A stretch of 64,000 nt of DNA from Chitinophagaceae bacterium (GTDB taxonomy: Bacteria > Bacteroidota > Bacteroidia > Chitinophagales > Chitinophagaceae), in the NCBI GenBank assembly GCA_019752045.1, contig JAIEMP010000003.1, positions 248,001-312,000 on the forward strand, given 5' to 3'. The notes under the pieces were generated by a model. That model was given only the letters and a program-made list of their open reading frames with translations, was not told where the DNA came from and searched no databases. The stretch's first letter is position 1. Each line of letters opens with the position of its first letter. Below are positions 1 through 64,000 of this stretch, piece by piece. The position numbers and the translations under genes were made by a program.

Positions 1-221
1 TGCAGGATTGTATGCCGCATTTTCAATGTTTTTATGAAGAAAAAGACGCTATTGGTAAACGTTATCGCAGACAAGATGCAATAGGTACGCCGTTTTGCAT
101 AACGGTTGACCATCAATCAAAAGAAGATGGTACAGTCACCATCCGAAACAGAGATACCCTTGTGCAAGAGCGCATTGCAATATCAAATGTTAAAGAATTT
201 ATGAATAAATCTATTGCATAA
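1..221 (+). CDS. glyS: Glycine--tRNA ligase, C-terminal end (partial)
   Basis: The window opens inside this gene; codons are in frame from base 3 and the stop is at 219-221, so only about 72 residues are visible. They match the end of the anticodon-binding domain of the dimeric class II glycyl-tRNA synthetase: the motif GKRYRRQDAIGTPFCITVDH is followed by a DGTVTIRNRDT stretch, both typical of that family. The enzyme charges tRNA-Gly with glycine in the cytoplasm. The catalytic part lies upstream of the window. The first ATG (base 12) is internal and is not the start. Confidence 0.93.
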   Translation, partial: QDCMPHFQCFYEEKDAIGKRYRRQDAIGTPFCITVDHQSKEDGTVTIRNRDTLVQERIAISNVKEFMNKSIA

Positions 222-344
222 TTCAATGAAGTAACCTAATTTGCCATCGAAAACACTAACGATTACGTAATTGTTCAATAGAAAAGGTGTAAAACCAAAA
301 CCCATCGGCAATCGTTCAATTGTAAAACAAAATAACCGGATAAA

Positions 345-653
345 ATGAACTTAAGTTTAAGTCAATTAACCCTTGAAATGCATGTTGTATTTTTTGCTGC
401 TTTTTTGCTGGTTGCTGCAATCTTTGGTCTGTTGATAGGCCGCAAACAGATTGGCAAAAAACAGAAACGCATTCTGGAGCTGGAAAACGAAATGCTGAAC
501 GCACACAATGAAATCCTGAAATTTGCGAAAACAAATAAGCAGCTCACCGAAACACTTGAAAAAGCAAAAATTCCTTTCCCTGTTACACGCATAGATGCAG
601 AGGAAGATGAAGACGAAAAAGTAAGAAAAATTCCACTCGGTAAAATAGGATAA
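345..653 (+). CDS. Small single-pass membrane protein with coiled coil
   Basis: A 102-residue protein of unknown function. Residues about 12-32 form one hydrophobic segment (VVFFAAFLLVAAIFGLLIG), followed by a charged, heptad-like stretch (about 35-75, rich in K, E, L and N) that should form a coiled coil. The tail is acidic (EEDEDE) and then basic. The likely topology is a short N-terminus, a membrane anchor and a cytoplasmic coiled coil. I do not recognise a named family. It stands alone between glyS and a convergent protease gene and ends in a clear terminator. The ATG at 345 has no Shine-Dalgarno sequence, as is usual here. Confidence 0.7.
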   Translation: MNLSLSQLTLEMHVVFFAAFLLVAAIFGLLIGRKQIGKKQKRILELENEMLNAHNEILKFAKTNKQLTETLEKAKIPFPVTRIDAEEDEDEKVRKIPLGKIG

Positions 654-676
654 ACAACCGATCAGAAATAAAAAAA

Positions 677-705
677 AAAGAACCACTGAAATGTGGTTCT
701 TTTTT
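677..705. terminator. Bidirectional rho-independent terminator
   Basis: A 10-bp stem (AAAGAACCAC / GTGGTTCTTT) with a 6-nt loop is followed by a T-run on the plus strand and preceded by an A-run. It sits between two convergent genes and can serve both. Confidence 0.85.
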
Positions 706-724
706 TATGGGATCAATAACAGGT

Positions 725-3700
725 TTATTGTTTCACCAGTTTCTGCATAAATACTTCGTTTCCTGTTTGATCTCTGATCTCAACAAAATAAGTACCCGCA
801 GCAAGTTTACTTACATCAAATGTGCTGTTTTGATACGGTAGTCTGCTGCTTAATAATACCTGCCCCAATGCATTCATAATCCTCACGTTGATTTCACCTA
901 CCTGATCTTTATTACCCGTTACAATCATGATGCTGTTGCCGGTATTATTGTATACTGCTTTTACAAAAATTCCTTCTGTATTGCTTACTGTAACAATATT
1001 TGAGTATGCAAATTTTCCATCCTGATCAATCATTTTTAAGCGGTAATAAAACTGGTTACCTTTTATCAATACCTGCTGATCTGTGAACGAGTAGGATACC
1101 GTTTGTGATGAAGTGCCACGTGCAGCAACAGTTCCCACTTTTTCAAAACGGGGATCATCATCAATTCTTCTTTCCACTTCAAAACGGTCGCTGTTATTTT
1201 CAGTAGCTGTTTGCCATTTAACATCAATATCAGGATATTTTTTGTTTGCAGTAAAACTGAGAAGTGTAACCGGTAATGGCTGGTTGAGATTGATACCGCC
1301 TCCATTGATCCACAGTTCTGAGAACGATCTTACTTTAAACTCTGCATAATAACCGTTGTTAAACGGAACTACATCTACATTACCCGGAGGAATAAACAGG
1401 TATACACCGGAGTTATCGGCAAGTGTTCCGTTTTCATTAATACCGCTGAATTTAGTTACACCTGCAAGAAATGCATCTCTGATGCTGGTGCAGGTTCCGC
1501 AACCTGTTGCAGTAATCAACGCTGTAGCTTCCTGTTCTGTAAAGTAAAAACGAACAAGCACACTGTCTGTTGGTGCTGTGGCAGATGTAATCACCAGATT
1601 ACGGTCCAGATAATATTGGTTGTTATTGAAACGTACTGCACCGGAGTTGATGTATACACTTACATCTGTGGTTCCTAAATTTTGTCCCAATGGATTGATG
1701 GATGCAACAAGATTACCCCCGCTGCTGAAGTTGATCCAGTTACTGCCACTAACATTTTGATTGATATTTAAAACATTGGCACCGGTGTAAATGGTTGCTT
1801 TTTCAAAAATGTGTATGTCATCAATACCTATTCCTTCGCCTTGCGTTAACTCATCGCTCGACAGAAGAAAACGAAAACGAACAGAAGCGGCGTTTGGTAC
1901 TTCTGTACTTGATACATGCCAGCGTTGTATATTTCTGCGCCATGATTGATTGGCCGATGAATCGAACCAGTTGGTGCTGTTTAATGCTGTTAAGCGTTGC
2001 CAGATATTGCCATTATCAATGCTGTATTCTAGTGTATGATAATCGCAGTTGCAGTTATCTTCCTGTTGTGAAATATGACTGAAGCTGAGCACAGGCTGTG
2101 TTAAACTGCTTAAATTAAAACAGGGAGAATACAGGTACGAACTTTCGTTTTGTTTGTACGTACTGTTTAATGTGGTAAACCATCCCTTGGTTTCACTCGC
2201 TGCTCTGGAGGTTACAGATTTAACAGGAACACCCCAACGCCAGCTGCTGTAACTCATGGTATCTGTAAACCAGTTACCGTTGGTTGTTTCAAAACGTTCT
2301 AAGTAAGGAAACGTATTTACAACCGGGCTGCTGTAAACAAACTGATTATTGATGCTGTCGTTAACGGGATAATCGTCGCCACTCAGTTGAACCCATGCAT
2401 CAATATCGTATGCTCTTGCAACACTCAAATCAGCCAGTGTTGTAAATGAATAATCTGTTTCACTGTTGGCGGTTAATGTTCCAACTGTTCCTGCAACCGC
2501 AGAGCCGTTGTTGATGCGGTAAAAAACAGGTACATTATTAAATGTAGTTGATGTTGTATTTTTTATTCTGATCGTAATAACAGCATTACCCGGCGCACAG
2601 TTAAAGGTATCGGGCGCAACAAGTCTTGTAACCATCACGTCATTTGTTGCAGCAACTATCCGCAAATCATCAAACGAAAATCCATCATCCTGATCCGGAA
2701 CATCCGGATCATAGCTGCCGTTGTTGGCCGATGTGGTTCCCTGCTGATCAAAGCGAACCTGAAAACTGGAAGTAATGGCTTGTCCTAATTCATTCATATT
2801 AATGGAGGCTTGTTTTACTTCACCTAATCCTCCCTGATTTGTACTGAGATCATACACCTGTATCCATGGATCTGTATCGTTGCCTCTCATCCACACACCT
2901 GTATTGGGCTGTTTCAACTGGCCATGGTTACGGAATTTAAAATCGAAACGTAATCCCGGTGTTGCAGCATAACTGCTGAGATTAATAGTTCCCGTTAATT
3001 GATTTGCAGATAATGCACCGGAATAGTTTACTGCATCAAGGGTGGCAGATCTGTTTCCGTTAATGGCAACACCCGAATTAATAAATGTGCGGAAACGTCC
3101 GTTGCTGTTTGTGGTAGTAAAGTCATACCTGTCGGCATTGGTTAGTGCAAAAAGGTTACTGTTGAATTCTGTTGTGCCTGTTGTTTCAAAACTTTCGTTA
3201 TAAGGAAGTATAACAGCGGGGTTGGCAACATGTTTTAATACATAGGTCCGTTCGTCATTAGCAGTTTGTGCATCACCTGTTTGTTTTACTTCAACCCGAA
3301 TAGTGTAGTTGCCGGTTGCAGAAAGATTGGCTGTTGTTGCAAAGGTATAATCAACTGTTCCACCTGCTGCAATGATTACTGCAGAAGTTTCTGTAATCAC
3401 TGCTCCTCCGTTAATCTGGTAAGAAATATTATAACTGCCGGGAGTGGCTGCATTATCAAGATTTTTTATACGCACAGAAATTTGCTGTGTGGCAGATAAC
3501 TGTGAACTGGTATTGGTTCTTCCATTTGTTGGAGAAAGCAAACTGTCAATTTTAAGATCATTATCAAATGCAGCATCAGTGCAAGCCGTAGCGAGTGTTG
3601 GGGTAACACTTCTGGCTGCAGCTCTCATGCCAAGCGAATCGCTTATGCGTGGCCGTACAGTAAACCAGTACAATTGATTTCTATCAAGACCGCTTACTCT

Positions 3701-6019
3701 GTAATTGGTCAATATTGTAGTGGTGAGGATATTGAACTCGCCGTTCGACAGTTGTAATACTTCATAGTCCGTTGCATTGGGGATGGCACCCCACGATAAA
3801 TCTACATATCCTTCACAGGGCACAGTTGTTGTTACAGCTGGCCTTGTAAGAATGGTAAAATTGCCGGGAGTTATAGCAGATGCTCCGCCGCCATCTCTGG
3901 TTACTCTTACTTTTCCTCTGTTGGTAGGGGTATTGGGCAAACCGATCCAACGGTAACGATGCTGATTGGCTGCAACACCTGTTGCAATCGGTAACCATGT
4001 GCTTCCATCATCTAATGAATATTCAATGGTGAATGTGTTTGTGCTGTTGTCGGTTGCTGTCCATTTAATAATTTCTTCCTGGCCCGGTAAAATGCGTTCA
4101 CCACCGTATGGATAATCCAGAATGATTTCATCCCTTACAAATTCATATGTAACTATATACTCTTGCGGACCAACAGGCACATTAAAACCAGACAGGTTAA
4201 TGGTTATGTTTGAACCGGGATTATCAAAGGTTACCTGTTCAATATTATTTAAATGATCTGCACCTCTTGTGGCATTGTTATTCACTGATGCGGGTGCAGG
4301 ATTTAATATCCACGGTTCATAAGTAGTAACGCCATCGGTAACTGTTAAGTCGAGGTCGTTTACCAACGCTACAGAAGAAAGCGGTGTGCTTTCTTTATCG
4401 TGCCAGTATAACATTACTTTTACTTTTGTGGTTCCTGCAGGCACAGCAATGTTTTGTGAACTGGTGCCCGATGTAACCAATGTACCGGAGAAATATCTTG
4501 TCTGTTCTATTGTGGCAACTGCTTTGCGGGGATTGATTAAACCAAAACCATATCCATAATCAGGCCCCGGATTACCTCGGTCATCTGCCGTATTACAAAG
4601 GATGGCTTTTAACAAAGCTGTTTTGGGATAACTGTTTCCATGGAGTTGTTTATACCGCTCAGTTAATAACGACCAAACACCTGCAACAAACGGAGCAGAA
4701 AAGCTGGTGCCAAAACCCGCTGTATAAATATTATTAAAACTGGTGCTAAAAACGTTTACACCGCTGGCTGTTACTTCCGGTTTAATTCGTCCGTCATCAA
4801 CAGGACCTTTGCTGGAGCTGAGATTTAACTCATCTGTTCCTACATGATAATCGGCCACATCTAACACATTTTTAGAAACCTGATAGCCGCTTTTGATTGT
4901 ACCAAAGGATAACGGAAAAGGTGTACAGGTGCGTTGCCCGTCATTACCCGCAGCAAAAATGTGTTGCAAATATGGGTTGTTGTACATCTGCTGATCAATG
5001 TATACACTCAACTCATTGTAATCACTGTTACCGGGGCAACCAGTTAACCCATTAAAATAAGAGTTGTTGGTAACTGTCATGTTGTAGTCTGTATAATATG
5101 TACTTGATTTTGTAACGATATAATCAAAGTAATCGGCAACAATCAGCGTTTTTGGTGCTACCCCTTTAAATCGTTCATCAAGCAATCCGTCGCCGCTTGC
5201 AACGCCGGTAACCAGCCGCCCGTGATTGTTGGTTTGAAACACAGGGTTTCTGTTGATCAGGTTTGTATTATTATCCAAATGAAACGGATTAGCATTATCA
5301 CCAATGCCGAGTGTTATTCCATTACCTGATAAATTTCTTCCTGCAACTTCAAGGCTGGTGAGATTGGTTAAACCAAATAAACCACGTTCACGCTGGTTTA
5401 AAGGTTCATTCTGAAGAAATGATAAATTGATATAGGAGATAAAAGGCAGTTCACTGATTTCAGCAATGCGGTTGGCAGCAACCGATACCTGCGCAAGTCC
5501 CTGATTTAAGTAATCGGCTTTTGTAAGTGTTACACCATATGGAGCAAGCTGAGGAAATACGTCGTTCCATTTTACACCCGGCATCAGTTGAAGGTTAAGC
5601 AATACCTGAACTGCAGATGTTTGCTGCTGCAGTTGTGTTTTTATTTCAGCTCCCAATTTTGCTGAACCCGGCATTTGAATAACTGCTTTAACTCCTGCCT
5701 GAAAAAGACGGGAAAGCATCGGCACCCGCTTCATTCTTACCTGATAGGTGTAATCGGGCAGGTAATAAAGTATTTCAATGCCCAGTCCCTTTAGTTCGGT
5801 TTGTTGTGCAGTGGTAAGCGGTTGTTGAAAAACAAGTAAAGTGTACATTTCATTCCCAAATCTTCCTTTTTGCAAAACGTTGTTTACTTCACTTGCAACC
5901 ATGTTTTCTTTAATGGCCAGATTACCTGTTTTTAAACGAAGCGTACCTGCCTGTTTTTGACCAACAGTGTGCTGACAGATAAACAGGAATAAAACAATTA
6001 CAGCGGAAATTTTTTTCAT
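725..6019 (-). CDS. Secreted S8 (subtilisin-like) peptidase with fibronectin/CARDB-like repeats and type IX sorting domain
   Basis: A very large (1764 residues) secreted serine protease. The start is placed at ATG 6019, which gives a typical signal peptide (MKKISAVIVLFLFICQ...); upstream in-frame ATGs give no signal peptide. The catalytic residues are recognisable: Asp241 (GIGDNA), His266 (NNHGRLV), oxyanion Asn359 (AAGND) and Ser439 (GTSFSAP). Beyond the peptidase come a P/beta-sandwich region, a fibronectin-III-like domain (about 780-860), CARDB-like spacer domains alternating with MAM/laminin-like beta domains, and a C-terminal type A sorting domain (NALGQVLLSS ... AAGTYFVEI ... QKLVKQ). 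It is probably exported by Sec, moved across the outer membrane by the type IX system and anchored or released at the surface. The substrate is unknown. Confidence 0.88.
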   Translation of the reverse strand: MKKISAVIVLFLFICQHTVGQKQAGTLRLKTGNLAIKENMVASEVNNVLQKGRFGNEMYTLLVFQQPLTTAQQTELKGLGIEILYYLPDYTYQVRMKRVPMLSRLFQAGVKAVIQMPGSAKLGAEIKTQLQQQTSAVQVLLNLQLMPGVKWNDVFPQLAPYGVTLTKADYLNQGLAQVSVAANRIAEISELPFISYINLSFLQNEPLNQRERGLFGLTNLTSLEVAGRNLSGNGITLGIGDNANPFHLDNNTNLINRNPVFQTNNHGRLVTGVASGDGLLDERFKGVAPKTLIVADYFDYIVTKSSTYYTDYNMTVTNNSYFNGLTGCPGNSDYNELSVYIDQQMYNNPYLQHIFAAGNDGQRTCTPFPLSFGTIKSGYQVSKNVLDVADYHVGTDELNLSSSKGPVDDGRIKPEVTASGVNVFSTSFNNIYTAGFGTSFSAPFVAGVWSLLTERYKQLHGNSYPKTALLKAILCNTADDRGNPGPDYGYGFGLINPRKAVATIEQTRYFSGTLVTSGTSSQNIAVPAGTTKVKVMLYWHDKESTPLSSVALVNDLDLTVTDGVTTYEPWILNPAPASVNNNATRGADHLNNIEQVTFDNPGSNITINLSGFNVPVGPQEYIVTYEFVRDEIILDYPYGGERILPGQEEIIKWTATDNSTNTFTIEYSLDDGSTWLPIATGVAANQHRYRWIGLPNTPTNRGKVRVTRDGGGASAITPGNFTILTRPAVTTTVPCEGYVDLSWGAIPNATDYEVLQLSNGEFNILTTTILTNYRVSGLDRNQLYWFTVRPRISDSLGMRAAARSVTPTLATACTDAAFDNDLKIDSLLSPTNGRTNTSSQLSATQQISVRIKNLDNAATPGSYNISYQINGGAVITETSAVIIAAGGTVDYTFATTANLSATGNYTIRVEVKQTGDAQTANDERTYVLKHVANPAVILPYNESFETTGTTEFNSNLFALTNADRYDFTTTNSNGRFRTFINSGVAINGNRSATLDAVNYSGALSANQLTGTINLSSYAATPGLRFDFKFRNHGQLKQPNTGVWMRGNDTDPWIQVYDLSTNQGGLGEVKQASINMNELGQAITSSFQVRFDQQGTTSANNGSYDPDVPDQDDGFSFDDLRIVAATNDVMVTRLVAPDTFNCAPGNAVITIRIKNTTSTTFNNVPVFYRINNGSAVAGTVGTLTANSETDYSFTTLADLSVARAYDIDAWVQLSGDDYPVNDSINNQFVYSSPVVNTFPYLERFETTNGNWFTDTMSYSSWRWGVPVKSVTSRAASETKGWFTTLNSTYKQNESSYLYSPCFNLSSLTQPVLSFSHISQQEDNCNCDYHTLEYSIDNGNIWQRLTALNSTNWFDSSANQSWRRNIQRWHVSSTEVPNAASVRFRFLLSSDELTQGEGIGIDDIHIFEKATIYTGANVLNINQNVSGSNWINFSSGGNLVASINPLGQNLGTTDVSVYINSGAVRFNNNQYYLDRNLVITSATAPTDSVLVRFYFTEQEATALITATGCGTCTSIRDAFLAGVTKFSGINENGTLADNSGVYLFIPPGNVDVVPFNNGYYAEFKVRSFSELWINGGGINLNQPLPVTLLSFTANKKYPDIDVKWQTATENNSDRFEVERRIDDDPRFEKVGTVAARGTSSQTVSYSFTDQQVLIKGNQFYYRLKMIDQDGKFAYSNIVTVSNTEGIFVKAVYNNTGNSIMIVTGNKDQVGEINVRIMNALGQVLLSSRLPYQNSTFDVSKLAAGTYFVEIRDQTGNEVFMQKLVKQ

Positions 6020-6221
6020 AAGCAGGTTTTGGAAAAAATAATTGAATTGGGTGATATACAATCTACGGTTATGGTTAAAGGCTGGATGGCAGTAGTTCAT
6101 TGCTGATGGGTTTACAGGACTTTGGATGTAGCCAAAATTAATCATTATTCCCGTAAAGCGAAAGCCTGTGAAAGATTTGAGTGGTTTCTTTCTGCAAAGA
6201 TTAAAATCACTGATCCGTACC

Positions 6222-6229
6222 TATCTTTG
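6222..6229 (+). promoter_or_regulatory. -7 element of the mfd promoter
   Basis: TATCTTTG matches the Bacteroidota -7 consensus TAnnTTTG exactly. It ends only 6 nt before the GTG used as the mfd start, so the transcript would begin at or next to the start codon. No good -33 TTG is visible at the usual spacing. Confidence 0.55.
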
Positions 6230-6235
6230 CCCCCT

Positions 6236-9200
6236 GTGAATGTTGAATTGCTGCAGAAAAAATTTAATGATGATCCCCGCCTTTTTCAACTGGCGAACAG
6301 GCTCTCTTTTGCCTCGCCCCAACGGATTTATCTCAATAACCTTTTAGGCAGCTCGTCGCAATTTGTAGCGGCAGCTGTGTTTAATCATTCTATTCTGGAT
6401 CAGTACAATCATTTGTTTATTGTAAATGATGCAGAAGAAGCTGCTTATTTTCATAATTCACTCGAAGGAATTACAGAAGAGTTAAACCTGTTTTACTTTC
6501 CCTCTTCGTTTAAGCACCCTAAGAATTTCCGGCTGCTGAACTCCTCACATGTGATGTTGCGTACGGAGGCGCTTACAAGGTTTTCAATGCCTACCGGTTT
6601 AAGAGTTGGAGCCATTGTTACGTATCCCGATGCATTGTTTGAAAAAGTGGTATTGCCTTCGAAACTGCAGGGCAATATGCTGTTGATAAAAACAAATGAC
6701 ACATTGGATGTGGACAGCCTGATGGGTTTTCTGGTTGATCTTGGATTTACACGTACCGATTTTGTTTATCAGCCCGGTCAGTTTGCTTTGCGTGGTGGTA
6801 TTTTAGATATCTATTCTTTCGGTAACGAAAAACCATACAGGGTTGAACTGTTCGGTAACGATGTTGACAGCATCCGCATTTTCGATCCGGAAACACAGTT
6901 AAGTGAAAGACGGTTGGTACAGGTGAGCATTATTCCCAATATTGAAACGCAGTTTGAAAGCGGCGAAAAAGTATCGCTGTTTGATTTTCTTCCTGAGAAT
7001 ACTATTGTGTGGATTAAGGATGCAGATATTCTGCATGAACGTTTGCTCACTATGGAAGAAGATCTTCATCACTATCAGCAGTTATCACCTGCTGCAAAAA
7101 ACAGCGGCAGCGATGATGATGACAGGCTTGAAAAAAATGAAGTAACTGCCGATGATTTTATTCCTGCTGCGCAGGTTGCAGAGCAGTTGCTGCGTTATCA
7201 CACAATCGAATTTGGATATAAGCCTCAGCTTCTGTCTACAGTTGAAGAGCAAAACAAACTGGAGCTTCATTATCAAACCAAGCAACAACCTGCGTTTAAC
7301 CGGCAATTTGAGTTACTGATCAAAGATCTTAAAACACAGGCGGCTAAAGGGTTTGAGACATTCATTTTTGCAGAAAATCCCAAACAGCTAGAACGGTTGC
7401 ACAGCATTTTTGCAGATCTTAAAGCAGAAATTCAGTTTACACCCATCCCTTTTTCTATACATGAAGGGTTTATTGATGAAGATTTAAAACTGCTTTGTTA
7501 TACCGATCATGAAATTTTTCAACGCTATCATAAATACAAGGTTAAACAGGCCTATAATAAAAGTAAGGCCTTAACCATCCGTGCTTTAAAAGAATTGCAG
7601 CCTGGTGATTATGTCACACATATTGATCACGGTGTAGGAACCTACAGCGGTTTACAAAAAATTGAGATCAATGGAAAATTGCAGGAAGCTGTACGGTTGA
7701 TTTATAAAGACAGTGATATTCTGTATGTAAACATCAACTCACTCCATAAAATTTCAAAGTACACCGGTAAAGAAGGGAATGTACCTAAGATTAATAAACT
7801 AGGCAGTGATGTATGGAACAGGCTGAAAGAAAAAACGAAAATTAAAGTAAAAGAAATTGCGTTTGATCTCATTCAGTTATACGCCCAACGTAAGGCTCAG
7901 GAAGGGTTTGCACATACGCCTGACAGTTATCTGCAAACAGAACTGGAAGCATCGTTTATGTATGAGGATACGCCGGACCAAAGCAAAGCAACTGCTGATG
8001 TAAAGAAAGATATGGAATCTCCATCGCCCATGGATCGGTTGGTTTGTGGTGATGTGGGTTTTGGTAAAACAGAAATTGCTGTTCGTGCAGCATTTAAAAC
8101 TGTGTGCGATGGAAAGCAGGCAGCGATCATGGTGCCCACAACCATTCTTGCCTATCAGCACTACAAAACATTTCAGGAACGGTTAAAAGATTTTCCTGTT
8201 ACAGTTGATTATGTAAACAGATTTAAATCAACCAAAGAAAAAAAGGAAACCTACAAACGATTAGAAGAGGGAAAAGTAGATATCATTATCGGCACACATG
8301 CATTACTGGGTAAAGAGGTAAAATATAAAGAACTTGGTTTATTGGTTGTGGATGAAGAGCAGAAGTTTGGTGTGGGGCATAAAGAAAAGATCAAGACCTT
8401 AAAAACAAATGTTGATTCACTGACACTAACGGCAACACCTATCCCCCGTACCTTGCAATTCAGTTTAATGGGTGCAAGGGATTTGAGTATTATGAATACA
8501 CCGCCGCCTAACCGTCAGCCCATTCAAACAGAGGTACAGGTGTTTCAGGAAGATTTTATTCGTGATGCGGTTTATTATGAAACAGAACGTGGCGGTCAGG
8601 TATTCTTTATTCATAACCGTATTGCAGGTTTGGCCGAAATGGCTGCCATCATTCAACGCCTGTGTCCCGATCTCAGCATTGGTTTTGCACACGGCCAAAT
8701 GGAAGGGCATGAACTGGAAGAACGCATCTTTGATTTTATTGGCAAAAAATACGATGTGCTTGTTTGTACCAATATTGTTGAAAGCGGTGTAGATATTCCA
8801 AACGTAAACACCATTATGGTAAACAATGCACATCAGTTTGGTTTAAGTGATCTGCATCAGTTACGTGGAAGAGTTGGCCGCAGTAATAAAAAAGCATTCT
8901 GTTATTTACTGGCGCCACCCATGAGTACATTACCCAACGATTCAAGAAAGCGTTTGCAAACACTGGAGCAGCATAGTGAGTTGGGCAGCGGTTTTCAGAT
9001 TGCCATGCGTGACCTTGATATTCGTGGTGCAGGAAATATGCTGGGTGGTGAGCAAAGCGGTTTTATGGCAGAGATTGGTTTTGAAATGTACCAGAAGGTA
9101 TTGGACGAAGCCATAAGAGAATTAAAACGTACCAGGTTCCGTGAACTGTTTAAAGAAGAAATACAGCAACAGGAAAACTATGTAAAGGATTGTGTAATTG

Positions 9201-9661
9201 ATACCGATCTGGAGATCCTGATTCCCGATGCCTATGTAGAAAGTATTGCAGAGCGTTTAAGTTTATATTCCCGTCTGGATAATTGTGAAACAGAAGATGA
9301 TCTGGTTGCATTTCATAAAGAACTAATTGATCGCTTTGGACCTATACCATCGCAGGTAGAAGATTTATTTACTACTGTGCGTTGCCGTAAGCTGGCGGTT
9401 GAACTCGGCTTTGAAAAAATGACATTGAAAGAACAAACACTTCGTTGTTACTTCATCAACAATCCTGATTCCCCTTACTTTGAGTCGCCCGTGTTTCAGG
9501 GTATTATGCAGTTTGTGCAAACAGCACTCAACAAAGCACAACTGAAACAAACCGGTAAACTATTTCTTCTGGTGATAAGAGATATGGATAGCATGGAATC
9601 ATTGCTTCGACTTTTAACCCGCATGCATAGCGCAGTGGTTGCAAAGCCATTGCCCGCATAA
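6236..9661 (+). CDS. mfd: Transcription-repair coupling factor
   Basis: Mfd removes RNA polymerase stalled at lesions and recruits UvrA. Domains in order: UvrB-like N-terminal region (first 400 residues or so), RNA-polymerase-interacting CarD-like domain (about 450-520, LQPGDYVTHIDHGVGTYSGL), SF2 DNA translocase with Walker A GDVGFGKTEIA, DEEQ box VVDEEQKFGVG, motif III LTATPIPRTL and motif VI QLRGRVGRS, then the C-terminal TRCF domain. I place the start at GTG 6236 (1141 residues): homology-like sequence begins here and a -7 element lies just upstream. An ATG at 6122 in the same frame would add 38 residues unlike Mfd and would put the promoter inside the gene. The gene diverges from the subtilase. 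Confidence 0.93.
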   Translation: MNVELLQKKFNDDPRLFQLANRLSFASPQRIYLNNLLGSSSQFVAAAVFNHSILDQYNHLFIVNDAEEAAYFHNSLEGITEELNLFYFPSSFKHPKNFRLLNSSHVMLRTEALTRFSMPTGLRVGAIVTYPDALFEKVVLPSKLQGNMLLIKTNDTLDVDSLMGFLVDLGFTRTDFVYQPGQFALRGGILDIYSFGNEKPYRVELFGNDVDSIRIFDPETQLSERRLVQVSIIPNIETQFESGEKVSLFDFLPENTIVWIKDADILHERLLTMEEDLHHYQQLSPAAKNSGSDDDDRLEKNEVTADDFIPAAQVAEQLLRYHTIEFGYKPQLLSTVEEQNKLELHYQTKQQPAFNRQFELLIKDLKTQAAKGFETFIFAENPKQLERLHSIFADLKAEIQFTPIPFSIHEGFIDEDLKLLCYTDHEIFQRYHKYKVKQAYNKSKALTIRALKELQPGDYVTHIDHGVGTYSGLQKIEINGKLQEAVRLIYKDSDILYVNINSLHKISKYTGKEGNVPKINKLGSDVWNRLKEKTKIKVKEIAFDLIQLYAQRKAQEGFAHTPDSYLQTELEASFMYEDTPDQSKATADVKKDMESPSPMDRLVCGDVGFGKTEIAVRAAFKTVCDGKQAAIMVPTTILAYQHYKTFQERLKDFPVTVDYVNRFKSTKEKKETYKRLEEGKVDIIIGTHALLGKEVKYKELGLLVVDEEQKFGVGHKEKIKTLKTNVDSLTLTATPIPRTLQFSLMGARDLSIMNTPPPNRQPIQTEVQVFQEDFIRDAVYYETERGGQVFFIHNRIAGLAEMAAIIQRLCPDLSIGFAHGQMEGHELEERIFDFIGKKYDVLVCTNIVESGVDIPNVNTIMVNNAHQFGLSDLHQLRGRVGRSNKKAFCYLLAPPMSTLPNDSRKRLQTLEQHSELGSGFQIAMRDLDIRGAGNMLGGEQSGFMAEIGFEMYQKVLDEAIRELKRTRFRELFKEEIQQQENYVKDCVIDTDLEILIPDAYVESIAERLSLYSRLDNCETEDDLVAFHKELIDRFGPIPSQVEDLFTTVRCRKLAVELGFEKMTLKEQTLRCYFINNPDSPYFESPVFQGIMQFVQTALNKAQLKQTGKLFLLVIRDMDSMESLLRLLTRMHSAVVAKPLPA

Positions 9662-9792
9662 GCATGTTCCTTGATATTGAGCTTCAGGTGTACAAATTGA
9701 TTATTCCGGATTAAAACATTATTTTTAACTAAACGACGTTGCTGTTTTCTCCTGCTTTAACCGCTTATTTTTTAAACAGTAAACTTTAAATC

Positions 9793-10158
9793 ATGCAACA
9801 AAATTTTGCAAATGCACAGGAAGTGAAATACGCACAGGTAAGCAGCGATGAGCGTACAATGGCCATTCTATGTCATGTGTTATCCATCTTCTTCTCATTT
9901 ATTCCGGCGCTTGTTATTTATCTCGTAAAGAAAGATGAATCGCCATATGTAGCGGAACATGCGAAAGAAGTTCTCAACTTTCAGATCTCATTATTTATCT
10001 ATGCAATGATAAGCGTGGTACTCATTTTTCTAATCATCGGCATCTTGTTACTGATCGTTTTAAGTATTGTTGCGTTGATTCTGTATATCATTGCAGCCAT
10101 CAAAGCATCGGATGATATTTTGTACCGCTACCCGCTTACGATCAGACTGATCAAGTAG
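9793..10158 (+). CDS. DUF4870 (Tic20-like) membrane protein
   Basis: A 121-residue integral membrane protein. After a polar N-terminus comes the family pattern SSDERTMAILCHVLSIF, a first membrane segment (about 25-47), the conserved loop SPYVAEHAKEVLNFQIS and two further hydrophobic segments (about 72-110). This layout is typical of DUF4870/Tic20-like proteins, whose role in bacteria is not settled. It stands alone between mfd and a lipoprotein gene. Confidence 0.82.
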   Translation: MQQNFANAQEVKYAQVSSDERTMAILCHVLSIFFSFIPALVIYLVKKDESPYVAEHAKEVLNFQISLFIYAMISVVLIFLIIGILLLIVLSIVALILYIIAAIKASDDILYRYPLTIRLIK

Positions 10159-10281
10159 TTTTACTTTTCTTCTGTTAAGCAAAGTATAATAAATGTGGTT
10201 GAATGAACGTTCAATTGGTTCTGGCATTGAGCTTGATCCAATATGTATGTTAAAAACATTAATCCACATTAACCCTCGCTT

Positions 10282-10938
10282 ATGAAGCAAGTTTTACTCC
10301 TTCTTTCTTTCTCTGTTCTTATTACTTCCTGTGCAAGAAAACGAATGATGGAACGTGTACAGCGTTACAACATTAAAACCATTGCCATTTTACCTGCACA
10401 GCTTGAAGTAACAGGCAACATTCCAAAGAAGTTAACCCCCGAACAAATGCAGCAGATCATCATCCGCAATACCCGGTTTTTAAACCAGGCATTGTATACA
10501 GATCTGGTGCAGTATGTAGATACCCGCTTGCGCCGGTATTCACAGGTTGAATTTCAAAGTGCAGAGCGCACAAAAAAATTACTGAGCGAAAAAGGCATCA
10601 CCGATTCTGCTTCCTGGCAAATGGATCCTATTGATCTTGCCAAGATACTTGGAGTAGATGCAGTTGTTGCAACAAAAGTAACGCAGCAGCATATCCTTGA
10701 TGATGATGTGGCAATGGGTATTGATGTGATAGGTGGAGTTTTGAACCGAACCATTCCCGGTATTGGAATTCCTACCGGTACTGCACGCACCAGTGATATG
10801 TTTGTGAGCAGTGCATTGATTCGTGAAGGGTACACCGTATGGAGCAGCCGGTTTACCAATCAAACAGATTGGAACTATCCTTTTCAGCAATCCATTCAAA
10901 ATGTAACAAGGGCTATTGCAAGAAGATTTCCTCTATAA
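10282..10938 (+). CDS. Putative lipoprotein of unknown function
   Basis: A 218-residue protein with a lipoprotein signal peptide: a hydrophobic run ending in the lipobox LITSC, so Cys17 should be lipidated. The body has an alpha/beta pattern with an early strand KTIAILPAQ and a middle motif LAKILGVDAVVATKV, resembling the envelope lipoproteins of the GNA1162/CsgG/LPP20 kind that assemble in the periplasm; this resemblance is inference. It ends in a strong terminator shared with the convergent small gene. Confidence 0.65.
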   Translation: MKQVLLLLSFSVLITSCARKRMMERVQRYNIKTIAILPAQLEVTGNIPKKLTPEQMQQIIIRNTRFLNQALYTDLVQYVDTRLRRYSQVEFQSAERTKKLLSEKGITDSASWQMDPIDLAKILGVDAVVATKVTQQHILDDDVAMGIDVIGGVLNRTIPGIGIPTGTARTSDMFVSSALIREGYTVWSSRFTNQTDWNYPFQQSIQNVTRAIARRFPL

Positions 10939-10992
10939 CACGATGGCAGGCTAAGGTTGCTTCAGAATAAAGCGCATTAGTATAGTTCAATA

Positions 10993-11027
10993 AAAAAGTC
11001 GTCCCGCAAAAAACAGGACGACTTTTT
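10993..11027. terminator. Bidirectional terminator
   Basis: The stem GTCGTCC / GGACGAC is extended by A5-T5 pairing and has an A-rich loop. T-runs follow on both strands, fitting the two convergent genes on either side. Confidence 0.88.
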
Positions 11028-11043
11028 AATATCATTAAAGAAA

Positions 11044-11241
11044 TTAATCCCAGCCTTTCTTGGCGGTACCTGCTTTAATAGCTGCCAATGCTTTTTCTTC
11101 GCCTAACAAAGCTGTGAGCTTGTTACCTTTTCCATCATCACCTTTGGCAATATAGCCACCTTTTGCAGTACGTTCAACCACTGCATTCTGGATAGGAACA
11201 TTCTTTTCTTTCGTTTTTACGTTATACGCTGTTAACTGCAT
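11044..11241 (-). CDS. Conserved-looking small hypothetical protein
   Basis: A 65-residue soluble protein, start ATG 11241. It begins QLTAYNVKTKEKNVPIQNA, contains the central strand-like VERTAKGGYIAKGDDGKGN and ends in an Ala/Lys-rich helix (EEKALAAIKAGTAKKGWD). It looks like a short beta domain plus a helix. I do not recognise a function. A near-consensus -7 element lies upstream and a terminator follows, so it is probably its own transcription unit, converging with the lipoprotein gene. Confidence 0.65.
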   Translation of the reverse strand: MQLTAYNVKTKEKNVPIQNAVVERTAKGGYIAKGDDGKGNKLTALLGEEKALAAIKAGTAKKGWD

Positions 11242-11293
11242 AGTTCAATAATTTTTGGGGGTTAGATAATAGTCCCGGCCTTCCGGCTTGGCT

Positions 11294-11301
11294 TAAAAGT
11301 A
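11294..11301 (-). promoter_or_regulatory. Near-consensus -7 element for the small gene
   Basis: Reads TACTTTTA on the minus strand (consensus TAnnTTTG, one mismatch) and would give a leader of about 45 nt. Confidence 0.35.
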
Positions 11302-11444
11302 CAGATTTTCCCTAAAACTGGTCAAAAATGCTTTCCACAGAAGCTTTATTGTTGAAAATCAAATACTAAAGAGCTTTATGTACGGTTGAAAGGGCAGTTT
11401 TCTCAACTGATTTTTACCCGTAAAACAGTACAGCCTGTTGTTAT

Positions 11445-13451
<2,007 letters not shown>

Positions 13452-13481
13452 CTAAATGATGTTGGTAAAAAATTATTCGGA

Positions 13482-13489
13482 CAAATGTA
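13482..13489 (-). promoter_or_regulatory. -7 element of gyrB
   Basis: TACATTTG on the minus strand is an exact TAnnTTTG match, 48 nt before the gyrB ATG. Confidence 0.55.
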
Positions 13490-13686
13490 CGGAAAAGGCT
13501 TGTGCCGCAGCTGTTTTGATACTTGTTTTTAAGCCAAGAAATCCACAATTTTTCAGCTGAAAATGAAGGGTTTAACTGCAGGTTGGGAATAACCGTTGTT
13601 TGCTGCAGAAAGTGTAGAATTAATCCCTTTGTAAAACATGACAAAACTCTGTCAAAGTTCAGGGACAGCAGCCCTGTTTTATGGCC

Positions 13687-13694
13687 TATCTTTG
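13687..13694 (+). promoter_or_regulatory. -7 element of the AraC-type regulator gene
   Basis: TATCTTTG, an exact TAnnTTTG match, ends 7 nt before ATG 13702. Transcription should begin at or within a few bases of the start codon, which excludes the in-frame ATG at 13681 as the start. Confidence 0.55.
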
Positions 13695-13701
13695 CGGCCA
13701 G

Positions 13702-14637
13702 ATGCAGCAATTGAACGAATTACTCACCATCGCCAACCGAAACCCACTCTTAACCCATGAGCTGGATTTGGTATATGAGCAGGAAAAGCAAATTCCCGGC
13801 TCGGTGCAATATGGTATTTACCGGTATAAATTGCTGCCGCATGTTACTCAGGAAGATACGGCTGTGCTGGTTTACAATACACATCCATCGCAAGCTAAGG
13901 AGCGTAACATTGAGTTGCGTTTCTGTATCAACGGTAATAAATACTGCAACAGCAAAACCTGTGAAAACGGAGTTTGTAAAAAAACGTCGACCGATTGCTC
14001 TGCAGAGCCAACTATAGATGTGTTTATGTTCCGTTTTTCACCTTCTTACCTTACACCTTTTATAAAAGGAAAAACGATCACTACAAAAAGTGAACGGGTA
14101 CTTGCGTTTAAAGAAAAGCAATCCTTTAGTACCACTGTTCATCTTTGCAGTCGCATCAGAACAGTGTTGGAAAACCTGGTACAGCATAACTACAGCAATG
14201 CACTGGAGAATATTTATGTAAACAGCCAATTGCAGACCCTGCTGTTGTATGGATTGGAATGTTTAACAGATCAGAAAGCTGAGGAAAGTTTTGTGTGTCG
14301 TTTTCTTGCAACGGATAATGCAAAAGACACTATTCAGCAGGCCCGTGAAATTTTATTGCAACGCATTGGTGAACCCATCACCATTAAAGAACTGAGCCGC
14401 AAAGTTGGCACAAATGAATGTTATTTGAAAAAAGGTTTCAAAGAAATGTTTGGCACCACCATTTTTGAATTCTACCAAAGCCAGCGCATGGAACACGCTA
14501 AATATCTTTTGTACGAAAAGGGTTTAAGTGTAACAGAAGTCAGTGCGTTGCTCGGATACTCCTCCATTTCTCATTTCTCTACTGCGTTTAAAAAGCATAC
14601 AGGACTGAAGCCTTGTGAACTGTTGTTCAGAAACTGA
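13702..14637 (+). CDS. AraC-family transcriptional regulator, probably iron/siderophore responsive
   Basis: A 311-residue regulator. The last ~100 residues hold two helix-turn-helix motifs of the AraC/XylS type (TIKELSRKVGTNECYLKKGFKEM and, after a linker, SVTEVSALLGYSSISHFSTAFKK), closing with HTGLKPCELL. The N-terminal half contains a cysteine cluster (YCNSKTCENGVCKKTSTDC; spacings CX4CX4CX6C) that could bind metal or sense redox state; this is inference. It resembles PchR-like regulators found beside TonB receptors, and it lies directly upstream of one such locus. Both receptor genes here carry the same tandem repeat upstream, as expected for targets of one AraC-type dimer. The start at 13702 is chosen from the promoter position. 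Confidence 0.82.
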   Translation: MQQLNELLTIANRNPLLTHELDLVYEQEKQIPGSVQYGIYRYKLLPHVTQEDTAVLVYNTHPSQAKERNIELRFCINGNKYCNSKTCENGVCKKTSTDCSAEPTIDVFMFRFSPSYLTPFIKGKTITTKSERVLAFKEKQSFSTTVHLCSRIRTVLENLVQHNYSNALENIYVNSQLQTLLLYGLECLTDQKAEESFVCRFLATDNAKDTIQQAREILLQRIGEPITIKELSRKVGTNECYLKKGFKEMFGTTIFEFYQSQRMEHAKYLLYEKGLSVTEVSALLGYSSISHFSTAFKKHTGLKPCELLFRN

Positions 14638-14670
14638 TTCCATTCTCTGACAATATCTCTCTTAGTCGTT

Positions 14671-14709
14671 TTTTCTTTTTTCGTAAATCAATTTCCCGAT
14701 TTCTATAAC
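14671..14709 (+). promoter_or_regulatory. Tandem operator, two half-sites 21 bp apart
   Basis: Half-sites at 14671-14688 and 14692-14709 are degenerate copies of the better pair at 18343-18381 (consensus TTTCCNNATTGYGTAAAT; the first shares ...CGTAAAT, the second TTTCCNNATT). Second half-site to -7 element: 19 nt, exactly as at the other receptor gene. This is probably the AraC-type regulator's target. Confidence 0.5.
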
Positions 14710-14728
14710 TGTTCTTTTGACAACCTGA

Positions 14729-14736
14729 TACTTTCG
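14729..14736 (+). promoter_or_regulatory. -7 element of the siderophore receptor gene
   Basis: TACTTTCG differs from TAnnTTTG at one base. A weak element fits an activator-dependent promoter; the leader is about 85 nt. Confidence 0.4.
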
Positions 14737-14826
14737 CAGCTTTAATAACACAAAGCTCATGAGAAATATCTGACAGGACAATCTGTTTTTTTCTCCGACA
14801 CATTTTAATTAACACAAAAGACGAAC

Positions 14827-17178
14827 ATGAAACGAATTGCATTGGTTTTACTCTGTGCTGTTTTTGTATATACTGGTAAGGCACAACAAATACAGGGAAC
14901 CATCAAAGGAAAAATTACAACTGCCGATAACAAACCCGGCGAAGGTGTAACGGTACTCGTAAAGAACTCTGTAAAAACAGCAGTTGCTGATAATGAAGGT
15001 GCATTTGAAATTAAAAATCTGCAGCCCGGCAGCTACACACTTGTCATCAGTCTTGTAGGATATAAAGATGCCGAACAGGATGTGCTGGTTGAACCTGGTA
15101 AAACATCAAGTATAGATGTACAACTTACTTTATCAGACAAAGAACTGAATGAAGTGGTGGTGGTTGCCAACAAAAACAGTTTTAAAACAAACCGTGTTTC
15201 CGGTTCATTACGTTTAAGCACACCTATTCTTGAAATACCACAAAACATTCAGGTGGTTACTGCACGCCTTATTAATAACCAGCAGATCTTCGATATGCTG
15301 GAAGGTGTAACACGTAATGTAAGTGGTGCAACAAGAGTGGAGCATTGGGATAACTATGCACGTATTACCATGCGTGGAAGTAATGTTGCAGCATTTCGAA
15401 ATGGTATGAATGTTTCTACCACATGGGGGCCGTTAACCGAAGATATGAGCATGGTAGAACGGATTGAGTTTGTAAAAGGCCCCGCAGGATTTATGCTTGC
15501 GAATGGTGACCCAAGTGGTTTTTATAATGTAGTAACCAAAAAGCCAAGCGGACGTAATAAAGGAGAAGTAAGTGTGTCGGTTGGAAGTTTTGATTTCTAT
15601 CGTGCAACGGCTGATCTCGACGGCAAACTATCGAAAGATGGAAAGCTCCTGTATCGATTGAATGTAATGGGACAATTGAAAGGATCGCATCGCCCTTATG
15701 ATTTCAATAACCGTTACACCGTTGTTCCTGTACTGAAATATTTAGTTGACGATAAAACATCGGTTACACTCGAGTACACGCATCAATTCTCGGAGGTAAA
15801 TGTGATTGGTTCAAATTATGCTTTTTCCAAGCGAAAGTATGCAGATCTGCCACGTACTTACACAACAGCAGAAGTTAATATGCCTGCTACAAAAATGAAC
15901 GATCGAAATGCTTTGCTCATCTTCGATCATAAATTCAACAGCAACTGGAAATTTACTGCACAGGCTGCCTACTTTAATTACCAGCAGGAAGGTGCTTCGC
16001 TTTGGCCCCGGGGTTTTAATGCTACAAACGACAGTTTAATGCAGCGTGGTATGAGCATCTGGGATATACTCGGCATCAGTAAAATGGGACAGATGTTTGT
16101 GAGTGGTGAAGCAACAACAGGCAAAGTAATACATAAGATTCTTGCAGGTGTTGATATGAGTAACAAAGAATACTTCCACGACTGGAACCAGGGCGGTGCA
16201 ATTGGTACTGCTGATTTTAATATCTATGCACCGCAATATGGAACGTCGATTATTCCAACATTTGATCGTACAAAAGATATTCGTCAGCGTGGCGTGCGTT
16301 ATTACAACGGTTACAACGCATTTTATGCGCAGGATGAAATTGGTTTGTTTGCAAACAAACTTCGTTTAACCTTAGCCGGCAGATACACTACGCTCAACGC
16401 AGGCAATGTATACAGCGGCGATTTCAAGAGCAGCAAATTTACCCCACGTGTTGGGTTGAGCTATTCAATTGATCGAAACACAGCAGTTTATTTTGTGAAT
16501 GATCAATCGTTCCTCGAAAATTTTGGTGCCGATTGGCAAGGCAAAGCATTTGATCCTGTTACCGGAACAAATCTTGAGTTTGGAGTTAAGCGAGATTGGT
16601 TAAAAGGTAAATGGAATACATCCGTTGCTGCTTACCAGATCACGAGAAATAATGTATTAACTGCTGATATGGATCACCCCAACCCTTCCGGTGGATTTTA
16701 TAACCGTCAATCTGGTCAGCAACAAACAAAAGGTGTGGAAGTTGATATCCGCGGTGAGGTGTTGAATGGACTCGACATATTGGTAAACTATGCATACACC
16801 GATGCGAAAGTGACAAAAGACAGTGATCCAAAAAATATAGGCGTACAGGTACCCGGTTCCAGCAAGCATATACAAAACAGCTGGCTGAGTTATAAAGTAC
16901 AAAGCGGTGCATTAGCCGGCGTTGGTTTATCGCTCGGTTACCAATGGCAAGTGCAGCGTTCCTCGTGGTATGTATTTGATGGTACGGATAAAAGTTTGCC
17001 TGATTATTTCCGTATGGATGGGGGCGTTTCGTATCAAAAAGAAAAAATAGGGTTCAACCTCTTCATCAATAACATTCTCAATAAATATCTCTATTCCGGG
17101 GCGCCTTATTTAAATTATTATTACTGGCAGGCAGAACCAGGTACAAATGCGAGGTTCAGTGTAAACTATCGTTTTTAA
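14827..17178 (+). CDS. TonB-dependent siderophore receptor
   Basis: A 783-residue outer-membrane receptor for ferric siderophores, energised by TonB. Signal peptide (about 1-20, ending GKAQQ); N-terminal carboxypeptidase-regulatory-like beta domain (about 24-105, GEGVTVLVKNS ... GSYTLVISLVGYKD) typical of Bacteroidota; plug domain (about 115-240) with IPQNIQVV, ARITMRG and the MVERIEFVKGPAGFM box of siderophore receptors; 22-strand barrel ending with aromatic RFSVNYRF. The substrate cannot be told from sequence. A PepSY membrane protein follows 12 nt after the stop and is probably co-transcribed. An operator-like repeat and weak promoter lie upstream. Confidence 0.9.
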   Translation: MKRIALVLLCAVFVYTGKAQQIQGTIKGKITTADNKPGEGVTVLVKNSVKTAVADNEGAFEIKNLQPGSYTLVISLVGYKDAEQDVLVEPGKTSSIDVQLTLSDKELNEVVVVANKNSFKTNRVSGSLRLSTPILEIPQNIQVVTARLINNQQIFDMLEGVTRNVSGATRVEHWDNYARITMRGSNVAAFRNGMNVSTTWGPLTEDMSMVERIEFVKGPAGFMLANGDPSGFYNVVTKKPSGRNKGEVSVSVGSFDFYRATADLDGKLSKDGKLLYRLNVMGQLKGSHRPYDFNNRYTVVPVLKYLVDDKTSVTLEYTHQFSEVNVIGSNYAFSKRKYADLPRTYTTAEVNMPATKMNDRNALLIFDHKFNSNWKFTAQAAYFNYQQEGASLWPRGFNATNDSLMQRGMSIWDILGISKMGQMFVSGEATTGKVIHKILAGVDMSNKEYFHDWNQGGAIGTADFNIYAPQYGTSIIPTFDRTKDIRQRGVRYYNGYNAFYAQDEIGLFANKLRLTLAGRYTTLNAGNVYSGDFKSSKFTPRVGLSYSIDRNTAVYFVNDQSFLENFGADWQGKAFDPVTGTNLEFGVKRDWLKGKWNTSVAAYQITRNNVLTADMDHPNPSGGFYNRQSGQQQTKGVEVDIRGEVLNGLDILVNYAYTDAKVTKDSDPKNIGVQVPGSSKHIQNSWLSYKVQSGALAGVGLSLGYQWQVQRSSWYVFDGTDKSLPDYFRMDGGVSYQKEKIGFNLFINNILNKYLYSGAPYLNYYYWQAEPGTNARFSVNYRF

Positions 17179-17190
17179 CTTTTGCTGAGC

Positions 17191-18312
17191 ATGAAATTTA
17201 AAAAATTGATTGGCAAGCTTCACCTCTGGCTCGGACTCAGTTCGGGACTGGTGGTGCTCATTCTGGGTATTACCGGTTGTATCCTTGCATTTGAAGTGGA
17301 GATCAGAAATGCAACAGAGAAATTCCGTTTTGTACAGGTGGAAGACAAGCCCTACCTGCCGCCTTCGGTTCTAAAACCTATTGCAGAAAAGTATCTAGCA
17401 TCGAAACAGGCATTGGGTATTGAATACCCTGGGAAGAGTAAAGCCGCATCCGTGATGTATTATGATGAAACACATTACGAGATCGTGTTCATCAATCCGT
17501 ACAACGGCAAAGTGCTGAAGCATAAAAACATGACGAAGGATTTTTTCCGTATCATTCTTGATGGTCATTTTTATTTATGGCTACCGCATCAAATTGGTCA
17601 GCCTATTGCTGCAAGTGCAACTCTTATTTTTTTAGTGATGATAATTACCGGATTAATACTATGGTGGCCTAGAAACAGAGCAGCACGCAAACAGCGTTTC
17701 AGTATTAAATGGAACACAAGATGGCGGAGAAAGAATTATGACTTGCATAATGTGTTAGGTTTTTACATGACATGGGTTGCTGTTTTTCTTGCCATCACCG
17801 GATTGGTTTTCGGTTTTCAATGGTTTGCAAAATCCGTTTACTGGGTTACAAGTGGTGGTGAAACAAAACTGGAAGACAAACATCCTTTTTCTGATACAAC
17901 GCATCCTTCAACCATATCAAACATGGGCGATTTTCTCTGGAAAAAACATCTCAAAGAAGTAAAACCAAATGAAAGCATGGGTATTTATTTCGCACATACA
18001 TCAACCGATCCGTATGAGGTAGTGGTGAACCACAAACCGGGTACATACTACAATGCTGATTTTTATCATTACGATCAGTATAGCGGTCACTTGTTACCGG
18101 CGCAAGGCAGTTATGATGGAACGTTCAAAGATGCCAAGCTTGCCGATAAGATTGTTCGCATGAATTATGATATGCACGTGGGAGCTGTTTTAGGGCTCCC
18201 CGGCAAGGTGCTGGCATTTTTTGCCAGTCTCATTGCAGCCAGTTTACCCGTGAGCGGCTTTCTTATTTGGTGGGGACGAAGGCGAAAACCAACAGCCGTT
18301 CTTTCCAGATAA
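17191..18312 (+). CDS. PepSY-associated TM-domain protein (iron-uptake associated)
   Basis: A 373-residue inner-membrane protein with four hydrophobic helices, near residues 10-35, 138-160, 190-213 and 335-357, and a periplasmic PepSY-like domain between the first two. The opening KLHLWLGLSSGLVVLILGITGC and the DLHNVLGFYMTWVAVFLAITG motif around helix 3 are characteristic. Family members (PiuB/FoxB/FsrB-like) sit beside siderophore receptors, and some reduce ferric siderophores in the periplasm; a role in releasing iron is therefore likely but not shown. The start is ATG 17191; an upstream TTG at 17182 would add three residues. Confidence 0.85.
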   Translation: MKFKKLIGKLHLWLGLSSGLVVLILGITGCILAFEVEIRNATEKFRFVQVEDKPYLPPSVLKPIAEKYLASKQALGIEYPGKSKAASVMYYDETHYEIVFINPYNGKVLKHKNMTKDFFRIILDGHFYLWLPHQIGQPIAASATLIFLVMIITGLILWWPRNRAARKQRFSIKWNTRWRRKNYDLHNVLGFYMTWVAVFLAITGLVFGFQWFAKSVYWVTSGGETKLEDKHPFSDTTHPSTISNMGDFLWKKHLKEVKPNESMGIYFAHTSTDPYEVVVNHKPGTYYNADFYHYDQYSGHLLPAQGSYDGTFKDAKLADKIVRMNYDMHVGAVLGLPGKVLAFFASLIAASLPVSGFLIWWGRRRKPTAVLSR

Positions 18313-18342
18313 CAAACAGGCACGTTTTTTTAACCTTGCCAG

Positions 18343-18381
18343 TTTCCGTATTGCGTAAATAGTTTTCCTCATTGTGTAAAT
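18343..18381 (+). promoter_or_regulatory. Tandem operator, near-perfect 18-bp direct repeats
   Basis: Two copies of TTTCCNNATTGYGTAAAT start at 18343 and 18364, a period of 21 bp (two DNA turns), the geometry of AraC-type half-sites. The second copy ends 19 nt before the -7 element, so a bound activator would overlap the -33 region. Confidence 0.65.
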
Positions 18382-18400
18382 GATTTGTGTCTTGATGGTT

Positions 18401-18408
18401 GACATTTG
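18401..18408 (+). promoter_or_regulatory. -7 element of the FecA-like receptor gene
   Basis: GACATTTG differs from TAnnTTTG only in its first base and lies 11 nt before ATG 18420. Confidence 0.4.
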
Positions 18409-18419
18409 CACCTGAAAAA

Positions 18420-20663
18420 ATGATTATGAACAGGATTATATTAACTTTTTGCTTAGCAATCGTTGCATTACAATCAACCGCTCAACAGGATTCAACAAAA
18501 ACAGATAGCAGTCGGCTTCACACAAAATACTTAGCAGACATCACCGTAGTGGGCCGTAACAGTCGTGCCGATGTGCATTTTTTACCCGAGATTGTTGGTA
18601 CACAGATCAACGCCGGCAAAAAAAACTCACTTATTGTGATGGATAATGTACAAGGAAATGTGGTGACCAACAACATGCGTCAGGTGATGGCGAAAGTGCC
18701 CGGCATCCAAATTTGGGAAAGTGATCCCAGTGGTATTCAAATTGGTATTGGTGCCAGAGGCTTAAGTCCCAACCGCAGTTGGGAATTCAATATTCGCCAA
18801 AATGGGTATGATATTTCAAGTGATCCGTTTGGTTATCCGGAAGCATACTATACACCGCAGTTAAACTCAGTTCAGCGTATACAGGTAGTGCGTGGTGCAG
18901 GCAGTTTGCAATACGGTCCGCAGTTTGGCGGCATGGTGAATTTCATTATGAAAAACGGAAGTGAACTCAATAAACCCTTTCAGTTTGAAACACAACAAAC
19001 AGCAGGAAGTTTTGGATTGTTCAACACTTACAATGCCATTGGCGGTGAAACCAATAAAGCACATTACTATGCGTTTTGGGATAAACGTACCGGCAACGGC
19101 TCAAGACCCAACAGTGAATTTGATGTAAGTACCGGCTTTGGCTCTTTTACATGGAAAGCCAGCAATAAATTAAAACTGGGTATTGAATACACGCACTTTA
19201 ATTATACAGCACAACAGCCCGGCGGTTTAACGGATGCTCAGTTTGAAGCAGATCATTTACAAAGTCTGCGTACACGCAACTGGTTCAATGTACAGTTTAA
19301 CATACTTGCCCTGAACGCTGATTATGCGATTACTGATAAAAGCCGCATCAATGTAAAAGTATTTGGTATGACGGGTGATCGAAACAGCAATGGCTTTATG
19401 GCTACGCCCAATGTAATAGATACGGTGAATGCAACTACTTTGCAGTATAACAACAGAAGGGTAGATATCGACAGGTACCGTAATGCGGGTGCAGAACTCC
19501 GTTATATCAATGAATACAAAATTGGTGCTTTAAAAAATACGATTGCTGCTGGTGTTCGATACTTCAGAGGCAACACGGCCCGTATGCAGAATGGTAAAGG
19601 CGATACAGGAAGTGATTTCAATACCAACATACTGGCTCCTTTTGCAACAGACCTGGATTTTGTGACCTCCAACACAGCAGTGTTTGCTGAAAACATCATT
19701 CACATTGGAGAAAAATTGATTTTGATTCCCGGGATCCGTTATGAAACTATCCGCAACACTGCAGAAGGAAGGATCGGCTTTAACAGCAACGGAAGTGAGA
19801 ATAAAATCGGCAATGAAAGCCGCAGCAGAAATTTTGCATTGCTGGGCGTTGGTGCAGAATATCATATTGGCAATACAGAGTTGTATGCCAATTGGAGCCA
19901 GGCTTACCGTCCGGCACTGTTCAGCGATTTAACAGCTAACCCAACTACCGATGTGATTGATGGAAATTTAAAAGATGCCAAAGGCTACAATGCCGATTTG
20001 GGATGGCGTGGAAGTATAAAAGAGTTTTTATTTTTTGATGTAAGTGGTTTTTACCTGCAGTACAACAACAGAATTGGTTTGATTGCACAACAACGTACAG
20101 ATGGCTCATTTTACAACTTCAGAACCAATGTGGGCAACAGTAACAGCAAAGGTGCAGAGTTGCTGGTTGAGTTCAGTCCGGTGAAAGCATTTGTAAAAAA
20201 TTCAACATTCGGCAACATCACACTGTTTACTTCTTTAGCTTTTATAGATGCACGTTATGGAGATTTCAGAGTGATTAGCAGAAGCGGCAACACATTAACT
20301 GAGACGACATTGAAAGACAAGCGTGTTGAAAATGCACCGCAGCGCATCTTCCGTACGGGTGTTACGTATGCTTACAAAAAGTTAACCGCCACTGTTCAAT
20401 ACAATTATACAAGTGATGCGTTTAGTGATGCCAACAATACGGTAGCTCCTGTTGCAACCGGCGTAAATGGCCTGATTCCTTCTTACCAGATTGTGGATGC
20501 ATCAGCTACTTACAAATTCAATGAACGTTTCTTTGTTAAAGGTGGATTGAACAACTTGTTCAATGAGAAATATTTCACCAGAAGAGCTGGTGGCTATCCC
20601 GGTCCAGGCGTTATGAGTGCAGATCCACGAAACTTCTTTATTACGGTAGGTGCCAAGTTCTAA
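18420..20663 (+). CDS. TonB-dependent receptor, FecA-like
   Basis: A 747-residue outer-membrane receptor. A signal peptide (MNRIILTFCLAIVALQSTAQ if started at ATG 18426) is followed directly by the plug, without the N-terminal carboxypeptidase-like domain of the other receptor. The plug has the FecA-type pattern: AGKKNSLIVMDNV, VVTNNMRQVMAKVPGIQIWE, GARGLSPNRSWEFNIRQNGY, DPFGYPEAYYTPQL and VVRGAGSLQYGPQFGG. The barrel ends in an aromatic (FITVGAKF). FecA-type receptors import ferric dicitrate, but the plug alone does not fix the ligand. ATG 18420 and 18426 are both possible starts; the upstream TTG at 18399 would overlap the promoter. It is the last gene of the iron locus and ends in a strong terminator. 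Confidence 0.88.
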   Translation: MIMNRIILTFCLAIVALQSTAQQDSTKTDSSRLHTKYLADITVVGRNSRADVHFLPEIVGTQINAGKKNSLIVMDNVQGNVVTNNMRQVMAKVPGIQIWESDPSGIQIGIGARGLSPNRSWEFNIRQNGYDISSDPFGYPEAYYTPQLNSVQRIQVVRGAGSLQYGPQFGGMVNFIMKNGSELNKPFQFETQQTAGSFGLFNTYNAIGGETNKAHYYAFWDKRTGNGSRPNSEFDVSTGFGSFTWKASNKLKLGIEYTHFNYTAQQPGGLTDAQFEADHLQSLRTRNWFNVQFNILALNADYAITDKSRINVKVFGMTGDRNSNGFMATPNVIDTVNATTLQYNNRRVDIDRYRNAGAELRYINEYKIGALKNTIAAGVRYFRGNTARMQNGKGDTGSDFNTNILAPFATDLDFVTSNTAVFAENIIHIGEKLILIPGIRYETIRNTAEGRIGFNSNGSENKIGNESRSRNFALLGVGAEYHIGNTELYANWSQAYRPALFSDLTANPTTDVIDGNLKDAKGYNADLGWRGSIKEFLFFDVSGFYLQYNNRIGLIAQQRTDGSFYNFRTNVGNSNSKGAELLVEFSPVKAFVKNSTFGNITLFTSLAFIDARYGDFRVISRSGNTLTETTLKDKRVENAPQRIFRTGVTYAYKKLTATVQYNYTSDAFSDANNTVAPVATGVNGLIPSYQIVDASATYKFNERFFVKGGLNNLFNEKYFTRRAGGYPGPGVMSADPRNFFITVGAKF

Positions 20664-20677
20664 AAAGAATGACCAAT

Positions 20678-20710
20678 AAAAAGTGACCCGCCTCGGCGGG
20701 TCACTTTTTT
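20678..20710. terminator. Bidirectional terminator
   Basis: GTGACCCGC / GCGGGTCAC stem with a CTCG loop, flanked by A5 and T7. It separates the FecA-like gene from convergent hemL. Confidence 0.9.
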
Positions 20711-21995
20711 ATTTTAGTTCCTGTAAACTTTCCTCTGTTGCAGCAATGGTCTTATCCAAGTCTTCATACGTTAATGCATTGTTGAGGAACCAACTTTCAA
20801 ACGCAGATGGTGGTAAATAAATTCCACGCTTCAACATGGCATGGAAATATTTTTTAAACAAATCATTGTTGGCTGATGCTGCTGTAGCAAAATCAACAAC
20901 TGGATGATTACTAAAATGAATGCTGATCATTGAACCGAGTTTGTTAATGATGTATGGTTGCCCCCATGCTTTTAATACTTCATTCAAACCATCACGTAAG
21001 TAAATGGTTTTCTCTTCGAGCTCTTTATAAATGGAAGGACTGTTTTTTAATTCAGTCAGCAATGTAAAGCCAGCGATCATCGCAATGGGGTTGCCACTTA
21101 ATGTTCCAGCCTGATACACATTTCCCAATGGTGCAATATGCTGCATGATTTCTTTCTTACCACCAAATGCGCCAACAGGCATGCCGCCACCAATTACTTT
21201 TCCGTAAGTAACAAGATCAGCTTTAATGCCGAGAAGTTCCTGTGCACCACCAGGTGCTAAACGAAAACCAGTCATCACTTCATCAAAGATGAAAACGATT
21301 CCTTCTTCATCGCAGAGCTTTCTTAATCCTTCATGAAAACCAGGTTCTGGTAAAACGCAACCCATGTTCCCTGCAACAGGCTCCACAATGATGGCTGCAA
21401 TTTCTCCTTTATGTTCTGCAGCTAATTTTTTTACAGCATCTAGATCGTTGTATGCTGCAGTTAATGTATCGTTCGCTACACCTGCTGTTACACCGGGTAC
21501 AGTTTGAATATTAAATGTTGCAACGCCACTCCCTGCTTTTACTAAAAATGAATCAGCATGACCGTGATAATGTCCTTCAAACTTGATGATCTTATTTTTT
21601 CCTGTATAACCTCTTGCTAAACGAACAGCACTCATACATGCTTCTGTACCACTACTCACCATGCGAATCATATCTACATTCGGCACCATACTCAAAATGA
21701 GTTCGGCCATTTCAATTTCCAATTCAGTTGGCGCACCGAATGATGTTGAATCAACAGCTTTTTCCTGTATGGCTTTTACAATGGGTTCATGTGCATGACC
21801 AAGAATCATTGGCCCCCATGAAGCAATATAGTCGATGTATTGATTGCCATCGGCATCATACATGTAAGCACCTTTTGCTTTTTGTATGAAGAGTGGCGTG
21901 CCGCCTACACTCTTGAAAGCTCTAACTGGTGAGTTAACTCCACCGGGAATACTGCGTTGGGCTCTTTCGAATAGTTCTTTGCTTTTATCGTACAT
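20709..21995 (-). CDS. hemL: Glutamate-1-semialdehyde 2,1-aminomutase
   Basis: A PLP enzyme (428 residues) that converts glutamate-1-semialdehyde to 5-aminolevulinate, second step of the C5 heme pathway. Visible motifs: N-terminal [20 protein letters not shown], substrate-gating loop [36 protein letters not shown], the aspartate in [11 protein letters not shown] and the PLP-lysine in [16 protein letters not shown]. The start is ATG 21995; an in-frame upstream ATG (22046) lies in the repeat between hemB and hemL. Last gene of the minus-strand heme operon. Confidence 0.97.
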
Positions 21996-22010
21996 AGTTG
22001 TGAATATTGT

Positions 22011-22092
22011 TTGAACCACAAAGGCACAGAGAACACAAAGTATCACGAAGAATCTTTGTGCAGCTTTGCGCCTTCGTGTCTTAGTGGTTTAA
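22011..22092. repeat. Imperfect inverted repeat (AACCACAAAGGCAC type) overlapping the hemB stop
   Basis: The left arm 22011-22040 (TTGAACCACAAAGGCACAGA...) pairs with the right arm 22054-22092 (...CTTCGTGTCTTAGTGGTTTAA). It fills the hemB-hemL gap, supplies the last codons and the TAA stop of hemB, and has no coding content. Similar AACCACAAAGGCAC-type palindromes are scattered in many Bacteroidota genomes (general recollection). Confidence 0.75.
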
Positions 22093-23058
22093 AATTCTTA
22101 TAGCATCCTTAGCAAAGTAGGTAGCAATCAAATCTGCACCTGCACGCTTAATTGAAGTCAATACTTCCATGATCGCTTTGTCTTCATTGATCCAGCCTTT
22201 TTCTGCTGCTGCTTTGATCATGGCATATTCACCGCTGATATTATAGGCACTTACCGGAACATTCGCTGCATTCTTAACTTCACGGATAATATCCAAATAA
22301 CTCAATGCCGGTTTTACCATGACTATGTCTGCACCTTCTTCCACATCCATCAAGGTTTCTTTGATGGCTTCAATGCGATTTGCATAATCCATTTGATAGG
22401 TTTTCTTATCGCCAAAGCCGGGAGCACTATCCAATGCATCACGGAAAGGGCCATAAAAACAGGAAGCATATTTTGCACTGTAGCTCATGATACCTGTGTT
22501 GATGAAATTATTTTCTTCCAAACCTTTTCTGATAGCTCCAATTCTGCCATCCATCATGTCACTTGGTGCAACCATATCAGCACCTGCTTCTGCATGACTG
22601 ATACTCATCTTCACCAATGCTTCCACTGTTTCATCGTTTACAATCTGTCCATCTTTCACTATTCCATCATGACCGTATGAAGAATATGGATCGAGTGCTA
22701 CATCCGTCATCACATACATTTCAGGTACAGCATCTTTAATGGCTTTGATGCTGCGTTGCATCAGTCCATCTTTGTTCCATGCTTCTTTGCCGGTGTTATC
22801 TTTTAATTCGTCTTTTGATTTTACAAAGAGTAAAACACTCTTCAAACCCATGCTCCAGAGTTCTTTTACTTCGTTTACTGTAACATCCAAGCTGTTACGA
22901 TAATAACCGGGCATGGAAGCAATCTCTGTTTTACTATTTGTTCCTTCATCAATGAAAAGCGGAACGATAAAGTCGTTAGGTGAAAGTTTTGTTTCACTTA
23001 CTAAACTTCTGATCGCTTCTGATTGACGGGTAATTCTGTTTCTTCTTTGTAAATACAT
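22081..23058 (-). CDS. hemB: Delta-aminolevulinic acid dehydratase (porphobilinogen synthase)
   Basis: A 325-residue enzyme joining two 5-aminolevulinates into porphobilinogen. The Schiff-base lysines lie in [17 protein letters not shown] and [15 protein letters not shown]. The metal-binding segment reads [15 protein letters not shown]: the zinc cysteines of the animal/yeast type are replaced by Ala and Asp, so this is the magnesium-type enzyme. The last residues and the stop codon fall inside an intergenic repeat, so the C-terminus (RILNH) may have been altered by it. In the operon it follows hemF and a broken four-helix-bundle gene. Confidence 0.97.
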
Positions 23059-23065
23059 AATTCGA

Positions 23066-23658
23066 TGTCTGATGTAGGATGGCTGATGGCTGATTTCACA
23101 CAGTTCAAACTTCCCGATTATTTTTTAAATGTCTGATGTAAGATAGATGATGTCTGATTTCATTTCATTCGAAGCGGTAACATTGTCTCGGAGTTTTCAT
23201 ATCCGACATCATACATCCGCTATCCTACATTCTCTTCTGTTTCGCTTTATTCGTTTTGTCTGTTGCAGCAAAAATGGCTGTTAGTTCATTTGCTTCCTTG
23301 ATCAATCAATCTAACTCAATTCCCGTTTGCAACTTTGCATCTTTCACTACTTCCAGCCAGTAATGACTTTCGTCTGATTCTTCTAAAACAATTTCAATTT
23401 TATAAAGAAAGTCTGCTGGTGATTTTGCTCTTACAGAAGCTCTGTAATTTGCTCCAACAGATCCTGCTGAACGAATCAACTGTTTTGCTGTTTCAAATCC
23501 TGCGGCATTTCTCGGAAAGGCTTCACACAAATGGATGACATCTACGTGAAATTTCTTTGTTCGAATTTGTAATGTTTTACGATCCATAACTTGTTTTCAC
23601 AGAAAGTTACAAATCGTAGCTAACAAATCCGACATCCTACATCAGCCATCCGACATTC
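23066..23658 (-). mobile_element. Heptamer-repeat element B1 carrying a four-helix-bundle gene
   Basis: Arrays of 7-bp units bound this 593-bp stretch: forward units GATGTCT, GATGTAG, GATGGCT, GATGGCT, GATTTCA at 23066-23100 and reverse-complement units at 23624-23658. Inside are a further forward array (23128-23162) and a reverse array (23198-23231) that together look like a nested 104-bp copy. The element fills the hemF-hemB gap: its right edge overlaps the hemF stop and its left edge is 8 nt from the hemB start. Cargo: one four-helix-bundle gene. Mobility is inference from the repeat structure; no target-site duplication is obvious. Confidence 0.6.
23225..23587 (-). pseudogene. Four-helix-bundle (23S rRNA intervening-sequence type) protein gene, interrupted by in-frame TGA
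   Basis: From ATG 23587 the first 93 codons give a typical S23/IVS four-helix-bundle protein: an N-terminal FHVDVIHLCEAFP, then SAGSVGANYRASVRAKSPADFLYKIEIVLEESDESHYWLE, the family's signature helices. Translation stops at TGA 23306-23308, right where relatives continue LDRLI. Reading on in the same frame gives 26 more residues of good family sequence (LIKEANELTAIFAATDKTNK...) up to TAG 23225-23227. A single CGA-to-TGA change explains this. About three-quarters of the protein could still be made. The function of stand-alone members is unknown; relatives include the Avd protein of diversity-generating retroelements. Confidence 0.8.
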
Positions 23659-24772
23659 AACATGAGTTCGATCGCTTGGCCCACGCAATTCTTTCTTCTT
23701 CACTTATTTCATTCAGCCAGTCTTTCGGATGAAGGCAAGCTTCCTGCAATTTATATTCTTCACTTCCGAATGCCGGTTGATAATTGTATTCAAACCGAAC
23801 AGTGGGAGGTAAGCTCATCAAGATACTTTCAATACGTCCGTTGGTTTTTAAGCCGAACAAAGTACCACGATCATGTACTAAGTTAAACTCAACATATCTT
23901 CCTCTGCGTATTTCTTGCCAGTGTTTATTTTCTGCTGTGTAAGTTGTATTCTTTCTTTTTTCAACAATGGGAATGTAGGCATCAATAAATCCATAGCCAC
24001 ACTTTTTTGCAAACTCAATCCAGAAAGCGGCCCCCTTCCCGAACTTCGTCCCTTCCATACTGGAACCCCCAGAGGGTGAAGCCATCTGCGCACCTGCCTC
24101 GCCTTTCGAAGTGTTTAATAATTTATCATTTTCGTTGATGGGCAAGGGCTGTGCATTGGTCTCTCCCCCTTCGGGGGAGTTGGAGGGGGCTTGGTCTTCT
24201 CTTTGGTAATCATAAAATATACCACCGATTCCTCTACGCTCAGCATTGCGATGCCAGTTCACAAAATAGTTATCACATTCTTTCTTGAATTTGGGATAGA
24301 ATGAAATATCAAATGCATCACATGCATTTTTATAGGTTTGATGAAAATGTTTTGCATCTTCTTCAAATAAATAATAGGGAGTAAGATCTGTACCGCCGCC
24401 AAACCATCTGTCAATTACTTCATCTTGTTTGTTGTATAACTCAAACATGCGGTAATTGCAATGCACTGTAGGTACAAACGGATTAACAGGATGCAGCACT
24501 AACGATAAACCACAAGCCCACCATGTATCGCCCTCAATCTTTAATTGAGTACGCATTGCATCAGTAACATCACCAAACACAATGGAGGTATTAACGCCGC
24601 CTTTCTCAAACACATTACCATTGGCAATTACACGTGTTTTACCACCACCACCTTCGGGGCGTTCCCAAGCATCTTCAAAAAAAGTTGCTTTGCCATCCAC
24701 TTCTTCCAATGCAGAACAAATTTTGTTTTGCAAATCGTGAATGAAGTTTGTCCAGATTTGTTTAACGTCCAT
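23657..24772 (-). CDS. hemF: Oxygen-dependent coproporphyrinogen III oxidase, with an in-frame repeat-derived insert
   Basis: Converts coproporphyrinogen III to protoporphyrinogen IX using O2. Family motifs: ERPEGGGGKTRVIANGNVFEKGG, LSLVLHPVNPFVPTVHCNYR, WFGGGTDLTPYY, RGIGGIFYDY, then PIVEKRKNTTYT, GRYVEFNLVHDRGTLFGL and ESILMSLPP. The protein has 371 residues, about 55 more than usual; the excess is residues about 193-248 (APSNSPEGGE ... SPSGGSSMEGTKFGKGA), low-complexity sequence encoded by a GC-rich repeat, between RGIGGIFYDYQRED and AAFWIEFAKKCGYGF. It sits in a surface-loop position, so activity may be kept. The ATG at 24772 begins 2 nt from repeat element A4; the stop codon touches element B1. 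Confidence 0.93.
   Translation of the reverse strand: MDVKQIWTNFIHDLQNKICSALEEVDGKATFFEDAWERPEGGGGKTRVIANGNVFEKGGVNTSIVFGDVTDAMRTQLKIEGDTWWACGLSLVLHPVNPFVPTVHCNYRMFELYNKQDEVIDRWFGGGTDLTPYYLFEEDAKHFHQTYKNACDAFDISFYPKFKKECDNYFVNWHRNAERRGIGGIFYDYQREDQAPSNSPEGGETNAQPLPINENDKLLNTSKGEAGAQMASPSGGSSMEGTKFGKGAAFWIEFAKKCGYGFIDAYIPIVEKRKNTTYTAENKHWQEIRRGRYVEFNLVHDRGTLFGLKTNGRIESILMSLPPTVRFEYNYQPAFGSEEYKLQEACLHPKDWLNEISEEERIAWAKRSNSC
24027..24083 (-). repeat. GC-rich coding repeat (SPSGG type), copy in hemF
   Basis: On the minus strand this encodes SPSGGSSMEGTKFGKGA. It aligns base by base with 35123-35178 in ileS (shared CTGGGGGTTCC / CCGGGGTTCC, ACGAAGTTC and AAGGGG blocks), though the genes are unrelated. 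This points to a dispersed repeat that enters genes in frame. Confidence 0.65.
24160..24192. repeat. GC-rich palindromic coding repeat (SPEGG type) in hemF
   Basis: The core CTCCCCCTTCGGGGGAG is a perfect palindrome around TTC; it encodes the NSPEGGE segment of the hemF insert. It marks the second end of the ~55-residue insertion. Confidence 0.6.
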
Positions 24773-24774
24773 AT

Positions 24775-24848
24775 AATGAATGATGAGTAATCAGTGATGA
24801 GTTTTGATGATGAGCGTTTCACTCATTATTCATCACTCATTACTCATT
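24775..24848. repeat. Heptamer-repeat element A4 (hemE-hemF gap)
   Basis: Four units at each end: AATGAAT, GATGAGT, AATCAGT, GATGAGT at 24775-24802 and the reverse-complement array at 24821-24848, with an 18-nt middle. It supplies the TGA stop of hemE (24844-24846) and ends 2 nt before the hemF ATG. It could fold into a long hairpin in the transcript. Confidence 0.75.
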
Positions 24849-25869
24849 TTTGATATTCCTTCACCGCATCAACAAAAGCTCTTGCATGGTCAACCGGAAC
24901 ATTGGGCGTAATGCCATGACCTAAGTTGGCAATGTATCGCTGCGTTCCAAATGCATCGATCATTTCTTTCACTGCTTTTTTGATTTCAGGAATGGGTGCC
25001 AGCAATTTCGCCGGATCAAAATTACCTTGAATGGTAATATTGTTCTGTGTAAACTCTCTTGCAAGTTGAGGTGTAATACACCAATCAATACCCACACCAC
25101 TTGCTGCACTTTCACTGATCTCTTTCAACGCATGCCATGTTCCTTTCGGAAATAAGATTACTGGCGCATCATCTTTCAACGCATCTGCGATCTGAAATAA
25201 ATAAGGTTGTGCAAATAATTTAAAATCGGTTGGTGACAAAGACCCTGCCCAACTATCAAACACCTGCACCGTATCAGCACCTGCTTTTACCTGATGCTTT
25301 AAATAAACAATTGTAATGTCAGTGATTTTTTGCAAGAGTTGATGTGCCATCGCAGGTTGTGTGTAGGCAAACTGTTTTGCTTTATCCCATGTTTTGCTTC
25401 CTTTACCTTCAACCATATAACAAAGAATGGTCCATGGTGCACCTGCAAAGCCAATCAATGGTACACGGCCATTCAATTCTCTTTTTGTTAAGCTCAATGC
25501 ATCATATACATACTTCAAACTTTCTTCTGCACCTGTTGTGATCAATGCATCAATATCTTTTTGCGTGGCAATTGTTTTAGGAAGTGATGGGCCTTTGCCT
25601 TCTTCCATCAGTACTTCCACACCCATTGCTTGTGGTATCACCAAAATATCGCTGAAGATAATGGCAGCATCTACACCCACCTGATCAACCGGTTGCAAAG
25701 TAATTTCAGTTGCAAGCTCAGGTGTTTGGCAACGGGTGAAGAAATCATATTTCGCCCGAAGCTTCATATAATCGGGTAAATATCTGCCTGCCTGGCGCAT
25801 CATCCATACCGGTGGACGCTCTACCGTTTCTCCTCTGAGTGCTTTTAATAATAAGTCGTTCTTTAGCAT
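24844..25869 (-). CDS. hemE: Uroporphyrinogen decarboxylase
   Basis: Removes four carboxyl groups from uroporphyrinogen III to give coproporphyrinogen III. 341 residues from ATG 25869. Motifs: N-terminal [29 protein letters not shown] with the catalytic Asp, [27 protein letters not shown], and the final [11 protein letters not shown]. An in-frame ATG at 25920 would add residues read from repeat sequence and is not used. The stop lies within repeat element A4. Confidence 0.97.
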
Positions 25870-25882
25870 AATTTTTATTTCT

Positions 25883-26079
25883 GATGTAGGATGGATGATG
25901 TCTGATTTCTCTTCTTTCACACAACCTGCTTATTAATCTGAATAATCTTTGTTTTATGTCTGATGTAGGATGGACGATGTCTGATTTCTTTTAGCTCAAC
26001 ATTACCGCAATTTTTTATGTATCATGGATGTTGCGTTCTGTTTGCAAATCCTACATCCGCCATCCTACATCAGACATTG
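25883..26079. repeat. Heptamer-repeat element B2 (hemD-hemE gap)
   Basis: Forward arrays of GATGTAG/GATGGAT/GATGTCT/GATTTCT units at 25883-25910 and 25955-25989 and a reverse-complement array at 26045-26079. No gene inside. The element fills the gap to within 13 nt of the hemE start and 16 nt of the hemD stop. Confidence 0.72.
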
Positions 26080-26095
26080 TCCATCTATTCCGCCA

Positions 26096-26797
26096 TCAAC
26101 TGAAATAATCCATCGCCTGCCTTACCAGTTCTTCCTTGCCGGGTGCTTTGCCAATGATGGTGGTATTGTTACAATATTGTTGAATGGTTGTTGCTGTAGT
26201 ATTACCAATGGCAAACAAAATTGTTTGCTGAGGTACTTTGTTCTTGCTGAAAAAACTGCTCACTGCACTCGGACTGTAAAATAAAATGCCGTGATACACT
26301 TTGCTGATCTGATGTGCTGTGTGAATGGTTTCATACACAAGTATTTCCTGCACATCAATTCCTTTGCTGCGGAGAATAGCCGGCAGTTCATCTCTTCGTT
26401 GTTCACCACAAAAGAAAATCACTTCGTCTGCATCACTTTCGTCTGCAATCAGTTCGGCTAACTCTGCAGCCGAACCTGCAGTGCCGGCAATGCTTTGTTC
26501 TCCAAAATGTTCTTTAATCAGTTGCCTGGTTGTATTGCCCATGCAATAGATCACCCAATCAGGTTGTTGTCCATCCTGCCATACAATCACTGCATCCACT
26601 GCATTCATGCTGGTAAACACAACTGTTGATGATTGCAGATATGCCTGTTCAATTTCCTGTTGTGTAGCGATGTCTTGAATTGGTTCTGTTTCAATGAATG
26701 ATAATTCATCAATAAGAATTCCTGCTTCTTTCGCCTCATTCACCAATGATTGATTCAATGGCCTTGTAGATAGTATGTTGATTTTATTTTGCTCCAT
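26096..26797 (-). CDS. hemD: Uroporphyrinogen-III synthase
   Basis: Closes and inverts ring D of hydroxymethylbilane to give uroporphyrinogen III. 233 residues, the usual length. The family is weakly conserved, but the pattern fits: N-terminal LSTRPLNQSLVNEAKEAGI, VVFTSMNAVDAV, a central AGTAGSAAELAELI, FFCGEQRRDELPAILRSKGI, YETIHTA, ILFYSPSAVSSFF and FAIGNTTATTIQQY. Position right after hemC confirms the call. ATG 26797 lies 5 nt after the hemC stop; GTG 26806 overlapping that stop (GTGA) is an alternative. Confidence 0.9.
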   Translation of the reverse strand: MEQNKINILSTRPLNQSLVNEAKEAGILIDELSFIETEPIQDIATQQEIEQAYLQSSTVVFTSMNAVDAVIVWQDGQQPDWVIYCMGNTTRQLIKEHFGEQSIAGTAGSAAELAELIADESDADEVIFFCGEQRRDELPAILRSKGIDVQEILVYETIHTAHQISKVYHGILFYSPSAVSSFFSKNKVPQQTILFAIGNTTATTIQQYCNNTTIIGKAPGKEELVRQAMDYFS

Positions 26798-26802
26798 GGG
26801 CC

Positions 26803-27732
26803 TCACCCTTTAATACTGTCTGCAATGGCTTGTCCGCCGTTATTCAAAATTTGTTCTGCTGCATACATTCCAAAGTTGGATGCTTCCCAAATGGGCATCG
26901 TCATTTCAAACGCTGCTTTTTGTTGTCCGTCAATTGATAAAATATTTCCTGTGAAATGAACTTCATCATCTTTCATTTCTGCATAGGCGCTGATAGGAGT
27001 AGAACATCCGCCTAATAATGCACGCAAAAAATCACGTTCAATCTTTGTACAAAAAGCAGTGTCAGCATCATTGAAATGTACACAGGCGTCTAATGCATAG
27101 CTATCTTCTTCACGACAAACAACCATAATGGCTCCTTGCGCCGGTGCCGGTAACATCCAATCCAGTTCAATTGAGTTTTCGGGACGAAGACCGATGCGTT
27201 CCAATCCTGCTGCTGCAAAAATGGCTCCATCCCAATTCTCTTCTTTCAATTTGCGTAAACGTGTATTTACATTTCCCCGCAGGTTATGAATTTGTGAAGA
27301 TGGAAATTTATTGAGCCATTGTGCTTTTCTTCTAATGCTGCTTGTAGCTATTTGTAGTTCTGCTTTTCCTGCTATTGACCATTGACCACTGACCATTGAC
27401 CATTCACCTTTCCACACCAACAAATCTTTCACCGGTCCTCTTGGTAATACTGCTGCCTGGATTATTCCTTTTGGTAATTGCGTTGGTACATCTTTCATTG
27501 AGTGTACCGCTATATCAATGGTATTGTTGAGTAATGCAATATCCAGACTTCTTGTAAAAATGCCCTGCACACCCATTTCGTACAAAGGAGTTTTTAAATC
27601 AAGATCACCTTCACTTTTTATGTAAACTAATTCTGCCGCAAAGCCATGTTGGGCAAGCAATTCTTTCACTTGTGTTGCCTGCCATACTGCTAATTGACTT
27701 TCTCTTGTTCCAATGCGGATGATTTGTGCCAT
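26803..27732 (-). CDS. hemC: Hydroxymethylbilane synthase (porphobilinogen deaminase)
   Basis: Polymerises four porphobilinogens on a dipyrromethane cofactor. 309 residues from ATG 27732, 1 nt after the hemA stop. Motifs: IRIGTRESQLAVWQA, HSMKDVPTQLP, ATSSIRRKAQ and the cofactor cysteine in LLGGCSTPISAYAE. Between VLPRGPVKDLLVWKG and ELQIATSSIRRKAQ lies an odd stretch, EWSMVSGQWSIAGKA (about 110-124), encoded by a heptamer repeat (TGGTCAA-type). An upstream ATG (27789) overlaps hemA and is not used. Confidence 0.95.
   Translation of the reverse strand: MAQIIRIGTRESQLAVWQATQVKELLAQHGFAAELVYIKSEGDLDLKTPLYEMGVQGIFTRSLDIALLNNTIDIAVHSMKDVPTQLPKGIIQAAVLPRGPVKDLLVWKGEWSMVSGQWSIAGKAELQIATSSIRRKAQWLNKFPSSQIHNLRGNVNTRLRKLKEENWDGAIFAAAGLERIGLRPENSIELDWMLPAPAQGAIMVVCREEDSYALDACVHFNDADTAFCTKIERDFLRALLGGCSTPISAYAEMKDDEVHFTGNILSIDGQQKAAFEMTMPIWEASNFGMYAAEQILNNGGQAIADSIKG
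27373..27407. repeat. Heptamer array inside hemC
   Basis: Five 7-bp units: TATTGAC, CATTGAC, CACTGAC, CATTGAC, CATTCAC. Same period as the intergenic families, different unit sequence; here translated in the hemC frame. Confidence 0.7.
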
Positions 27733-27733
27733 G

Positions 27734-28969
27734 TTAATCTGTGCCCGTAGCCATAAACTCATTGATGGCTTCAATGTAATAACAGCCACGCTGGTTTTGC
27801 TCTTTCATTTTTGTAGCCATGCCATTGATCACCCGTTGAATTTTTTCATCGGTTTTATTGCAGACTGTATGATGCGGTTGCAAAGTTATATAGAATGGGG
27901 AAGTATGTATTTCTTTCAGCTTTGTTTTTACCGCTTTTAATACCGGCACATGTTTACGCATCTGGTACCAGTCAATAAATTCAGCAATATGCTCGGCAAT
28001 AATGGCTTTTGCTTTTGGCACTTCAGCTTCACGCTTTGCCAGTGTTTCATCTTTCAGCTTCGATAACTCATCTACATTTACCAAAGTAACATTTGCCAAT
28101 TCTTTAGATGACTGCTCTACATTATATGGAATCGAAAGATCAATAATGAGTTTATGATTTAAACCGTTCAGGTAAGATTTTAAAATGGTCGGCTCGCTTG
28201 CATTGGTTGCAACCAGAATAATATCTGCGGTAGTAATATGTTGTTGCAAATCTTCTAATGGAGCCGATTGTAAACCCAATTCTGCAGCCAGTGCGGTTGC
28301 TTTCTCTTCTGTACGGTTGATGAGTGTAATATTTTTTGTGCCCAGATAATCCACTAAGTTTTTGCAGGTGTTGCGTCCAAACTTTCCGGTGCCCAGCAGC
28401 AGAATTTTTTTGCTTTTAATTCCTTTAATGTATTTGCGGATGTATTGTACTGCTGCAAAGGAAACCGAAACAGTACCATCGCTCAATGCCGTATTATTTT
28501 TAATTGCTTTTGATGATTGCAGCATACTATTCACCAGTCGCTCAGTAAACGCATCAATACGATCATGCTGTTTGGCCAGTTTTGCAGCTTGTTTAATTTG
28601 CCCTACAATTTCATAATCGCCCAAGATTTGAGAATCCAATCCGCCACCTACAGTAAAAAGATGATGAATCGCTTCGTGTCCGCATTTGATATAAGAGAGT
28701 TGAGTAAACTGCTCAACTGTTCCTTCAGTTTGTGTGCAAAGCAAACGAATGAGCTGTACTGCTTCATCTGCAAAGCCATAAATCTCTGTGCGGTTACAGG
28801 TAGAAATCAAAAAAAATTCTTCCACACCAAAATCAGGTGCTATCTCCAGAATACGGTTGTATTGTTCCGGATTTACAGCAAATTGTCCCCGTATCAACGC
28901 ATCGGTTTTACGATAGTTGATGCCCGCAATGAAAAATTTTGAGAGGTCTTTTGTGCCTGTTCTGTGCAT
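27734..28969 (-). CDS. hemA: Glutamyl-tRNA reductase
   Basis: Reduces glutamyl-tRNA to glutamate-1-semialdehyde with NADPH, the committed step of the C5 pathway. 411 residues. Visible: AGINYRKTDALIRGQFA, the nucleophile Cys58 in LISTCNRTEIYG, GGLDSQILGDYEIVGQIK, the NADPH site LLLGTGKFGRNT and INRTEEKATALA; a C-terminal dimerisation helix follows. The start is ATG 28969: a perfect -7 element lies at 28997-29004, downstream of the alternative ATGs at 29017 and 29041. First gene of the operon hemA-C-D-E-F-B-L, divergent from hemH. Confidence 0.95.
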   Translation of the reverse strand: MHRTGTKDLSKFFIAGINYRKTDALIRGQFAVNPEQYNRILEIAPDFGVEEFFLISTCNRTEIYGFADEAVQLIRLLCTQTEGTVEQFTQLSYIKCGHEAIHHLFTVGGGLDSQILGDYEIVGQIKQAAKLAKQHDRIDAFTERLVNSMLQSSKAIKNNTALSDGTVSVSFAAVQYIRKYIKGIKSKKILLLGTGKFGRNTCKNLVDYLGTKNITLINRTEEKATALAAELGLQSAPLEDLQQHITTADIILVATNASEPTILKSYLNGLNHKLIIDLSIPYNVEQSSKELANVTLVNVDELSKLKDETLAKREAEVPKAKAIIAEHIAEFIDWYQMRKHVPVLKAVKTKLKEIHTSPFYITLQPHHTVCNKTDEKIQRVINGMATKMKEQNQRGCYYIEAINEFMATGTD

Positions 28970-28996
28970 GTGTAAATCGTCAGTAATTCGTAACCG

Positions 28997-29004
28997 CAAA
29001 TGTA
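28997..29004 (-). promoter_or_regulatory. -7 element of the heme operon (hemA)
   Basis: TACATTTG on the minus strand, exact TAnnTTTG, 27 nt before ATG 28969. It probably drives hemA-C-D-E-F-B-L and fixes the hemA start. Confidence 0.55.
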
Positions 29005-29192
29005 GTTGCAGACTCATCAATGAACCTAAAATGTCTGTCATTGCTTTGTCATATTAACGATTGATTTTTATCAGGTTAACAACTGTTTGCCATCAGCAAA
29101 ATTGTCAGGTAAACTGCATCTCATCATTTGTCATAAAAGAAACAGTTCATTCAGATTTTATTTGAATGTGAACTTTTGTTTTGTATTGCCGT

Positions 29193-29200
29193 TACTTTTG
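29193..29200 (+). promoter_or_regulatory. -7 element of hemH
   Basis: TACTTTTG, exact TAnnTTTG, 19 nt before ATG 29220. It lies inside the longer reading frame that begins at 29181, so that start is excluded. Confidence 0.55.
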
Positions 29201-29219
29201 CAAACGATTAAAAAGGAAC

Positions 29220-30275
29220 ATGGAAAAAGCAGTAAAAAAAGGAATTCTGTTGATGAATCTCGGTTCGCCCGATTCAATCGAAGTAAAAGATGTACGTCGT
29301 TACCTAAATGAATTTCTAATGGATGAGCGTGTAATTGATTATCCATACCTGCTCCGCCTGTTGTTGGTAAAAGGCATCATTACCCGTTTCCGAGCACCAA
29401 AATCGGCAGAAGCGTATAGCAGCATCTGGACAAAAGAAGGATCACCTTTAATTGTGCTTACAAAACAATTACGTGATGCATTGGATAAAGAAGTGGATAT
29501 GCCGGTTGAAATAGCGATGCGTTATGGTAACCCAACTGTGAAGTTTGCGTTGGATCGTTTGCTGGAACAAAATCCTGAACTGGATGAAGTGATTGCTGTT
29601 CCGTTATATCCGCATTATGCCATGAGCAGCTATGAAACAGCGGTGGAGAGTGCAAAAGAAATTCATGCAAAAAATAATTACAGCTTTAAGTTGAGTTTTA
29701 TCAAGCCGTATTATAATGAAGAGCATTACATCACGGCCATGGCAGAAAATATTCGTCCTTACCTTGAACAGGACTACGATCATATTCTGTTCAGCTATCA
29801 CGGTATACCGGAAAGTCATTTAAAGAAATCAGATCCTACAAAAAGCCATTGTTTAAAAACAGGCGATTGCTGTAATGTGGCTTCAACAGCGCATGCAACC
29901 TGTTACCGTCATCAGTGTTTTGTAACAACTAAACTGATCGCAGCAAAACTTGGTTTGACAAAAGATAAATACAGTTTATCTTTTCAATCGAGATTAGCGG
30001 GTGAACAATGGTTAAGGCCTTACACCGATTATCGTTTGCGGGATATGCCAAAAGAAGGCATCAAAAAATTATTAATTCTTTGTCCGGCTTTTGTTAGTGA
30101 TTGCTTGGAAACACTGGAAGAAATTGCCGAGCGTGGAAAAGAAACCTTTGAAGAAGCGGGTGGCGAAACTTATACGATGATTCCTTGTATGAATGTACAT
30201 CCGTTGTGGGTTGAGGCGATTGCAACGTATGCAGAAAGTGTGGCGAAGGGAGAGAGGGAGATGCTGTTAGGATGA
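29220..30275 (+). CDS. hemH: Ferrochelatase
   Basis: Inserts iron into protoporphyrin IX (or coproporphyrin III) to complete heme. 351 residues. Motifs: GILLMNLGSPDS, PHYAMSSYETA, catalytic His194 in FSYHGIPESH, SFQSRLAGEQWLRPYTD and FVSDCLETLEEI. Five cysteines are close together (Cys211, 217, 218, 228, 233 in SHCLKTGDCC ... CYRHQC); an internal cluster like this could hold an iron-sulfur centre, as known for some ferrochelatases, but that is inference. The TGA stop is inside the left end of repeat element A1. Divergent from hemA; hemJ lies downstream across element A1. Confidence 0.96.
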   Translation: MEKAVKKGILLMNLGSPDSIEVKDVRRYLNEFLMDERVIDYPYLLRLLLVKGIITRFRAPKSAEAYSSIWTKEGSPLIVLTKQLRDALDKEVDMPVEIAMRYGNPTVKFALDRLLEQNPELDEVIAVPLYPHYAMSSYETAVESAKEIHAKNNYSFKLSFIKPYYNEEHYITAMAENIRPYLEQDYDHILFSYHGIPESHLKKSDPTKSHCLKTGDCCNVASTAHATCYRHQCFVTTKLIAAKLGLTKDKYSLSFQSRLAGEQWLRPYTDYRLRDMPKEGIKKLLILCPAFVSDCLETLEEIAERGKETFEEAGGETYTMIPCMNVHPLWVEAIATYAESVAKGEREMLLG

Positions 30276-30795
30276 GTGATGAGTGATCAGTGATGAGTGG
30301 GTGCCCGTTTTACGCCCTCGTCTAACTAATAATTAAGTTTTGTATTGTTTGATAGTTTGATGAATGAGAAGTGTTTTATATTTTGAATTGAACTCCAAAA
30401 ACACTTGTTATGTTTCTTCAACTTTCCCACACCAAAACAGATGTGTTTGCTGCATCAAAATCATTTACACTTGAATGTTATAAAGTAACCCGCTCTTTTC
30501 CTCCGGATGAACGATTTGCTATGACACAGCAGATTCGAAGAGCAGCTCTTTCGGTCCATTTAAATATCGCCGAAGGTTGCTCCAGAAAATCAGAAGCCGA
30601 ACGAAAGCGATATTTTGAAATAGCAAGAGGTTCAGTTATAGAAATTGACACAGCCTTAGATATTGCAGTTGAACTGGAATATGTTTCTGCTGAACACCTT
30701 TCAATTTTGGGAATATATTTACTGAGTACTTTTAAGCAATTGTCAGCAATGATCAAACAGCGGTAGCACTCATCACTCATTATTCATCACTGATC
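30271..30795 (+). mobile_element. Heptamer-repeat element A1 carrying a four-helix-bundle gene
   Basis: A 525-bp element with inverted ends of four heptamers each: GATGAGT, GATGAGT, GATCAGT, GATGAGT at 30271-30298 and the reverse-complement array at 30768-30795. It contains an intact four-helix-bundle gene whose TAG stop is 1 nt from the right array. The left end supplies the hemH stop and the right end is 2 nt from the hemJ ATG, so the element is the whole hemH-hemJ gap. Terminal sequences (GAGTGGGT... and ...AGCACTC) are shared with A2. Mobility is inferred. Confidence 0.65.
30410..30766 (+). CDS. Four-helix-bundle protein (23S rRNA intervening-sequence family), intact
   Basis: A 118-residue all-helical protein: KSFTLECYKVTRSFPPDERFAMTQQIRRAALSVHLNIAEG, then RKSEAERKRYFEIARGSVIEIDTALDIAVEL and a last helix ending SAMIKQR. 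This order (aromatic-rich helix 1, the QIRRAALSVHLNIAEG turn, the R-F-ARGS helix 3) is diagnostic of the S23/IVS four-helix-bundle family, which includes the Avd subunit of diversity-generating retroelements. The role of free-standing members is not known; a nucleic-acid-binding pentamer is plausible. The gene is bounded by the inverted heptamer arrays of element A1 and lies between hemH and hemJ without any link to heme. Confidence 0.88.
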   Translation: MFLQLSHTKTDVFAASKSFTLECYKVTRSFPPDERFAMTQQIRRAALSVHLNIAEGCSRKSEAERKRYFEIARGSVIEIDTALDIAVELEYVSAEHLSILGIYLLSTFKQLSAMIKQR

Positions 30796-30797
30796 AC

Positions 30798-31343
30798 ATG
30801 TACTTATATCTAAAAGCCATCCATATCATTTTCATCGTTACCTGGTTTGCCGGGTTATTTTACATGCCCCGTCTTTTTATTTACAATGTGGAGGCAAATA
30901 CAAAAGATGAAACCAGCCGCATAATATTACAGGATCAGTTTGCTATCATGATGAAACGTTTGTGGTATGGTATCACCTGGCCATCAGCAATTCTCACTTT
31001 GATCTTTGGTACATGGGTGTTGTTTGAAAGCGGTTATTCAAAAACAGTATTTCAACCGGAAGGAAGATGGATGCTCATCAAATTAATTTTTGTTCTCTTT
31101 TTATATCTCTATCATTTTTCGCTGCATAAAATTTTCAAACAACAAACAGCAGGAGTATTTCATTACAGTTCACAAAAACTCCGCATCTGGAATGAAGTGG
31201 CTACCATCTTTTTAGTTGCAGTAGTGATGCTTGTTGTTGTAAAACAAAACCTCAGTGCGTTGTGGGGCATACTCGGACTTGTCTTGTTTGTTTTGTTGTT
31301 GATGAGCGCTATTAAGATCTATAAGTTGGTGCGGGGGAAATGA
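30798..31343 (+). CDS. hemJ: Protoporphyrinogen IX oxidase, HemJ type
   Basis: A 181-residue membrane protein of the HemJ (UPF0093) family that oxidises protoporphyrinogen IX to protoporphyrin IX. Four to five membrane helices are visible. Typical motifs are LKAIHIIFIVTWFAGLFYMPRLFIYN (invariant His9 and Arg), MMKRLWYGITWPSAILT and RWMLIKLIFVLFLYLYH. It fills the only step not covered by the other hem genes here. The ATG begins 2 nt after element A1; the stop is 2 nt before element A2. Confidence 0.92.
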   Translation: MYLYLKAIHIIFIVTWFAGLFYMPRLFIYNVEANTKDETSRIILQDQFAIMMKRLWYGITWPSAILTLIFGTWVLFESGYSKTVFQPEGRWMLIKLIFVLFLYLYHFSLHKIFKQQTAGVFHYSSQKLRIWNEVATIFLVAVVMLVVVKQNLSALWGILGLVLFVLLLMSAIKIYKLVRGK

Positions 31344-31345
31344 AG

Positions 31346-31501
31346 AATGAGTGATGAGTGATGAATGATGAGTGGGTCTCCGAAGGAGCTATTTGCCCGA
31401 TTAATCGCACCATCGCCGAATCCATCAAAAAGTACATTCCAACAATCAGTAGTACTAATCAACCGGCGGCAGCACTCATTACTCATCACTCATTACTCAT
31501 C
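31346..31501. repeat. Heptamer-repeat element A2, gene-less derivative (hemJ-hemN gap)
   Basis: Inverted arrays of four units at 31346-31373 and 31474-31501 enclose 100 nt. The inner edges match A1 (GAGTGGGT on the left; on the right AATCAA-C-GCGG-AGCACTC, which in A1 is the end of the four-helix-bundle gene), so A2 looks like an internally deleted copy. It touches both convergent stop codons: 2 nt from hemJ, 1 nt from hemN. Confidence 0.72.
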
Positions 31502-31502
31502 A

Positions 31503-32876
31503 TCAAATCGCCTTACTGAACATCTGTTGTTCGCTTTGTTGTTTGCTGCGTTGCAGGTACAAATCAAATGCACTGCAGATGATGCGGATAAACTGACGTC
31601 CCGTTTCTGTAACAACTAATCCATCATGATTCATTTTAATTAAACCATCTTCGGCCAGTTGTTTCAATTGAGGTAACACATATTGTTCAAGTTGCAGTTT
31701 GTCCTCTTTTTTAAACACGGCATAACCTCTGCAACTGATACAATGAATATAATTACGAAAGGCTTTGTCTTCATCATTCAGAAAGTATCCTTTAAAAACA
31801 GGCAATTCCTTTTTTTGAATTGCCGCATAATAATCATGAATGGTTTTTCTGTTCTGCGCAAACGCTGTTCCGATATCGCTGATACTTGACACGCCTAACC
31901 CTAACAGCAAAGAAGTATGCTGTGTGGTATAACCCATAAAGTTGCGGTAAAGTTTAGATGTTTTCCATGCAGTACAAAGTGCATCTGTTGGTAATGCAAA
32001 ATGATCCATCCCAATGTCTGTATAACCTGCAGCCGTAAGTAATTCTTTTCCTTTTAAGTAGAGTTGTAATTTTTCTTCGGCAGTTGGCAAATCGTTTTCA
32101 TCAAACAAACGCTGTCCTTTGCTGGTCCATGGTACATGTGCATAGCTGTAAAAAGCAATGCGGTCCGGACGAAGTGCAATCACTTCTTCCATTGTTTTAG
32201 CAATGCTTTGCAGGCTTTGTTTCGGTAAGCCATAAATCAAATCATAGTTCACCGATTCAAAACCAATTTCCCTTGCATCAGCAGTAACCCTGCGAACATT
32301 TTCTAACAGTTGAATACGGTTGATGATACGCTGCACTTCCGGATCATTATCCTGTACACCATAACTGATGCGGCGAAAACCAAGCGTATATAAGGTTTGA
32401 AGATGCTCACGGGTAGTATTGTTGGGGTGACCTTCAATGCTGAACTCATGATTAGGATGAACAGTTGAACGGTCAGTAATAAAACGTATAAGCCGTTCTA
32501 AATTTGCCGGCGAAAAAAAAGTAGGTGTGCCACCACCCAGATGCAGTTCACGAATCATTGGTTTTTCATCAAACAAAGAGAGGTATAATTCAAATTCTTT
32601 TTCGAGCATATCGAGATATTCTCCTTCAACACTATGATTCGTGGTGATCTTTTTGTTGCAGCCGCAATAGGTACAAAGTGATTCACAAAAGGGGAGATGG
32701 ATATAGAGACTGATGCCTTTTGAATTGTTCTGCTGATGAAACTGATGCCGCAATTGCTGTTTCCATTTGTCCAAATCAATTGACTCGCTCCAAACAGGAA
32801 CGGTGGGGTAACTGGTATAACGGGGTACGGGCAGATTGTATTTTTCAACCAGTTGCTGACATCTCTGTTTTTGCAT
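31503..32876 (-). CDS. hemN: Oxygen-independent coproporphyrinogen III dehydrogenase (radical SAM)
   Basis: A 457-residue radical-SAM enzyme that makes protoporphyrinogen IX without oxygen. Cluster motif C64-X3-C68-X2-C71-X-C73 (FCESLCTYCGCN), SAM-binding LHLGGGTPTFF, then EGHPNNTT, GVQDNDPEVQ, DLIYGLPKQS and the C-terminal HemN domain starting at FMGYTTQ. The extra Cys73 and the length mark it as true HemN rather than the shorter HemW. With hemF the cell can make this step both with and without oxygen. Convergent with hemJ; divergent from ileS. Confidence 0.95.
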   Translation of the reverse strand: MQKQRCQQLVEKYNLPVPRYTSYPTVPVWSESIDLDKWKQQLRHQFHQQNNSKGISLYIHLPFCESLCTYCGCNKKITTNHSVEGEYLDMLEKEFELYLSLFDEKPMIRELHLGGGTPTFFSPANLERLIRFITDRSTVHPNHEFSIEGHPNNTTREHLQTLYTLGFRRISYGVQDNDPEVQRIINRIQLLENVRRVTADAREIGFESVNYDLIYGLPKQSLQSIAKTMEEVIALRPDRIAFYSYAHVPWTSKGQRLFDENDLPTAEEKLQLYLKGKELLTAAGYTDIGMDHFALPTDALCTAWKTSKLYRNFMGYTTQHTSLLLGLGVSSISDIGTAFAQNRKTIHDYYAAIQKKELPVFKGYFLNDEDKAFRNYIHCISCRGYAVFKKEDKLQLEQYVLPQLKQLAEDGLIKMNHDGLVVTETGRQFIRIICSAFDLYLQRSKQQSEQQMFSKAI

Positions 32877-32991
32877 CTGCCAAAATTCTACCTTCTGTAG
32901 AAATACACGACTGATGAAAAATGCGTGAAATGATGATTGCCATCAGTTTGCCAAATCGCCTTTTTCCTGTTTTTACAGCCCTGAACTTTCT

Positions 32992-32999
32992 TACCTTTG
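32992..32999 (+). promoter_or_regulatory. -7 element of ileS
   Basis: TACCTTTG, exact TAnnTTTG, 32 nt before the ileS ATG. Confidence 0.55.
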
Positions 33000-33031
33000 G
33001 CCACTTTTTAAAATTAGACAGGGATTGACTT

Positions 33032-36000
33032 ATGAGTGTTAAATACAGAGAATTTTCGCAACTGAATTTACCTTCCATCGAGCAGGAGATATTGGCTAAA
33101 TGGGATGCTGAACAGGCATTTGAAAAAAGCATGGAGGTGCGTAATGGTGCAATGCCTTTTGTGTTTTACGAAGGCCCGCCCAGCGCTAATGGCATGCCCG
33201 GCATTCACCACGTTATTTCAAGAACCTTGAAAGATCTGGTTTGTCGCTACAAGACCATGAAAGGTTTCCAGGTAAAACGCAAAGGCGGTTGGGATACGCA
33301 CGGATTGCCAATTGAGTTAGGCGTGGAGAAAGAGTTGGGCATTACTAAAGAAGATATTGGTGTAAAGATTACCGTTGAAGAATACAATAAGAAGTGCCGG
33401 GAAGCGGTATTGCGTTATAAAGACAAGTGGGATGAGATCACGAAGAAGATGGGCTACTGGGTTGATTTGAATGATCCCTACATCACATTTGAAAACAGTT
33501 ACATTGAAACATTATGGTGGTTGCTGCAACAGTTGTACAAAAAAGGATTGTTGTATGAAAGTGTAAGTATTCAACCCTATTCACCTGCGGCTGGTACAGG
33601 TTTAAGCAGTCATGAGCTGAACCAACCCGGTACCTATAAAGATGTAAAGGATACCAGTGCAACGGTCATGTTCCGTGCAACACAAGATGAAAAAAGTAAA
33701 TTTTTGCATGATGCTGTGCATGGTGCAGAAGTGTTCTTCATGGCTTGGACAACAACACCATGGACCTTGCCAAGTAACCTCGGCTTAACAGTTGGACCAA
33801 ACATTGAATATGTGTTGGTTAAAGCATTCAATCCCTATACGCATCTATCTGTCAACCTAGTATTGGCGAAGGATCTTTTGTCTAAAAATTTTAATGAAGA
33901 GTATGTTATAAAGTCTCTTTTAGGAGGTCAGCACAAACTAAAGATAGATTTGTCGAGTGGTAGAAAAATAGAATTTGATGGCTTTGTGATTGAGGGAGAT
34001 AAAAAAATCCCAATCGAGGTTAAACACGGCGCAATAAAAAGGGAATCAATATCTCAGTTTGAGCATGAATTAAAATCATCAGAATTTGATAAAGGAATAT
34101 TCTTTTCGACTGAAGCTGTTTCCAAGAACCTTCAAAGCGAATATTCTAATATTGAATTCAGAACGTTTGAAGATTTTATTTTAAAATCATTCAAAGGTTC
34201 ACAATTGGAAGGTTTGCATTACGAGCAACTGTTGCCTTATGAAGCAAATAGTATTGAAGAGGTAAAACGCATTACACCGGATGCTGATCCATTCCGTGTA
34301 TTAATCGGTGATTTTGTTACAACAGAAGATGGTACAGGTATCGTTCATACCGCACCTGCGTTTGGTGCAGATGATTATCGTGTAGGTAAAAAATACAACA
34401 TTGGTATTTTAACCATGGTTGATCGTGAAGGAAAATTTGTAGATGGTTTGGGTGAGTTCAGTAACCGTTATGTAAAGAATTATAAAGACGATCAACATTA
34501 TGTAGATGTAAATGTTGACATCTGCGTAAAGCTGAAAAAAGAAAATAGAGCATTTAAAGTTGAAAAGTACGAACATAGTTATCCGCATTGCTGGCGAACG
34601 GATAAACCCATTCTCTATTATCCGTTAGATGCATGGTTCATTAAGACCACTGCTATCAAAGACAGGATGGTTGAGTTAAATAAAACCATCAACTGGAAAC
34701 CAAAGTCAACCGGCGAAGGTCGCTTTGGTAATTGGTTAGAGAATATGGTTGATTGGAATCTCAGCCGTTCCCGTTTCTGGGGAACAGCATTGCCCATTTG
34801 GAAAACAGAAGATGGGGAAGAAGAAATTTGTATTGGCACCATTGCTGAGTTGAAAGAAAATGCAGCTAAAGCAGATGCAATACTTGGCACAAACAATGCA
34901 AAATACACAGACAGTAATCTTGATTTACATAAGCCTTTCGTTGATGAGATCATTCTCATCAGCCCAACTGGCAAACCAATGAAACGTGTACCAGACTTAA
35001 TAGATGTTTGGTTCGATAGTGGTGCCATGCCGTATGCACAATGGGGATTACCGGATACAACTTCAAATAAATACGGCCCGTTAACTCCCGAGAATTTTTG
35101 GAAGTATCATGCTGCTGCAAAAGTCTCCCCTTCCGGGGTTCCTGATAAGGAACGAACGAAGTTCTTAGAAGGGGCTTTGTTTCCTGCTGATTTCATTGCA
35201 GAAGGTGTAGATCAAACACGTGGTTGGTTTTATACATTGCATGCAATTGCTTCACTTGTATATGATAGTGTTGCTTACAAAACGGTGGTGAGTAATGGTT
35301 TGGTGTTAGATAAGAATGGTAACAAAATGAGTAAGCGCCTCGGCAACGTGGTCAATCCGTTTGAAACCATCGAGAAGTTTGGTGCCGATGCTACACGCTG
35401 GTACCTCATCACCAATGCATCACCTTGGGATAATTTAAAATTTGATATTGAAGGCATCAAAGAAGTACAACGCAAATTCTTTGGTACACTTTATAATACC
35501 TATCAGTTCTTTGCTTTGTATGCAAACGTGGATGGGTTTGCTTTTAAAGAAGCAGCTATTCCCGTAAAAGAGCGACCTGAAATTGATCAATGGATATTAT
35601 CATCGCTTCACACACTCATCAAAAAAGTGACCGAAGCAATGGATGATTATGAACCAACACAGGCCGGTCGTTTAATTGAAGAATTTGTGGATGAACATTT
35701 GAGCAACTGGTATGTGCGATTGTGCCGTCGCCGTTTCTGGAAAGGTGAATACGAACAGGATAAGATCAGTGCGTATCAAACCTTGTACGAATGTTTAGAA
35801 ACTGTGTTGCGTTTAATGGCGCCTGTTTCTCCTTTCTTCAGCGACGCCATCTTTACTGAATTAAATAAAGTAAGTGGCCGATTTCCTGCCCACAGTAGCC
35901 TTGGCAAAGGTGGGAATGCTGCATCTGTTCATCATGCAGATTTTCCTGTTGCAAATGAATTGTTGATTGATGCTGCATTGGAAGAACGCATGCAACTGGC

Positions 36001-36721
36001 GCAGGATGCTTCTTCGCTGGTATTGTCGCTACGAAAAAAAGTAAACATCAAGGTTCGTCAGCCTTTGCAGAAAATATTGATCCCCGTGCTGAGTACTGGT
36101 ATGAAGGAGCAGTTCAGCAAAGTGGAAGACATTATTTTGAGCGAAGTGAATGTGAAGGAAATGGAGTACCTCAGTGCCGATAATACCTTCATCAAAAAGA
36201 AAATCAAACCCAACTTTATTGCTCTTGGTAAAAAGATGGGGGCCAGGATGAAAGCAGTATCGGCGGCACTGTCTCAGTTCAATCAGGAAGACATCAGCCA
36301 ATTTGAGCGTGAAACTGTTTATAATCTGTTGATAGAGAATGAAACTGTTCCATTATATTTGACAGATGTTGAAATTTTAAGCGAAGATGTGCCCGGTTGG
36401 ATGGTTGCCTCTAAGGGAGCCGTTACCGTCGCACTGGATGTAACCATCAGTCCCGAATTGCTGAACGAAGGAAATGCCCGGGAATTGGTGAACCGCATCC
36501 AGAAAATCCGCAAAGAGAGTGGTTTTGATCTGACTGACAGGATTACCGTGCTGGTATCGGATAACGAAAGCCTGCGTTCTTCCTTCACTCAATATAAATC
36601 CTATATTTGCGCCGAAATTTTGGCAGACAGCCTCGAAATGGTTCCGGAAATTACAGATGGAACAGAGATTGAGGTAAATGAAATCAACCTTACAGTTCAA
36701 GTACACAAAAAAGGAGGATAG
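33032..36721 (+). CDS. ileS: Isoleucine--tRNA ligase with a nuclease-like insertion in the editing region
   Basis: Charges tRNA-Ile; 1229 residues. Class I motifs: HIGH-like PGIHH (about 56-60) after YEGPPSANGM, KMSKR at 765-769, and the editing-domain pieces TTTPWTLPSNLGL (about 240-252) and GTGIVHTAPAFGADDY (about 434-449). The C-terminus has the DUF5915-type region (VNIKVRQPLQKILIPV). Between the two editing motifs, after LVLAKDLLSKNF and before FKGSQLEGLHYEQLLPY, about 99 foreign-looking residues (about 288-386) replace the usual short segment; they carry a PD-(D/E)XK nuclease signature. A second short insert (about 697-716, KVSPSGVPDKERTKFLEGAL) comes from a dispersed GC-rich repeat. All catalytic motifs are intact, so the enzyme is probably active. 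It overlaps no other gene and is followed by a DksA-like gene 1 nt later. Confidence 0.94.
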   Translation: MSVKYREFSQLNLPSIEQEILAKWDAEQAFEKSMEVRNGAMPFVFYEGPPSANGMPGIHHVISRTLKDLVCRYKTMKGFQVKRKGGWDTHGLPIELGVEKELGITKEDIGVKITVEEYNKKCREAVLRYKDKWDEITKKMGYWVDLNDPYITFENSYIETLWWLLQQLYKKGLLYESVSIQPYSPAAGTGLSSHELNQPGTYKDVKDTSATVMFRATQDEKSKFLHDAVHGAEVFFMAWTTTPWTLPSNLGLTVGPNIEYVLVKAFNPYTHLSVNLVLAKDLLSKNFNEEYVIKSLLGGQHKLKIDLSSGRKIEFDGFVIEGDKKIPIEVKHGAIKRESISQFEHELKSSEFDKGIFFSTEAVSKNLQSEYSNIEFRTFEDFILKSFKGSQLEGLHYEQLLPYEANSIEEVKRITPDADPFRVLIGDFVTTEDGTGIVHTAPAFGADDYRVGKKYNIGILTMVDREGKFVDGLGEFSNRYVKNYKDDQHYVDVNVDICVKLKKENRAFKVEKYEHSYPHCWRTDKPILYYPLDAWFIKTTAIKDRMVELNKTINWKPKSTGEGRFGNWLENMVDWNLSRSRFWGTALPIWKTEDGEEEICIGTIAELKENAAKADAILGTNNAKYTDSNLDLHKPFVDEIILISPTGKPMKRVPDLIDVWFDSGAMPYAQWGLPDTTSNKYGPLTPENFWKYHAAAKVSPSGVPDKERTKFLEGALFPADFIAEGVDQTRGWFYTLHAIASLVYDSVAYKTVVSNGLVLDKNGNKMSKRLGNVVNPFETIEKFGADATRWYLITNASPWDNLKFDIEGIKEVQRKFFGTLYNTYQFFALYANVDGFAFKEAAIPVKERPEIDQWILSSLHTLIKKVTEAMDDYEPTQAGRLIEEFVDEHLSNWYVRLCRRRFWKGEYEQDKISAYQTLYECLETVLRLMAPVSPFFSDAIFTELNKVSGRFPAHSSLGKGGNAASVHHADFPVANELLIDAALEERMQLAQDASSLVLSLRKKVNIKVRQPLQKILIPVLSTGMKEQFSKVEDIILSEVNVKEMEYLSADNTFIKKKIKPNFIALGKKMGARMKAVSAALSQFNQEDISQFERETVYNLLIENETVPLYLTDVEILSEDVPGWMVASKGAVTVALDVTISPELLNEGNARELVNRIQKIRKESGFDLTDRITVLVSDNESLRSSFTQYKSYICAEILADSLEMVPEITDGTEIEVNEINLTVQVHKKGG
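33893..34189 (+). other. PD-(D/E)XK (Mrr-like) domain inserted in IleRS
   Basis: Residues about 288-386 of IleRS. The order matches a restriction-endonuclease-like fold: a first helix (EEYVIKSLLGG), strand KLKIDL, then EFDGFVIEGDKKIPIEVKHG with Asp316 and Glu329-X-Lys331 as the putative metal-binding D...ExK, a helix (ESISQFEHELKSS), strand GIFFSTEAVS, helix, and strand IEFRTFEDFI. The DNA is visibly richer in A+T than the flanks and uses ATA, AGA and AGG codons rare in the rest of the gene, suggesting acquisition. No intein or stop signals are present; the reading frame is continuous. Confidence 0.6.
35123..35178 (+). repeat. GC-rich coding repeat (SPSGV type), copy in ileS
   Basis: Encodes VSPSGVPDKERTKFLEGAL just before the conserved FPADFIAEGVDQTRGWF. 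The DNA aligns with the hemF copy at 24027-24083 (GGGGTTCC, ACGAAGTTC and AAGGGG blocks). Confidence 0.65.
36714..36718 (+). promoter_or_regulatory. Shine-Dalgarno-like GGAGG before the DksA-like gene
   Basis: GGAGG, 4 nt before ATG 36723, embedded in the last ileS codons. Strong Shine-Dalgarno sequences are otherwise absent from this window. Confidence 0.45.
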
Positions 36722-36722
36722 A

Positions 36723-37568
36723 ATGGCAACAAAAAAGAAAGCAGCAAAGCCTGCTCCAAAGAAAGCGGCAAAACCGGCTGCAAAACCCGCCGCCAAAAAA
36801 CCGGCGAAACCAGCCCCGGCTGCTAAAAAGCCAGCTCCTAAACCTGCCAAGGCAGGGAAAGTGGTTGCAAAGCCAGTAGCAAAAAAGCCGGCAGCGAAGC
36901 CTGCTCCCGCAGCAAAGCCCGTTGCTAAAAGCCCGGCGCCCAAGCCTGTTGTTAAGAAACCAGAAGTTAAGAAATCTGTACCGGTAGTTGCCAAACCAGC
37001 CGCCAGTGCTATTAAGCCAACAGTTAAACAAGCAATCAAAGAATTGAAAAAAGAAGCTAAAAAGCCCGTTGTTGTGAAACCGGTGAAAACATCCGTCTCT
37101 ACCTCTGTCCGTTACCAGCCCGATTTTACAAAATCTGTACTGGATAAAGCAGTGGAAGAAAAACCGCAGGGTCCGATGGTTCGTTACAATGATGCTGATC
37201 TGGTAGAATTCAGGGAACTGATTCAACGTAAACTGGAATCGGCTAAAAAAGAACTGGGCTATTTGCAGGGACTCATTACCCGTAAAGATGAAATGGGTGG
37301 TGATGGTGATGATGGCCGTTACATGACCATGGAAGATGGAAGTGTAAGTATGGAACGTGAACAGTTGAGCCAGATGGCCAGCCGCCAGATCACCTACATT
37401 GATCACCTGGAAAAAGCCATGATGCGGATTGAAAATAAAACCTATGGTGTTTGCCGTGTAACCGGCAAACTCATTGATAAAGCCCGTTTACGTGCAGTAC
37501 CTCATGCTACTTTAAGCATGGAAGCAAAGATGGGTATTGTGAAGGGGCCGCAAATTTCAGGAGAATAA
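36723..37568 (+). CDS. DksA/TraR-like regulator with a histone H1-like Lys/Ala/Pro tail
   Basis: 281 residues in two parts. Residues 1 to about 110 are almost only Lys, Ala, Pro and Val in AKPAPKK / AKPAAKK-type repeats, like the tails of histone H1 and HU-type proteins. Residues about 155-281 are a DksA/TraR domain: a coiled-coil region (DLVEFRELIQRKLESAKKELGYLQGL ... REQLSQMASRQITYIDHLEKAMMRI) and the C-terminal YGVCRVTGKLIDKARLRAVPHATLSMEAK. Only one cysteine of the zinc finger remains, normal for Bacteroidota members. DksA-like proteins bind RNA polymerase's secondary channel; the tail may add DNA binding (inference). The ATG is 1 nt after the ileS stop and has GGAGG 4 nt upstream, so it is probably translated from the ileS transcript. 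Confidence 0.85.
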   Translation: MATKKKAAKPAPKKAAKPAAKPAAKKPAKPAPAAKKPAPKPAKAGKVVAKPVAKKPAAKPAPAAKPVAKSPAPKPVVKKPEVKKSVPVVAKPAASAIKPTVKQAIKELKKEAKKPVVVKPVKTSVSTSVRYQPDFTKSVLDKAVEEKPQGPMVRYNDADLVEFRELIQRKLESAKKELGYLQGLITRKDEMGGDGDDGRYMTMEDGSVSMEREQLSQMASRQITYIDHLEKAMMRIENKTYGVCRVTGKLIDKARLRAVPHATLSMEAKMGIVKGPQISGE

Positions 37569-37587
37569 TTCAAGCTTTCTTATTATA

Positions 37588-37621
37588 GAAAAATCCCCCG
37601 AAGCTTCGGGGGATTTTTTTT
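37588..37621. terminator. Strong rho-independent terminator
   Basis: A near-perfect palindrome (ATCCCCCGAAG / CTTCGGGGGAT) with A-run before and eight T after. Ends the ileS-DksA-like unit and may also stop transcription from the minus strand. Confidence 0.9.
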
Positions 37622-37825
37622 GTGATAGTAATTGGCCTGGCTGACCGGTGAAAGAAAAAAGCAACAAATAGTTTTTTTCTCCAGAGATTTTGTTTGCATG
37701 ATATTTTTTTGTGTTACTGGAACAATAGCAACAGCAGTAGATGAATCTGTGCAAAGCAATAAACAGGTGATCAGAAATATTTTATGTTGCATGCGATTCA
37801 ACTTTTGTAATTCAGGCAAGCACGA

Positions 37826-38446
37826 TCATTTTAATCTGCCTAATAATAAGTTGATTTCTACTCCGTAGTAATTTTCAATCTTATTTAGGATTGCCCATGC
37901 AGAAATTCCAAACCCGGCATTCTTGTCCGGAAGAAATTTTAATCTGCTGTTTATATATAAGCCATAGGCCTTTTCTTTTTTAAAAGTGGCTTTGTAATTA
38001 GAGGGGCCTCCAAATAATCCATAGTCATCGTCTATGGGTTGAAAATCTGAATAAAAACGATGTCTTAAATATGTTACTCCGCTTTCAACCCCAAGTTTCA
38101 ATTTTTTCCATTTTGAATCAATCTCCTTTGAAGCGCTGACCGTATAAAAATAAAATTGATCCATGGGGATGGGATCGTCACCTAAAAGGCTCCAGCCTGG
38201 AGAATAATCATCAGGTAAAAATTTTGCTTTAAAGTGCACTTCCTTCGCATTGAAACTTATTCCCCAGCCCTTTTTAATAAAAATGCCTGTTCCAAATCCA
38301 ATAACGAAATCTTCATTTGCCATGCCACTATTTGCTTCAACATAGTAAATGGCTTTTTTTTGTTTTCTCAGTGAAACTGAATCCTGTGCTAATCCATTTA
38401 GTGAAACAAGCAGAGTGAGTAATATATTTAGCAGCCAATGTTTCAT
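37826..38446 (-). CDS. Secreted/outer-membrane beta-barrel-like protein, unknown function
   Basis: 206 residues. Signal peptide (MKHWLLNILLTLLVSLNGLAQ), then alternating hydrophobic/polar strands with aromatic ends (VIGFGTGIFIKKGWGISFNAKEVHF, YGLYINSRLKFL, GFGISAWAIL) and a last strand YYGVEINLLLGRL. This suggests a small outer-membrane barrel of 8-10 strands. No family recognised. Its ATG overlaps the stop of the upstream lipoprotein gene by 4 bases (ATGA), so the two are translationally coupled and probably work together. Confidence 0.7.
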   Translation of the reverse strand: MKHWLLNILLTLLVSLNGLAQDSVSLRKQKKAIYYVEANSGMANEDFVIGFGTGIFIKKGWGISFNAKEVHFKAKFLPDDYSPGWSLLGDDPIPMDQFYFYTVSASKEIDSKWKKLKLGVESGVTYLRHRFYSDFQPIDDDYGLFGGPSNYKATFKKEKAYGLYINSRLKFLPDKNAGFGISAWAILNKIENYYGVEINLLLGRLK

Positions 38447-39285
38447 TTCTTCTTTTTTTGAAATAGAAGTGTTGGGTCAATTACTACTCCCAGATTATTA
38501 TAGCTGAACCGGTGATTCACTAACTGTGTTGAAACCTGATCGGTAAAGAAATTCTGGTATTGCAGCATAAACCAGGGCACTTCTTTAAAACGAAAGTTGG
38601 CCGTGAGAAAGGGTTCAATAAATCCAACACGGTTGCTTTTGATATCATGTAAGTAGTAATCTTTTGTTTGCTGTTCGGTATAACTTGTTTTAATGTTGGA
38701 GTAGCCCGAATTTACATACCTGAAACCAAGGCTCAAAAAAAAGTTATTTCCCGGATGCAGTGTAAGCGATGGTTGAATAAAAAATTTATTAGTCCGTGTT
38801 GTATAAAATCCATTTGAAGTGTTGTTACCATTTTCAACATAACGGTCTGTAATTTTCAATTTGCCAAAACCTGCACCAACAAAGCACTCAACCAGCAATG
38901 TTTTTTTTTGATTGAGCGGAAAAAACACACCTGCACCGGTTTCCAGTTGATTTCTTTTGTAATTAACAATCTCTGAGTAGGTGGTAGCATTATCACCGTA
39001 TTGAGCTTGATCCCTTTCAAGTAAAGTGCCTGTGTATGAGGCCATCACTGCAAAGTGATTGGTAAGCGCATAGGCCGATTGTATATTTAGATTTGCATCC
39101 ATATTCGTATTTACGGTTGCTCCTAATCCGGGATAATAGCCAATTGATGCGGTTGCTCCTAACTTCGAGTCGCCCTTTTCTTTTAATCCCGGGGTATTAG
39201 GCGCAACAGGCGCATAGGCATAACGCATTTCTGTACAGTAGCTGAAGAAGAAAACAATTGGGATCAGATATTTGCTGTATTTCAT
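38443..39285 (-). CDS. Putative outer-membrane lipoprotein with barrel-like body
   Basis: 280 residues. N-terminus MKYSKYLIPIVFFFSYC gives a lipobox ending at Cys17. The body is a run of beta strands (KLGATASIGYYPGLGATVNTNM, NHFAVMASYTGTLL, LETGAGVFFPLN, TLLVECFVGAGFGKLKI, FFLSLGFRYVNSG, FIEPFLTANFRFK) ending FQKKKK. It looks like a conserved Bacteroidota envelope protein of unknown function. First gene of a two-gene operon with the barrel protein; divergent from a DNA-binding regulator that may control it. Confidence 0.7.
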   Translation of the reverse strand: MKYSKYLIPIVFFFSYCTEMRYAYAPVAPNTPGLKEKGDSKLGATASIGYYPGLGATVNTNMDANLNIQSAYALTNHFAVMASYTGTLLERDQAQYGDNATTYSEIVNYKRNQLETGAGVFFPLNQKKTLLVECFVGAGFGKLKITDRYVENGNNTSNGFYTTRTNKFFIQPSLTLHPGNNFFLSLGFRYVNSGYSNIKTSYTEQQTKDYYLHDIKSNRVGFIEPFLTANFRFKEVPWFMLQYQNFFTDQVSTQLVNHRFSYNNLGVVIDPTLLFQKKKK

Positions 39286-39352
39286 ATAAAACGTTTAATA
39301 ACTCTTTATCTCCTCTAAATTAGAATTGAAAACAATCGAATTTTGATCAACT

Positions 39353-39435
39353 ATTCGTGTTTAATGCGAAATTGATCTTGAAAATTCGCCTTTAATGCGA
39401 CTTTTTTGTAGTTTAGTTATGATTGTCGCACTAAA
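39353..39435. promoter_or_regulatory. Repeated operator-like sites between divergent genes
   Basis: A 17-bp direct repeat ATTCGYSTTTAATGCGA occurs at 39353-39369 and 39384-39400 (two mismatches, period 31 bp, about three turns). An inverted, shortened copy (TCGCACTAAACGAAA) lies at 39421-39440. Between a lipoprotein operon and a regulator gene this is a probable autoregulatory operator. Confidence 0.5.
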
Positions 39436-39446
39436 CGAAACAGATT

Positions 39447-40403
39447 ATGGAACAATTACAGGCAAATTTTTTCAATCTGCTGTCTAAAAAAATACCGGCA
39501 AACAGGAAATTGTCTGATGAGTTGGTGACTATTTTAGGCATTAGTAAAGGAGAGGCCTATAAAAAAATCAATACAAAAAGCCTGTTAACCATTCCCCAGA
39601 TTAAACTGTTGTGTGATGCGTTTAAAGTAAGTTTTACTATTGAAGGAAAGGAAAACAGATCAAGTGCAAATATTAATTTCACTCCTTTTCATACAGGTAA
39701 AATTGGAGTGAAAGATTATATCAACAGTCTGGAACATTTTCTGAGTAATATCGCCTTACACAATGGAAAACTGAGTTGCGCAACCGATGATATTCCTATT
39801 TTTCATTTATTTCAATATCCGGAACTAACTGCCTTTAAACTGCATTTCTGGCAAATGCGGATCATTGATCATGCACCGTTTAAATTAAATGTAAATGATT
39901 GGGGGCCTTCTATTCTTCAACCAGCTGCAAGATTGCATCAACTTTATCAAACTATTCCCAGCATTGAGGTGTGGACTAAAACTAGTTTGCTTAATACACT
40001 TGACCAGATACGCTATGCCGCAGAAGCAAAAATTATAACCGATAAAACATTAGGTAAACTGATCTGCAGCCAACTGCGTTCAGCCCTCTCCGATATTGAA
40101 GTGTATGCCATCAACCGCAATAAGTCAAATGAAAAAGAAGTATCGTTCGATTGGTATTTTTATGATGTCATTGGAACCATCACTTATCTTGCCGAAATGG
40201 ATGGGCAGCTGGGTACTTATATCCGGTTCAATACATTTAATACCATACAGGAAGACAATGGTCCGTTATGTACAGAAGTAAAACACTGGTTACATAATTT
40301 AATACAGGATGCCACCGGTTTCAGCGGACAGGGGAGTGTTCAGCGAAATAAATATTTAGCCAATGCCTATGAGGAGTGCGATGAGATGGGTGATTTATTT
40401 TGA
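39447..40403 (+). CDS. Helix-turn-helix regulator-like protein
   Basis: 318 residues. The first ~75 residues resemble a lambda-repressor/BetR-type DNA-binding domain: NRKLSDELVTILGISKGEAYKKINTKSLLTIPQIKLLCDAF, with the turn at ISKGEAYKKIN. The remaining ~240 residues are mostly helical with no recognised ligand domain; KLHFWQMRIIDHAP and FDWYFYDVIGTITYLAEMDGQ are notable. I infer a transcription factor. Repeated sites lie just upstream (39353-39435) and the divergent envelope operon is the obvious target. The stop is followed by a hairpin shared with the RRM gene. Confidence 0.65.
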   Translation: MEQLQANFFNLLSKKIPANRKLSDELVTILGISKGEAYKKINTKSLLTIPQIKLLCDAFKVSFTIEGKENRSSANINFTPFHTGKIGVKDYINSLEHFLSNIALHNGKLSCATDDIPIFHLFQYPELTAFKLHFWQMRIIDHAPFKLNVNDWGPSILQPAARLHQLYQTIPSIEVWTKTSLLNTLDQIRYAAEAKIITDKTLGKLICSQLRSALSDIEVYAINRNKSNEKEVSFDWYFYDVIGTITYLAEMDGQLGTYIRFNTFNTIQEDNGPLCTEVKHWLHNLIQDATGFSGQGSVQRNKYLANAYEECDEMGDLF

Positions 40404-40411
40404 GCAATAAA

Positions 40412-40439
40412 AAATCCTTTCATGTAAATGAAAGGATTT
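40412..40439 (-). terminator. Terminator of the RRM gene
   Basis: 12-bp stem AAATCCTTTCAT / ATGAAAGGATTT with GTAA loop. A run of six T follows on the minus strand; the plus strand has only three, so it serves mainly the RRM gene. Confidence 0.75.
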
Positions 40440-40464
40440 CAATTGTATGACGATTGGAATCTGA

Positions 40465-40878
40465 TTAATAATCTCTGTTATAACCACCACCGTTGCCACC
40501 TTTGTAGCCGCCGCCGCCGCCACCTTTGTAGCCGCCACCGCCGCCACCTTTGTAGCCGCCGCCGCCACCACTTCCGCCACGGAAGCCGCCGCCGCCACCG
40601 CCGCCAAAGCTGCGTTTCTTAAATCCACCGTCGTCCTTTTTAGGCTGCGCTTCGTTCACCACAATCTTGCGTCCCTGAACGTCTGTATCGTTCAGCTGGC
40701 TGATTGCAGCTTGGGCTTCTTCTGCATTGTCCATTTCTACAAATGCAAAGCCTTTACTACGGCCTGAAAATTTGTCGGTTAAAATTTTGGCAGAGCTTAC
40801 AGCGCCAAATTGCTCAAACAGTGCAGCCAGGTCTTCGTTCGTCATAGACCATGACAGGTTTCCTACGTAAATGTTCAC
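40465..40878 (-). CDS. RNA-binding RRM protein with Gly-rich tail
   Basis: 137 residues from a GTG start at 40878. A single RRM: RNP2 IYVGNL at residues 3-8, RNP1 KGFAFVEM about 43-50. The tail (from about residue 90) is nearly pure Gly with KRSFGGGGG and three GGGGGYK repeats, ending YNRDY, as in eukaryote-like and cyanobacterial Rbp proteins used in RNA chaperoning and cold response. No ATG gives a sensible start: the frame extends upstream to 40947 but those residues are unlike any RRM protein. A leader of over 100 nt separates it from a near-consensus promoter, suggesting post-transcriptional control. Confidence 0.88.
   Translation of the reverse strand: MNIYVGNLSWSMTNEDLAALFEQFGAVSSAKILTDKFSGRSKGFAFVEMDNAEEAQAAISQLNDTDVQGRKIVVNEAQPKKDDGGFKKRSFGGGGGGGFRGGSGGGGGYKGGGGGGYKGGGGGGYKGGNGGGYNRDY
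40501..40572. repeat. 24-bp tandem repeat encoding the GGGGGYK units
   Basis: Three units beginning TTTGTAGCCGCC at 40501, 40525 and 40549 differ by single bases. The copy number is likely to vary between strains. Confidence 0.75.
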
Positions 40879-41000
40879 AAGAAAAAAATTAAAAACTAAC
40901 AATAATGAACCAGGTTTAGCGCCTTGAAACCGTAGGAAACTTATCAACTAGAAAAGGCCTGATGGTTCAGAAAGCAGTAACTGTATTCACATTAACGTAG

Positions 41001-41008
41001 TAAAGATA
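41001..41008 (-). promoter_or_regulatory. Possible -7 element of the RRM gene
   Basis: TATCTTTA on the minus strand (one mismatch to TAnnTTTG), about 120 nt before GTG 40878. Confidence 0.35.
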
Positions 41009-41068
41009 GGGATTTTGTTGATAGACAGGGATTCCAGCCAATTTTTTGAAAGTTTTTTTTATTGAGGC

Positions 41069-42898
41069 TTATTTCACCTCCTGCATGTCAACCAAACGCT
41101 TGTAAAAGCCATTTTTGTTCACCAGCTCATCATGTGTTCCCCGTTCTACAATGTTCCCCTTCTGAAGAACGAGAATCTCATCGGCATGCCGCACAGTTGA
41201 AAGCCGGTGAGCAATCACCAAACTGGTGCGTTCCTGCATTAAATGGTTGATGGCATCCTGCACAAGACGCTCACTTTCAGTATCAAGAGAGGAGGTTGCC
41301 TCATCAAGAATCAGGATAGGTGGGTTTTTGAGTACTGCCCGGGCAATGGTTACCCGTTGGCGTTCGCCTCCACTGAGCTTGCTTCCCCTGTCGCCAATAT
41401 TTTCCTGGTAACCGTTTTCTTTTTGAATAATGAAATGATGGGCATTGGCAATAGTTGCGGCTGATTCAATTTCTGTAAGGGATGCATCCGGTTTGCTGAG
41501 TGCAATATTACTCGCAATAGTATCATTAAATAAAATGGGTTCCTGCGTAACAATTCCCATGAACTGGCGGAGACTGTTGAGAGAATATTCTTTGATGTTG
41601 ATTCCATCAACTAAAATTTCACCTGTGGTTACATCATGAAATCTTGGAACAAGATCAGCCAATGTTGATTTGCCCGAACCGCTTGACCCAACCAATGCAA
41701 TGGTTTTTCCTTTTTCTAAAATGAGATTGATGTTATTTAATATAACTGTGTCGTTATATGCAAATGAAACATTTCTAAACTCAATACTTTTTTCAAATGA
41801 AGAAAGCATAACAGGATTTGCTTTTTCTTCTACAACAACAGGTGCATTTAAGATTTCTTCAATCCGTTCAATAGCTGCACTTCCTCTTCTTGTATTGTAG
41901 TAAGCCGATGAAAGCGATTTGGATGGGTTGATGATTTGAGTGAAGAATAAAATATAAGTGATGAACCCATCGGGTGTAAGACCGCCAACATTTTCACTGC
42001 CACCCAAGACCATTTTTCCACCAAACCATAACACACCGCTTAATACCATCACACCTAAAAATTCTGATAGAGGTGATGCCATATCTTTCCGGAAGTTGAT
42101 GCGGTTGCGGATATGATTGAGTTCCACATTCATTTGATGAAAACGTTGGCCCAACAGCTTTTCAGCAGTAAAGGCTTTAATTACACGGATGCCGCTAAGC
42201 GTTTCATCCAGAATTGAAATCACCAACCCGTTTTTTTCCTGTGCATCGGTTGATTGTTTTTTTAAAGAGCGGCTCACTCTGCCAATTATGAATGCAGCAA
42301 CAGGTAAAAACACAAACAGAAATAATGATAATTGCGGACTGATGATGATCATCATCACCAGATAAACTAAAATGGTTAATGGTTCTTTAATCAATGCTTC
42401 CAATGCCATCATAACACTCCACTCTACTTCATTGGCATCATTACTCATACGGGAAATCAAATCGCCTTTGCGTTGCTCTGTAAAAAAACCAATGGGCAGC
42501 TTTAATACTTTTTCATACAGATCGCCACGCAATTTGGTCATTACACCATTTCGCATGGGTGCCAGTACACGATAAGAGAGATAAAGAAAAACATTTTTAA
42601 AAAAAACGGATGTAATGATGATTCCGCAGATAAATGCCAGCGCAGACTCAGGTCCCTTTTCTGTGATGAGTGTGCTGATGATATAACGTATGTATGCCAG
42701 CAGTCCTTTGGCAGAAAAGGAAAATTCCGGTTCAACCAGTGTTAATTTTTCAATACCGAATAGTAGCTGCAGAAAAGGAGCCAGCATGGCCAGCGATACC
42801 ATTGAAAACACAATGGATAATACGATAAACAGGAAATACGAACCGATGTTTCCTTTATAGCCTGCTAAATATTTGAAGATCCTTTTAAACTGTTTCAT
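41069..42898 (-). CDS. ABC exporter, fused permease and ATPase (MsbA-like)
   Basis: 609 residues: six membrane helices in the first ~320 residues, then a nucleotide-binding domain with Walker A GSSGSGKSTLADL, signature LSGGERQRVTIARA, Walker B ILILDEATSSLD and switch His in IAHRLSTV. Half-transporter of the lipid A/multidrug exporter type that acts as a homodimer in the inner membrane. The likely substrate is lipid A or another lipid, by similarity only. It diverges from rbfA over just 51 nt. Confidence 0.9.
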   Translation of the reverse strand: MKQFKRIFKYLAGYKGNIGSYFLFIVLSIVFSMVSLAMLAPFLQLLFGIEKLTLVEPEFSFSAKGLLAYIRYIISTLITEKGPESALAFICGIIITSVFFKNVFLYLSYRVLAPMRNGVMTKLRGDLYEKVLKLPIGFFTEQRKGDLISRMSNDANEVEWSVMMALEALIKEPLTILVYLVMMIIISPQLSLFLFVFLPVAAFIIGRVSRSLKKQSTDAQEKNGLVISILDETLSGIRVIKAFTAEKLLGQRFHQMNVELNHIRNRINFRKDMASPLSEFLGVMVLSGVLWFGGKMVLGGSENVGGLTPDGFITYILFFTQIINPSKSLSSAYYNTRRGSAAIERIEEILNAPVVVEEKANPVMLSSFEKSIEFRNVSFAYNDTVILNNINLILEKGKTIALVGSSGSGKSTLADLVPRFHDVTTGEILVDGINIKEYSLNSLRQFMGIVTQEPILFNDTIASNIALSKPDASLTEIESAATIANAHHFIIQKENGYQENIGDRGSKLSGGERQRVTIARAVLKNPPILILDEATSSLDTESERLVQDAINHLMQERTSLVIAHRLSTVRHADEILVLQKGNIVERGTHDELVNKNGFYKRLVDMQEVK

Positions 42899-42911
42899 GT
42901 TGTAAACGCCG

Positions 42912-42928
42912 CAAAGTAACTACTTTTA
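42912..42928. promoter_or_regulatory. Back-to-back -7 elements of the ABC exporter and rbfA
   Basis: In the 51-nt divergent gap, 42912-42919 reads TTACTTTG on the minus strand and 42921-42928 reads TACTTTTA on the plus strand, each one mismatch from TAnnTTTG. The two promoters would compete. Confidence 0.4.
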
Positions 42929-42949
42929 CAGCGTTTAATTGTTGCAGAT

Positions 42950-43315
42950 ATGTTAGAAGGAAAACGTCAGAAACAGGTAGCCGGGGTTATTCACGAAGAA
43001 ATCACTGCTATTTTCAGAAAAATGGGGTTGAGTATGGTGGATGGTGGATTGGTGTCCATTTCATCGGTAAAAATTACTCCCGATTTACTGGAAGCCCGGA
43101 TTTACCTCAGTGTGTTTCAGGCAAAAGATAACACGGAGGTATTGAAGAAAATAGAGGAACGCAGCTCCGAAATTAAACGGGAGCTGGCCTCTAAACTCAA
43201 ACAGCAGTTGCGGCGAATTCCCGAGTTTAAATATTTCCTCGATGATACACTCGACCAGGTATTTAAAATGGAAGAGCTGTTTAAGAAAATTGAGGGAGAA
43301 AAAAAAGATGAGTGA
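42950..43315 (+). CDS. rbfA: Ribosome-binding factor A
   Basis: 121 residues; 30S maturation factor. KH-like fold with the family pattern RQKQVAGVIHEEITAIFRK, SISSVKITPDLLEARIYLSVF, IKRELASKLKQQLRRIPEFKYFLDDTLDQVFKMEELF. The final codons GAT GAG TGA are the first bases of repeat element A3, so the native C-terminus may have been trimmed. The next gene, a LolC-like permease, begins just after the repeat. Confidence 0.95.
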   Translation: MLEGKRQKQVAGVIHEEITAIFRKMGLSMVDGGLVSISSVKITPDLLEARIYLSVFQAKDNTEVLKKIEERSSEIKRELASKLKQQLRRIPEFKYFLDDTLDQVFKMEELFKKIEGEKKDE

Positions 43316-43415
43316 TGAATAATCAGTGATGAGTGTGTGCACGAAAACTGTAAACCACTACTCATCATGCATCATTCCTTGCTCATTATTCATTACTCAT
43401 TATTCATTACTCATT
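43307..43415. repeat. Heptamer-repeat element A3 (rbfA-LolC-like gap)
   Basis: Left array GATGAGT, GATGAAT, AATCAGT, GATGAGT (43307-43334); right reverse-complement array of eight units (43360-43415); 25-nt middle. It supplies the rbfA stop codon and ends 3 nt before the TTG start of the next gene. Confidence 0.75.
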
Positions 43416-43418
43416 ATC

Positions 43419-44639
43419 TTGAATTTTCTCTTCGCCTGGCGATATTTCAAATCAAAAAAATCAACCAATGCTATTAACATTATTGCATGGGTAACCGTTA
43501 CGGCTATGGCTGTTGGTACTGCAGCATTGGTGGTGGTGCTGAGCATCTTTAACGGGTTTGAAGGTTTGGTGAAAACATTATACTCTTCTTTTTATGCTGA
43601 TATACGGATTACTGCAGCTCAACAAAAAGTAATGACACTGGATGCAGGCATGCTGCAGAAAATCCGCATCCTCAAAAATGTAGATGCGGTGAGTATGATT
43701 GTGGAAGAAAATGTGCATCTGCAAAACGGCGAGTTCAGGACCAATGCTGTAATAAAAGGTGTGGATGATTTTTACAGCAAGGTGAGCGGATTACCTGAAC
43801 GGATGAGTAGCGGAAAATTTGAAACCGGTAACGAAGAACTTCCTGCATTGGTGTTAGGCGTTGGGATTGAAAATGCATTGAATGTAATGAGCGACCGTTC
43901 TATTACTCCTGTAACAGCTTATCTGCCTAAGAGAGGAGTAGCAGCAGTGGAAAATCCGCTTGAGTCTATCAGTACTGTGAATTTACAACCAACAGGTTCA
44001 TTTACAATTCAGCAGGATTTTGATAATAAATACGTGATCACCAACCTGTTTATTTTAAAAGAGATGCTGGGGTTGCGAGAGCATGAATACAGTTCTGCAG
44101 AAATTAAATTAAAAGATCCTTCAAAAGAAAAAGAAGTGATCGCTTCGTTGCAGCAGTTGCTGGGCAAAAATTATCTGGTTGAAAACCGTTATCAGCAAAA
44201 CCGTTCCCTGTTTGGCATTATGCAAATGGAGAAATGGGCCATCTACGGTATTCTTTCACTTATTCTTGTTATTGCTTCCTTTAACATGATTGGTGCTTTA
44301 ACCATGCTGGTGCTGGAGAAAGAACAGGATATACAAATTCTGCAGGCAATGGGTGCAAGAAAATTGTTTGTGCAAAATGTATTTTTAACCGAAGGCGTAT
44401 TACTGGCATTTACAGGAAGCCTGCTTGGGATTATTCTTGCATTGATTTTCTGTTACCTCCAGGTAACGTTTAAGCTGATTCCTTTGCAGGGATCTTTTGT
44501 AATAGACTATTATCCGGTAAAAATATTTATCAGCGATCTGCTGCTGGTAATTGCAACCGTATTTGTGATTGCATTATTCGCTTCATGGGTGCCTTCTGTA
44601 AAGGCTGCACGACAAAAGTTGTCGTTGCGTGCACAATGA
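43419..44639 (+). CDS. FtsX/LolC-type ABC permease (lipoprotein-releasing)
   Basis: 406 residues from TTG 43419. One N-terminal membrane helix (NAINIIAWVTVTAMAVGTAALVVVLSIFNGFEG), a large periplasmic domain (about 60-290), then three helices with WAIYGILSLILVIASFNMIGALTMLVLEKEQDIQILQAMGA, the FtsX core. LolC/LolE-type proteins release lipoproteins from the inner membrane; the LolD-like ATPase is not in the window. The conserved reading begins NFLFAWRYFKSKKSTNAINI. ATGs further upstream (43326, 43329) would add ~31 residues translated from repeat A3, so TTG is preferred; this is not certain. Confidence 0.85.
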   Translation: MNFLFAWRYFKSKKSTNAINIIAWVTVTAMAVGTAALVVVLSIFNGFEGLVKTLYSSFYADIRITAAQQKVMTLDAGMLQKIRILKNVDAVSMIVEENVHLQNGEFRTNAVIKGVDDFYSKVSGLPERMSSGKFETGNEELPALVLGVGIENALNVMSDRSITPVTAYLPKRGVAAVENPLESISTVNLQPTGSFTIQQDFDNKYVITNLFILKEMLGLREHEYSSAEIKLKDPSKEKEVIASLQQLLGKNYLVENRYQQNRSLFGIMQMEKWAIYGILSLILVIASFNMIGALTMLVLEKEQDIQILQAMGARKLFVQNVFLTEGVLLAFTGSLLGIILALIFCYLQVTFKLIPLQGSFVIDYYPVKIFISDLLLVIATVFVIALFASWVPSVKAARQKLSLRAQ

Positions 44640-44660
44640 TGAATGCAGTTGAGAAGGCAT

Positions 44661-44691
44661 AAAAAAAGCAGAGAACTTTCGTCCTCTGCTT
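44661..44691 (-). terminator. Terminator of the transketolase-subunit gene
   Basis: AGCAGAG / CTCTGCT stem with 10-nt loop; seven T follow on the minus strand. Confidence 0.8.
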
Positions 44692-44713
44692 GTATCTGAA
44701 AAAAATCAATCAA

Positions 44714-45553
44714 TTAATAATCACCAAAGCTTGTTTCACCAAGTTGAGTAAGCGCTTTTTCCAGTTGCTCATCATTGGGAGCAATACCATGCCATTCGTG
44801 GCTACCTACCATGAAATCAATTCCCTGACCCATTTCTGTTTTCATGAGATTGATAATGGGTTTTCCTTTGCCGAGGAATGTTTTCGCTTTTTCCAAACCT
44901 GCAATCATTTGATCCATATCGTTGCCGTCTTCAATGATCAGGGTTTCCCAGCCAAAAGCTTCAAACTTGGCTTTCAAATCACCAAGGCTCATTACCTTTT
45001 TGGTTGGCCCGTCAATTTGTTGACCGTTCCAGTCAACTGTGGCAATCAAGTTATCCATTTTGTGGTGAGCCGCAAACATAACCGCTTCCCAGATCTGGCC
45101 TTCTTGTAATTCGCCATCACCATGTAAGGAATAAACAACTGTATTTTCTTTGTTGATACGCTTGGTATAAGCTGCACCAATGGCAACACTTAAACCCTGG
45201 CCCAAGGAACCAGAGGCAATTCGTACGCCTGGCAAACCTTCATGTGTTGTGGGGTGACCCTGCAATCTTGTATTTAATTTGCGGAATGTTTTTAGTTCCT
45301 CAATCGGAAAATAGCCACTGCGTGCAAGTGTTGAATAAAACACAGGCGAAATATGACCGTTGGAAAGGAAGAATACATCTTCTCCTTTTGCATTCATATC
45401 AAATGAAGGGTTGTGCTTCATTACCTTGAAATACAGGGCGGTAAAGTATTCTGTACAACCAAGTGAACCACCCGGATGCCCACTCTGACAACCATGTACC
45501 ATACGTACTATATCTCTTCTTATTTGCGTAGCGATTTCTTTAAGTTCTGCCAT
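44714..45553 (-). CDS. Transketolase, N-terminal (TPP-binding) subunit
   Basis: 279 residues, the N-terminal half of a split transketolase. Visible: GGSLGCTEYFTALYF, LSNGHISPVFYSTL, ASGSLGQGLSVAIGAAY, the TPP motif GDGELQEGQIWEA ... DNLIATVDWNGQQIDG, and MGQGIDFMVGSHEWHG near the end. Transfers two-carbon units in the pentose phosphate pathway together with a C-terminal subunit. That partner gene usually lies next door but is not here; downstream is a terminator and a convergent gene. A perfect -7 element is 18 nt upstream. Confidence 0.92.
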   Translation of the reverse strand: MAELKEIATQIRRDIVRMVHGCQSGHPGGSLGCTEYFTALYFKVMKHNPSFDMNAKGEDVFFLSNGHISPVFYSTLARSGYFPIEELKTFRKLNTRLQGHPTTHEGLPGVRIASGSLGQGLSVAIGAAYTKRINKENTVVYSLHGDGELQEGQIWEAVMFAAHHKMDNLIATVDWNGQQIDGPTKKVMSLGDLKAKFEAFGWETLIIEDGNDMDQMIAGLEKAKTFLGKGKPIINLMKTEMGQGIDFMVGSHEWHGIAPNDEQLEKALTQLGETSFGDY

Positions 45554-45570
45554 GTTTTTTCAATTGGGGG

Positions 45571-45578
45571 CAAAGCTA
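45571..45578 (-). promoter_or_regulatory. -7 element of the transketolase-subunit gene
   Basis: TAGCTTTG on the minus strand, exact TAnnTTTG, 17 nt before ATG 45553. Confidence 0.55.
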
Positions 45579-45690
45579 ACAGAAAAATATTTTCAGTATG
45601 AGTAAACTTTTTCACCATTTTCGGAATCTCTCTCAAGTTATTATGGCCAATTCAGGCAAAGTAGATTGCATAAGAGCAAATTATTATCTA

Positions 45691-45721
45691 TTTTGCCGTT
45701 CCGGCTATATCGTTAGCTTTG
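45691..45721 (+). promoter_or_regulatory. Complete promoter of the WecA-like gene
   Basis: -33 element TTTTG (45691-45695), 18-nt spacer, -7 element TAGCTTTG (45714-45721). The best full-length match to the Bacteroidota promoter in the window; leader about 17 nt. Confidence 0.65.
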
Positions 45722-45743
45722 CACATTCCTAAACGTACACTGT

Positions 45744-46889
45744 ATGGATCACCTGCTCATAGGTTCAGTTATTGCTTTTCTCATTACCTTTTCTGCAATA
45801 CCTATTATTATCCGGGTGGCTGAAATGAAGCATTTATTTGATGTTCCCGATGATCGTAAAGTGCATGCAAACCCTGTCCCCTCTCTTGGTGGTATTGGAA
45901 TTTTTGCCGGTTTTATCATGGCGTTTATGATTGCGGCACCTCCGGGTTTTGCCGAACTGCAGTATTTTGGCGCTGCTTTTCTGGTCATTTTCTTTCTCGG
46001 TTTAAAAGATGATATTGTTGTTCTCACCCCGCTCAAAAAATTTTTAGGGCAGTTACTTGCAGCCTTCATCATTGTATATAAAGGAGGGGTTTTAATTGAT
46101 GGTATGTTTGGATTTATGGGGTTTGAAAAAATGCCATTTCTGTTAAGTCTCATTTTTACCTATCTCACCATTGTAGTTATTACCAACTCTTTTAATTTAA
46201 TTGATGGAGTAGATGGACTTGCAGGGTCTTTAGGTTTGTTTACAACATCTGCTTTTGGATTGTATTTTTTAATGGCAGAACAGCCACTCTATTCCATTAT
46301 GGCGTTTTGCATGGCGGGGAGTTTAGCTGCATTTTTAATTTTTAATATCTCCCCTGCCCGCATTTTTATGGGCGATACAGGTTCTCTTTTGCTGGGACTT
46401 GTGAATTCAATTCTTGTTATTAAGTTTATACAGATTGCAACGGAGCCAACAGCCAAAGTATTTTTGCCGGCAGCACCTGCCATTGGATTTGCGATTTTAT
46501 TTGTACCGCTTTTTGATACACTGCGCATTTTTGCTTACCGTATTCTTTCCCGGCGATCGCCTTTCAGTCCGGACAGGAATCATGTACATCATCTTTTATT
46601 AGAAAAGGGATGCAGTCATAATATGGTTACCTTTCTGGCAGTTGCCTTTAACATTGTTATTGCGGGTGCAACTCTGCTGGGCCGCAATCTCAACATTACT
46701 TTCTTACTGCTGGGTCTCATCAGTGTAGGGTTTTCGGTGATCAGTTTACTCATCTATTCAAACCGTGCCAACCGCCGCAGGCTCTTTCCACTTTCATTTG
46801 AAGCAAAAGAAAAGCTTGGTTCAGAAACAAAAATTATCCCGCTTAAACAGGGCAGCAATCTTCATGAAGCTGAAGGCATGATAAAATAA
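45744..46889 (+). CDS. UDP-GlcNAc:undecaprenyl-phosphate GlcNAc-1-P transferase-like (WecA/MraY family)
   Basis: 381 residues, about ten membrane helices. Motifs: DVPDDRKVHANPVPSLGGIGI, FFLGLKDDIVVLTPLKKFLGQ (Asp pair), the signature NSFNLIDGVDGLAGSLG, MGDTGSLLLG and the His loop RNHVHHLLLEKG. It starts lipid-linked surface polysaccharide synthesis by adding a sugar-1-phosphate to undecaprenyl phosphate. It is not MraY itself: it lacks the peptidoglycan-cluster context and fits WecA/TagO. Followed by frr with its own promoter. Confidence 0.88.
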   Translation: MDHLLIGSVIAFLITFSAIPIIIRVAEMKHLFDVPDDRKVHANPVPSLGGIGIFAGFIMAFMIAAPPGFAELQYFGAAFLVIFFLGLKDDIVVLTPLKKFLGQLLAAFIIVYKGGVLIDGMFGFMGFEKMPFLLSLIFTYLTIVVITNSFNLIDGVDGLAGSLGLFTTSAFGLYFLMAEQPLYSIMAFCMAGSLAAFLIFNISPARIFMGDTGSLLLGLVNSILVIKFIQIATEPTAKVFLPAAPAIGFAILFVPLFDTLRIFAYRILSRRSPFSPDRNHVHHLLLEKGCSHNMVTFLAVAFNIVIAGATLLGRNLNITFLLLGLISVGFSVISLLIYSNRANRRRLFPLSFEAKEKLGSETKIIPLKQGSNLHEAEGMIK

Positions 46890-46928
46890 TCTTATCGTTT
46901 ATATGATGGAGGGTAAAACCAATTTTAT

Positions 46929-46936
46929 TAGGTTTG
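46929..46936 (+). promoter_or_regulatory. -7 element of frr
   Basis: TAGGTTTG, exact TAnnTTTG, 22 nt before ATG 46959. Confidence 0.5.
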
Positions 46937-46958
46937 CAGCTCAATAATTACTTATCAT

Positions 46959-47522
46959 ATGCAAGAAGAGCTTACGATGATTTTAGATGATGCTGAAGAT
47001 CACATGAAAAAAGCCATTCAGCACCTCGAAGTTGAATTGGTAAAAATCCGTGCAGGAAGGGCCAATCCGAATATGCTGGATGGGATTGTTGTAGATTATT
47101 ATGGTTCGCCCACGCCTATTGGACAAGTAGGGAATATTAGTGTAGTTGATGCACGTACCATTACCATTCAACCGTGGGAAAAAAATATGCTGCAGCCCAT
47201 TGAGCGGTCAATCATCAATTCAAATATTGGTTTAACTCCTCAAAATGATGGAAACATCATTCGTCTTTTTCTGCCGCCATTAACAGAAGAAAGAAGAAAA
47301 GAACTGGTGAAGCGTGTGAATGCAGAAGGCGAACATACAAAAGTGGCTGTACGTAATATTCGCAGAGATGCAATTGAACATATTAAAAAATTACAGAAAG
47401 ACGGGTTGAGCGAGGATGCAGCTAAAGATGCAGAAAAAGATGTACAGGCCTTAACTGATCGTTATACGATTCAGATTGATAAACATCTGGAAGCAAAAGA
47501 TAAAGAAATCATGGCTGTATAA
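46959..47522 (+). CDS. frr: Ribosome recycling factor
   Basis: 187 residues, usual length. Splits post-termination ribosomes together with EF-G. Pattern: L-shaped helix bundle with MKKAIQHLEVELVKIRAGRANPNMLDGIVVDYYGSPTPIGQVGNISV, TITIQPWEKNMLQPIERSI, GNIIRLFLPPLTEERRKELVKR, AVRNIRRDAIEHIKKLQKDGLSEDA. The ATG at 46959 fits the family N-terminus; pyrH, its usual neighbour, is absent. Confidence 0.97.
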   Translation: MQEELTMILDDAEDHMKKAIQHLEVELVKIRAGRANPNMLDGIVVDYYGSPTPIGQVGNISVVDARTITIQPWEKNMLQPIERSIINSNIGLTPQNDGNIIRLFLPPLTEERRKELVKRVNAEGEHTKVAVRNIRRDAIEHIKKLQKDGLSEDAAKDAEKDVQALTDRYTIQIDKHLEAKDKEIMAV

Positions 47523-47567
47523 TTAGAGCAGTTGATAAATTTTAAGGGATGCTGTGGCGTCCCTTTT

Positions 47568-48437
47568 TCATTGTCTGTTGGCGAGGTAAACACCACAAAG
47601 TATAATGAGTAAACCAAGCACTTGTAACAGGGTAATGGTTTCACCCGCCAGCATACCCCACATCACCGCAATAAAAGGAATGCCATAAGTAACCATTGAA
47701 GAAAACAAAGGGCCCGCTCTTTTCATCAGCATATAAAAAAGAATAGATGCGGCTGCTGTACCAAAAATGCCTAACACAGCCGATGCACCTGCCGCTTTTA
47801 TAAAAGCAGCATCGGTAAAGTTGTGCTGCAAAAATCCTGCAGCAAACAACACAATTGTTGCAGGTGTAATCAGCGATACAAAAGCAACCGCTGCAATGTT
47901 CATGGAACTTACATGTTTTAAATAACGGTTGATGAGGTTTACATTTAATCCATAACAGAATGTTGCAAACAAAATAAAAGATGCAAAGAGGATATTGTTG
48001 CTGCCACTGTTCCCTGCTTTGGCAAAAAATAAAAGCAGCATACCGCCAAACCCAATCAATACACCCAGCAGTTTTTTCCATTGAACTGAAGCGTTAAAAA
48101 AGACAGCTCCAACAGTAATAACAAACAGCGGTGTTAAAGCATTCAGCATGCCTGCAAGTGCACTGTCAATTTCAGTTTCAGCAACACAAAAAAGAATAGC
48201 TGGAATAAAACTCCCCAGTATACCCGTTAGAATAATCAATCCAATATCTTTTCGCTGTATTTCACGAAAACCTTTTAAGGCAAACGGCAGCAATATAACT
48301 CCTGCACTGAGCATACGAATTGCTGCAACTTCATATGCACTGAGTATTTTCAACCCTTCTTTCATTAAAATGAAGGAACTGCCCCATACAAATGAAAGAA
48401 TAATAAAAAGAATCCAGTTATATAATTTTGGCGTCAT
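47568..48437 (-). CDS. EamA-family (DMT) transporter
   Basis: 289 residues with ten hydrophobic helices in two repeated halves, each an EamA unit (WILFIILSFVWGSSFILMKEGLK ... and FASFILFATFCYGLNVNLINRYL ...). Such proteins export small metabolites or amino acids; the substrate cannot be told. Convergent with frr (45 nt apart) and divergent from PPK2. Confidence 0.88.
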   Translation of the reverse strand: MTPKLYNWILFIILSFVWGSSFILMKEGLKILSAYEVAAIRMLSAGVILLPFALKGFREIQRKDIGLIILTGILGSFIPAILFCVAETEIDSALAGMLNALTPLFVITVGAVFFNASVQWKKLLGVLIGFGGMLLLFFAKAGNSGSNNILFASFILFATFCYGLNVNLINRYLKHVSSMNIAAVAFVSLITPATIVLFAAGFLQHNFTDAAFIKAAGASAVLGIFGTAAASILFYMLMKRAGPLFSSMVTYGIPFIAVMWGMLAGETITLLQVLGLLIILCGVYLANRQ

Positions 48438-48509
48438 ATATGAGGTTGCAAAAGTGAATGAAATTAGCCGAATCGTAACAAGATATTTATATTCGTAAGA
48501 AAAAATTGT

Positions 48510-49256
48510 ATGGCATCGCCTAAACTTACTGCAATCAGCAAACGGGCTCCGAAATCGGCAGATAAAGAAAAAACAAAACTGAAAACAGCCAAATTAATTT
48601 CAGAGCTGGATGAATTACAGAACCTGCTGATTGCAGAAAATCAACATGCTTTACTTGTTATTGTGCAGGGAATGGATGCTAGCGGTAAGGATGGTGTAAT
48701 ACGAAATGTATTTGGCTCACTCAATCCATTAGGTGTTTCGGTTAAATCATACAAAGCTCCTACTGCTGAAGAACTGTCGCATGATTTTTTATGGCGTATA
48801 CACAAACATGCTCCTGCAAAAGGAATGATACAGATTTTTAACCGGAGCCATTATGAAGATGTTTTGATAACAAGAGTACATGGCTGGTGCGATGATGAAA
48901 CAGCTGTAAAACGATTGAAGGCCATCAATGATTTTGAAGAATTACTTACACAACATAACAAAACAACCATCCTTAAATTTTATCTGCACATTTCACAAAA
49001 AGAACAGCAGGAACGTTTACAGGAAAGAACGCATGACCCCCGCAAGATGTGGAAGTACAATGAAAAAGATTTTGATGAGTCACGCCTCTGGAAAAAATAT
49101 ATGAGTTATTATCAGCAGTGTTTTACTGCCTGTAATAAAATTCCCTGGCATGTTATCCCCAGCGATCAAAACTGGTATAAAGAGCATTTGATTGCAACCA
49201 TTGTGCATAACGCATTAAGTAAATTAAATATGCAATATCCCGGTTTAAAAAAATAA
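48510..49256 (+). CDS. Polyphosphate kinase 2 family protein
   Basis: 248 residues. P-loop kinase of the PPK2 family: Walker A GMDASGKDGVIRNVF, GVSVKSYKAPTAEELSHDFLWRIHKHAPAKG, Walker B-like IFNRSHYEDVLITRVHGW and the lid RTHDPRKMWKYNEKDFDE. These enzymes move phosphate between polyphosphate and AMP/ADP or other nucleotides; the sub-class (ADP- or AMP-phosphorylating) is not certain. A hairpin terminator follows. Confidence 0.92.
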   Translation: MASPKLTAISKRAPKSADKEKTKLKTAKLISELDELQNLLIAENQHALLVIVQGMDASGKDGVIRNVFGSLNPLGVSVKSYKAPTAEELSHDFLWRIHKHAPAKGMIQIFNRSHYEDVLITRVHGWCDDETAVKRLKAINDFEELLTQHNKTTILKFYLHISQKEQQERLQERTHDPRKMWKYNEKDFDESRLWKKYMSYYQQCFTACNKIPWHVIPSDQNWYKEHLIATIVHNALSKLNMQYPGLKK

Positions 49257-49293
49257 CAGTGAATTCGTATGAATGTCTTACTTTTCTTTCTGA

Positions 49294-49330
49294 ATTCTGC
49301 AGAACACCATATTCTGCGGAATTTTTCTTT
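49294..49330 (+). terminator. Terminator after the PPK2 gene
   Basis: ATTCTGCAGAA / TTCTGCGGAAT arms with a 7-nt loop, followed by a T-rich run. Confidence 0.7.
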
Positions 49331-49358
49331 TAACTCTTAACAACAAAAACAATTTATT

Positions 49359-49730
49359 ATGGGAATGCTTAAAGAATTTAAAGACTTTGCAGTTAAAGGC
49401 AACGTAGTTGACCTTGCAGTTGGTGTAGTCATTGGTGCTGCATTTGGCGCTATTGTAGGCGCCGTAGTAGATCACATTATTATGCCACTCGTTGGTATGA
49501 TAACAGGCGGTATTAACTTCGATACCCGGTCAATTAAAGTAGGTGATGCTGAATTAAGGTACGGTATGGCTATCACTGCAATTGTTAAGTTTATTGCCAT
49601 TGCGTTGTTTCTTTTCATGGTCATTAAAGCAATTAACAAAACCAAAAAACCGGAGCCTCCTGCTGCTCCTGCCGAACCATCTTCTACAGATAAGCTTCTG
49701 GCAGAAATCAGAGATGCTTTAAAAAAATAA
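49359..49730 (+). CDS. mscL: Large-conductance mechanosensitive channel
   Basis: 123 residues, homopentameric inner-membrane channel opened by membrane tension. First helix KGNVVDLAVGVVIGAAFGAIVGAVVDHIIMPLVG, the periplasmic loop, then YGMAITAIVKFIAIALFLFMVIKAIN and a Pro-rich link to the C-terminal bundle (TDKLLAEIRDALKK). The helix-1 glycines and the NVVDLAVGVVIG pore line are conserved. Stand-alone gene with a terminator downstream. Confidence 0.96.
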   Translation: MGMLKEFKDFAVKGNVVDLAVGVVIGAAFGAIVGAVVDHIIMPLVGMITGGINFDTRSIKVGDAELRYGMAITAIVKFIAIALFLFMVIKAINKTKKPEPPAAPAEPSSTDKLLAEIRDALKK

Positions 49731-49748
49731 TCAGCATCAAAAAAAATG

Positions 49749-49785
49749 TACGGCAATGGAAGTAATTTCATTGCCGTATTTTCTT
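49749..49785 (+). terminator. Terminator of mscL
   Basis: TACGGCAATG / CATTGCCGTA stem, 10-nt loop, then TTTTCTTTCTTTT. Confidence 0.82.
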
Positions 49786-49816
49786 TCTTTTATTTTTTAT
49801 GTTAAACCCCACTCGT

Positions 49817-50749
49817 ATGAAACGCATTATTAGCTATACAATATTTTTATGCATTACATCAAATGCAGTTGCACAGGATCAGCAGGTACAGCAATTAAAA
49901 AACGAAACAAAAAGAGACATTAAAAAAGATGACAAGCAAAAAGAGGGCTGGACAAAAGGTGGTGTGTTTGCACTCAATCTTTCACAAGGCAGCAGCCGTA
50001 ACTGGGCAGCCGGTGCAGAAAAATTTTCATTTTCATTAAACGGTTTATTAAATACGTATGCGTATTTCAAACGCCAACGCAATTCATGGGACAATACCGT
50101 GAACATGCAATATGGTGTGGTAAACACAACCAGCCAGGGTACACGTAAGAACGATGACCGTTTTGATTTTTTAACACGTTACGGTTATCAGTTGAATAAT
50201 CCTAAATGGTACATTTCAGCATTAGGCAATCTCCGTTCACAATTTACAGATGGGTTTGCTTATGAAGCGAACAATGTAAAAACAAAAAACTCGGCACTTT
50301 TTGCTCCGGCTTTTGTACTGGTATCGCCCGGTATTATGTACAAGCCAAATACTACGTTTGATGTATTCTTATCACCCGTAACATCCCGTTGGATAATTGT
50401 TACAGAGCGGAATAAAAAGCTGCGTCGTTTATCCAGCTTTGCCGACACAACAAAAAGTGCTAAAAATGAAATTGGCGCTTTTGTTACGGCTAATCTTAAA
50501 AAAGATCTGGCTAAGAATATTAATCTTGTAAGCCGTTTGGATCTCTTCAGCAATTACAAAAAAGATCCGCAGAATATTGATGTGTTCTGGACTAATTTAC
50601 TGGGCATGAAGGTGAATAAATATCTCGGGGTTACCATCAACTTCGATCTGATTTACGACCATGATGCAAAAGACCCGAAAGTACCCGGAAAACTCATGGG
50701 CACACAGTGGAAATCACTGATTGGTGTGGGTTTTTCAGCTAATTTTTAG
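49817..50749 (+). CDS. DUF3078 domain protein, exported
   Basis: 310 residues from ATG 49817 (an in-frame ATG at 49799 would add six). Signal peptide (MKRIISYTIFLCITSNAVAQ), a charged linker (KNETKRDIKKDDKQKEGW), then the DUF3078 pattern WTKGGVFALNLSQGSSRNWAAGAEKFSFSLNG ... WDNTVNMQYGVVNT ... RKNDDRFDFLTRYGYQL. Strand-rich with a final aromatic (IGVGFSANF), so probably an outer-membrane barrel or surface protein of unknown function. Ends in a terminator. Confidence 0.85.
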   Translation: MKRIISYTIFLCITSNAVAQDQQVQQLKNETKRDIKKDDKQKEGWTKGGVFALNLSQGSSRNWAAGAEKFSFSLNGLLNTYAYFKRQRNSWDNTVNMQYGVVNTTSQGTRKNDDRFDFLTRYGYQLNNPKWYISALGNLRSQFTDGFAYEANNVKTKNSALFAPAFVLVSPGIMYKPNTTFDVFLSPVTSRWIIVTERNKKLRRLSSFADTTKSAKNEIGAFVTANLKKDLAKNINLVSRLDLFSNYKKDPQNIDVFWTNLLGMKVNKYLGVTINFDLIYDHDAKDPKVPGKLMGTQWKSLIGVGFSANF

Positions 50750-50771
50750 TGAACAGTTTCCCCTACATTTG

Positions 50772-50806
50772 CAAGTCACGGAAGAAGCTTCTTTCGTGAC
50801 TTTTTT
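50772..50806 (+). terminator. Terminator after the DUF3078 gene
   Basis: AAGTCACG / CGTGACTT stem, inner GAAGAAGCTTCTTT also self-pairing, then six T. It lies only ~20 nt before the scpA start, so scpA needs its own promoter or read-through. Confidence 0.82.
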
Positions 50807-50824
50807 ATTAAAAATTCACCGGCA

Positions 50825-51628
50825 TTGCAAACAGAATCATACCAGATAAAACTCCCCCAGTTCGAAGGACCATTTGACCTGCTGTTGTTTTTTATTGAGC
50901 GGGACGAATTGGATATTTACAATATTCCTATTACCCGGATCATTAAAGACTTTATGGATTTTATCCATCAAACTGAAAAGCTGAATATTGAACTCTCCAG
51001 TGAGTTTATCTTGTTCATCTCCACTTTAATGCGCATCAAAGCAAAAATGCTGCTGCCAAGAAAAGAAATTGATGAGCAGGGAAATGAAATTGATCCACGC
51101 CAGGAACTGATTGATAAAATTCTTGAATACAAACGGTTTAAAGAAGCCAGTGTGCAAATGGCCGAAATGGAAGCATTGCGGATGCTGATGCTGAAGCGTG
51201 GAAATATTGCCCGTGAATTATCCATGATTGGTGAAGAAGCAGGAGAAGGAACCGAGATACAAACCATTACCATGTTTAAACTGATGAAGACGTTTGAACG
51301 GGTAATGAAAAAACATCACGAACGATTTAATAAGCCGGTGCATACGGTTGTGCAATACAACTATACCATGGAAGGCAGTCGTGATTATATGCTCAATACA
51401 GTAAAGCAGGAAAAGATTATGCCGTTTGAAAAACTGTTTGATATTTGTGAGAACAGAATTCACGCCATCTTTTTATTCTTATCCTTACTGGAACTTTCGC
51501 AACAGCAATACATGAGCCTGCGTGTTGGCGAAGGCATGAACAATTTTATTGTAGAATGGAATGAAAACAGAGCAGAGGATGCAGAAGAATCGTTTGTGTA
51601 TCCCACCGCTCCACAAGAAGGCGAATAA
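50825..51628 (+). CDS. scpA: Segregation and condensation protein A
   Basis: 267 residues, kleisin subunit that bridges the SMC heads in chromosome condensation. N-terminal YQIKLPQFEGPFDLLLFFIERDELDIYNIPITRI is diagnostic, with SSEFILFISTLMRIKAKMLLPR next and a winged-helix C-terminus (PFEKLFDICENRIHAIFLFLSLLELSQQQ). The start is TTG 50825; there is no ATG before the conserved region, and the TTG fits the usual distance to YQIKL. The next upstream base pairs belong to the DUF3078 terminator. scpB is not in the window. Confidence 0.93.
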   Translation: MQTESYQIKLPQFEGPFDLLLFFIERDELDIYNIPITRIIKDFMDFIHQTEKLNIELSSEFILFISTLMRIKAKMLLPRKEIDEQGNEIDPRQELIDKILEYKRFKEASVQMAEMEALRMLMLKRGNIARELSMIGEEAGEGTEIQTITMFKLMKTFERVMKKHHERFNKPVHTVVQYNYTMEGSRDYMLNTVKQEKIMPFEKLFDICENRIHAIFLFLSLLELSQQQYMSLRVGEGMNNFIVEWNENRAEDAEESFVYPTAPQEGE

Positions 51629-51641
51629 TTATTTCAATAAT

Positions 51642-51675
51642 AAAAATCCCAACTTCATTAGTTGGGATTTTTATT
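51642..51675. terminator. Bidirectional terminator (scpA / dxs)
   Basis: AAAAATCCCAAC / GTTGGGATTTTT stem with a 7-nt loop; T-runs on both strands between convergent genes. Confidence 0.9.
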
Positions 51676-51691
51676 TATACAAACAAATCAA

Positions 51692-53614
51692 TTAAGCTTT
51701 TACTGTAACCCTCACATTCATCATCTCTCTCACCGTTTTTGCAATACCGTTGGCATCAATACCAATTTCATCATACAATTGTTTAGGTGTACCATGTTCT
51801 ACCAATGCATCAGGAATTCCCATGATCTTTACTTCGGCTTTGTAGTTATGAGCAGCCATAAATTCAAGCACAGCACTGCCAAAACCGCCAACAACCGTTC
51901 CGTCTTCAATGGTTAGTACCTTATCAAACTTTGCAAACACTTCATGTAACAGTTCTTCATCAATTGGTTTTGCAAAACGCATATCGTAATGTGCAGGATT
52001 GATGCCATCGTTCTTTAATTCACGGATAGCACTTGCTGCAAAATTGCCGGGATGACCCAAAGACAATATCGCAATGCCTTCACCATCTTTCAACTTACGT
52101 CCTTTGCCAATCGTTATCTCTTTCATTTCTGTTCTCCACTCCGGCATTACACCTTCACCTCTTGGATAACGGATTGAAATTGGCAGTTGATGTGAATCAA
52201 GTTGAGCAGTGTACATCATATTCCGCAATTCACTTTCATTCATCGGCGCAGCTACAATCATATTTGGTACACAACGCATATAAGCAATATCATAACAACC
52301 ATGATGGGTTGGTCCATCTTCACCTACCAATCCTGCACGATCCAAACAAAAGATCACCGGTAATTTTTGAATGGCTACATCATGCACCACCATATCATAA
52401 GCCCGTTGCATAAACGAAGAATAAATATTGCAATACACTTTCATGCCCTGTGTTGCCATGCCGGCGCTGAGTGTAACAGCATGCTGTTCGCAAATACCCA
52501 CATCAAATGCACGGTGTGGCATTTTATCCATCATGAATTTGAGTGAAGAACCACTTGGCATAGCTGGTGTAACACCAACAATCTTCTCGTTTTCTTCTGC
52601 CAGCTCAATAATGGTATGTCCAAATACATCCTGGTATTTAGGAGGCTGAGGCGTATCAAATTTTTTCTTCTGTATTTCACCTGTTACTTTATCAAACAAA
52701 CCCGGCGCATGCCATTTGGTTTGATCTTTTTCTGCCAGCTCATATCCTTTTCCTTTAACTGTTACAATGTGTAAAATTTTTGGTCCGGGAATATTTTTTA
52801 AATCTTTCAGTGTATCTACCAGTTTGGTAATATTGTGTCCGTCAATCGGTCCAAAATAACGCAGCTTCAATGCTTCAAATAAATTGCTGCTGTTGCTCAC
52901 AAAACCTTTGATGCTATGCTCCAGCTTGCTGGCCATTTCACGGGTGAAATTTTTGCCCACCGGTAATTTGCCAAGTGCTTTCCACACATCATCTTTAATA
53001 CGGTTATAGGTAGGCGAAGTAGTGATGTCGGTTAAATATTCTTTCAGAGCACCCACATTGGGGTCAATGCTCATACAGTTGTCGTTTAAAATAATCAGCA
53101 CATCACTATCGGCAACACCTGCATGGTTCATGGCTTCAAACGCCAAACCTGCAGTCATAGCCCCATCACCAATAACAGCCACCGACTTTTTGTTTTCTCC
53201 TTTCATCTTTGCAGCCATGGCCATACCCAAAGCAGCCGAAATTGAAGTAGATGAGTGACCAACACCAAATGTATCATACTCACTTTCGCTTCGTTTTGGA
53301 AAACCACTGAGTCCTTTGTATTTACGGTTGGTATGAAAATTTTCACGGCGTCCTGTAAGAATCTTATGTCCGTATGCCTGGTGCCCCACATCCCACACCA
53401 ACTGATCATAAGGCGTATCATACACATAATGCAGCGCAGCAGATAATTCAACCACGCCGAGACTGGCACCGAAGTGACCGCCATGAACACTCACCACATC
53501 AATAATAAATTGCCGCAATTCGTCACAAAGCTGTGGTAATTGATCCATTGATAACTTCTTGAGATCGGCTGGTGAGTCAATGGTTCTGAGTAGTTGACTG
53601 GGTTTTATTTCCAT
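51692..53614 (-). CDS. dxs: 1-deoxy-D-xylulose-5-phosphate synthase
   Basis: 640 residues; makes DXP from pyruvate and glyceraldehyde-3-phosphate, first step of the MEP isoprenoid pathway. TPP-binding GDGAMTAGLAFEAMNHAG ... LIILNDNCMSID, the His in VWDVGHQAYGHKILTGR, FGPIDGHNI, then the pyrimidine-binding half (CEQHAVTLSAGMATQG, LDRAGLVGEDGPTHHG) and the C-terminal transketolase domain (VLTIEDGTVVGGFGSAV). Full length. The leader carries a near-consensus -7 element. Confidence 0.97.
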   Translation of the reverse strand: MEIKPSQLLRTIDSPADLKKLSMDQLPQLCDELRQFIIDVVSVHGGHFGASLGVVELSAALHYVYDTPYDQLVWDVGHQAYGHKILTGRRENFHTNRKYKGLSGFPKRSESEYDTFGVGHSSTSISAALGMAMAAKMKGENKKSVAVIGDGAMTAGLAFEAMNHAGVADSDVLIILNDNCMSIDPNVGALKEYLTDITTSPTYNRIKDDVWKALGKLPVGKNFTREMASKLEHSIKGFVSNSSNLFEALKLRYFGPIDGHNITKLVDTLKDLKNIPGPKILHIVTVKGKGYELAEKDQTKWHAPGLFDKVTGEIQKKKFDTPQPPKYQDVFGHTIIELAEENEKIVGVTPAMPSGSSLKFMMDKMPHRAFDVGICEQHAVTLSAGMATQGMKVYCNIYSSFMQRAYDMVVHDVAIQKLPVIFCLDRAGLVGEDGPTHHGCYDIAYMRCVPNMIVAAPMNESELRNMMYTAQLDSHQLPISIRYPRGEGVMPEWRTEMKEITIGKGRKLKDGEGIAILSLGHPGNFAASAIRELKNDGINPAHYDMRFAKPIDEELLHEVFAKFDKVLTIEDGTVVGGFGSAVLEFMAAHNYKAEVKIMGIPDALVEHGTPKQLYDEIGIDANGIAKTVREMMNVRVTVKA

Positions 53615-53635
53615 AAATTTCCTCTAATGATGCGG

Positions 53636-53643
53636 TAAAGTTA
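53636..53643 (-). promoter_or_regulatory. Possible -7 element of dxs
   Basis: TAACTTTA on the minus strand, one mismatch to TAnnTTTG, 21 nt before ATG 53614. Confidence 0.35.
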
Positions 53644-53811
53644 AATAACTTACGTTCAAAGCCTGTAAAAGGACTTAAATAACAATGAAAACCTTTAAAT
53701 GTTGAAACCAGCGTTAATTTCTTTGGATAACGGCAACCATTTACCTAATTAATTTGCCCTTTGTAAATTTAGTAAGCAAAACCCCTGGGTTTACAGGTAG
53801 ATTTGTAAAGC

Positions 53812-54870
53812 ATGATGCAAAAAAGATTGAGTAAAATATCGGCTTATTGGTGGTGTCAGGTAACAGGCTGGAGTGGTAATGCGTTGATGAATTTTTTCTT
53901 TGCATGGACCTTTAACCGGCAAATTACCACGCCCTTCATTATACGTTCGGTGATCATTGTATTGCTGGGTTTACTGGTGACCCATTTTATGCGTTGGAAT
54001 CTGCTTCGCTTTAACGTATTGCAAAAAACATTTGATAAGCAGATTTTCTATTTCTTTGGAATTACAGTTGGTTTCTCGGTTTTATATTCTCTGGTATCCC
54101 TTTCATTGTTTAATGTATTGGGTTTATTTACTCCTGAGCAGAAAGTATACAGTTTTTCACGGTTATTGATTGGTTCCAGCATCAATGCATTTGTAACCTT
54201 ACTTGTGTGGAACCTGATTTATTTTATTTATCACTATGTTGAACGGGTGCGTAAACAACAGCTTGATGCATTACAAATGCAGAGTCTGTTAAAAGAACTG
54301 GAATTAAAAACCATTAAGGCGCATATCAATCCACATTTTATTTTTAATTCATTAAACGGCATCAGGGCATTGGTTGATGAAAATCCAACCCGTGCAAGAA
54401 CAGCCATTACTGAGCTGAGTAATATTTTACGCAGCAGTATGCAGGCCGAAAAATTAGAAACCGTTCCGTTTGAAAAAGAACTGGCCATTGTAAAAGACTA
54501 TCTTGCCCTTGAGCAAATGCGTTTTGAAGAAAGACTAAAAGTAAATTTTGATATTGATGAAGAAACGCTTGATCAGCCCGTGCCGCCCATGATGCTGCAA
54601 ACACTGGTTGAGAACGCCATTAAACACGGCATCAGTAAAAATGTAAGTGGTGGTGAAATAAAAATCAGTTCAAAATTTGTTCGTCAGCATCATGAACTTG
54701 TGATACGAAACACCGGACACTTAAATGGCAATTATAACCCCGACGGATTTGGTATCTCCAGCACACAAAGCCGTTTAAAACTGATGTTTGGAGAAGAAGC
54801 AAATTTTTCTATTGCTGATGTAAATGGCAATGAAGTAGAAGCCAAAGTAACCATGCCGCTTGAGGTATAA
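53812..54870 (+). CDS. LytS-type sensor histidine kinase
   Basis: 352 residues. Four membrane helices in the first ~145 residues, then a His_kinase domain: KTIKAHINPHFIFNSLNGIRALVDENP (phospho-acceptor His in the HINPHFIFN motif) and HATPase_c boxes MMLQTLVENAIKHGIS (N box) and NPDGFGISSTQSRLKLMFGEEA (G box). No separate sensor domain is seen, so the membrane helices may sense the signal. Pairs with the LytTR regulator 38 nt downstream. Confidence 0.92.
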   Translation: MMQKRLSKISAYWWCQVTGWSGNALMNFFFAWTFNRQITTPFIIRSVIIVLLGLLVTHFMRWNLLRFNVLQKTFDKQIFYFFGITVGFSVLYSLVSLSLFNVLGLFTPEQKVYSFSRLLIGSSINAFVTLLVWNLIYFIYHYVERVRKQQLDALQMQSLLKELELKTIKAHINPHFIFNSLNGIRALVDENPTRARTAITELSNILRSSMQAEKLETVPFEKELAIVKDYLALEQMRFEERLKVNFDIDEETLDQPVPPMMLQTLVENAIKHGISKNVSGGEIKISSKFVRQHHELVIRNTGHLNGNYNPDGFGISSTQSRLKLMFGEEANFSIADVNGNEVEAKVTMPLEV

Positions 54871-54908
54871 TCTTTTTATTATAAACTGCACAACCTTAAA
54901 ACTGAGAT

Positions 54909-55643
54909 ATGAACAAAAAAGCAATCATAATAGACGATGAACGGTTAGCCCGGAATGAATTAAAAAAACTGCTCACAGAGTTTCCGGAAATTGAGGTGAT
55001 TGATGAAGCTTCGAATGCAGATGAAGGACTGCAAAAAATTGAAGCATTAAACCCCGATCTTATTTTTTTAGATATTCAGATGCCCGGTAAAACAGGCTTT
55101 GATCTATTAAGCGAACTGGAACGTACACCCGAAGTAATTTTTACTACGGCTTATGATGAGTATGCATTGCGTGCTTTTGAAGTAAATGCGCTGGATTATT
55201 TATTAAAACCCATTGAGCCAAAGCGTTTGGCCGATGCAATTCATAAACTGGAGGAAGATGAAAAAGAACTGATTGACGGGGAACCTATTTCCGTTAATCG
55301 AAGCATGCTGAGTGAGAACGATCAGGTATTTGTAAAAGATGGTGAACGTTGCTGGTTTGTAAAGCTGAGTGATATCCGGTTGTTTGAAAGTGTGGGTAAC
55401 TATGCCAAGGTTTATTTTGGCCCCAATAAACCACTCATCTTAAAATCATTGAACGCATTAGAAGAACGCCTTGATGAAAAAACTTTCTTTCGTGCAAACC
55501 GTAAACATATTGTAAACCTCCGCATGATTGAAAAAGTAGAACCTTATTTTAACGGTGGTTTATTATTAGAAATACATGGCGGCGATAAAATTGAAGTGAG
55601 CCGCCGGCAGGCAGTGAAGTTTAAGGAAATGATGAGTTTGTAA
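54909..55643 (+). CDS. LytTR-family response regulator
   Basis: 244 residues. Receiver domain with acidic pair DD9-10, phospho-acceptor Asp55 in DLIFLDIQMPGKTGFD and Lys in DYLLKPIEP; a linker; then a LytTR DNA-binding domain (KDGERCWFVKLSDIRLFESVGNYAKVYFG ... FFRANRKHIVNLRMIEKVEPYFNGGLLLEI). Partner of the upstream kinase. The target genes are unknown. Confidence 0.93.
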   Translation: MNKKAIIIDDERLARNELKKLLTEFPEIEVIDEASNADEGLQKIEALNPDLIFLDIQMPGKTGFDLLSELERTPEVIFTTAYDEYALRAFEVNALDYLLKPIEPKRLADAIHKLEEDEKELIDGEPISVNRSMLSENDQVFVKDGERCWFVKLSDIRLFESVGNYAKVYFGPNKPLILKSLNALEERLDEKTFFRANRKHIVNLRMIEKVEPYFNGGLLLEIHGGDKIEVSRRQAVKFKEMMSL

Positions 55644-55715
55644 AATAATTGGCAATCTTAAGATTGAATCTTTTATTGCCAGCTTCTTTTATAAAAAGTT
55701 AAGCATAAAAGCAAA

Positions 55716-57002
55716 ATGAAAAAAATCTTTGTAACGGGGTTATTGATTTCAATAACCTCTTTTTTATTGGCGCAAAAGAAAATGAACCGCATCATTAATG
55801 CCAAGGAAGTAGAGCGTATTGAACGGGTGCTTGCTTCTGATGAAATGAAAGGCCGTCGGGTCTTTACACCTGAAATTGATAAAGCTGCTGATTTTATAGC
55901 AGCTGAATTTAAAGCAGCAGGATTAAAAACCTGGAACAACAGGAGTAGTTTCAGGCAGGATTTTTCTATAGTATCAGTAAAATCCATTAGCACATCCGGT
56001 AAGATCGACAATCAGGAAATTGATGCAAAGAATATGATTGTTATTACATCTCAACCTGAAATTTCAGTGAGTGAAAAATCAGGGTATGAAGAAGTAACGA
56101 TTGGGGCGGGAAAGAATCTTTTTACTGAAGCACAGAAATTTGTGCGTTCAGGTAAAAATTATGTTGTACTCGTTGATACCATTTTTTCCAAAACATTCAG
56201 CAGGCTTTCTTCATTCAAAAGAGGAATGTTTAAATCGGAGAACAGCGTTGTGTTTATTTTGACTCTTGCTAACCCTTCTGTTTTTACGGTGGAAGCGAAA
56301 CATGAAATAACAGAACAGAAACTGTCGAATGTTGTTGGAATAATTCCGGGAAAAAGTAAGAAAGACGAGTATGTAATTTTCTCCGGTCATTACGATCATA
56401 TAGGTATAGGCAAACCTGTTAATGGCGATTCAATTTATAACGGTGCCAATGATGATGCAGCAGGAACCACAGCAGTGATTATGCTGGCAAACTATTTTAA
56501 GAAGATAAAGAACAATGAACGTACGATTGTGTTTGCTGCATTTACTGCAGAAGAATCGGGCGGATATGGAGCACAGTATTTCTCCAGACAATTTGATCCT
56601 GCAAAAGTAGTGGCCATGTTTAATATTGAAATGATTGGAACAGAAAGTAAGTGGGGTAACAACTCAGCTTACATAACAGGGTATGAGAAAACAGATATGG
56701 GTCCCATCATGCAGAAAAATCTTGAAGGAACAGGATTTACATTTCATCCAGATCCGTATCCTGATCAGAATTTATTTTATCGTTCAGATAATACAACCCT
56801 TGCACGTTTAGGTGTACCTGCACATACCATCTCCACTTCAAAAATGGACAGTGAGCCAAACTATCACAAAGTTTCAGATGAAGTAGAAACACTTGACATG
56901 AAAAACATGACCATGATTATTAAATCCATTGCCATGAGTGCAAGAAGTATTGTGAGTGGAAAAGATACACCAACGAGAGTGAAGGTGGAGGAGTTGCGTT
57001 AA
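55716..57002 (+). CDS. M28-family zinc aminopeptidase, exported
   Basis: 428 residues. Signal peptide (MKKIFVTGLLISITSFLLAQ). The peptidase domain has the two-zinc ligands in order: His in FSGHYDHIG, Asp in NGANDDAAGTT, catalytic Glu pair in FTAEESGGYGAQ, Asp/Glu in NIEMIGTES, and the late His in PAHTISTSKMDSEPNYH. Removes N-terminal residues from peptides in the periplasm or outside. The last four bases overlap the end of the convergent GGGP synthase gene. Confidence 0.92.
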   Translation: MKKIFVTGLLISITSFLLAQKKMNRIINAKEVERIERVLASDEMKGRRVFTPEIDKAADFIAAEFKAAGLKTWNNRSSFRQDFSIVSVKSISTSGKIDNQEIDAKNMIVITSQPEISVSEKSGYEEVTIGAGKNLFTEAQKFVRSGKNYVVLVDTIFSKTFSRLSSFKRGMFKSENSVVFILTLANPSVFTVEAKHEITEQKLSNVVGIIPGKSKKDEYVIFSGHYDHIGIGKPVNGDSIYNGANDDAAGTTAVIMLANYFKKIKNNERTIVFAAFTAEESGGYGAQYFSRQFDPAKVVAMFNIEMIGTESKWGNNSAYITGYEKTDMGPIMQKNLEGTGFTFHPDPYPDQNLFYRSDNTTLARLGVPAHTISTSKMDSEPNYHKVSDEVETLDMKNMTMIIKSIAMSARSIVSGKDTPTRVKVEELR

Positions 57003-57754
57003 GCTTTCACAGGTATACTATGTATAGCAGCGGCCATTTCTTTAATGAGTGAAATATCTTTTTCAATAGCGTTGCCAATCACTATTACATCAGCTCCTGC
57101 TTTGCAATTGCGGTAAGCTTTTTCAGGATCAGTGATACCACCACCAATGATCAGGGGTACATCAATCTGTTGTGCCACACTTTGAATCATACTTTCAGTA
57201 ATCGATCGTTTAGCACCACTGCCTGCATCCATGTAAATCACTTTCATGCCCAGCATTTCGCCCGCCATGGCAGTACACATGGCAATTTCATTTTTATCGG
57301 CCGGTAAAGGACTTGCATTGCTGATATAAGAAACAGTTGTCGGTGCTCCGCCATCAACCACCATATAACCGGTAGAAATAATTTCTAATCCACTTTGTTT
57401 TACAAACGGAGCAGAGATCACATGTTGACCAATGAGCAATTCAGGATTGCGACCGGAGATCAATGACAGATATAACAATGCATCGGCGTATTTACTCACT
57501 TGTGAAGGACTGCCTGGAAAAAGAATCACCGGAATATCGCAAGTGGCTTTGATCTGTTGTACCACTTCATCGAGTTGATTAGAGATCACCAAACTGCCAC
57601 CTACAAGGAAATAATCCACCTTTGCATCAACAGAAAGTTTTACCAGTTGATCAATAGCTGTTGTATTTACTTTATCAGGATCAATAAGTACGGCAAAAGA
57701 CTTCTGTCCTCTCTGTTTCTTATCCAGTAATTGTGTATAGATGCGATGATTCAT
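56999..57754 (-). CDS. Geranylgeranylglyceryl/heptaprenylglyceryl phosphate synthase family (group II, PcrB-like)
   Basis: 251 residues, TIM barrel. Conserved FAVLIDPDKVNTTAI, DYFLVGGSLVISNQLDEVV, VILFPGSPSQVSKYADALLYLSLISGRNPELLIGQHV, IISTGYMVVDGGAPTTV and VPLIIGGGITDPEKA match the GGGP synthase family, which joins a prenyl diphosphate to glycerol-1-phosphate. In Archaea this starts membrane lipid synthesis; group II enzymes occur in several Bacteroidota with an unclear role. Chain length cannot be read from sequence. 3'-overlap of 4 bases with the M28 gene. Confidence 0.9.
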   Translation of the reverse strand: MNHRIYTQLLDKKQRGQKSFAVLIDPDKVNTTAIDQLVKLSVDAKVDYFLVGGSLVISNQLDEVVQQIKATCDIPVILFPGSPSQVSKYADALLYLSLISGRNPELLIGQHVISAPFVKQSGLEIISTGYMVVDGGAPTTVSYISNASPLPADKNEIAMCTAMAGEMLGMKVIYMDAGSGAKRSITESMIQSVAQQIDVPLIIGGGITDPEKAYRNCKAGADVIVIGNAIEKDISLIKEMAAAIHSIPVKA

Positions 57755-58180
57755 TCAGTAATTGAGATTCCTGCAAAAATGCAAAAAAATGTTCGAGGAG
57801 CAGCATAATAACGGCTATTTGTTTTTATCCGGGCTAAACCCTGCTTTATCCGGCATTTCGGCTCTTTAAAAATACGGATTCAGACTGCGTTTAGATTTGA
57901 GCGTTAGTATGTTTTTCGCTTATCCCCGCCTTGAAAATCAATGCTGGTAAGGGCAGAGGAAATGTTTTGAAACAGCCAAGATTTTTTGCTCATTTCAGCA
58001 TCTTTTTTTGGGGAAAACAACATGTGCACACAGGAATTCAATACAGCATTGCATTTACAGTTGATTTCCACATCCTGTTAATATTTATGACTTTGGATGT
58101 ATCTGTGTAAAAAATATTTTCGTAGTCTGTCGGTTAACGATTTCTTAACCTTACTAACCCAACAAAACTTACAGTACATC
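57755..58180 (+). other. Gene-free leader of nrdJ (426 bases)
   Basis: No open frame of coding quality on either strand. It holds two copies of TTTATCCGG 21 bp apart (57824-57832, 57845-57853), a poor TGACTTTG -7 match (58088-58095), and a late A+T-rich stretch up to the nrdJ ATG at 58181. I see no cobalamin riboswitch (no B12-box sequence) and no convincing terminator. Function beyond promoter and leader is unknown. Confidence 0.5.
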
Positions 58181-61100
58181 ATGGCTACCAAACAGAAACA
58201 GACAAACGGGCTGCAGTTCAGCCGTCGTTTTACAAAAGAGGGGGTAGCACCCTTCGACTTATTTGAATATGATTACCGTACCTCTATCATTCGCAATCCT
58301 TCGGGTGAGGTTGTGTTTGAGATGAACAATGTGGAAGTTCCCAACCATTGGAGCCAGATTGCAACAGATATTCTTGCGCAAAAGTATTTCCGCAAGGCTG
58401 GTGTTCCGCAACCGGATGGTTCATTAGGCAGAGAAACTTCATCGAAGCAGGTTGCTCATCGTATGGCCAATTGCTGGCGTGTGTGGGGTGAACGTAATGG
58501 TTATTTTGCATCAGAAAAAGATGCACAGGTTTTTTATGAAGAGTTGGTGTATAGTATCTTAAATCAATTGTGTGTACCCAACAGTCCGCAATGGTTTAAT
58601 ACAGGGTTGTACGAAAGCTATGGAATTAAGGGTAAGCCACAGGGTCATTATTTTGTTGATGCAGCCGATGGTCAGTTAAAGAAATCAACTTCAGCATATG
58701 AACGTCCGCAACCACATGCCTGTTTCATCTTAAGTGTAAGTGATGATCTGGTGAACGATGGTGGCATCATGGATCTCTGGGTTCGTGAAGCAAGGATTTT
58801 TAAATATGGTTCAGGCGTTGGTACTAACTTCTCAGGTATTCGTGGCGAAAATGAAAAACTGAGCGGCGGTGGATCTTCGAGTGGGTTAATGAGTTTCCTC
58901 AAAATCGGTGATCGTGCAGCAGGCGCTATCAAAAGCGGTGGTACTACACGTCGTGCAGCCAAAATGGTTTGTCTCGATCTGGATCATCCTGAGATCATGG
59001 AATTCATCAACTGGAAAGTAGAAGAAGAAAAGAAAGTAGGTGCATTGATCAATGCAGGTTATGCATCTGATTACGAAGGTGAAGCATACCGCACTGTGAG
59101 CGGGCAAAACTCAAACAACTCTGTACGTATACCCAACGAATTCTTTGACAAATTAGCGAAAGGCGAAGACTGGGAACTGAAAGCAAGAACGGATGGCCGT
59201 GTTATGAAAAAAATTCCTGCACAGGAAGTATGGAATCAGATATCTTATGCAGCATGGCGTTGTGCGGATCCCGGTACACAATACGATACAACCATTAACG
59301 AATGGCATACTTCACCAAAAGGCGGTCGCATTAATGCATCCAATCCTTGCAGTGAGTATATGTTCCTTGATAATACGGCTTGTAACCTGGCGAGTGTAAA
59401 CCTTCGTCGTTTGTTTAACGAAGAAACACAAACCTTCGATGTTGAAGGCTTTGAATATGTTTGTCGTTTATGGACAGCAGTTCTTGAAATTTCTGTATTA
59501 ATGGCTCAATTCCCATCAAAAGAAGTTGCACAGCTTTCTTACGATTACCGTACACTTGGTTTAGGTTATGCCAACCTCGGTTCTATGTTGATGGTGATGG
59601 GTATTCCTTATGATAGTGAAGAAGCCCGTGGTATTTCCGGTGCTTTAACTGCTATCATGACGGGTATCTCTTACAAAACATCTGCAGAGATGGCTTCTTT
59701 CCTTGGTGCTTTTCCACGTTACGAAGAGAATGCAGAAGATATGTTGCGTGTAATGCGTAACCACCGTGCAGCTGCATACGATGCAGAAGACGCTTATGTA
59801 GGATTGAGCATTAAACCAATGGGGATTAAAGCTCAATACTGTCCTGATTATTTATTGACAAGTGCATGTAAGAGCTGGGACGATGCAGTAGAAATAGGAG
59901 AGAAGTATGGTTACCGTAATGCGCAAACAACTGTAATTGCTCCAACAGGAACAATCGGCCTGGTGATGGATTGCGATACAACCGGTGTTGAACCCGATTT
60001 CGCATTGGTGAAATTTAAAAAATTAAGTGGTGGTGGTTATTTTAAAATCATCAACCAATCTGTACCCGCTGCTCTGAAAAAATTAGGTTATACAGAGAAA
60101 GAAAGCGAAGCCATTGTAAAGTATGCAGTAGGTGCTGCATCATTGAACGGCGCCCCCCATATCAATCCACAGTCACTCAGCGAAAAAGGATTTATTGCTG
60201 ATGAAATAAAGAAATTAGAAGCTGCTATGGCTTCTGCATTTGAAATTGGATATGTGTTCAATAAATATTCATTAGGCGAAGAATGTTTACAACGTTTAGG
60301 ATTTAAACCTGAGCAGTACAACGACTTTGAATGGAGCCTGCTTGAAGCATTAGGATTTACTGATGAGCAGATTGATGAAGCAAATGATTATATCTGTGGT
60401 ACTATGACCATGGAAGGTGCTCCACTTTTAAAACTCGAACACTATCCTGTTTTTGATTGTGCAAATAAATGCGGTAAAAAAGGTCAGCGTTATATTCACC
60501 ACAGTGGTCATATCAAAATGATGGCAGCTGCACAGCCTTTCTTAAGCGGTGCTATTTCTAAGACCATCAATCTTCCAAATGAAGCGAACGTTGAAGAAAT
60601 TGCTGAAGCATATTTAACCAGCTGGCAGTTAGGTTTAAAAGCATGTGCGTTGTATCGTGATGGTTCTAAACTGAGTCAGCCGTTGAGCACAAAAGGAGAT
60701 AAAAAGAAAAAGACATCAACTGAAACTGCTGATGCAATTGCAGAAGCAAATGAAACCATGAGCGAAAGCACAATGGTTGATATGGGTAAACTTACCGTTG
60801 AAGAGTTGCTGGAAGAATTGAGTAAGCGGGTGCAATCATCACCTGATACCAAACTCAAACGCCAGCTTGCCCGTATTGTTGAACGCAGAACATTACCGGC
60901 TAAACGCAGAGGCTTCACACAAAAAGCAAAAATCAACGGACAGGCTGTGTTCCTCCGTACAGGTGAATACAGCGATGGTACATTAGGTGAAATTTTTGTA
61001 GACCTCGCAAAAGAAGGAAGTACATTAAAAGGATTGATGAACAGTTTTGCCATTGCAATTTCTGTTGGTTTACAATATGGTGTTCCGTTAGAAGAGTATG

Positions 61101-61558
61101 CTGAGAAATTTGTGTTTACCAAGTTTGAACCAAGCGGTATGGTAGATCATCCAAATATCAAAAGCACCACTTCTATTGTAGACTTTATGTTCCGTTGCCT
61201 GGCATATGAATATTTAGGACGTACCGACCTCGTACACGTATTAGATCGTCCTGAAGTAAATAATACAGGTACCGATGATTGGGATGATGTACCAACGGGA
61301 CTGGAGTATGAAAAAAAAACACCTGAGTTAAGCGATGTAAGAGTTGTAGGTGTTGTTACTCCTGTGCCACAGGTTCAAAAAGCACAACGTACGGTGAGTA
61401 ATCCGGTGAAAGTTGAAAACAGTTTAGATGCAGTAAACATGGCTGCAAGAAGTATGCAGAGCGACGCACCTGCCTGTAACACTTGCGGACATATCACCAT
61501 CCGCAGCGGTACTTGTTACAAATGTTTAAACTGCGGTAACAGCATGGGTTGTAGTTAA
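58181..61558 (+). CDS. nrdJ: Adenosylcobalamin-dependent ribonucleotide reductase (class II)
   Basis: 1125 residues. Reduces ribonucleotides to deoxyribonucleotides with AdoCbl as radical source, with or without oxygen. Visible: the family opening FSRRFTKEGVAPFDLFEYDYR, CVPNSPQWFNTGLYE, substrate-site Cys in RPQPHACFILSVSDDL, YGSGVGTNFSGIRGENE, the catalytic N-C-E triad in INASNPCSEYMFLDNTACNLASVNLR, GYANLGSMLMVMGI, VIAPTGTIGLVMDCDTTGVEP, and a C-terminal Cys-rich zinc-ribbon tail (CNTCGHITIRSGTCYKCLNC ...). ATG 58181 fits the family start; an upstream ATG (58097) adds unrelated residues. A terminator follows. The cell therefore needs B12 or imports it. Confidence 0.95.
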   Translation: MATKQKQTNGLQFSRRFTKEGVAPFDLFEYDYRTSIIRNPSGEVVFEMNNVEVPNHWSQIATDILAQKYFRKAGVPQPDGSLGRETSSKQVAHRMANCWRVWGERNGYFASEKDAQVFYEELVYSILNQLCVPNSPQWFNTGLYESYGIKGKPQGHYFVDAADGQLKKSTSAYERPQPHACFILSVSDDLVNDGGIMDLWVREARIFKYGSGVGTNFSGIRGENEKLSGGGSSSGLMSFLKIGDRAAGAIKSGGTTRRAAKMVCLDLDHPEIMEFINWKVEEEKKVGALINAGYASDYEGEAYRTVSGQNSNNSVRIPNEFFDKLAKGEDWELKARTDGRVMKKIPAQEVWNQISYAAWRCADPGTQYDTTINEWHTSPKGGRINASNPCSEYMFLDNTACNLASVNLRRLFNEETQTFDVEGFEYVCRLWTAVLEISVLMAQFPSKEVAQLSYDYRTLGLGYANLGSMLMVMGIPYDSEEARGISGALTAIMTGISYKTSAEMASFLGAFPRYEENAEDMLRVMRNHRAAAYDAEDAYVGLSIKPMGIKAQYCPDYLLTSACKSWDDAVEIGEKYGYRNAQTTVIAPTGTIGLVMDCDTTGVEPDFALVKFKKLSGGGYFKIINQSVPAALKKLGYTEKESEAIVKYAVGAASLNGAPHINPQSLSEKGFIADEIKKLEAAMASAFEIGYVFNKYSLGEECLQRLGFKPEQYNDFEWSLLEALGFTDEQIDEANDYICGTMTMEGAPLLKLEHYPVFDCANKCGKKGQRYIHHSGHIKMMAAAQPFLSGAISKTINLPNEANVEEIAEAYLTSWQLGLKACALYRDGSKLSQPLSTKGDKKKKTSTETADAIAEANETMSESTMVDMGKLTVEELLEELSKRVQSSPDTKLKRQLARIVERRTLPAKRRGFTQKAKINGQAVFLRTGEYSDGTLGEIFVDLAKEGSTLKGLMNSFAIAISVGLQYGVPLEEYAEKFVFTKFEPSGMVDHPNIKSTTSIVDFMFRCLAYEYLGRTDLVHVLDRPEVNNTGTDDWDDVPTGLEYEKKTPELSDVRVVGVVTPVPQVQKAQRTVSNPVKVENSLDAVNMAARSMQSDAPACNTCGHITIRSGTCYKCLNCGNSMGCS

Positions 61559-61602
61559 CAACAACCTGCAACAATTAATCTCAACAGAGGTTCCTATAGT
61601 AT

Positions 61603-61633
61603 ACGCTCCGATTTTTCGGAGCGTTTTTTTATC
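61603..61633 (+). terminator. Terminator of nrdJ
   Basis: ACGCTCCG / CGGAGCGT stem, ATTTTT loop, then seven T. Confidence 0.88.
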
Positions 61634-61758
61634 ATATAAATCAGTATTAACAGCGTTCTCTTTCGTACTTCTACAAAGTGTTTTTTCGCTGAAACGCCTA
61701 CTTACAAAGGAAACCACTTAATTTTTGTTTTTACCTGGTTAAATACTTGCCCATAAAA

Positions 61759-61783
61759 AGAGAATGAATTAGTTTCATTCTCT
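61759..61783 (+). promoter_or_regulatory. Inverted repeat upstream of the small lipoprotein gene
   Basis: AGAGAATGAA / TTCATTCTCT arms with TTAGT loop, 12 nt before ATG 61796. Could be an operator or a leader hairpin; no T-run, so not a terminator. Confidence 0.45.
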
Positions 61784-61795
61784 AAACCAGTACCA

Positions 61796-61924
61796 ATGAA
61801 GAAAACAATCACACTTGCATCACTATTTCTTGCGGGTATTCTAATTCTCAGTTCATGCACCCGCTCCATTTCACCTTACGAAGCAGCTCACGGAACATAT
61901 CGAAAATGTAAAAGAGTTGGATAA
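61796..61924 (+). CDS. Small lipoprotein (42 residues)
   Basis: Short gene: ATG 61796, TAA 61922-61924. The product has a hydrophobic signal (MKKTITLASLFLAGILILSS), lipobox ending Cys21, and a mature part of about 22 residues beginning CTRSISPYEAAHGTYRKCKR. The pattern SC-x-x-SI(T/S)P-x-EAA-x-G-Y-x-KC resembles small lipoproteins I recall from related species, so it is probably real. It has its own terminator downstream. Function unknown; the two cysteines (21 and 38) and the conserved Tyr/Lys end are the only handles. Confidence 0.75.
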   Translation: MKKTITLASLFLAGILILSSCTRSISPYEAAHGTYRKCKRVG

Positions 61925-61932
61925 TATAATTG

Positions 61933-61963
61933 AAACCCTGCACCAAAAACGCAGGGTTTTTTT
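61933..61963 (+). terminator. Terminator of the small lipoprotein gene
   Basis: AAACCCTGC / GCAGGGTTT stem with a 9-nt loop and a T-run. Confidence 0.85.
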
Positions 61964-62095
61964 ATGACATTTTTTAATTCATGTGATCCATAAATCAAAA
62001 AAATGCGGAAGGATAAACGGTGGTCCTTAATCAGATAAACTTTATTTACATTGCAGCGTTTTAACATCTCTTTCATCAACTTACATTTAAACGTT

Positions 62096-63457
62096 ATGAT
62101 CAGCTTTTGCCGGATGGCCTGCATACTTGTTTCAATTTTGTTTTCACTTGAGTTACGTGCACAATTAGTGAGTGGTCCAATGCTTGGGCCTGTAGAATTA
62201 AGAACAGCAAAACTCTGGATTGAAGTAAAACCCGGCAGCAGAGTAACGCTGCAGTACTGGAAGCAAGGCGAAATAAAATTTTTTAAAACAATGGATAAGC
62301 GAACCAACATAGAAGATTGGTTTTCGCCTTTGCTGTTTGATCTGGTTGGTTTGGATGTTCATACAACCTATGAGTACAGATTTGCAATCAATCAAAAAGC
62401 TGTAATGCCACCAACAAAAGCAGATGGTTCTTTTACAACAAAAGAACTCTGGCAATGGCGTAAACCGGCTCCGGATTTTTCATTTCTAACCGGCTCCTGT
62501 TCTTATGTAAATGAGCCTGCCATTGACCGGCCCGGCAAACCTTATGGTGGCGATTCATCTATTTTCGAAAGCATGGCAAAAGAAAAAGCAGCCTTCATGT
62601 TATGGCTGGGCGACAGCTGGTATACCCGTGAAGTAGATTATTTTGATGAATGGGGTTTATGGAACAGGGCCAGTCACGACAGAGCAGCACCTGTGTTACA
62701 AAAGTTTTTAAAATCAACATCACATTTTGCAATGTGGGATGATCATGATTATGGACCCAACGATATTGGTACAAATTATATTCTCAAAGAAACTTCCAGG
62801 AACGTATTTAAAAACTATTGGCTTAATACCACTTATGGAATGAATAATAAGGGAATTTATTCCATGATCAGTTATGCCGATGTTGATATTTTTATGATGG
62901 ATGACAGATGGTGGCGTAGTGCTGATGCAATGAAAGATTCAATTGATGGCAAACCAAATCCTGATAAAATCATGTGGGGCAAAGAACAAATGGATTGGTT
63001 AAAAAATGCATTGTTGTACAGCAGGGCACCGTTCAAGATCATTGCTACAGGAAGTCAGGTGTTAAATCCTGTTTCGCCTTTTGATAAATTATTGAACTGC
63101 CCGGCAGAGTACAATGAGCTGATGCATTTTTTAAAAGAGAATAATATAAATGGGGTGTTGTTTTTAACAGGCGATCGTCATCACAGTGAAATCATAAAAG
63201 CAGATCGGGAAGGTACTTATCCTTTATACGATATAACAGCATCGCCGCTTACAGCAGGTACACATGCCTTCAGCGGTCCGGAAAAAAATAATCCGTATCG
63301 TATATTCGGCTTAGATCAGAAACAGAATTATGCAAAGTTCAGTTTTAGCGGAGAACGAAATCAACGTAAATTAACGGTGGAGTTTTTTGGAGTTGCAGGA
63401 GATAAATTAGGCGAATGGAAAATTGGAGAAAAAGAGTTAACCACCCCAAAAAAGTAA
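62096..63457 (+). CDS. PhoD-like (alkaline phosphatase D family) exported phosphatase
   Basis: 453 residues from ATG 62096. Signal peptide (MISFCRMACILVSILFSLELRAQ), a fibronectin-III-like N-terminal domain (about 25-125, KLWIEVKPGSRVTLQYW ... HTTYEYRFAI), then a calcineurin-like metallophosphatase domain: FLTGSCSYVNEP, LWLGDSWYTREVDYFDEWG, MWDDHDYGPNDIG, IATGSQVLNPV, LTGDRHHSEI. PhoD enzymes hydrolyse phosphodiesters or phosphate esters outside the cell using Ca/Fe. A frame start at TTG 62051 would lack a signal peptide. Overlaps nothing; a YcxB-like gene begins 1 nt later. Confidence 0.88.
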   Translation: MISFCRMACILVSILFSLELRAQLVSGPMLGPVELRTAKLWIEVKPGSRVTLQYWKQGEIKFFKTMDKRTNIEDWFSPLLFDLVGLDVHTTYEYRFAINQKAVMPPTKADGSFTTKELWQWRKPAPDFSFLTGSCSYVNEPAIDRPGKPYGGDSSIFESMAKEKAAFMLWLGDSWYTREVDYFDEWGLWNRASHDRAAPVLQKFLKSTSHFAMWDDHDYGPNDIGTNYILKETSRNVFKNYWLNTTYGMNNKGIYSMISYADVDIFMMDDRWWRSADAMKDSIDGKPNPDKIMWGKEQMDWLKNALLYSRAPFKIIATGSQVLNPVSPFDKLLNCPAEYNELMHFLKENNINGVLFLTGDRHHSEIIKADREGTYPLYDITASPLTAGTHAFSGPEKNNPYRIFGLDQKQNYAKFSFSGERNQRKLTVEFFGVAGDKLGEWKIGEKELTTPKK

Positions 63458-63458
63458 C

Positions 63459-63938
63459 ATGACTATTTCGTTTACATACGATCGTAAAAAAGTAATACAG
63501 GCTCTACGGTATCATTTCATTTCTAAAAAAGAAATCAGGATTTTAATTATTCTGGTAAACGTATTTGCCTTGTTTGCGGCTGCCATGTACTTTGGTAATT
63601 TTATTAAACCAATTGCATTAATTCTGAGCTCCTTCTTATGGTTTAGCCTGATGACAGCTTTCTGGTTTATTCTTCCATTTACGGTATACAGCCGTGCACA
63701 TACGTTTAAAGATTCGTTCATTCTCACCTTTCTGGATAGTTATATGCATATCGAAAATCCAAAGGGGAGTAAAGACTGGAACTACAGTGCATTTAAATAC
63801 TTCATTGAAACGCCTCATTTCTTTCATTTATATATTGATGAGCGTTCCTTCTTCCTGATCCCAAAAGAAGCATTTATTGGTACCAATGACTCTCATATTG
63901 CCCGCTTATTTCTTAGGGAAAAATTAGCCCAAAAATAA
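63459..63938 (+). CDS. YcxB-like membrane protein
   Basis: 159 residues. Opening TISFTYDRKKVIQALRYH and two adjacent membrane helices (about 27-75, ILIILVNVFALFAAAMYFG and ILSSFLWFSLMTAFWFILPF) precede a soluble C-terminal domain (HIENPKGSKDWNYSAFKYFIETPHFFHLYIDERSFFLIPKEAF), which is the YcxB pattern. Function unknown. It starts 1 nt after the phosphatase stop, so it is co-transcribed with it. The remaining 62 bases of the window hold no gene. Confidence 0.82.
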   Translation: MTISFTYDRKKVIQALRYHFISKKEIRILIILVNVFALFAAAMYFGNFIKPIALILSSFLWFSLMTAFWFILPFTVYSRAHTFKDSFILTFLDSYMHIENPKGSKDWNYSAFKYFIETPHFFHLYIDERSFFLIPKEAFIGTNDSHIARLFLREKLAQK

Positions 63939-64000
63939 ATTGATTCTTTTTGAAGTTTCTCACTACATAAATGAGTTATAAAAATTAACATTGGTAAATT

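What the first reader, a model, noticed from the sequence alone, without database searches (positions are those of the whole stretch)
33893..34189. A nuclease-like PD-(D/E)XK domain sits inside the editing region of isoleucyl-tRNA synthetase
About 99 residues replace the normal short segment between the two conserved halves of the IleRS editing domain. They show D316...E329-X-K331 in the context of strand and helix order typical of Mrr-type nucleases (DGFVIEG ... IPIEVKHG ... KGIFFSTE). The DNA differs from both flanks in base composition and codon choice (ATA, AGA, AGG), yet the frame is open and all aminoacylation motifs are intact. A nuclease-like module in a tRNA synthetase could cut tRNA or DNA, protect the gene like a homing element, alter editing, or be a harmless captured domain. 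I know of no described IleRS of this kind, but I could not search.
Basis: partly seen in the sequence, partly recalled or inferred. Interest (0 to 1): 0.9.

Follow-up and report, generated by a model that had tools for sequence, protein, structure and literature searches.

The report
Nuclease-fold domain inside isoleucyl-tRNA synthetase
In one bacterial species the only enzyme that loads isoleucine onto tRNA carries, in a loop of its proofreading domain, a recently acquired piece that looks like a DNA-cutting enzyme with its key residues intact; it is probably a tolerated passenger, but whether it cuts anything is simple to test.

Summary
ileS (33032-36721) is one open frame of 1229 aa and the only gene over the ileS cut-off in its genome.

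The nuclease-like reading is supported as homology and fold, not as function. The insert scores weakly but clearly against PD-(D/E)XK profiles (none of 20,000 shuffles reaches it) and keeps five conserved positions of the nearest family found, the C-terminal domain of DUF4143 ATPases. A model aided by those homologues (pLDDT 80.6) best matches a restriction endonuclease. No close relative of the insert was found in the collections searched.

New here: this loop varies in length across the family and takes other in-frame inserts, among them one palindrome shared by two genera. The same gene has two more species-specific segments, one a clean 30-bp insertion, one resembling ileS of other genera. 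I favour recent capture of a foreign domain into a permissive loop, carried as a passenger. An active nuclease is not excluded.

The parts
33032..36721 (+). ileS, isoleucyl-tRNA synthetase, 1229 aa, host of the insert and only gene of the genome over the ileS cut-off
   Evidence: (TIGR00392, 990 bits, cut-off 621)
33842..33892 (+). upstream shoulder: IleRS-like but divergent from same-genus relatives (nt identity 0.65 against 0.79 among the relatives); probably part of the exchanged tract
33893..34189 (+). inserted PD-(D/E)XK-like domain, residues 288-386, replacing about 26 aa of loop in the CP1 editing domain
33896..33898 (+). codon of E289, first-helix Glu conserved in the DUF4143-C set
   Evidence: column E6
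33971..33979 (+). codons of E314-F-D316 (second strand)
   Evidence: columns E31, D33
34016..34024 (+). codons of E329-V-K331, the E-x-K of the motif
   Evidence: columns E46, K48
34196..34360 (+). second half of the editing domain, again like the genus; includes DGTGIVHTAPAFGADD, invariant or nearly so in 46 sequences
35045..35191 (+). second species-specific segment (residues 672-720, 49 aa against 31 in the genus); resembles ileS of two other genera (L067, L012)
35885..35914 (+). third species-specific segment: clean 30-bp in-frame insertion (residues 952-961)

Best explanation
A foreign, AT-rich gene fragment encoding a complete small PD-(D/E)XK-type domain was exchanged, after this species split from its sister, into a surface loop of the CP1 editing domain of the only ileS gene. 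The loop lies between a helix and the strand leading to 'FKGSQLEG', and it is length-variable and already accepts inserts in related species. The frame, the catalytic motifs and the editing motifs are kept, so the enzyme most likely charges and edits as before with the extra domain hanging off the editing domain. The domain is most likely folded and its catalytic-type residues are intact because the event is recent; I take it to be a tolerated passenger without a selected role. Shown: frame, position, species-restriction in the sample, composition, motif, profile similarity, single-copy ileS, variable loop, two further insertions in the gene. Inferred: fold in context, recombination as the route, foreign origin, lack of function.
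For: Only ileS over cut-off in a 99.97% complete genome. Editing motifs intact and the surrounding editing domain models onto solved IleRS editing domains (1WNY chain A, TMt 0.83). Profile scores 17.9 bits (DUF4143-C) and 13.3 bits (Mrr) with 0 of 20,000 shuffles as high and best of 869 natural control segments 5.1 and 8.0. Five conserved positions kept. Model with homologues pLDDT 80.6, pTM 0.73, best PDB match EcoT38I, E 1.4e-4. Low GC. Loop length variation and other in-frame inserts. Two further species-specific segments in the same gene, one resembling other genera. No relative carrying the insert among 294 family, 395 phylum and 298 order genomes, sets that overlap.
Against: Sequence similarity is below Pfam's cut-offs, and one unrelated family (ADPrib_exo_Tox, E 0.007) scores nearly as well as the nuclease families. 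The insert taken without homologues did not fold confidently, and the good model used homologues picked for similarity, so it is partly circular. Codon usage is not extreme. No donor was found, and no sharp repeat or target-site duplication marks the junctions. The intact active-site residues would also fit a selected function. Lack of a role is inferred, not tested.
Confidence: 0.6

Rival explanations
1. The domain is an active or nucleic-acid-binding module with a selected role: it sits where the tRNA 3' end visits for editing and cuts or holds tRNA, or uses IleRS as a carrier for a defence-type nuclease.
For: E289, E314, D316, E329 and K331 are all kept. The best single library hit is a candidate defence model (PADLOC PDC-S01, E 3e-4 to 1e-3). 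Frame and fold are intact.
Against: Found in one species only, so no selection can be measured. Neighbouring genes tested are housekeeping. A freely active nuclease in an abundant essential enzyme would probably be costly. The same loop takes sequence without any domain in relatives.
Confidence: 0.17
2. A selfish, homing-like element: a nuclease domain that spreads into ileS alleles lacking it and is tolerated because it sits in a loop.
For: In-frame insertion of a nuclease-like domain in a conserved essential gene; signs of exchange between ileS lineages in the same gene.
Against: Single copy in one species; none in the family, order or phylum samples. No intron, no splicing-type ends seen by reading, and no Hint or intein family among the Pfam hits. 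I have no test of cleavage at the empty site.
Confidence: 0.05
3. Not a nuclease relative: an unrelated loop expansion whose resemblance to PD-(D/E)XK is convergence or chance.
For: Library scores are below the curated cut-offs and ADPrib_exo_Tox is nearly as good; NCBIfam finds nothing for the insert and PHROGs only E 0.18. The unaided model is poor. Other relatives have 15-40 aa expansions without any known domain.
Against: The two best Pfam hits are both restriction-endonuclease-like families. 0 of 20,000 shuffles and 0 of 869 natural controls reach either profile score. Five of five conserved positions are kept over a nearly full-length alignment.
Confidence: 0.13
4. Assembly chimera: two misjoined junctions placed a fragment of another organism's gene in ileS.
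For: Odd base composition, no relative with the insert, junctions not checkable with reads here; the genome is a 29-contig draft.
Against: Both junctions are in frame, no stop is introduced, the ORF keeps 1229 aa, and the fragment spans a whole domain, all of which a random chimera would rarely give. The gene lies inside a 522-kb contig. Two other loops of the gene also differ.
Confidence: 0.05

Closest known systems
C-terminal domain of AAA/DUF4143 ATPases (e.g. L032; probably also PADLOC PDC-S01)
   Same: E...ExD...ExK pattern and near full-length alignment; best real homologue found, 36% identity over residues 2-77 of the insert
   Different: There it is the tail of an ATPase; here no ATPase is attached and it is nested in IleRS. 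Pfam DUF4143 itself does not hit the insert
Mrr_cat (PF04471) restriction endonuclease domain
   Same: Best Pfam hit (E 0.0017), covers D...ExK and the following helix and strand
   Different: Below the family cut-off; less similar than the DUF4143-C set; stand-alone or fused to DNA-binding domains elsewhere (recalled)
NA-iREase1 (PF22722), NACHT-associated inactive restriction endonuclease
   Same: Second Pfam hit (E 0.0055); a precedent for a nuclease fold used without catalysis (family name)
   Different: Below cut-off; the insert keeps the acidic and lysine residues
IleRS with a GNAT domain (NCBIfam NF040702)
   Same: A catalogued IleRS variant with an extra enzyme domain (model name)
   Different: Different domain; this protein scores 315.7 against a cut-off of 1999
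Rickettsia palindromic elements and other in-frame mini-elements
   Same: In-frame inserts in conserved bacterial genes (passages of PMC10969869); the sister's palindromic insert in the same loop is of this sort
   Different: The nuclease-like insert is not repeated in the genome and has no inverted repeats of 12 nt or more

Membership tests
IleRS (TIGR00392) | Profile score over the curated cut-off | tested here: met
   990.3 bits against 621.4; only locus of the genome over the cut-off
IleRS (TIGR00392) | Class I signature motifs and editing motifs (motif names recalled) | tested here: met
   GIHHVISRTLKD and KMSKR read in the translation; WTTTPWTLPSN and DGTGIVHTAPAFGADD conserved with 45 relatives
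PD-(D/E)XK superfamily | D...E-x-K motif in the expected order of strands | tested here: met
   D316, E329, K331; strands at 317-321 and 324-331, helix 337-349 in the model numbering converted
PD-(D/E)XK superfamily | alpha-beta-beta-beta-alpha-beta core fold | tested here: met
   Model with 13 homologues, pLDDT 80.6; best PDB match EcoT38I E 1.4e-4, next ones Bax1, AF1548, Holliday resolvases, BamHI, but also RPB5 chains. Partly circular; unaided model uninformative
PD-(D/E)XK superfamily | Nuclease activity | not testable with these tools
   needs protein
Mrr_cat (PF04471) | Pfam gathering score 21 bits | tested here: not met
   18.9 bits for the insert alone, 14.8 in the whole protein
DUF4143 ATPases | DUF4143 / ATPase part present | tested here: not met
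   No DUF4143 or ATPase hit in the whole protein or the insert
NA-iREase1 (PF22722) | Pfam gathering score 27 bits | tested here: not met
   17.1 bits
Intein | Splicing (Hint) domain and ends | tested here: not met
   No such family among Pfam hits; ends lack Cys/Ser...His-Asn by reading (motifs recalled)
Self-splicing intron | Structured intron RNA | tested here: not met
   No Rfam match up to E 1 in 33000-36800
Palindromic mini-element | Repeated copies and inverted repeats | tested here: not met
   One copy in the genome at protein level; no inverted repeat of 12 nt or more in or around the insert

The most novel reading that the evidence does not exclude
A catalytically active PD-(D/E)XK nuclease has been nested in the tRNA-editing domain of the sole IleRS, where the editing-site geometry could bring tRNA 3' ends or nearby nucleic acid to it, making a synthetase that also cuts.
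Probability: 0.13. Interest if true: 0.85.

Novelty: new variant of a known kind. Interest (0 to 1): 0.5.

Why it matters
An essential, single-copy synthetase that took in a whole nuclease-like domain inside its proofreading domain is a natural domain-insertion experiment: it shows how permissive that loop is and offers an early stage of domain accretion caught before it spread. If the domain is active it would couple tRNA charging or editing to nucleic-acid cleavage, which I found described nowhere in the library searched. If it is inert it shows how variable synthetase loops collect foreign DNA, including repeats shared by different genera.

Tried and rejected
Close relatives of the insert: none in plasmids or phages, viral contigs (9 and 79 pattern matches, none confirmed) or GTDB contigs (76 pattern matches, none confirmed; 146 matches, 1 confirmed, the same DUF4143 gene as L032). 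These scans need short near-exact peptides, so distant relatives would be missed. In 395 phylum genomes 3 had a match at E 0.01 or better: the window, L032 and L033. I set L033 aside as chance because its alignment lacks the D...ExK residues. In 298 order genomes 7 matched at E 0.1 or better, the window and six weak ones. The four of these whose alignments I saw (L099, L100, L103, L104) do not keep the motif; L101 and L102 scored lower, and the printout was cut.

Donor in the same genome: the one other Mrr_cat gene (L096, ATP-cone-like protein by reading) is not similar.

Intein, intron and repeat explanations: see the membership table. Two imperfect direct repeats flank the insert at a distance (18 nt at 33684/34529 and 16 nt at 33714/34356); I regard them as chance. 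RNA folding of the second segment was unremarkable (z -1.45).

Structure without homologues failed for the insert. PDB sequence searches gave 0 hits. VIA alignment was not available.

Recombination at the upstream shoulder: other genera match 31 residues at up to 23, and no same-genus locus is among the 14 best shown; suggestive only.

Literature: searches are listings only; none listed by title or abstract start describes a nuclease domain in an IleRS. Only passages of PMC10969869 were read. The library lacks most subscription journals.

Full report
What is there. The ORF at 33032-36721 codes for an IleRS of 1229 aa (TIGR00392 990 bits) and is the only locus of the genome over the ileS cut-off (genome 4.16 Mb, 29 contigs, 99.97% complete). 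The gene lies inside a 522-kb contig among housekeeping genes: of ten window ORFs scanned, hits include glutamyl-tRNA reductase, ferrochelatase, a radical SAM protein, a DksA/TraR zinc finger, an ABC transporter and ribonucleotide reductase. No tRNA or Rfam family was found in the window.

The insert. Residues 288-386 have no counterpart in relatives. Six of seven same-genus relatives compared in detail have the short loop '...HKY(L/V)K.EGENGDFEGYNGEQK.LPWKII...SFKG'; the seventh, the sister L003, has that loop plus 15 aa. Between fixed anchors the window has 133 aa, the common length is 60 and the next longest measured is 101 (77 loci measured, 17 not). In one search, on a slightly different stretch, the window has 200 aa and the next longest 162 (68 distinct segments; 18 loci gave none by my pattern, two of them not IleRS). 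Family-wide, 376 of 394 genomes matched a native-loop query. I followed up 30 genomes with split or weak matches (29 gave a match) and did not measure the loop in every one of the 376; the rows listed with full-length matches span 132-149 codons, so carry no insert of this size.

Composition and frame. GC 0.316 against 0.416, GC3 0.263 against 0.398; no 99-codon window in the rest of the gene (0 of 1031) or in other ORFs (0 of 405) is as low in GC, although 15 of 405 are as low in GC3, and codon usage as a whole is not extreme (89 of 405). Only 1 of 20,000 base shuffles stays open.

Is it a nuclease relative? The Pfam hits for the insert are Mrr_cat (E 0.0017), NA-iREase1 (0.0055) and, against the reading, ADPrib_exo_Tox (0.0073), all below cut-off. 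PADLOC gives PDC-S01 (E 0.001; 3e-4 with flanks) over model positions 339-418 of 439, the place where the DUF4143 ATPase L032 also matches; that PDC-S01 is such an ATPase is my inference. NCBIfam gives nothing for the insert alone (SfsA at E 0.1 with flanks), PHROGs only E 0.18, and AbiEi is weak (E 0.018 with flanks). L032 is 36% identical over residues 2-77 (E 3e-4 per genome) and carries Pfam DUF4143. Profiles from 13 DUF4143-C and 31 Mrr sequences score the insert 17.9 and 13.3 bits; 0 of 20,000 shuffles reach either, and the best of 869 natural control segments reach 5.1 and 8.0. The insert keeps E289, E314, D316, E329 and K331, the columns that are invariant or nearly so in that alignment of 14, the insert included.

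Structure. With IleRS relatives only, the editing domain models well and matches solved IleRS editing domains, but the insert is low-confidence (block means about 34-61). With the 13 DUF4143-C rows the insert gives pLDDT 80.6, pTM 0.73 and the order helix-strand-strand-strand-helix-strand-helix-strand-helix. One PDB match has E below 0.001, EcoT38I with DNA; the next ones include Bax1, AF1548, Holliday resolvases, BamHI, Nt.BspD6I and Can2, and also RPB5 chains of RNA polymerases (recalled to share this fold in structural classifications). As homologues were supplied, this is partly circular.

The gene as a patchwork. Against the seven relatives, the tract from about 33842 to 34195 is divergent and the sequence returns to the genus type at 34196. 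Two other segments are specific to this species. Residues 672-720 (49 aa) differ from the 31-aa type in the same-genus loci that my pattern extracted and resemble L067 and L012 of two other genera ('GLPD.SS.KFG.L..ENFFKYHA'; DNA). Residues 952-961 are a clean 30-bp insertion absent from L003. In the sister G012 the CP1 loop holds a 21-nt palindrome that is also in the ileS loop of G753, another genus, letter for letter; each of these two genomes has five copies at up to 2 mismatches, G000 none, and the reversed-pattern control none.

Reading. The loop collects foreign or repeated DNA in frame in several lineages, and here it took in a whole domain. Because ileS is single-copy and its motifs are intact, charging must still work (inference). 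One species gives no measure of selection, so I commit to a passenger domain as most likely (0.6) and keep an active or binding nuclease as the main rival (0.17). Homing has no positive evidence beyond position.

Novelty. I found no described IleRS with a nuclease-like domain in the listings (title and abstract starts; two of them empty). NCBIfam holds an IleRS variant with a GNAT domain (model name), so IleRS with added domains is a known kind; this is a new variant of it.

Noticed in passing
L003 about 1555-1600 (G012:C4:124373-124393) and G753:C4:34146-34166: The same 21-nt palindromic sequence sits in frame in the ileS CP1 loop of two different genera and occurs elsewhere in both genomes (five places each at up to 2 mismatches); a repeat family that enters this loop.
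   Followed up: partly
window 35045-35191: Second species-specific loop of IleRS, resembling other genera (L067, L012) rather than its own genus; contains a GC-rich palindrome-like stretch near 35127-35141.
   Followed up: partly
window 35885-35914: Clean 30-bp in-frame insertion in ileS relative to the sister species, with short self-complementary ends by eye (CCCAC/GTGGG).
   Followed up: partly
L010, L011, L013 and L071-L075, L078, L087: A distinct CP1 loop type of roughly 50-60 aa ('HKYFPEHLDEW.EG...') shared by part of the genus and by other genera, suggesting exchange of loops between ileS lineages.
   Followed up: no
window 36678-37568: DksA/TraR-type zinc-finger protein with a long Lys/Ala/Pro-rich low-complexity N-terminal part, directly after ileS.
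   Followed up: no
window 40495-40606: GC-rich 24/30/48-nt tandem repeat.
   Followed up: no
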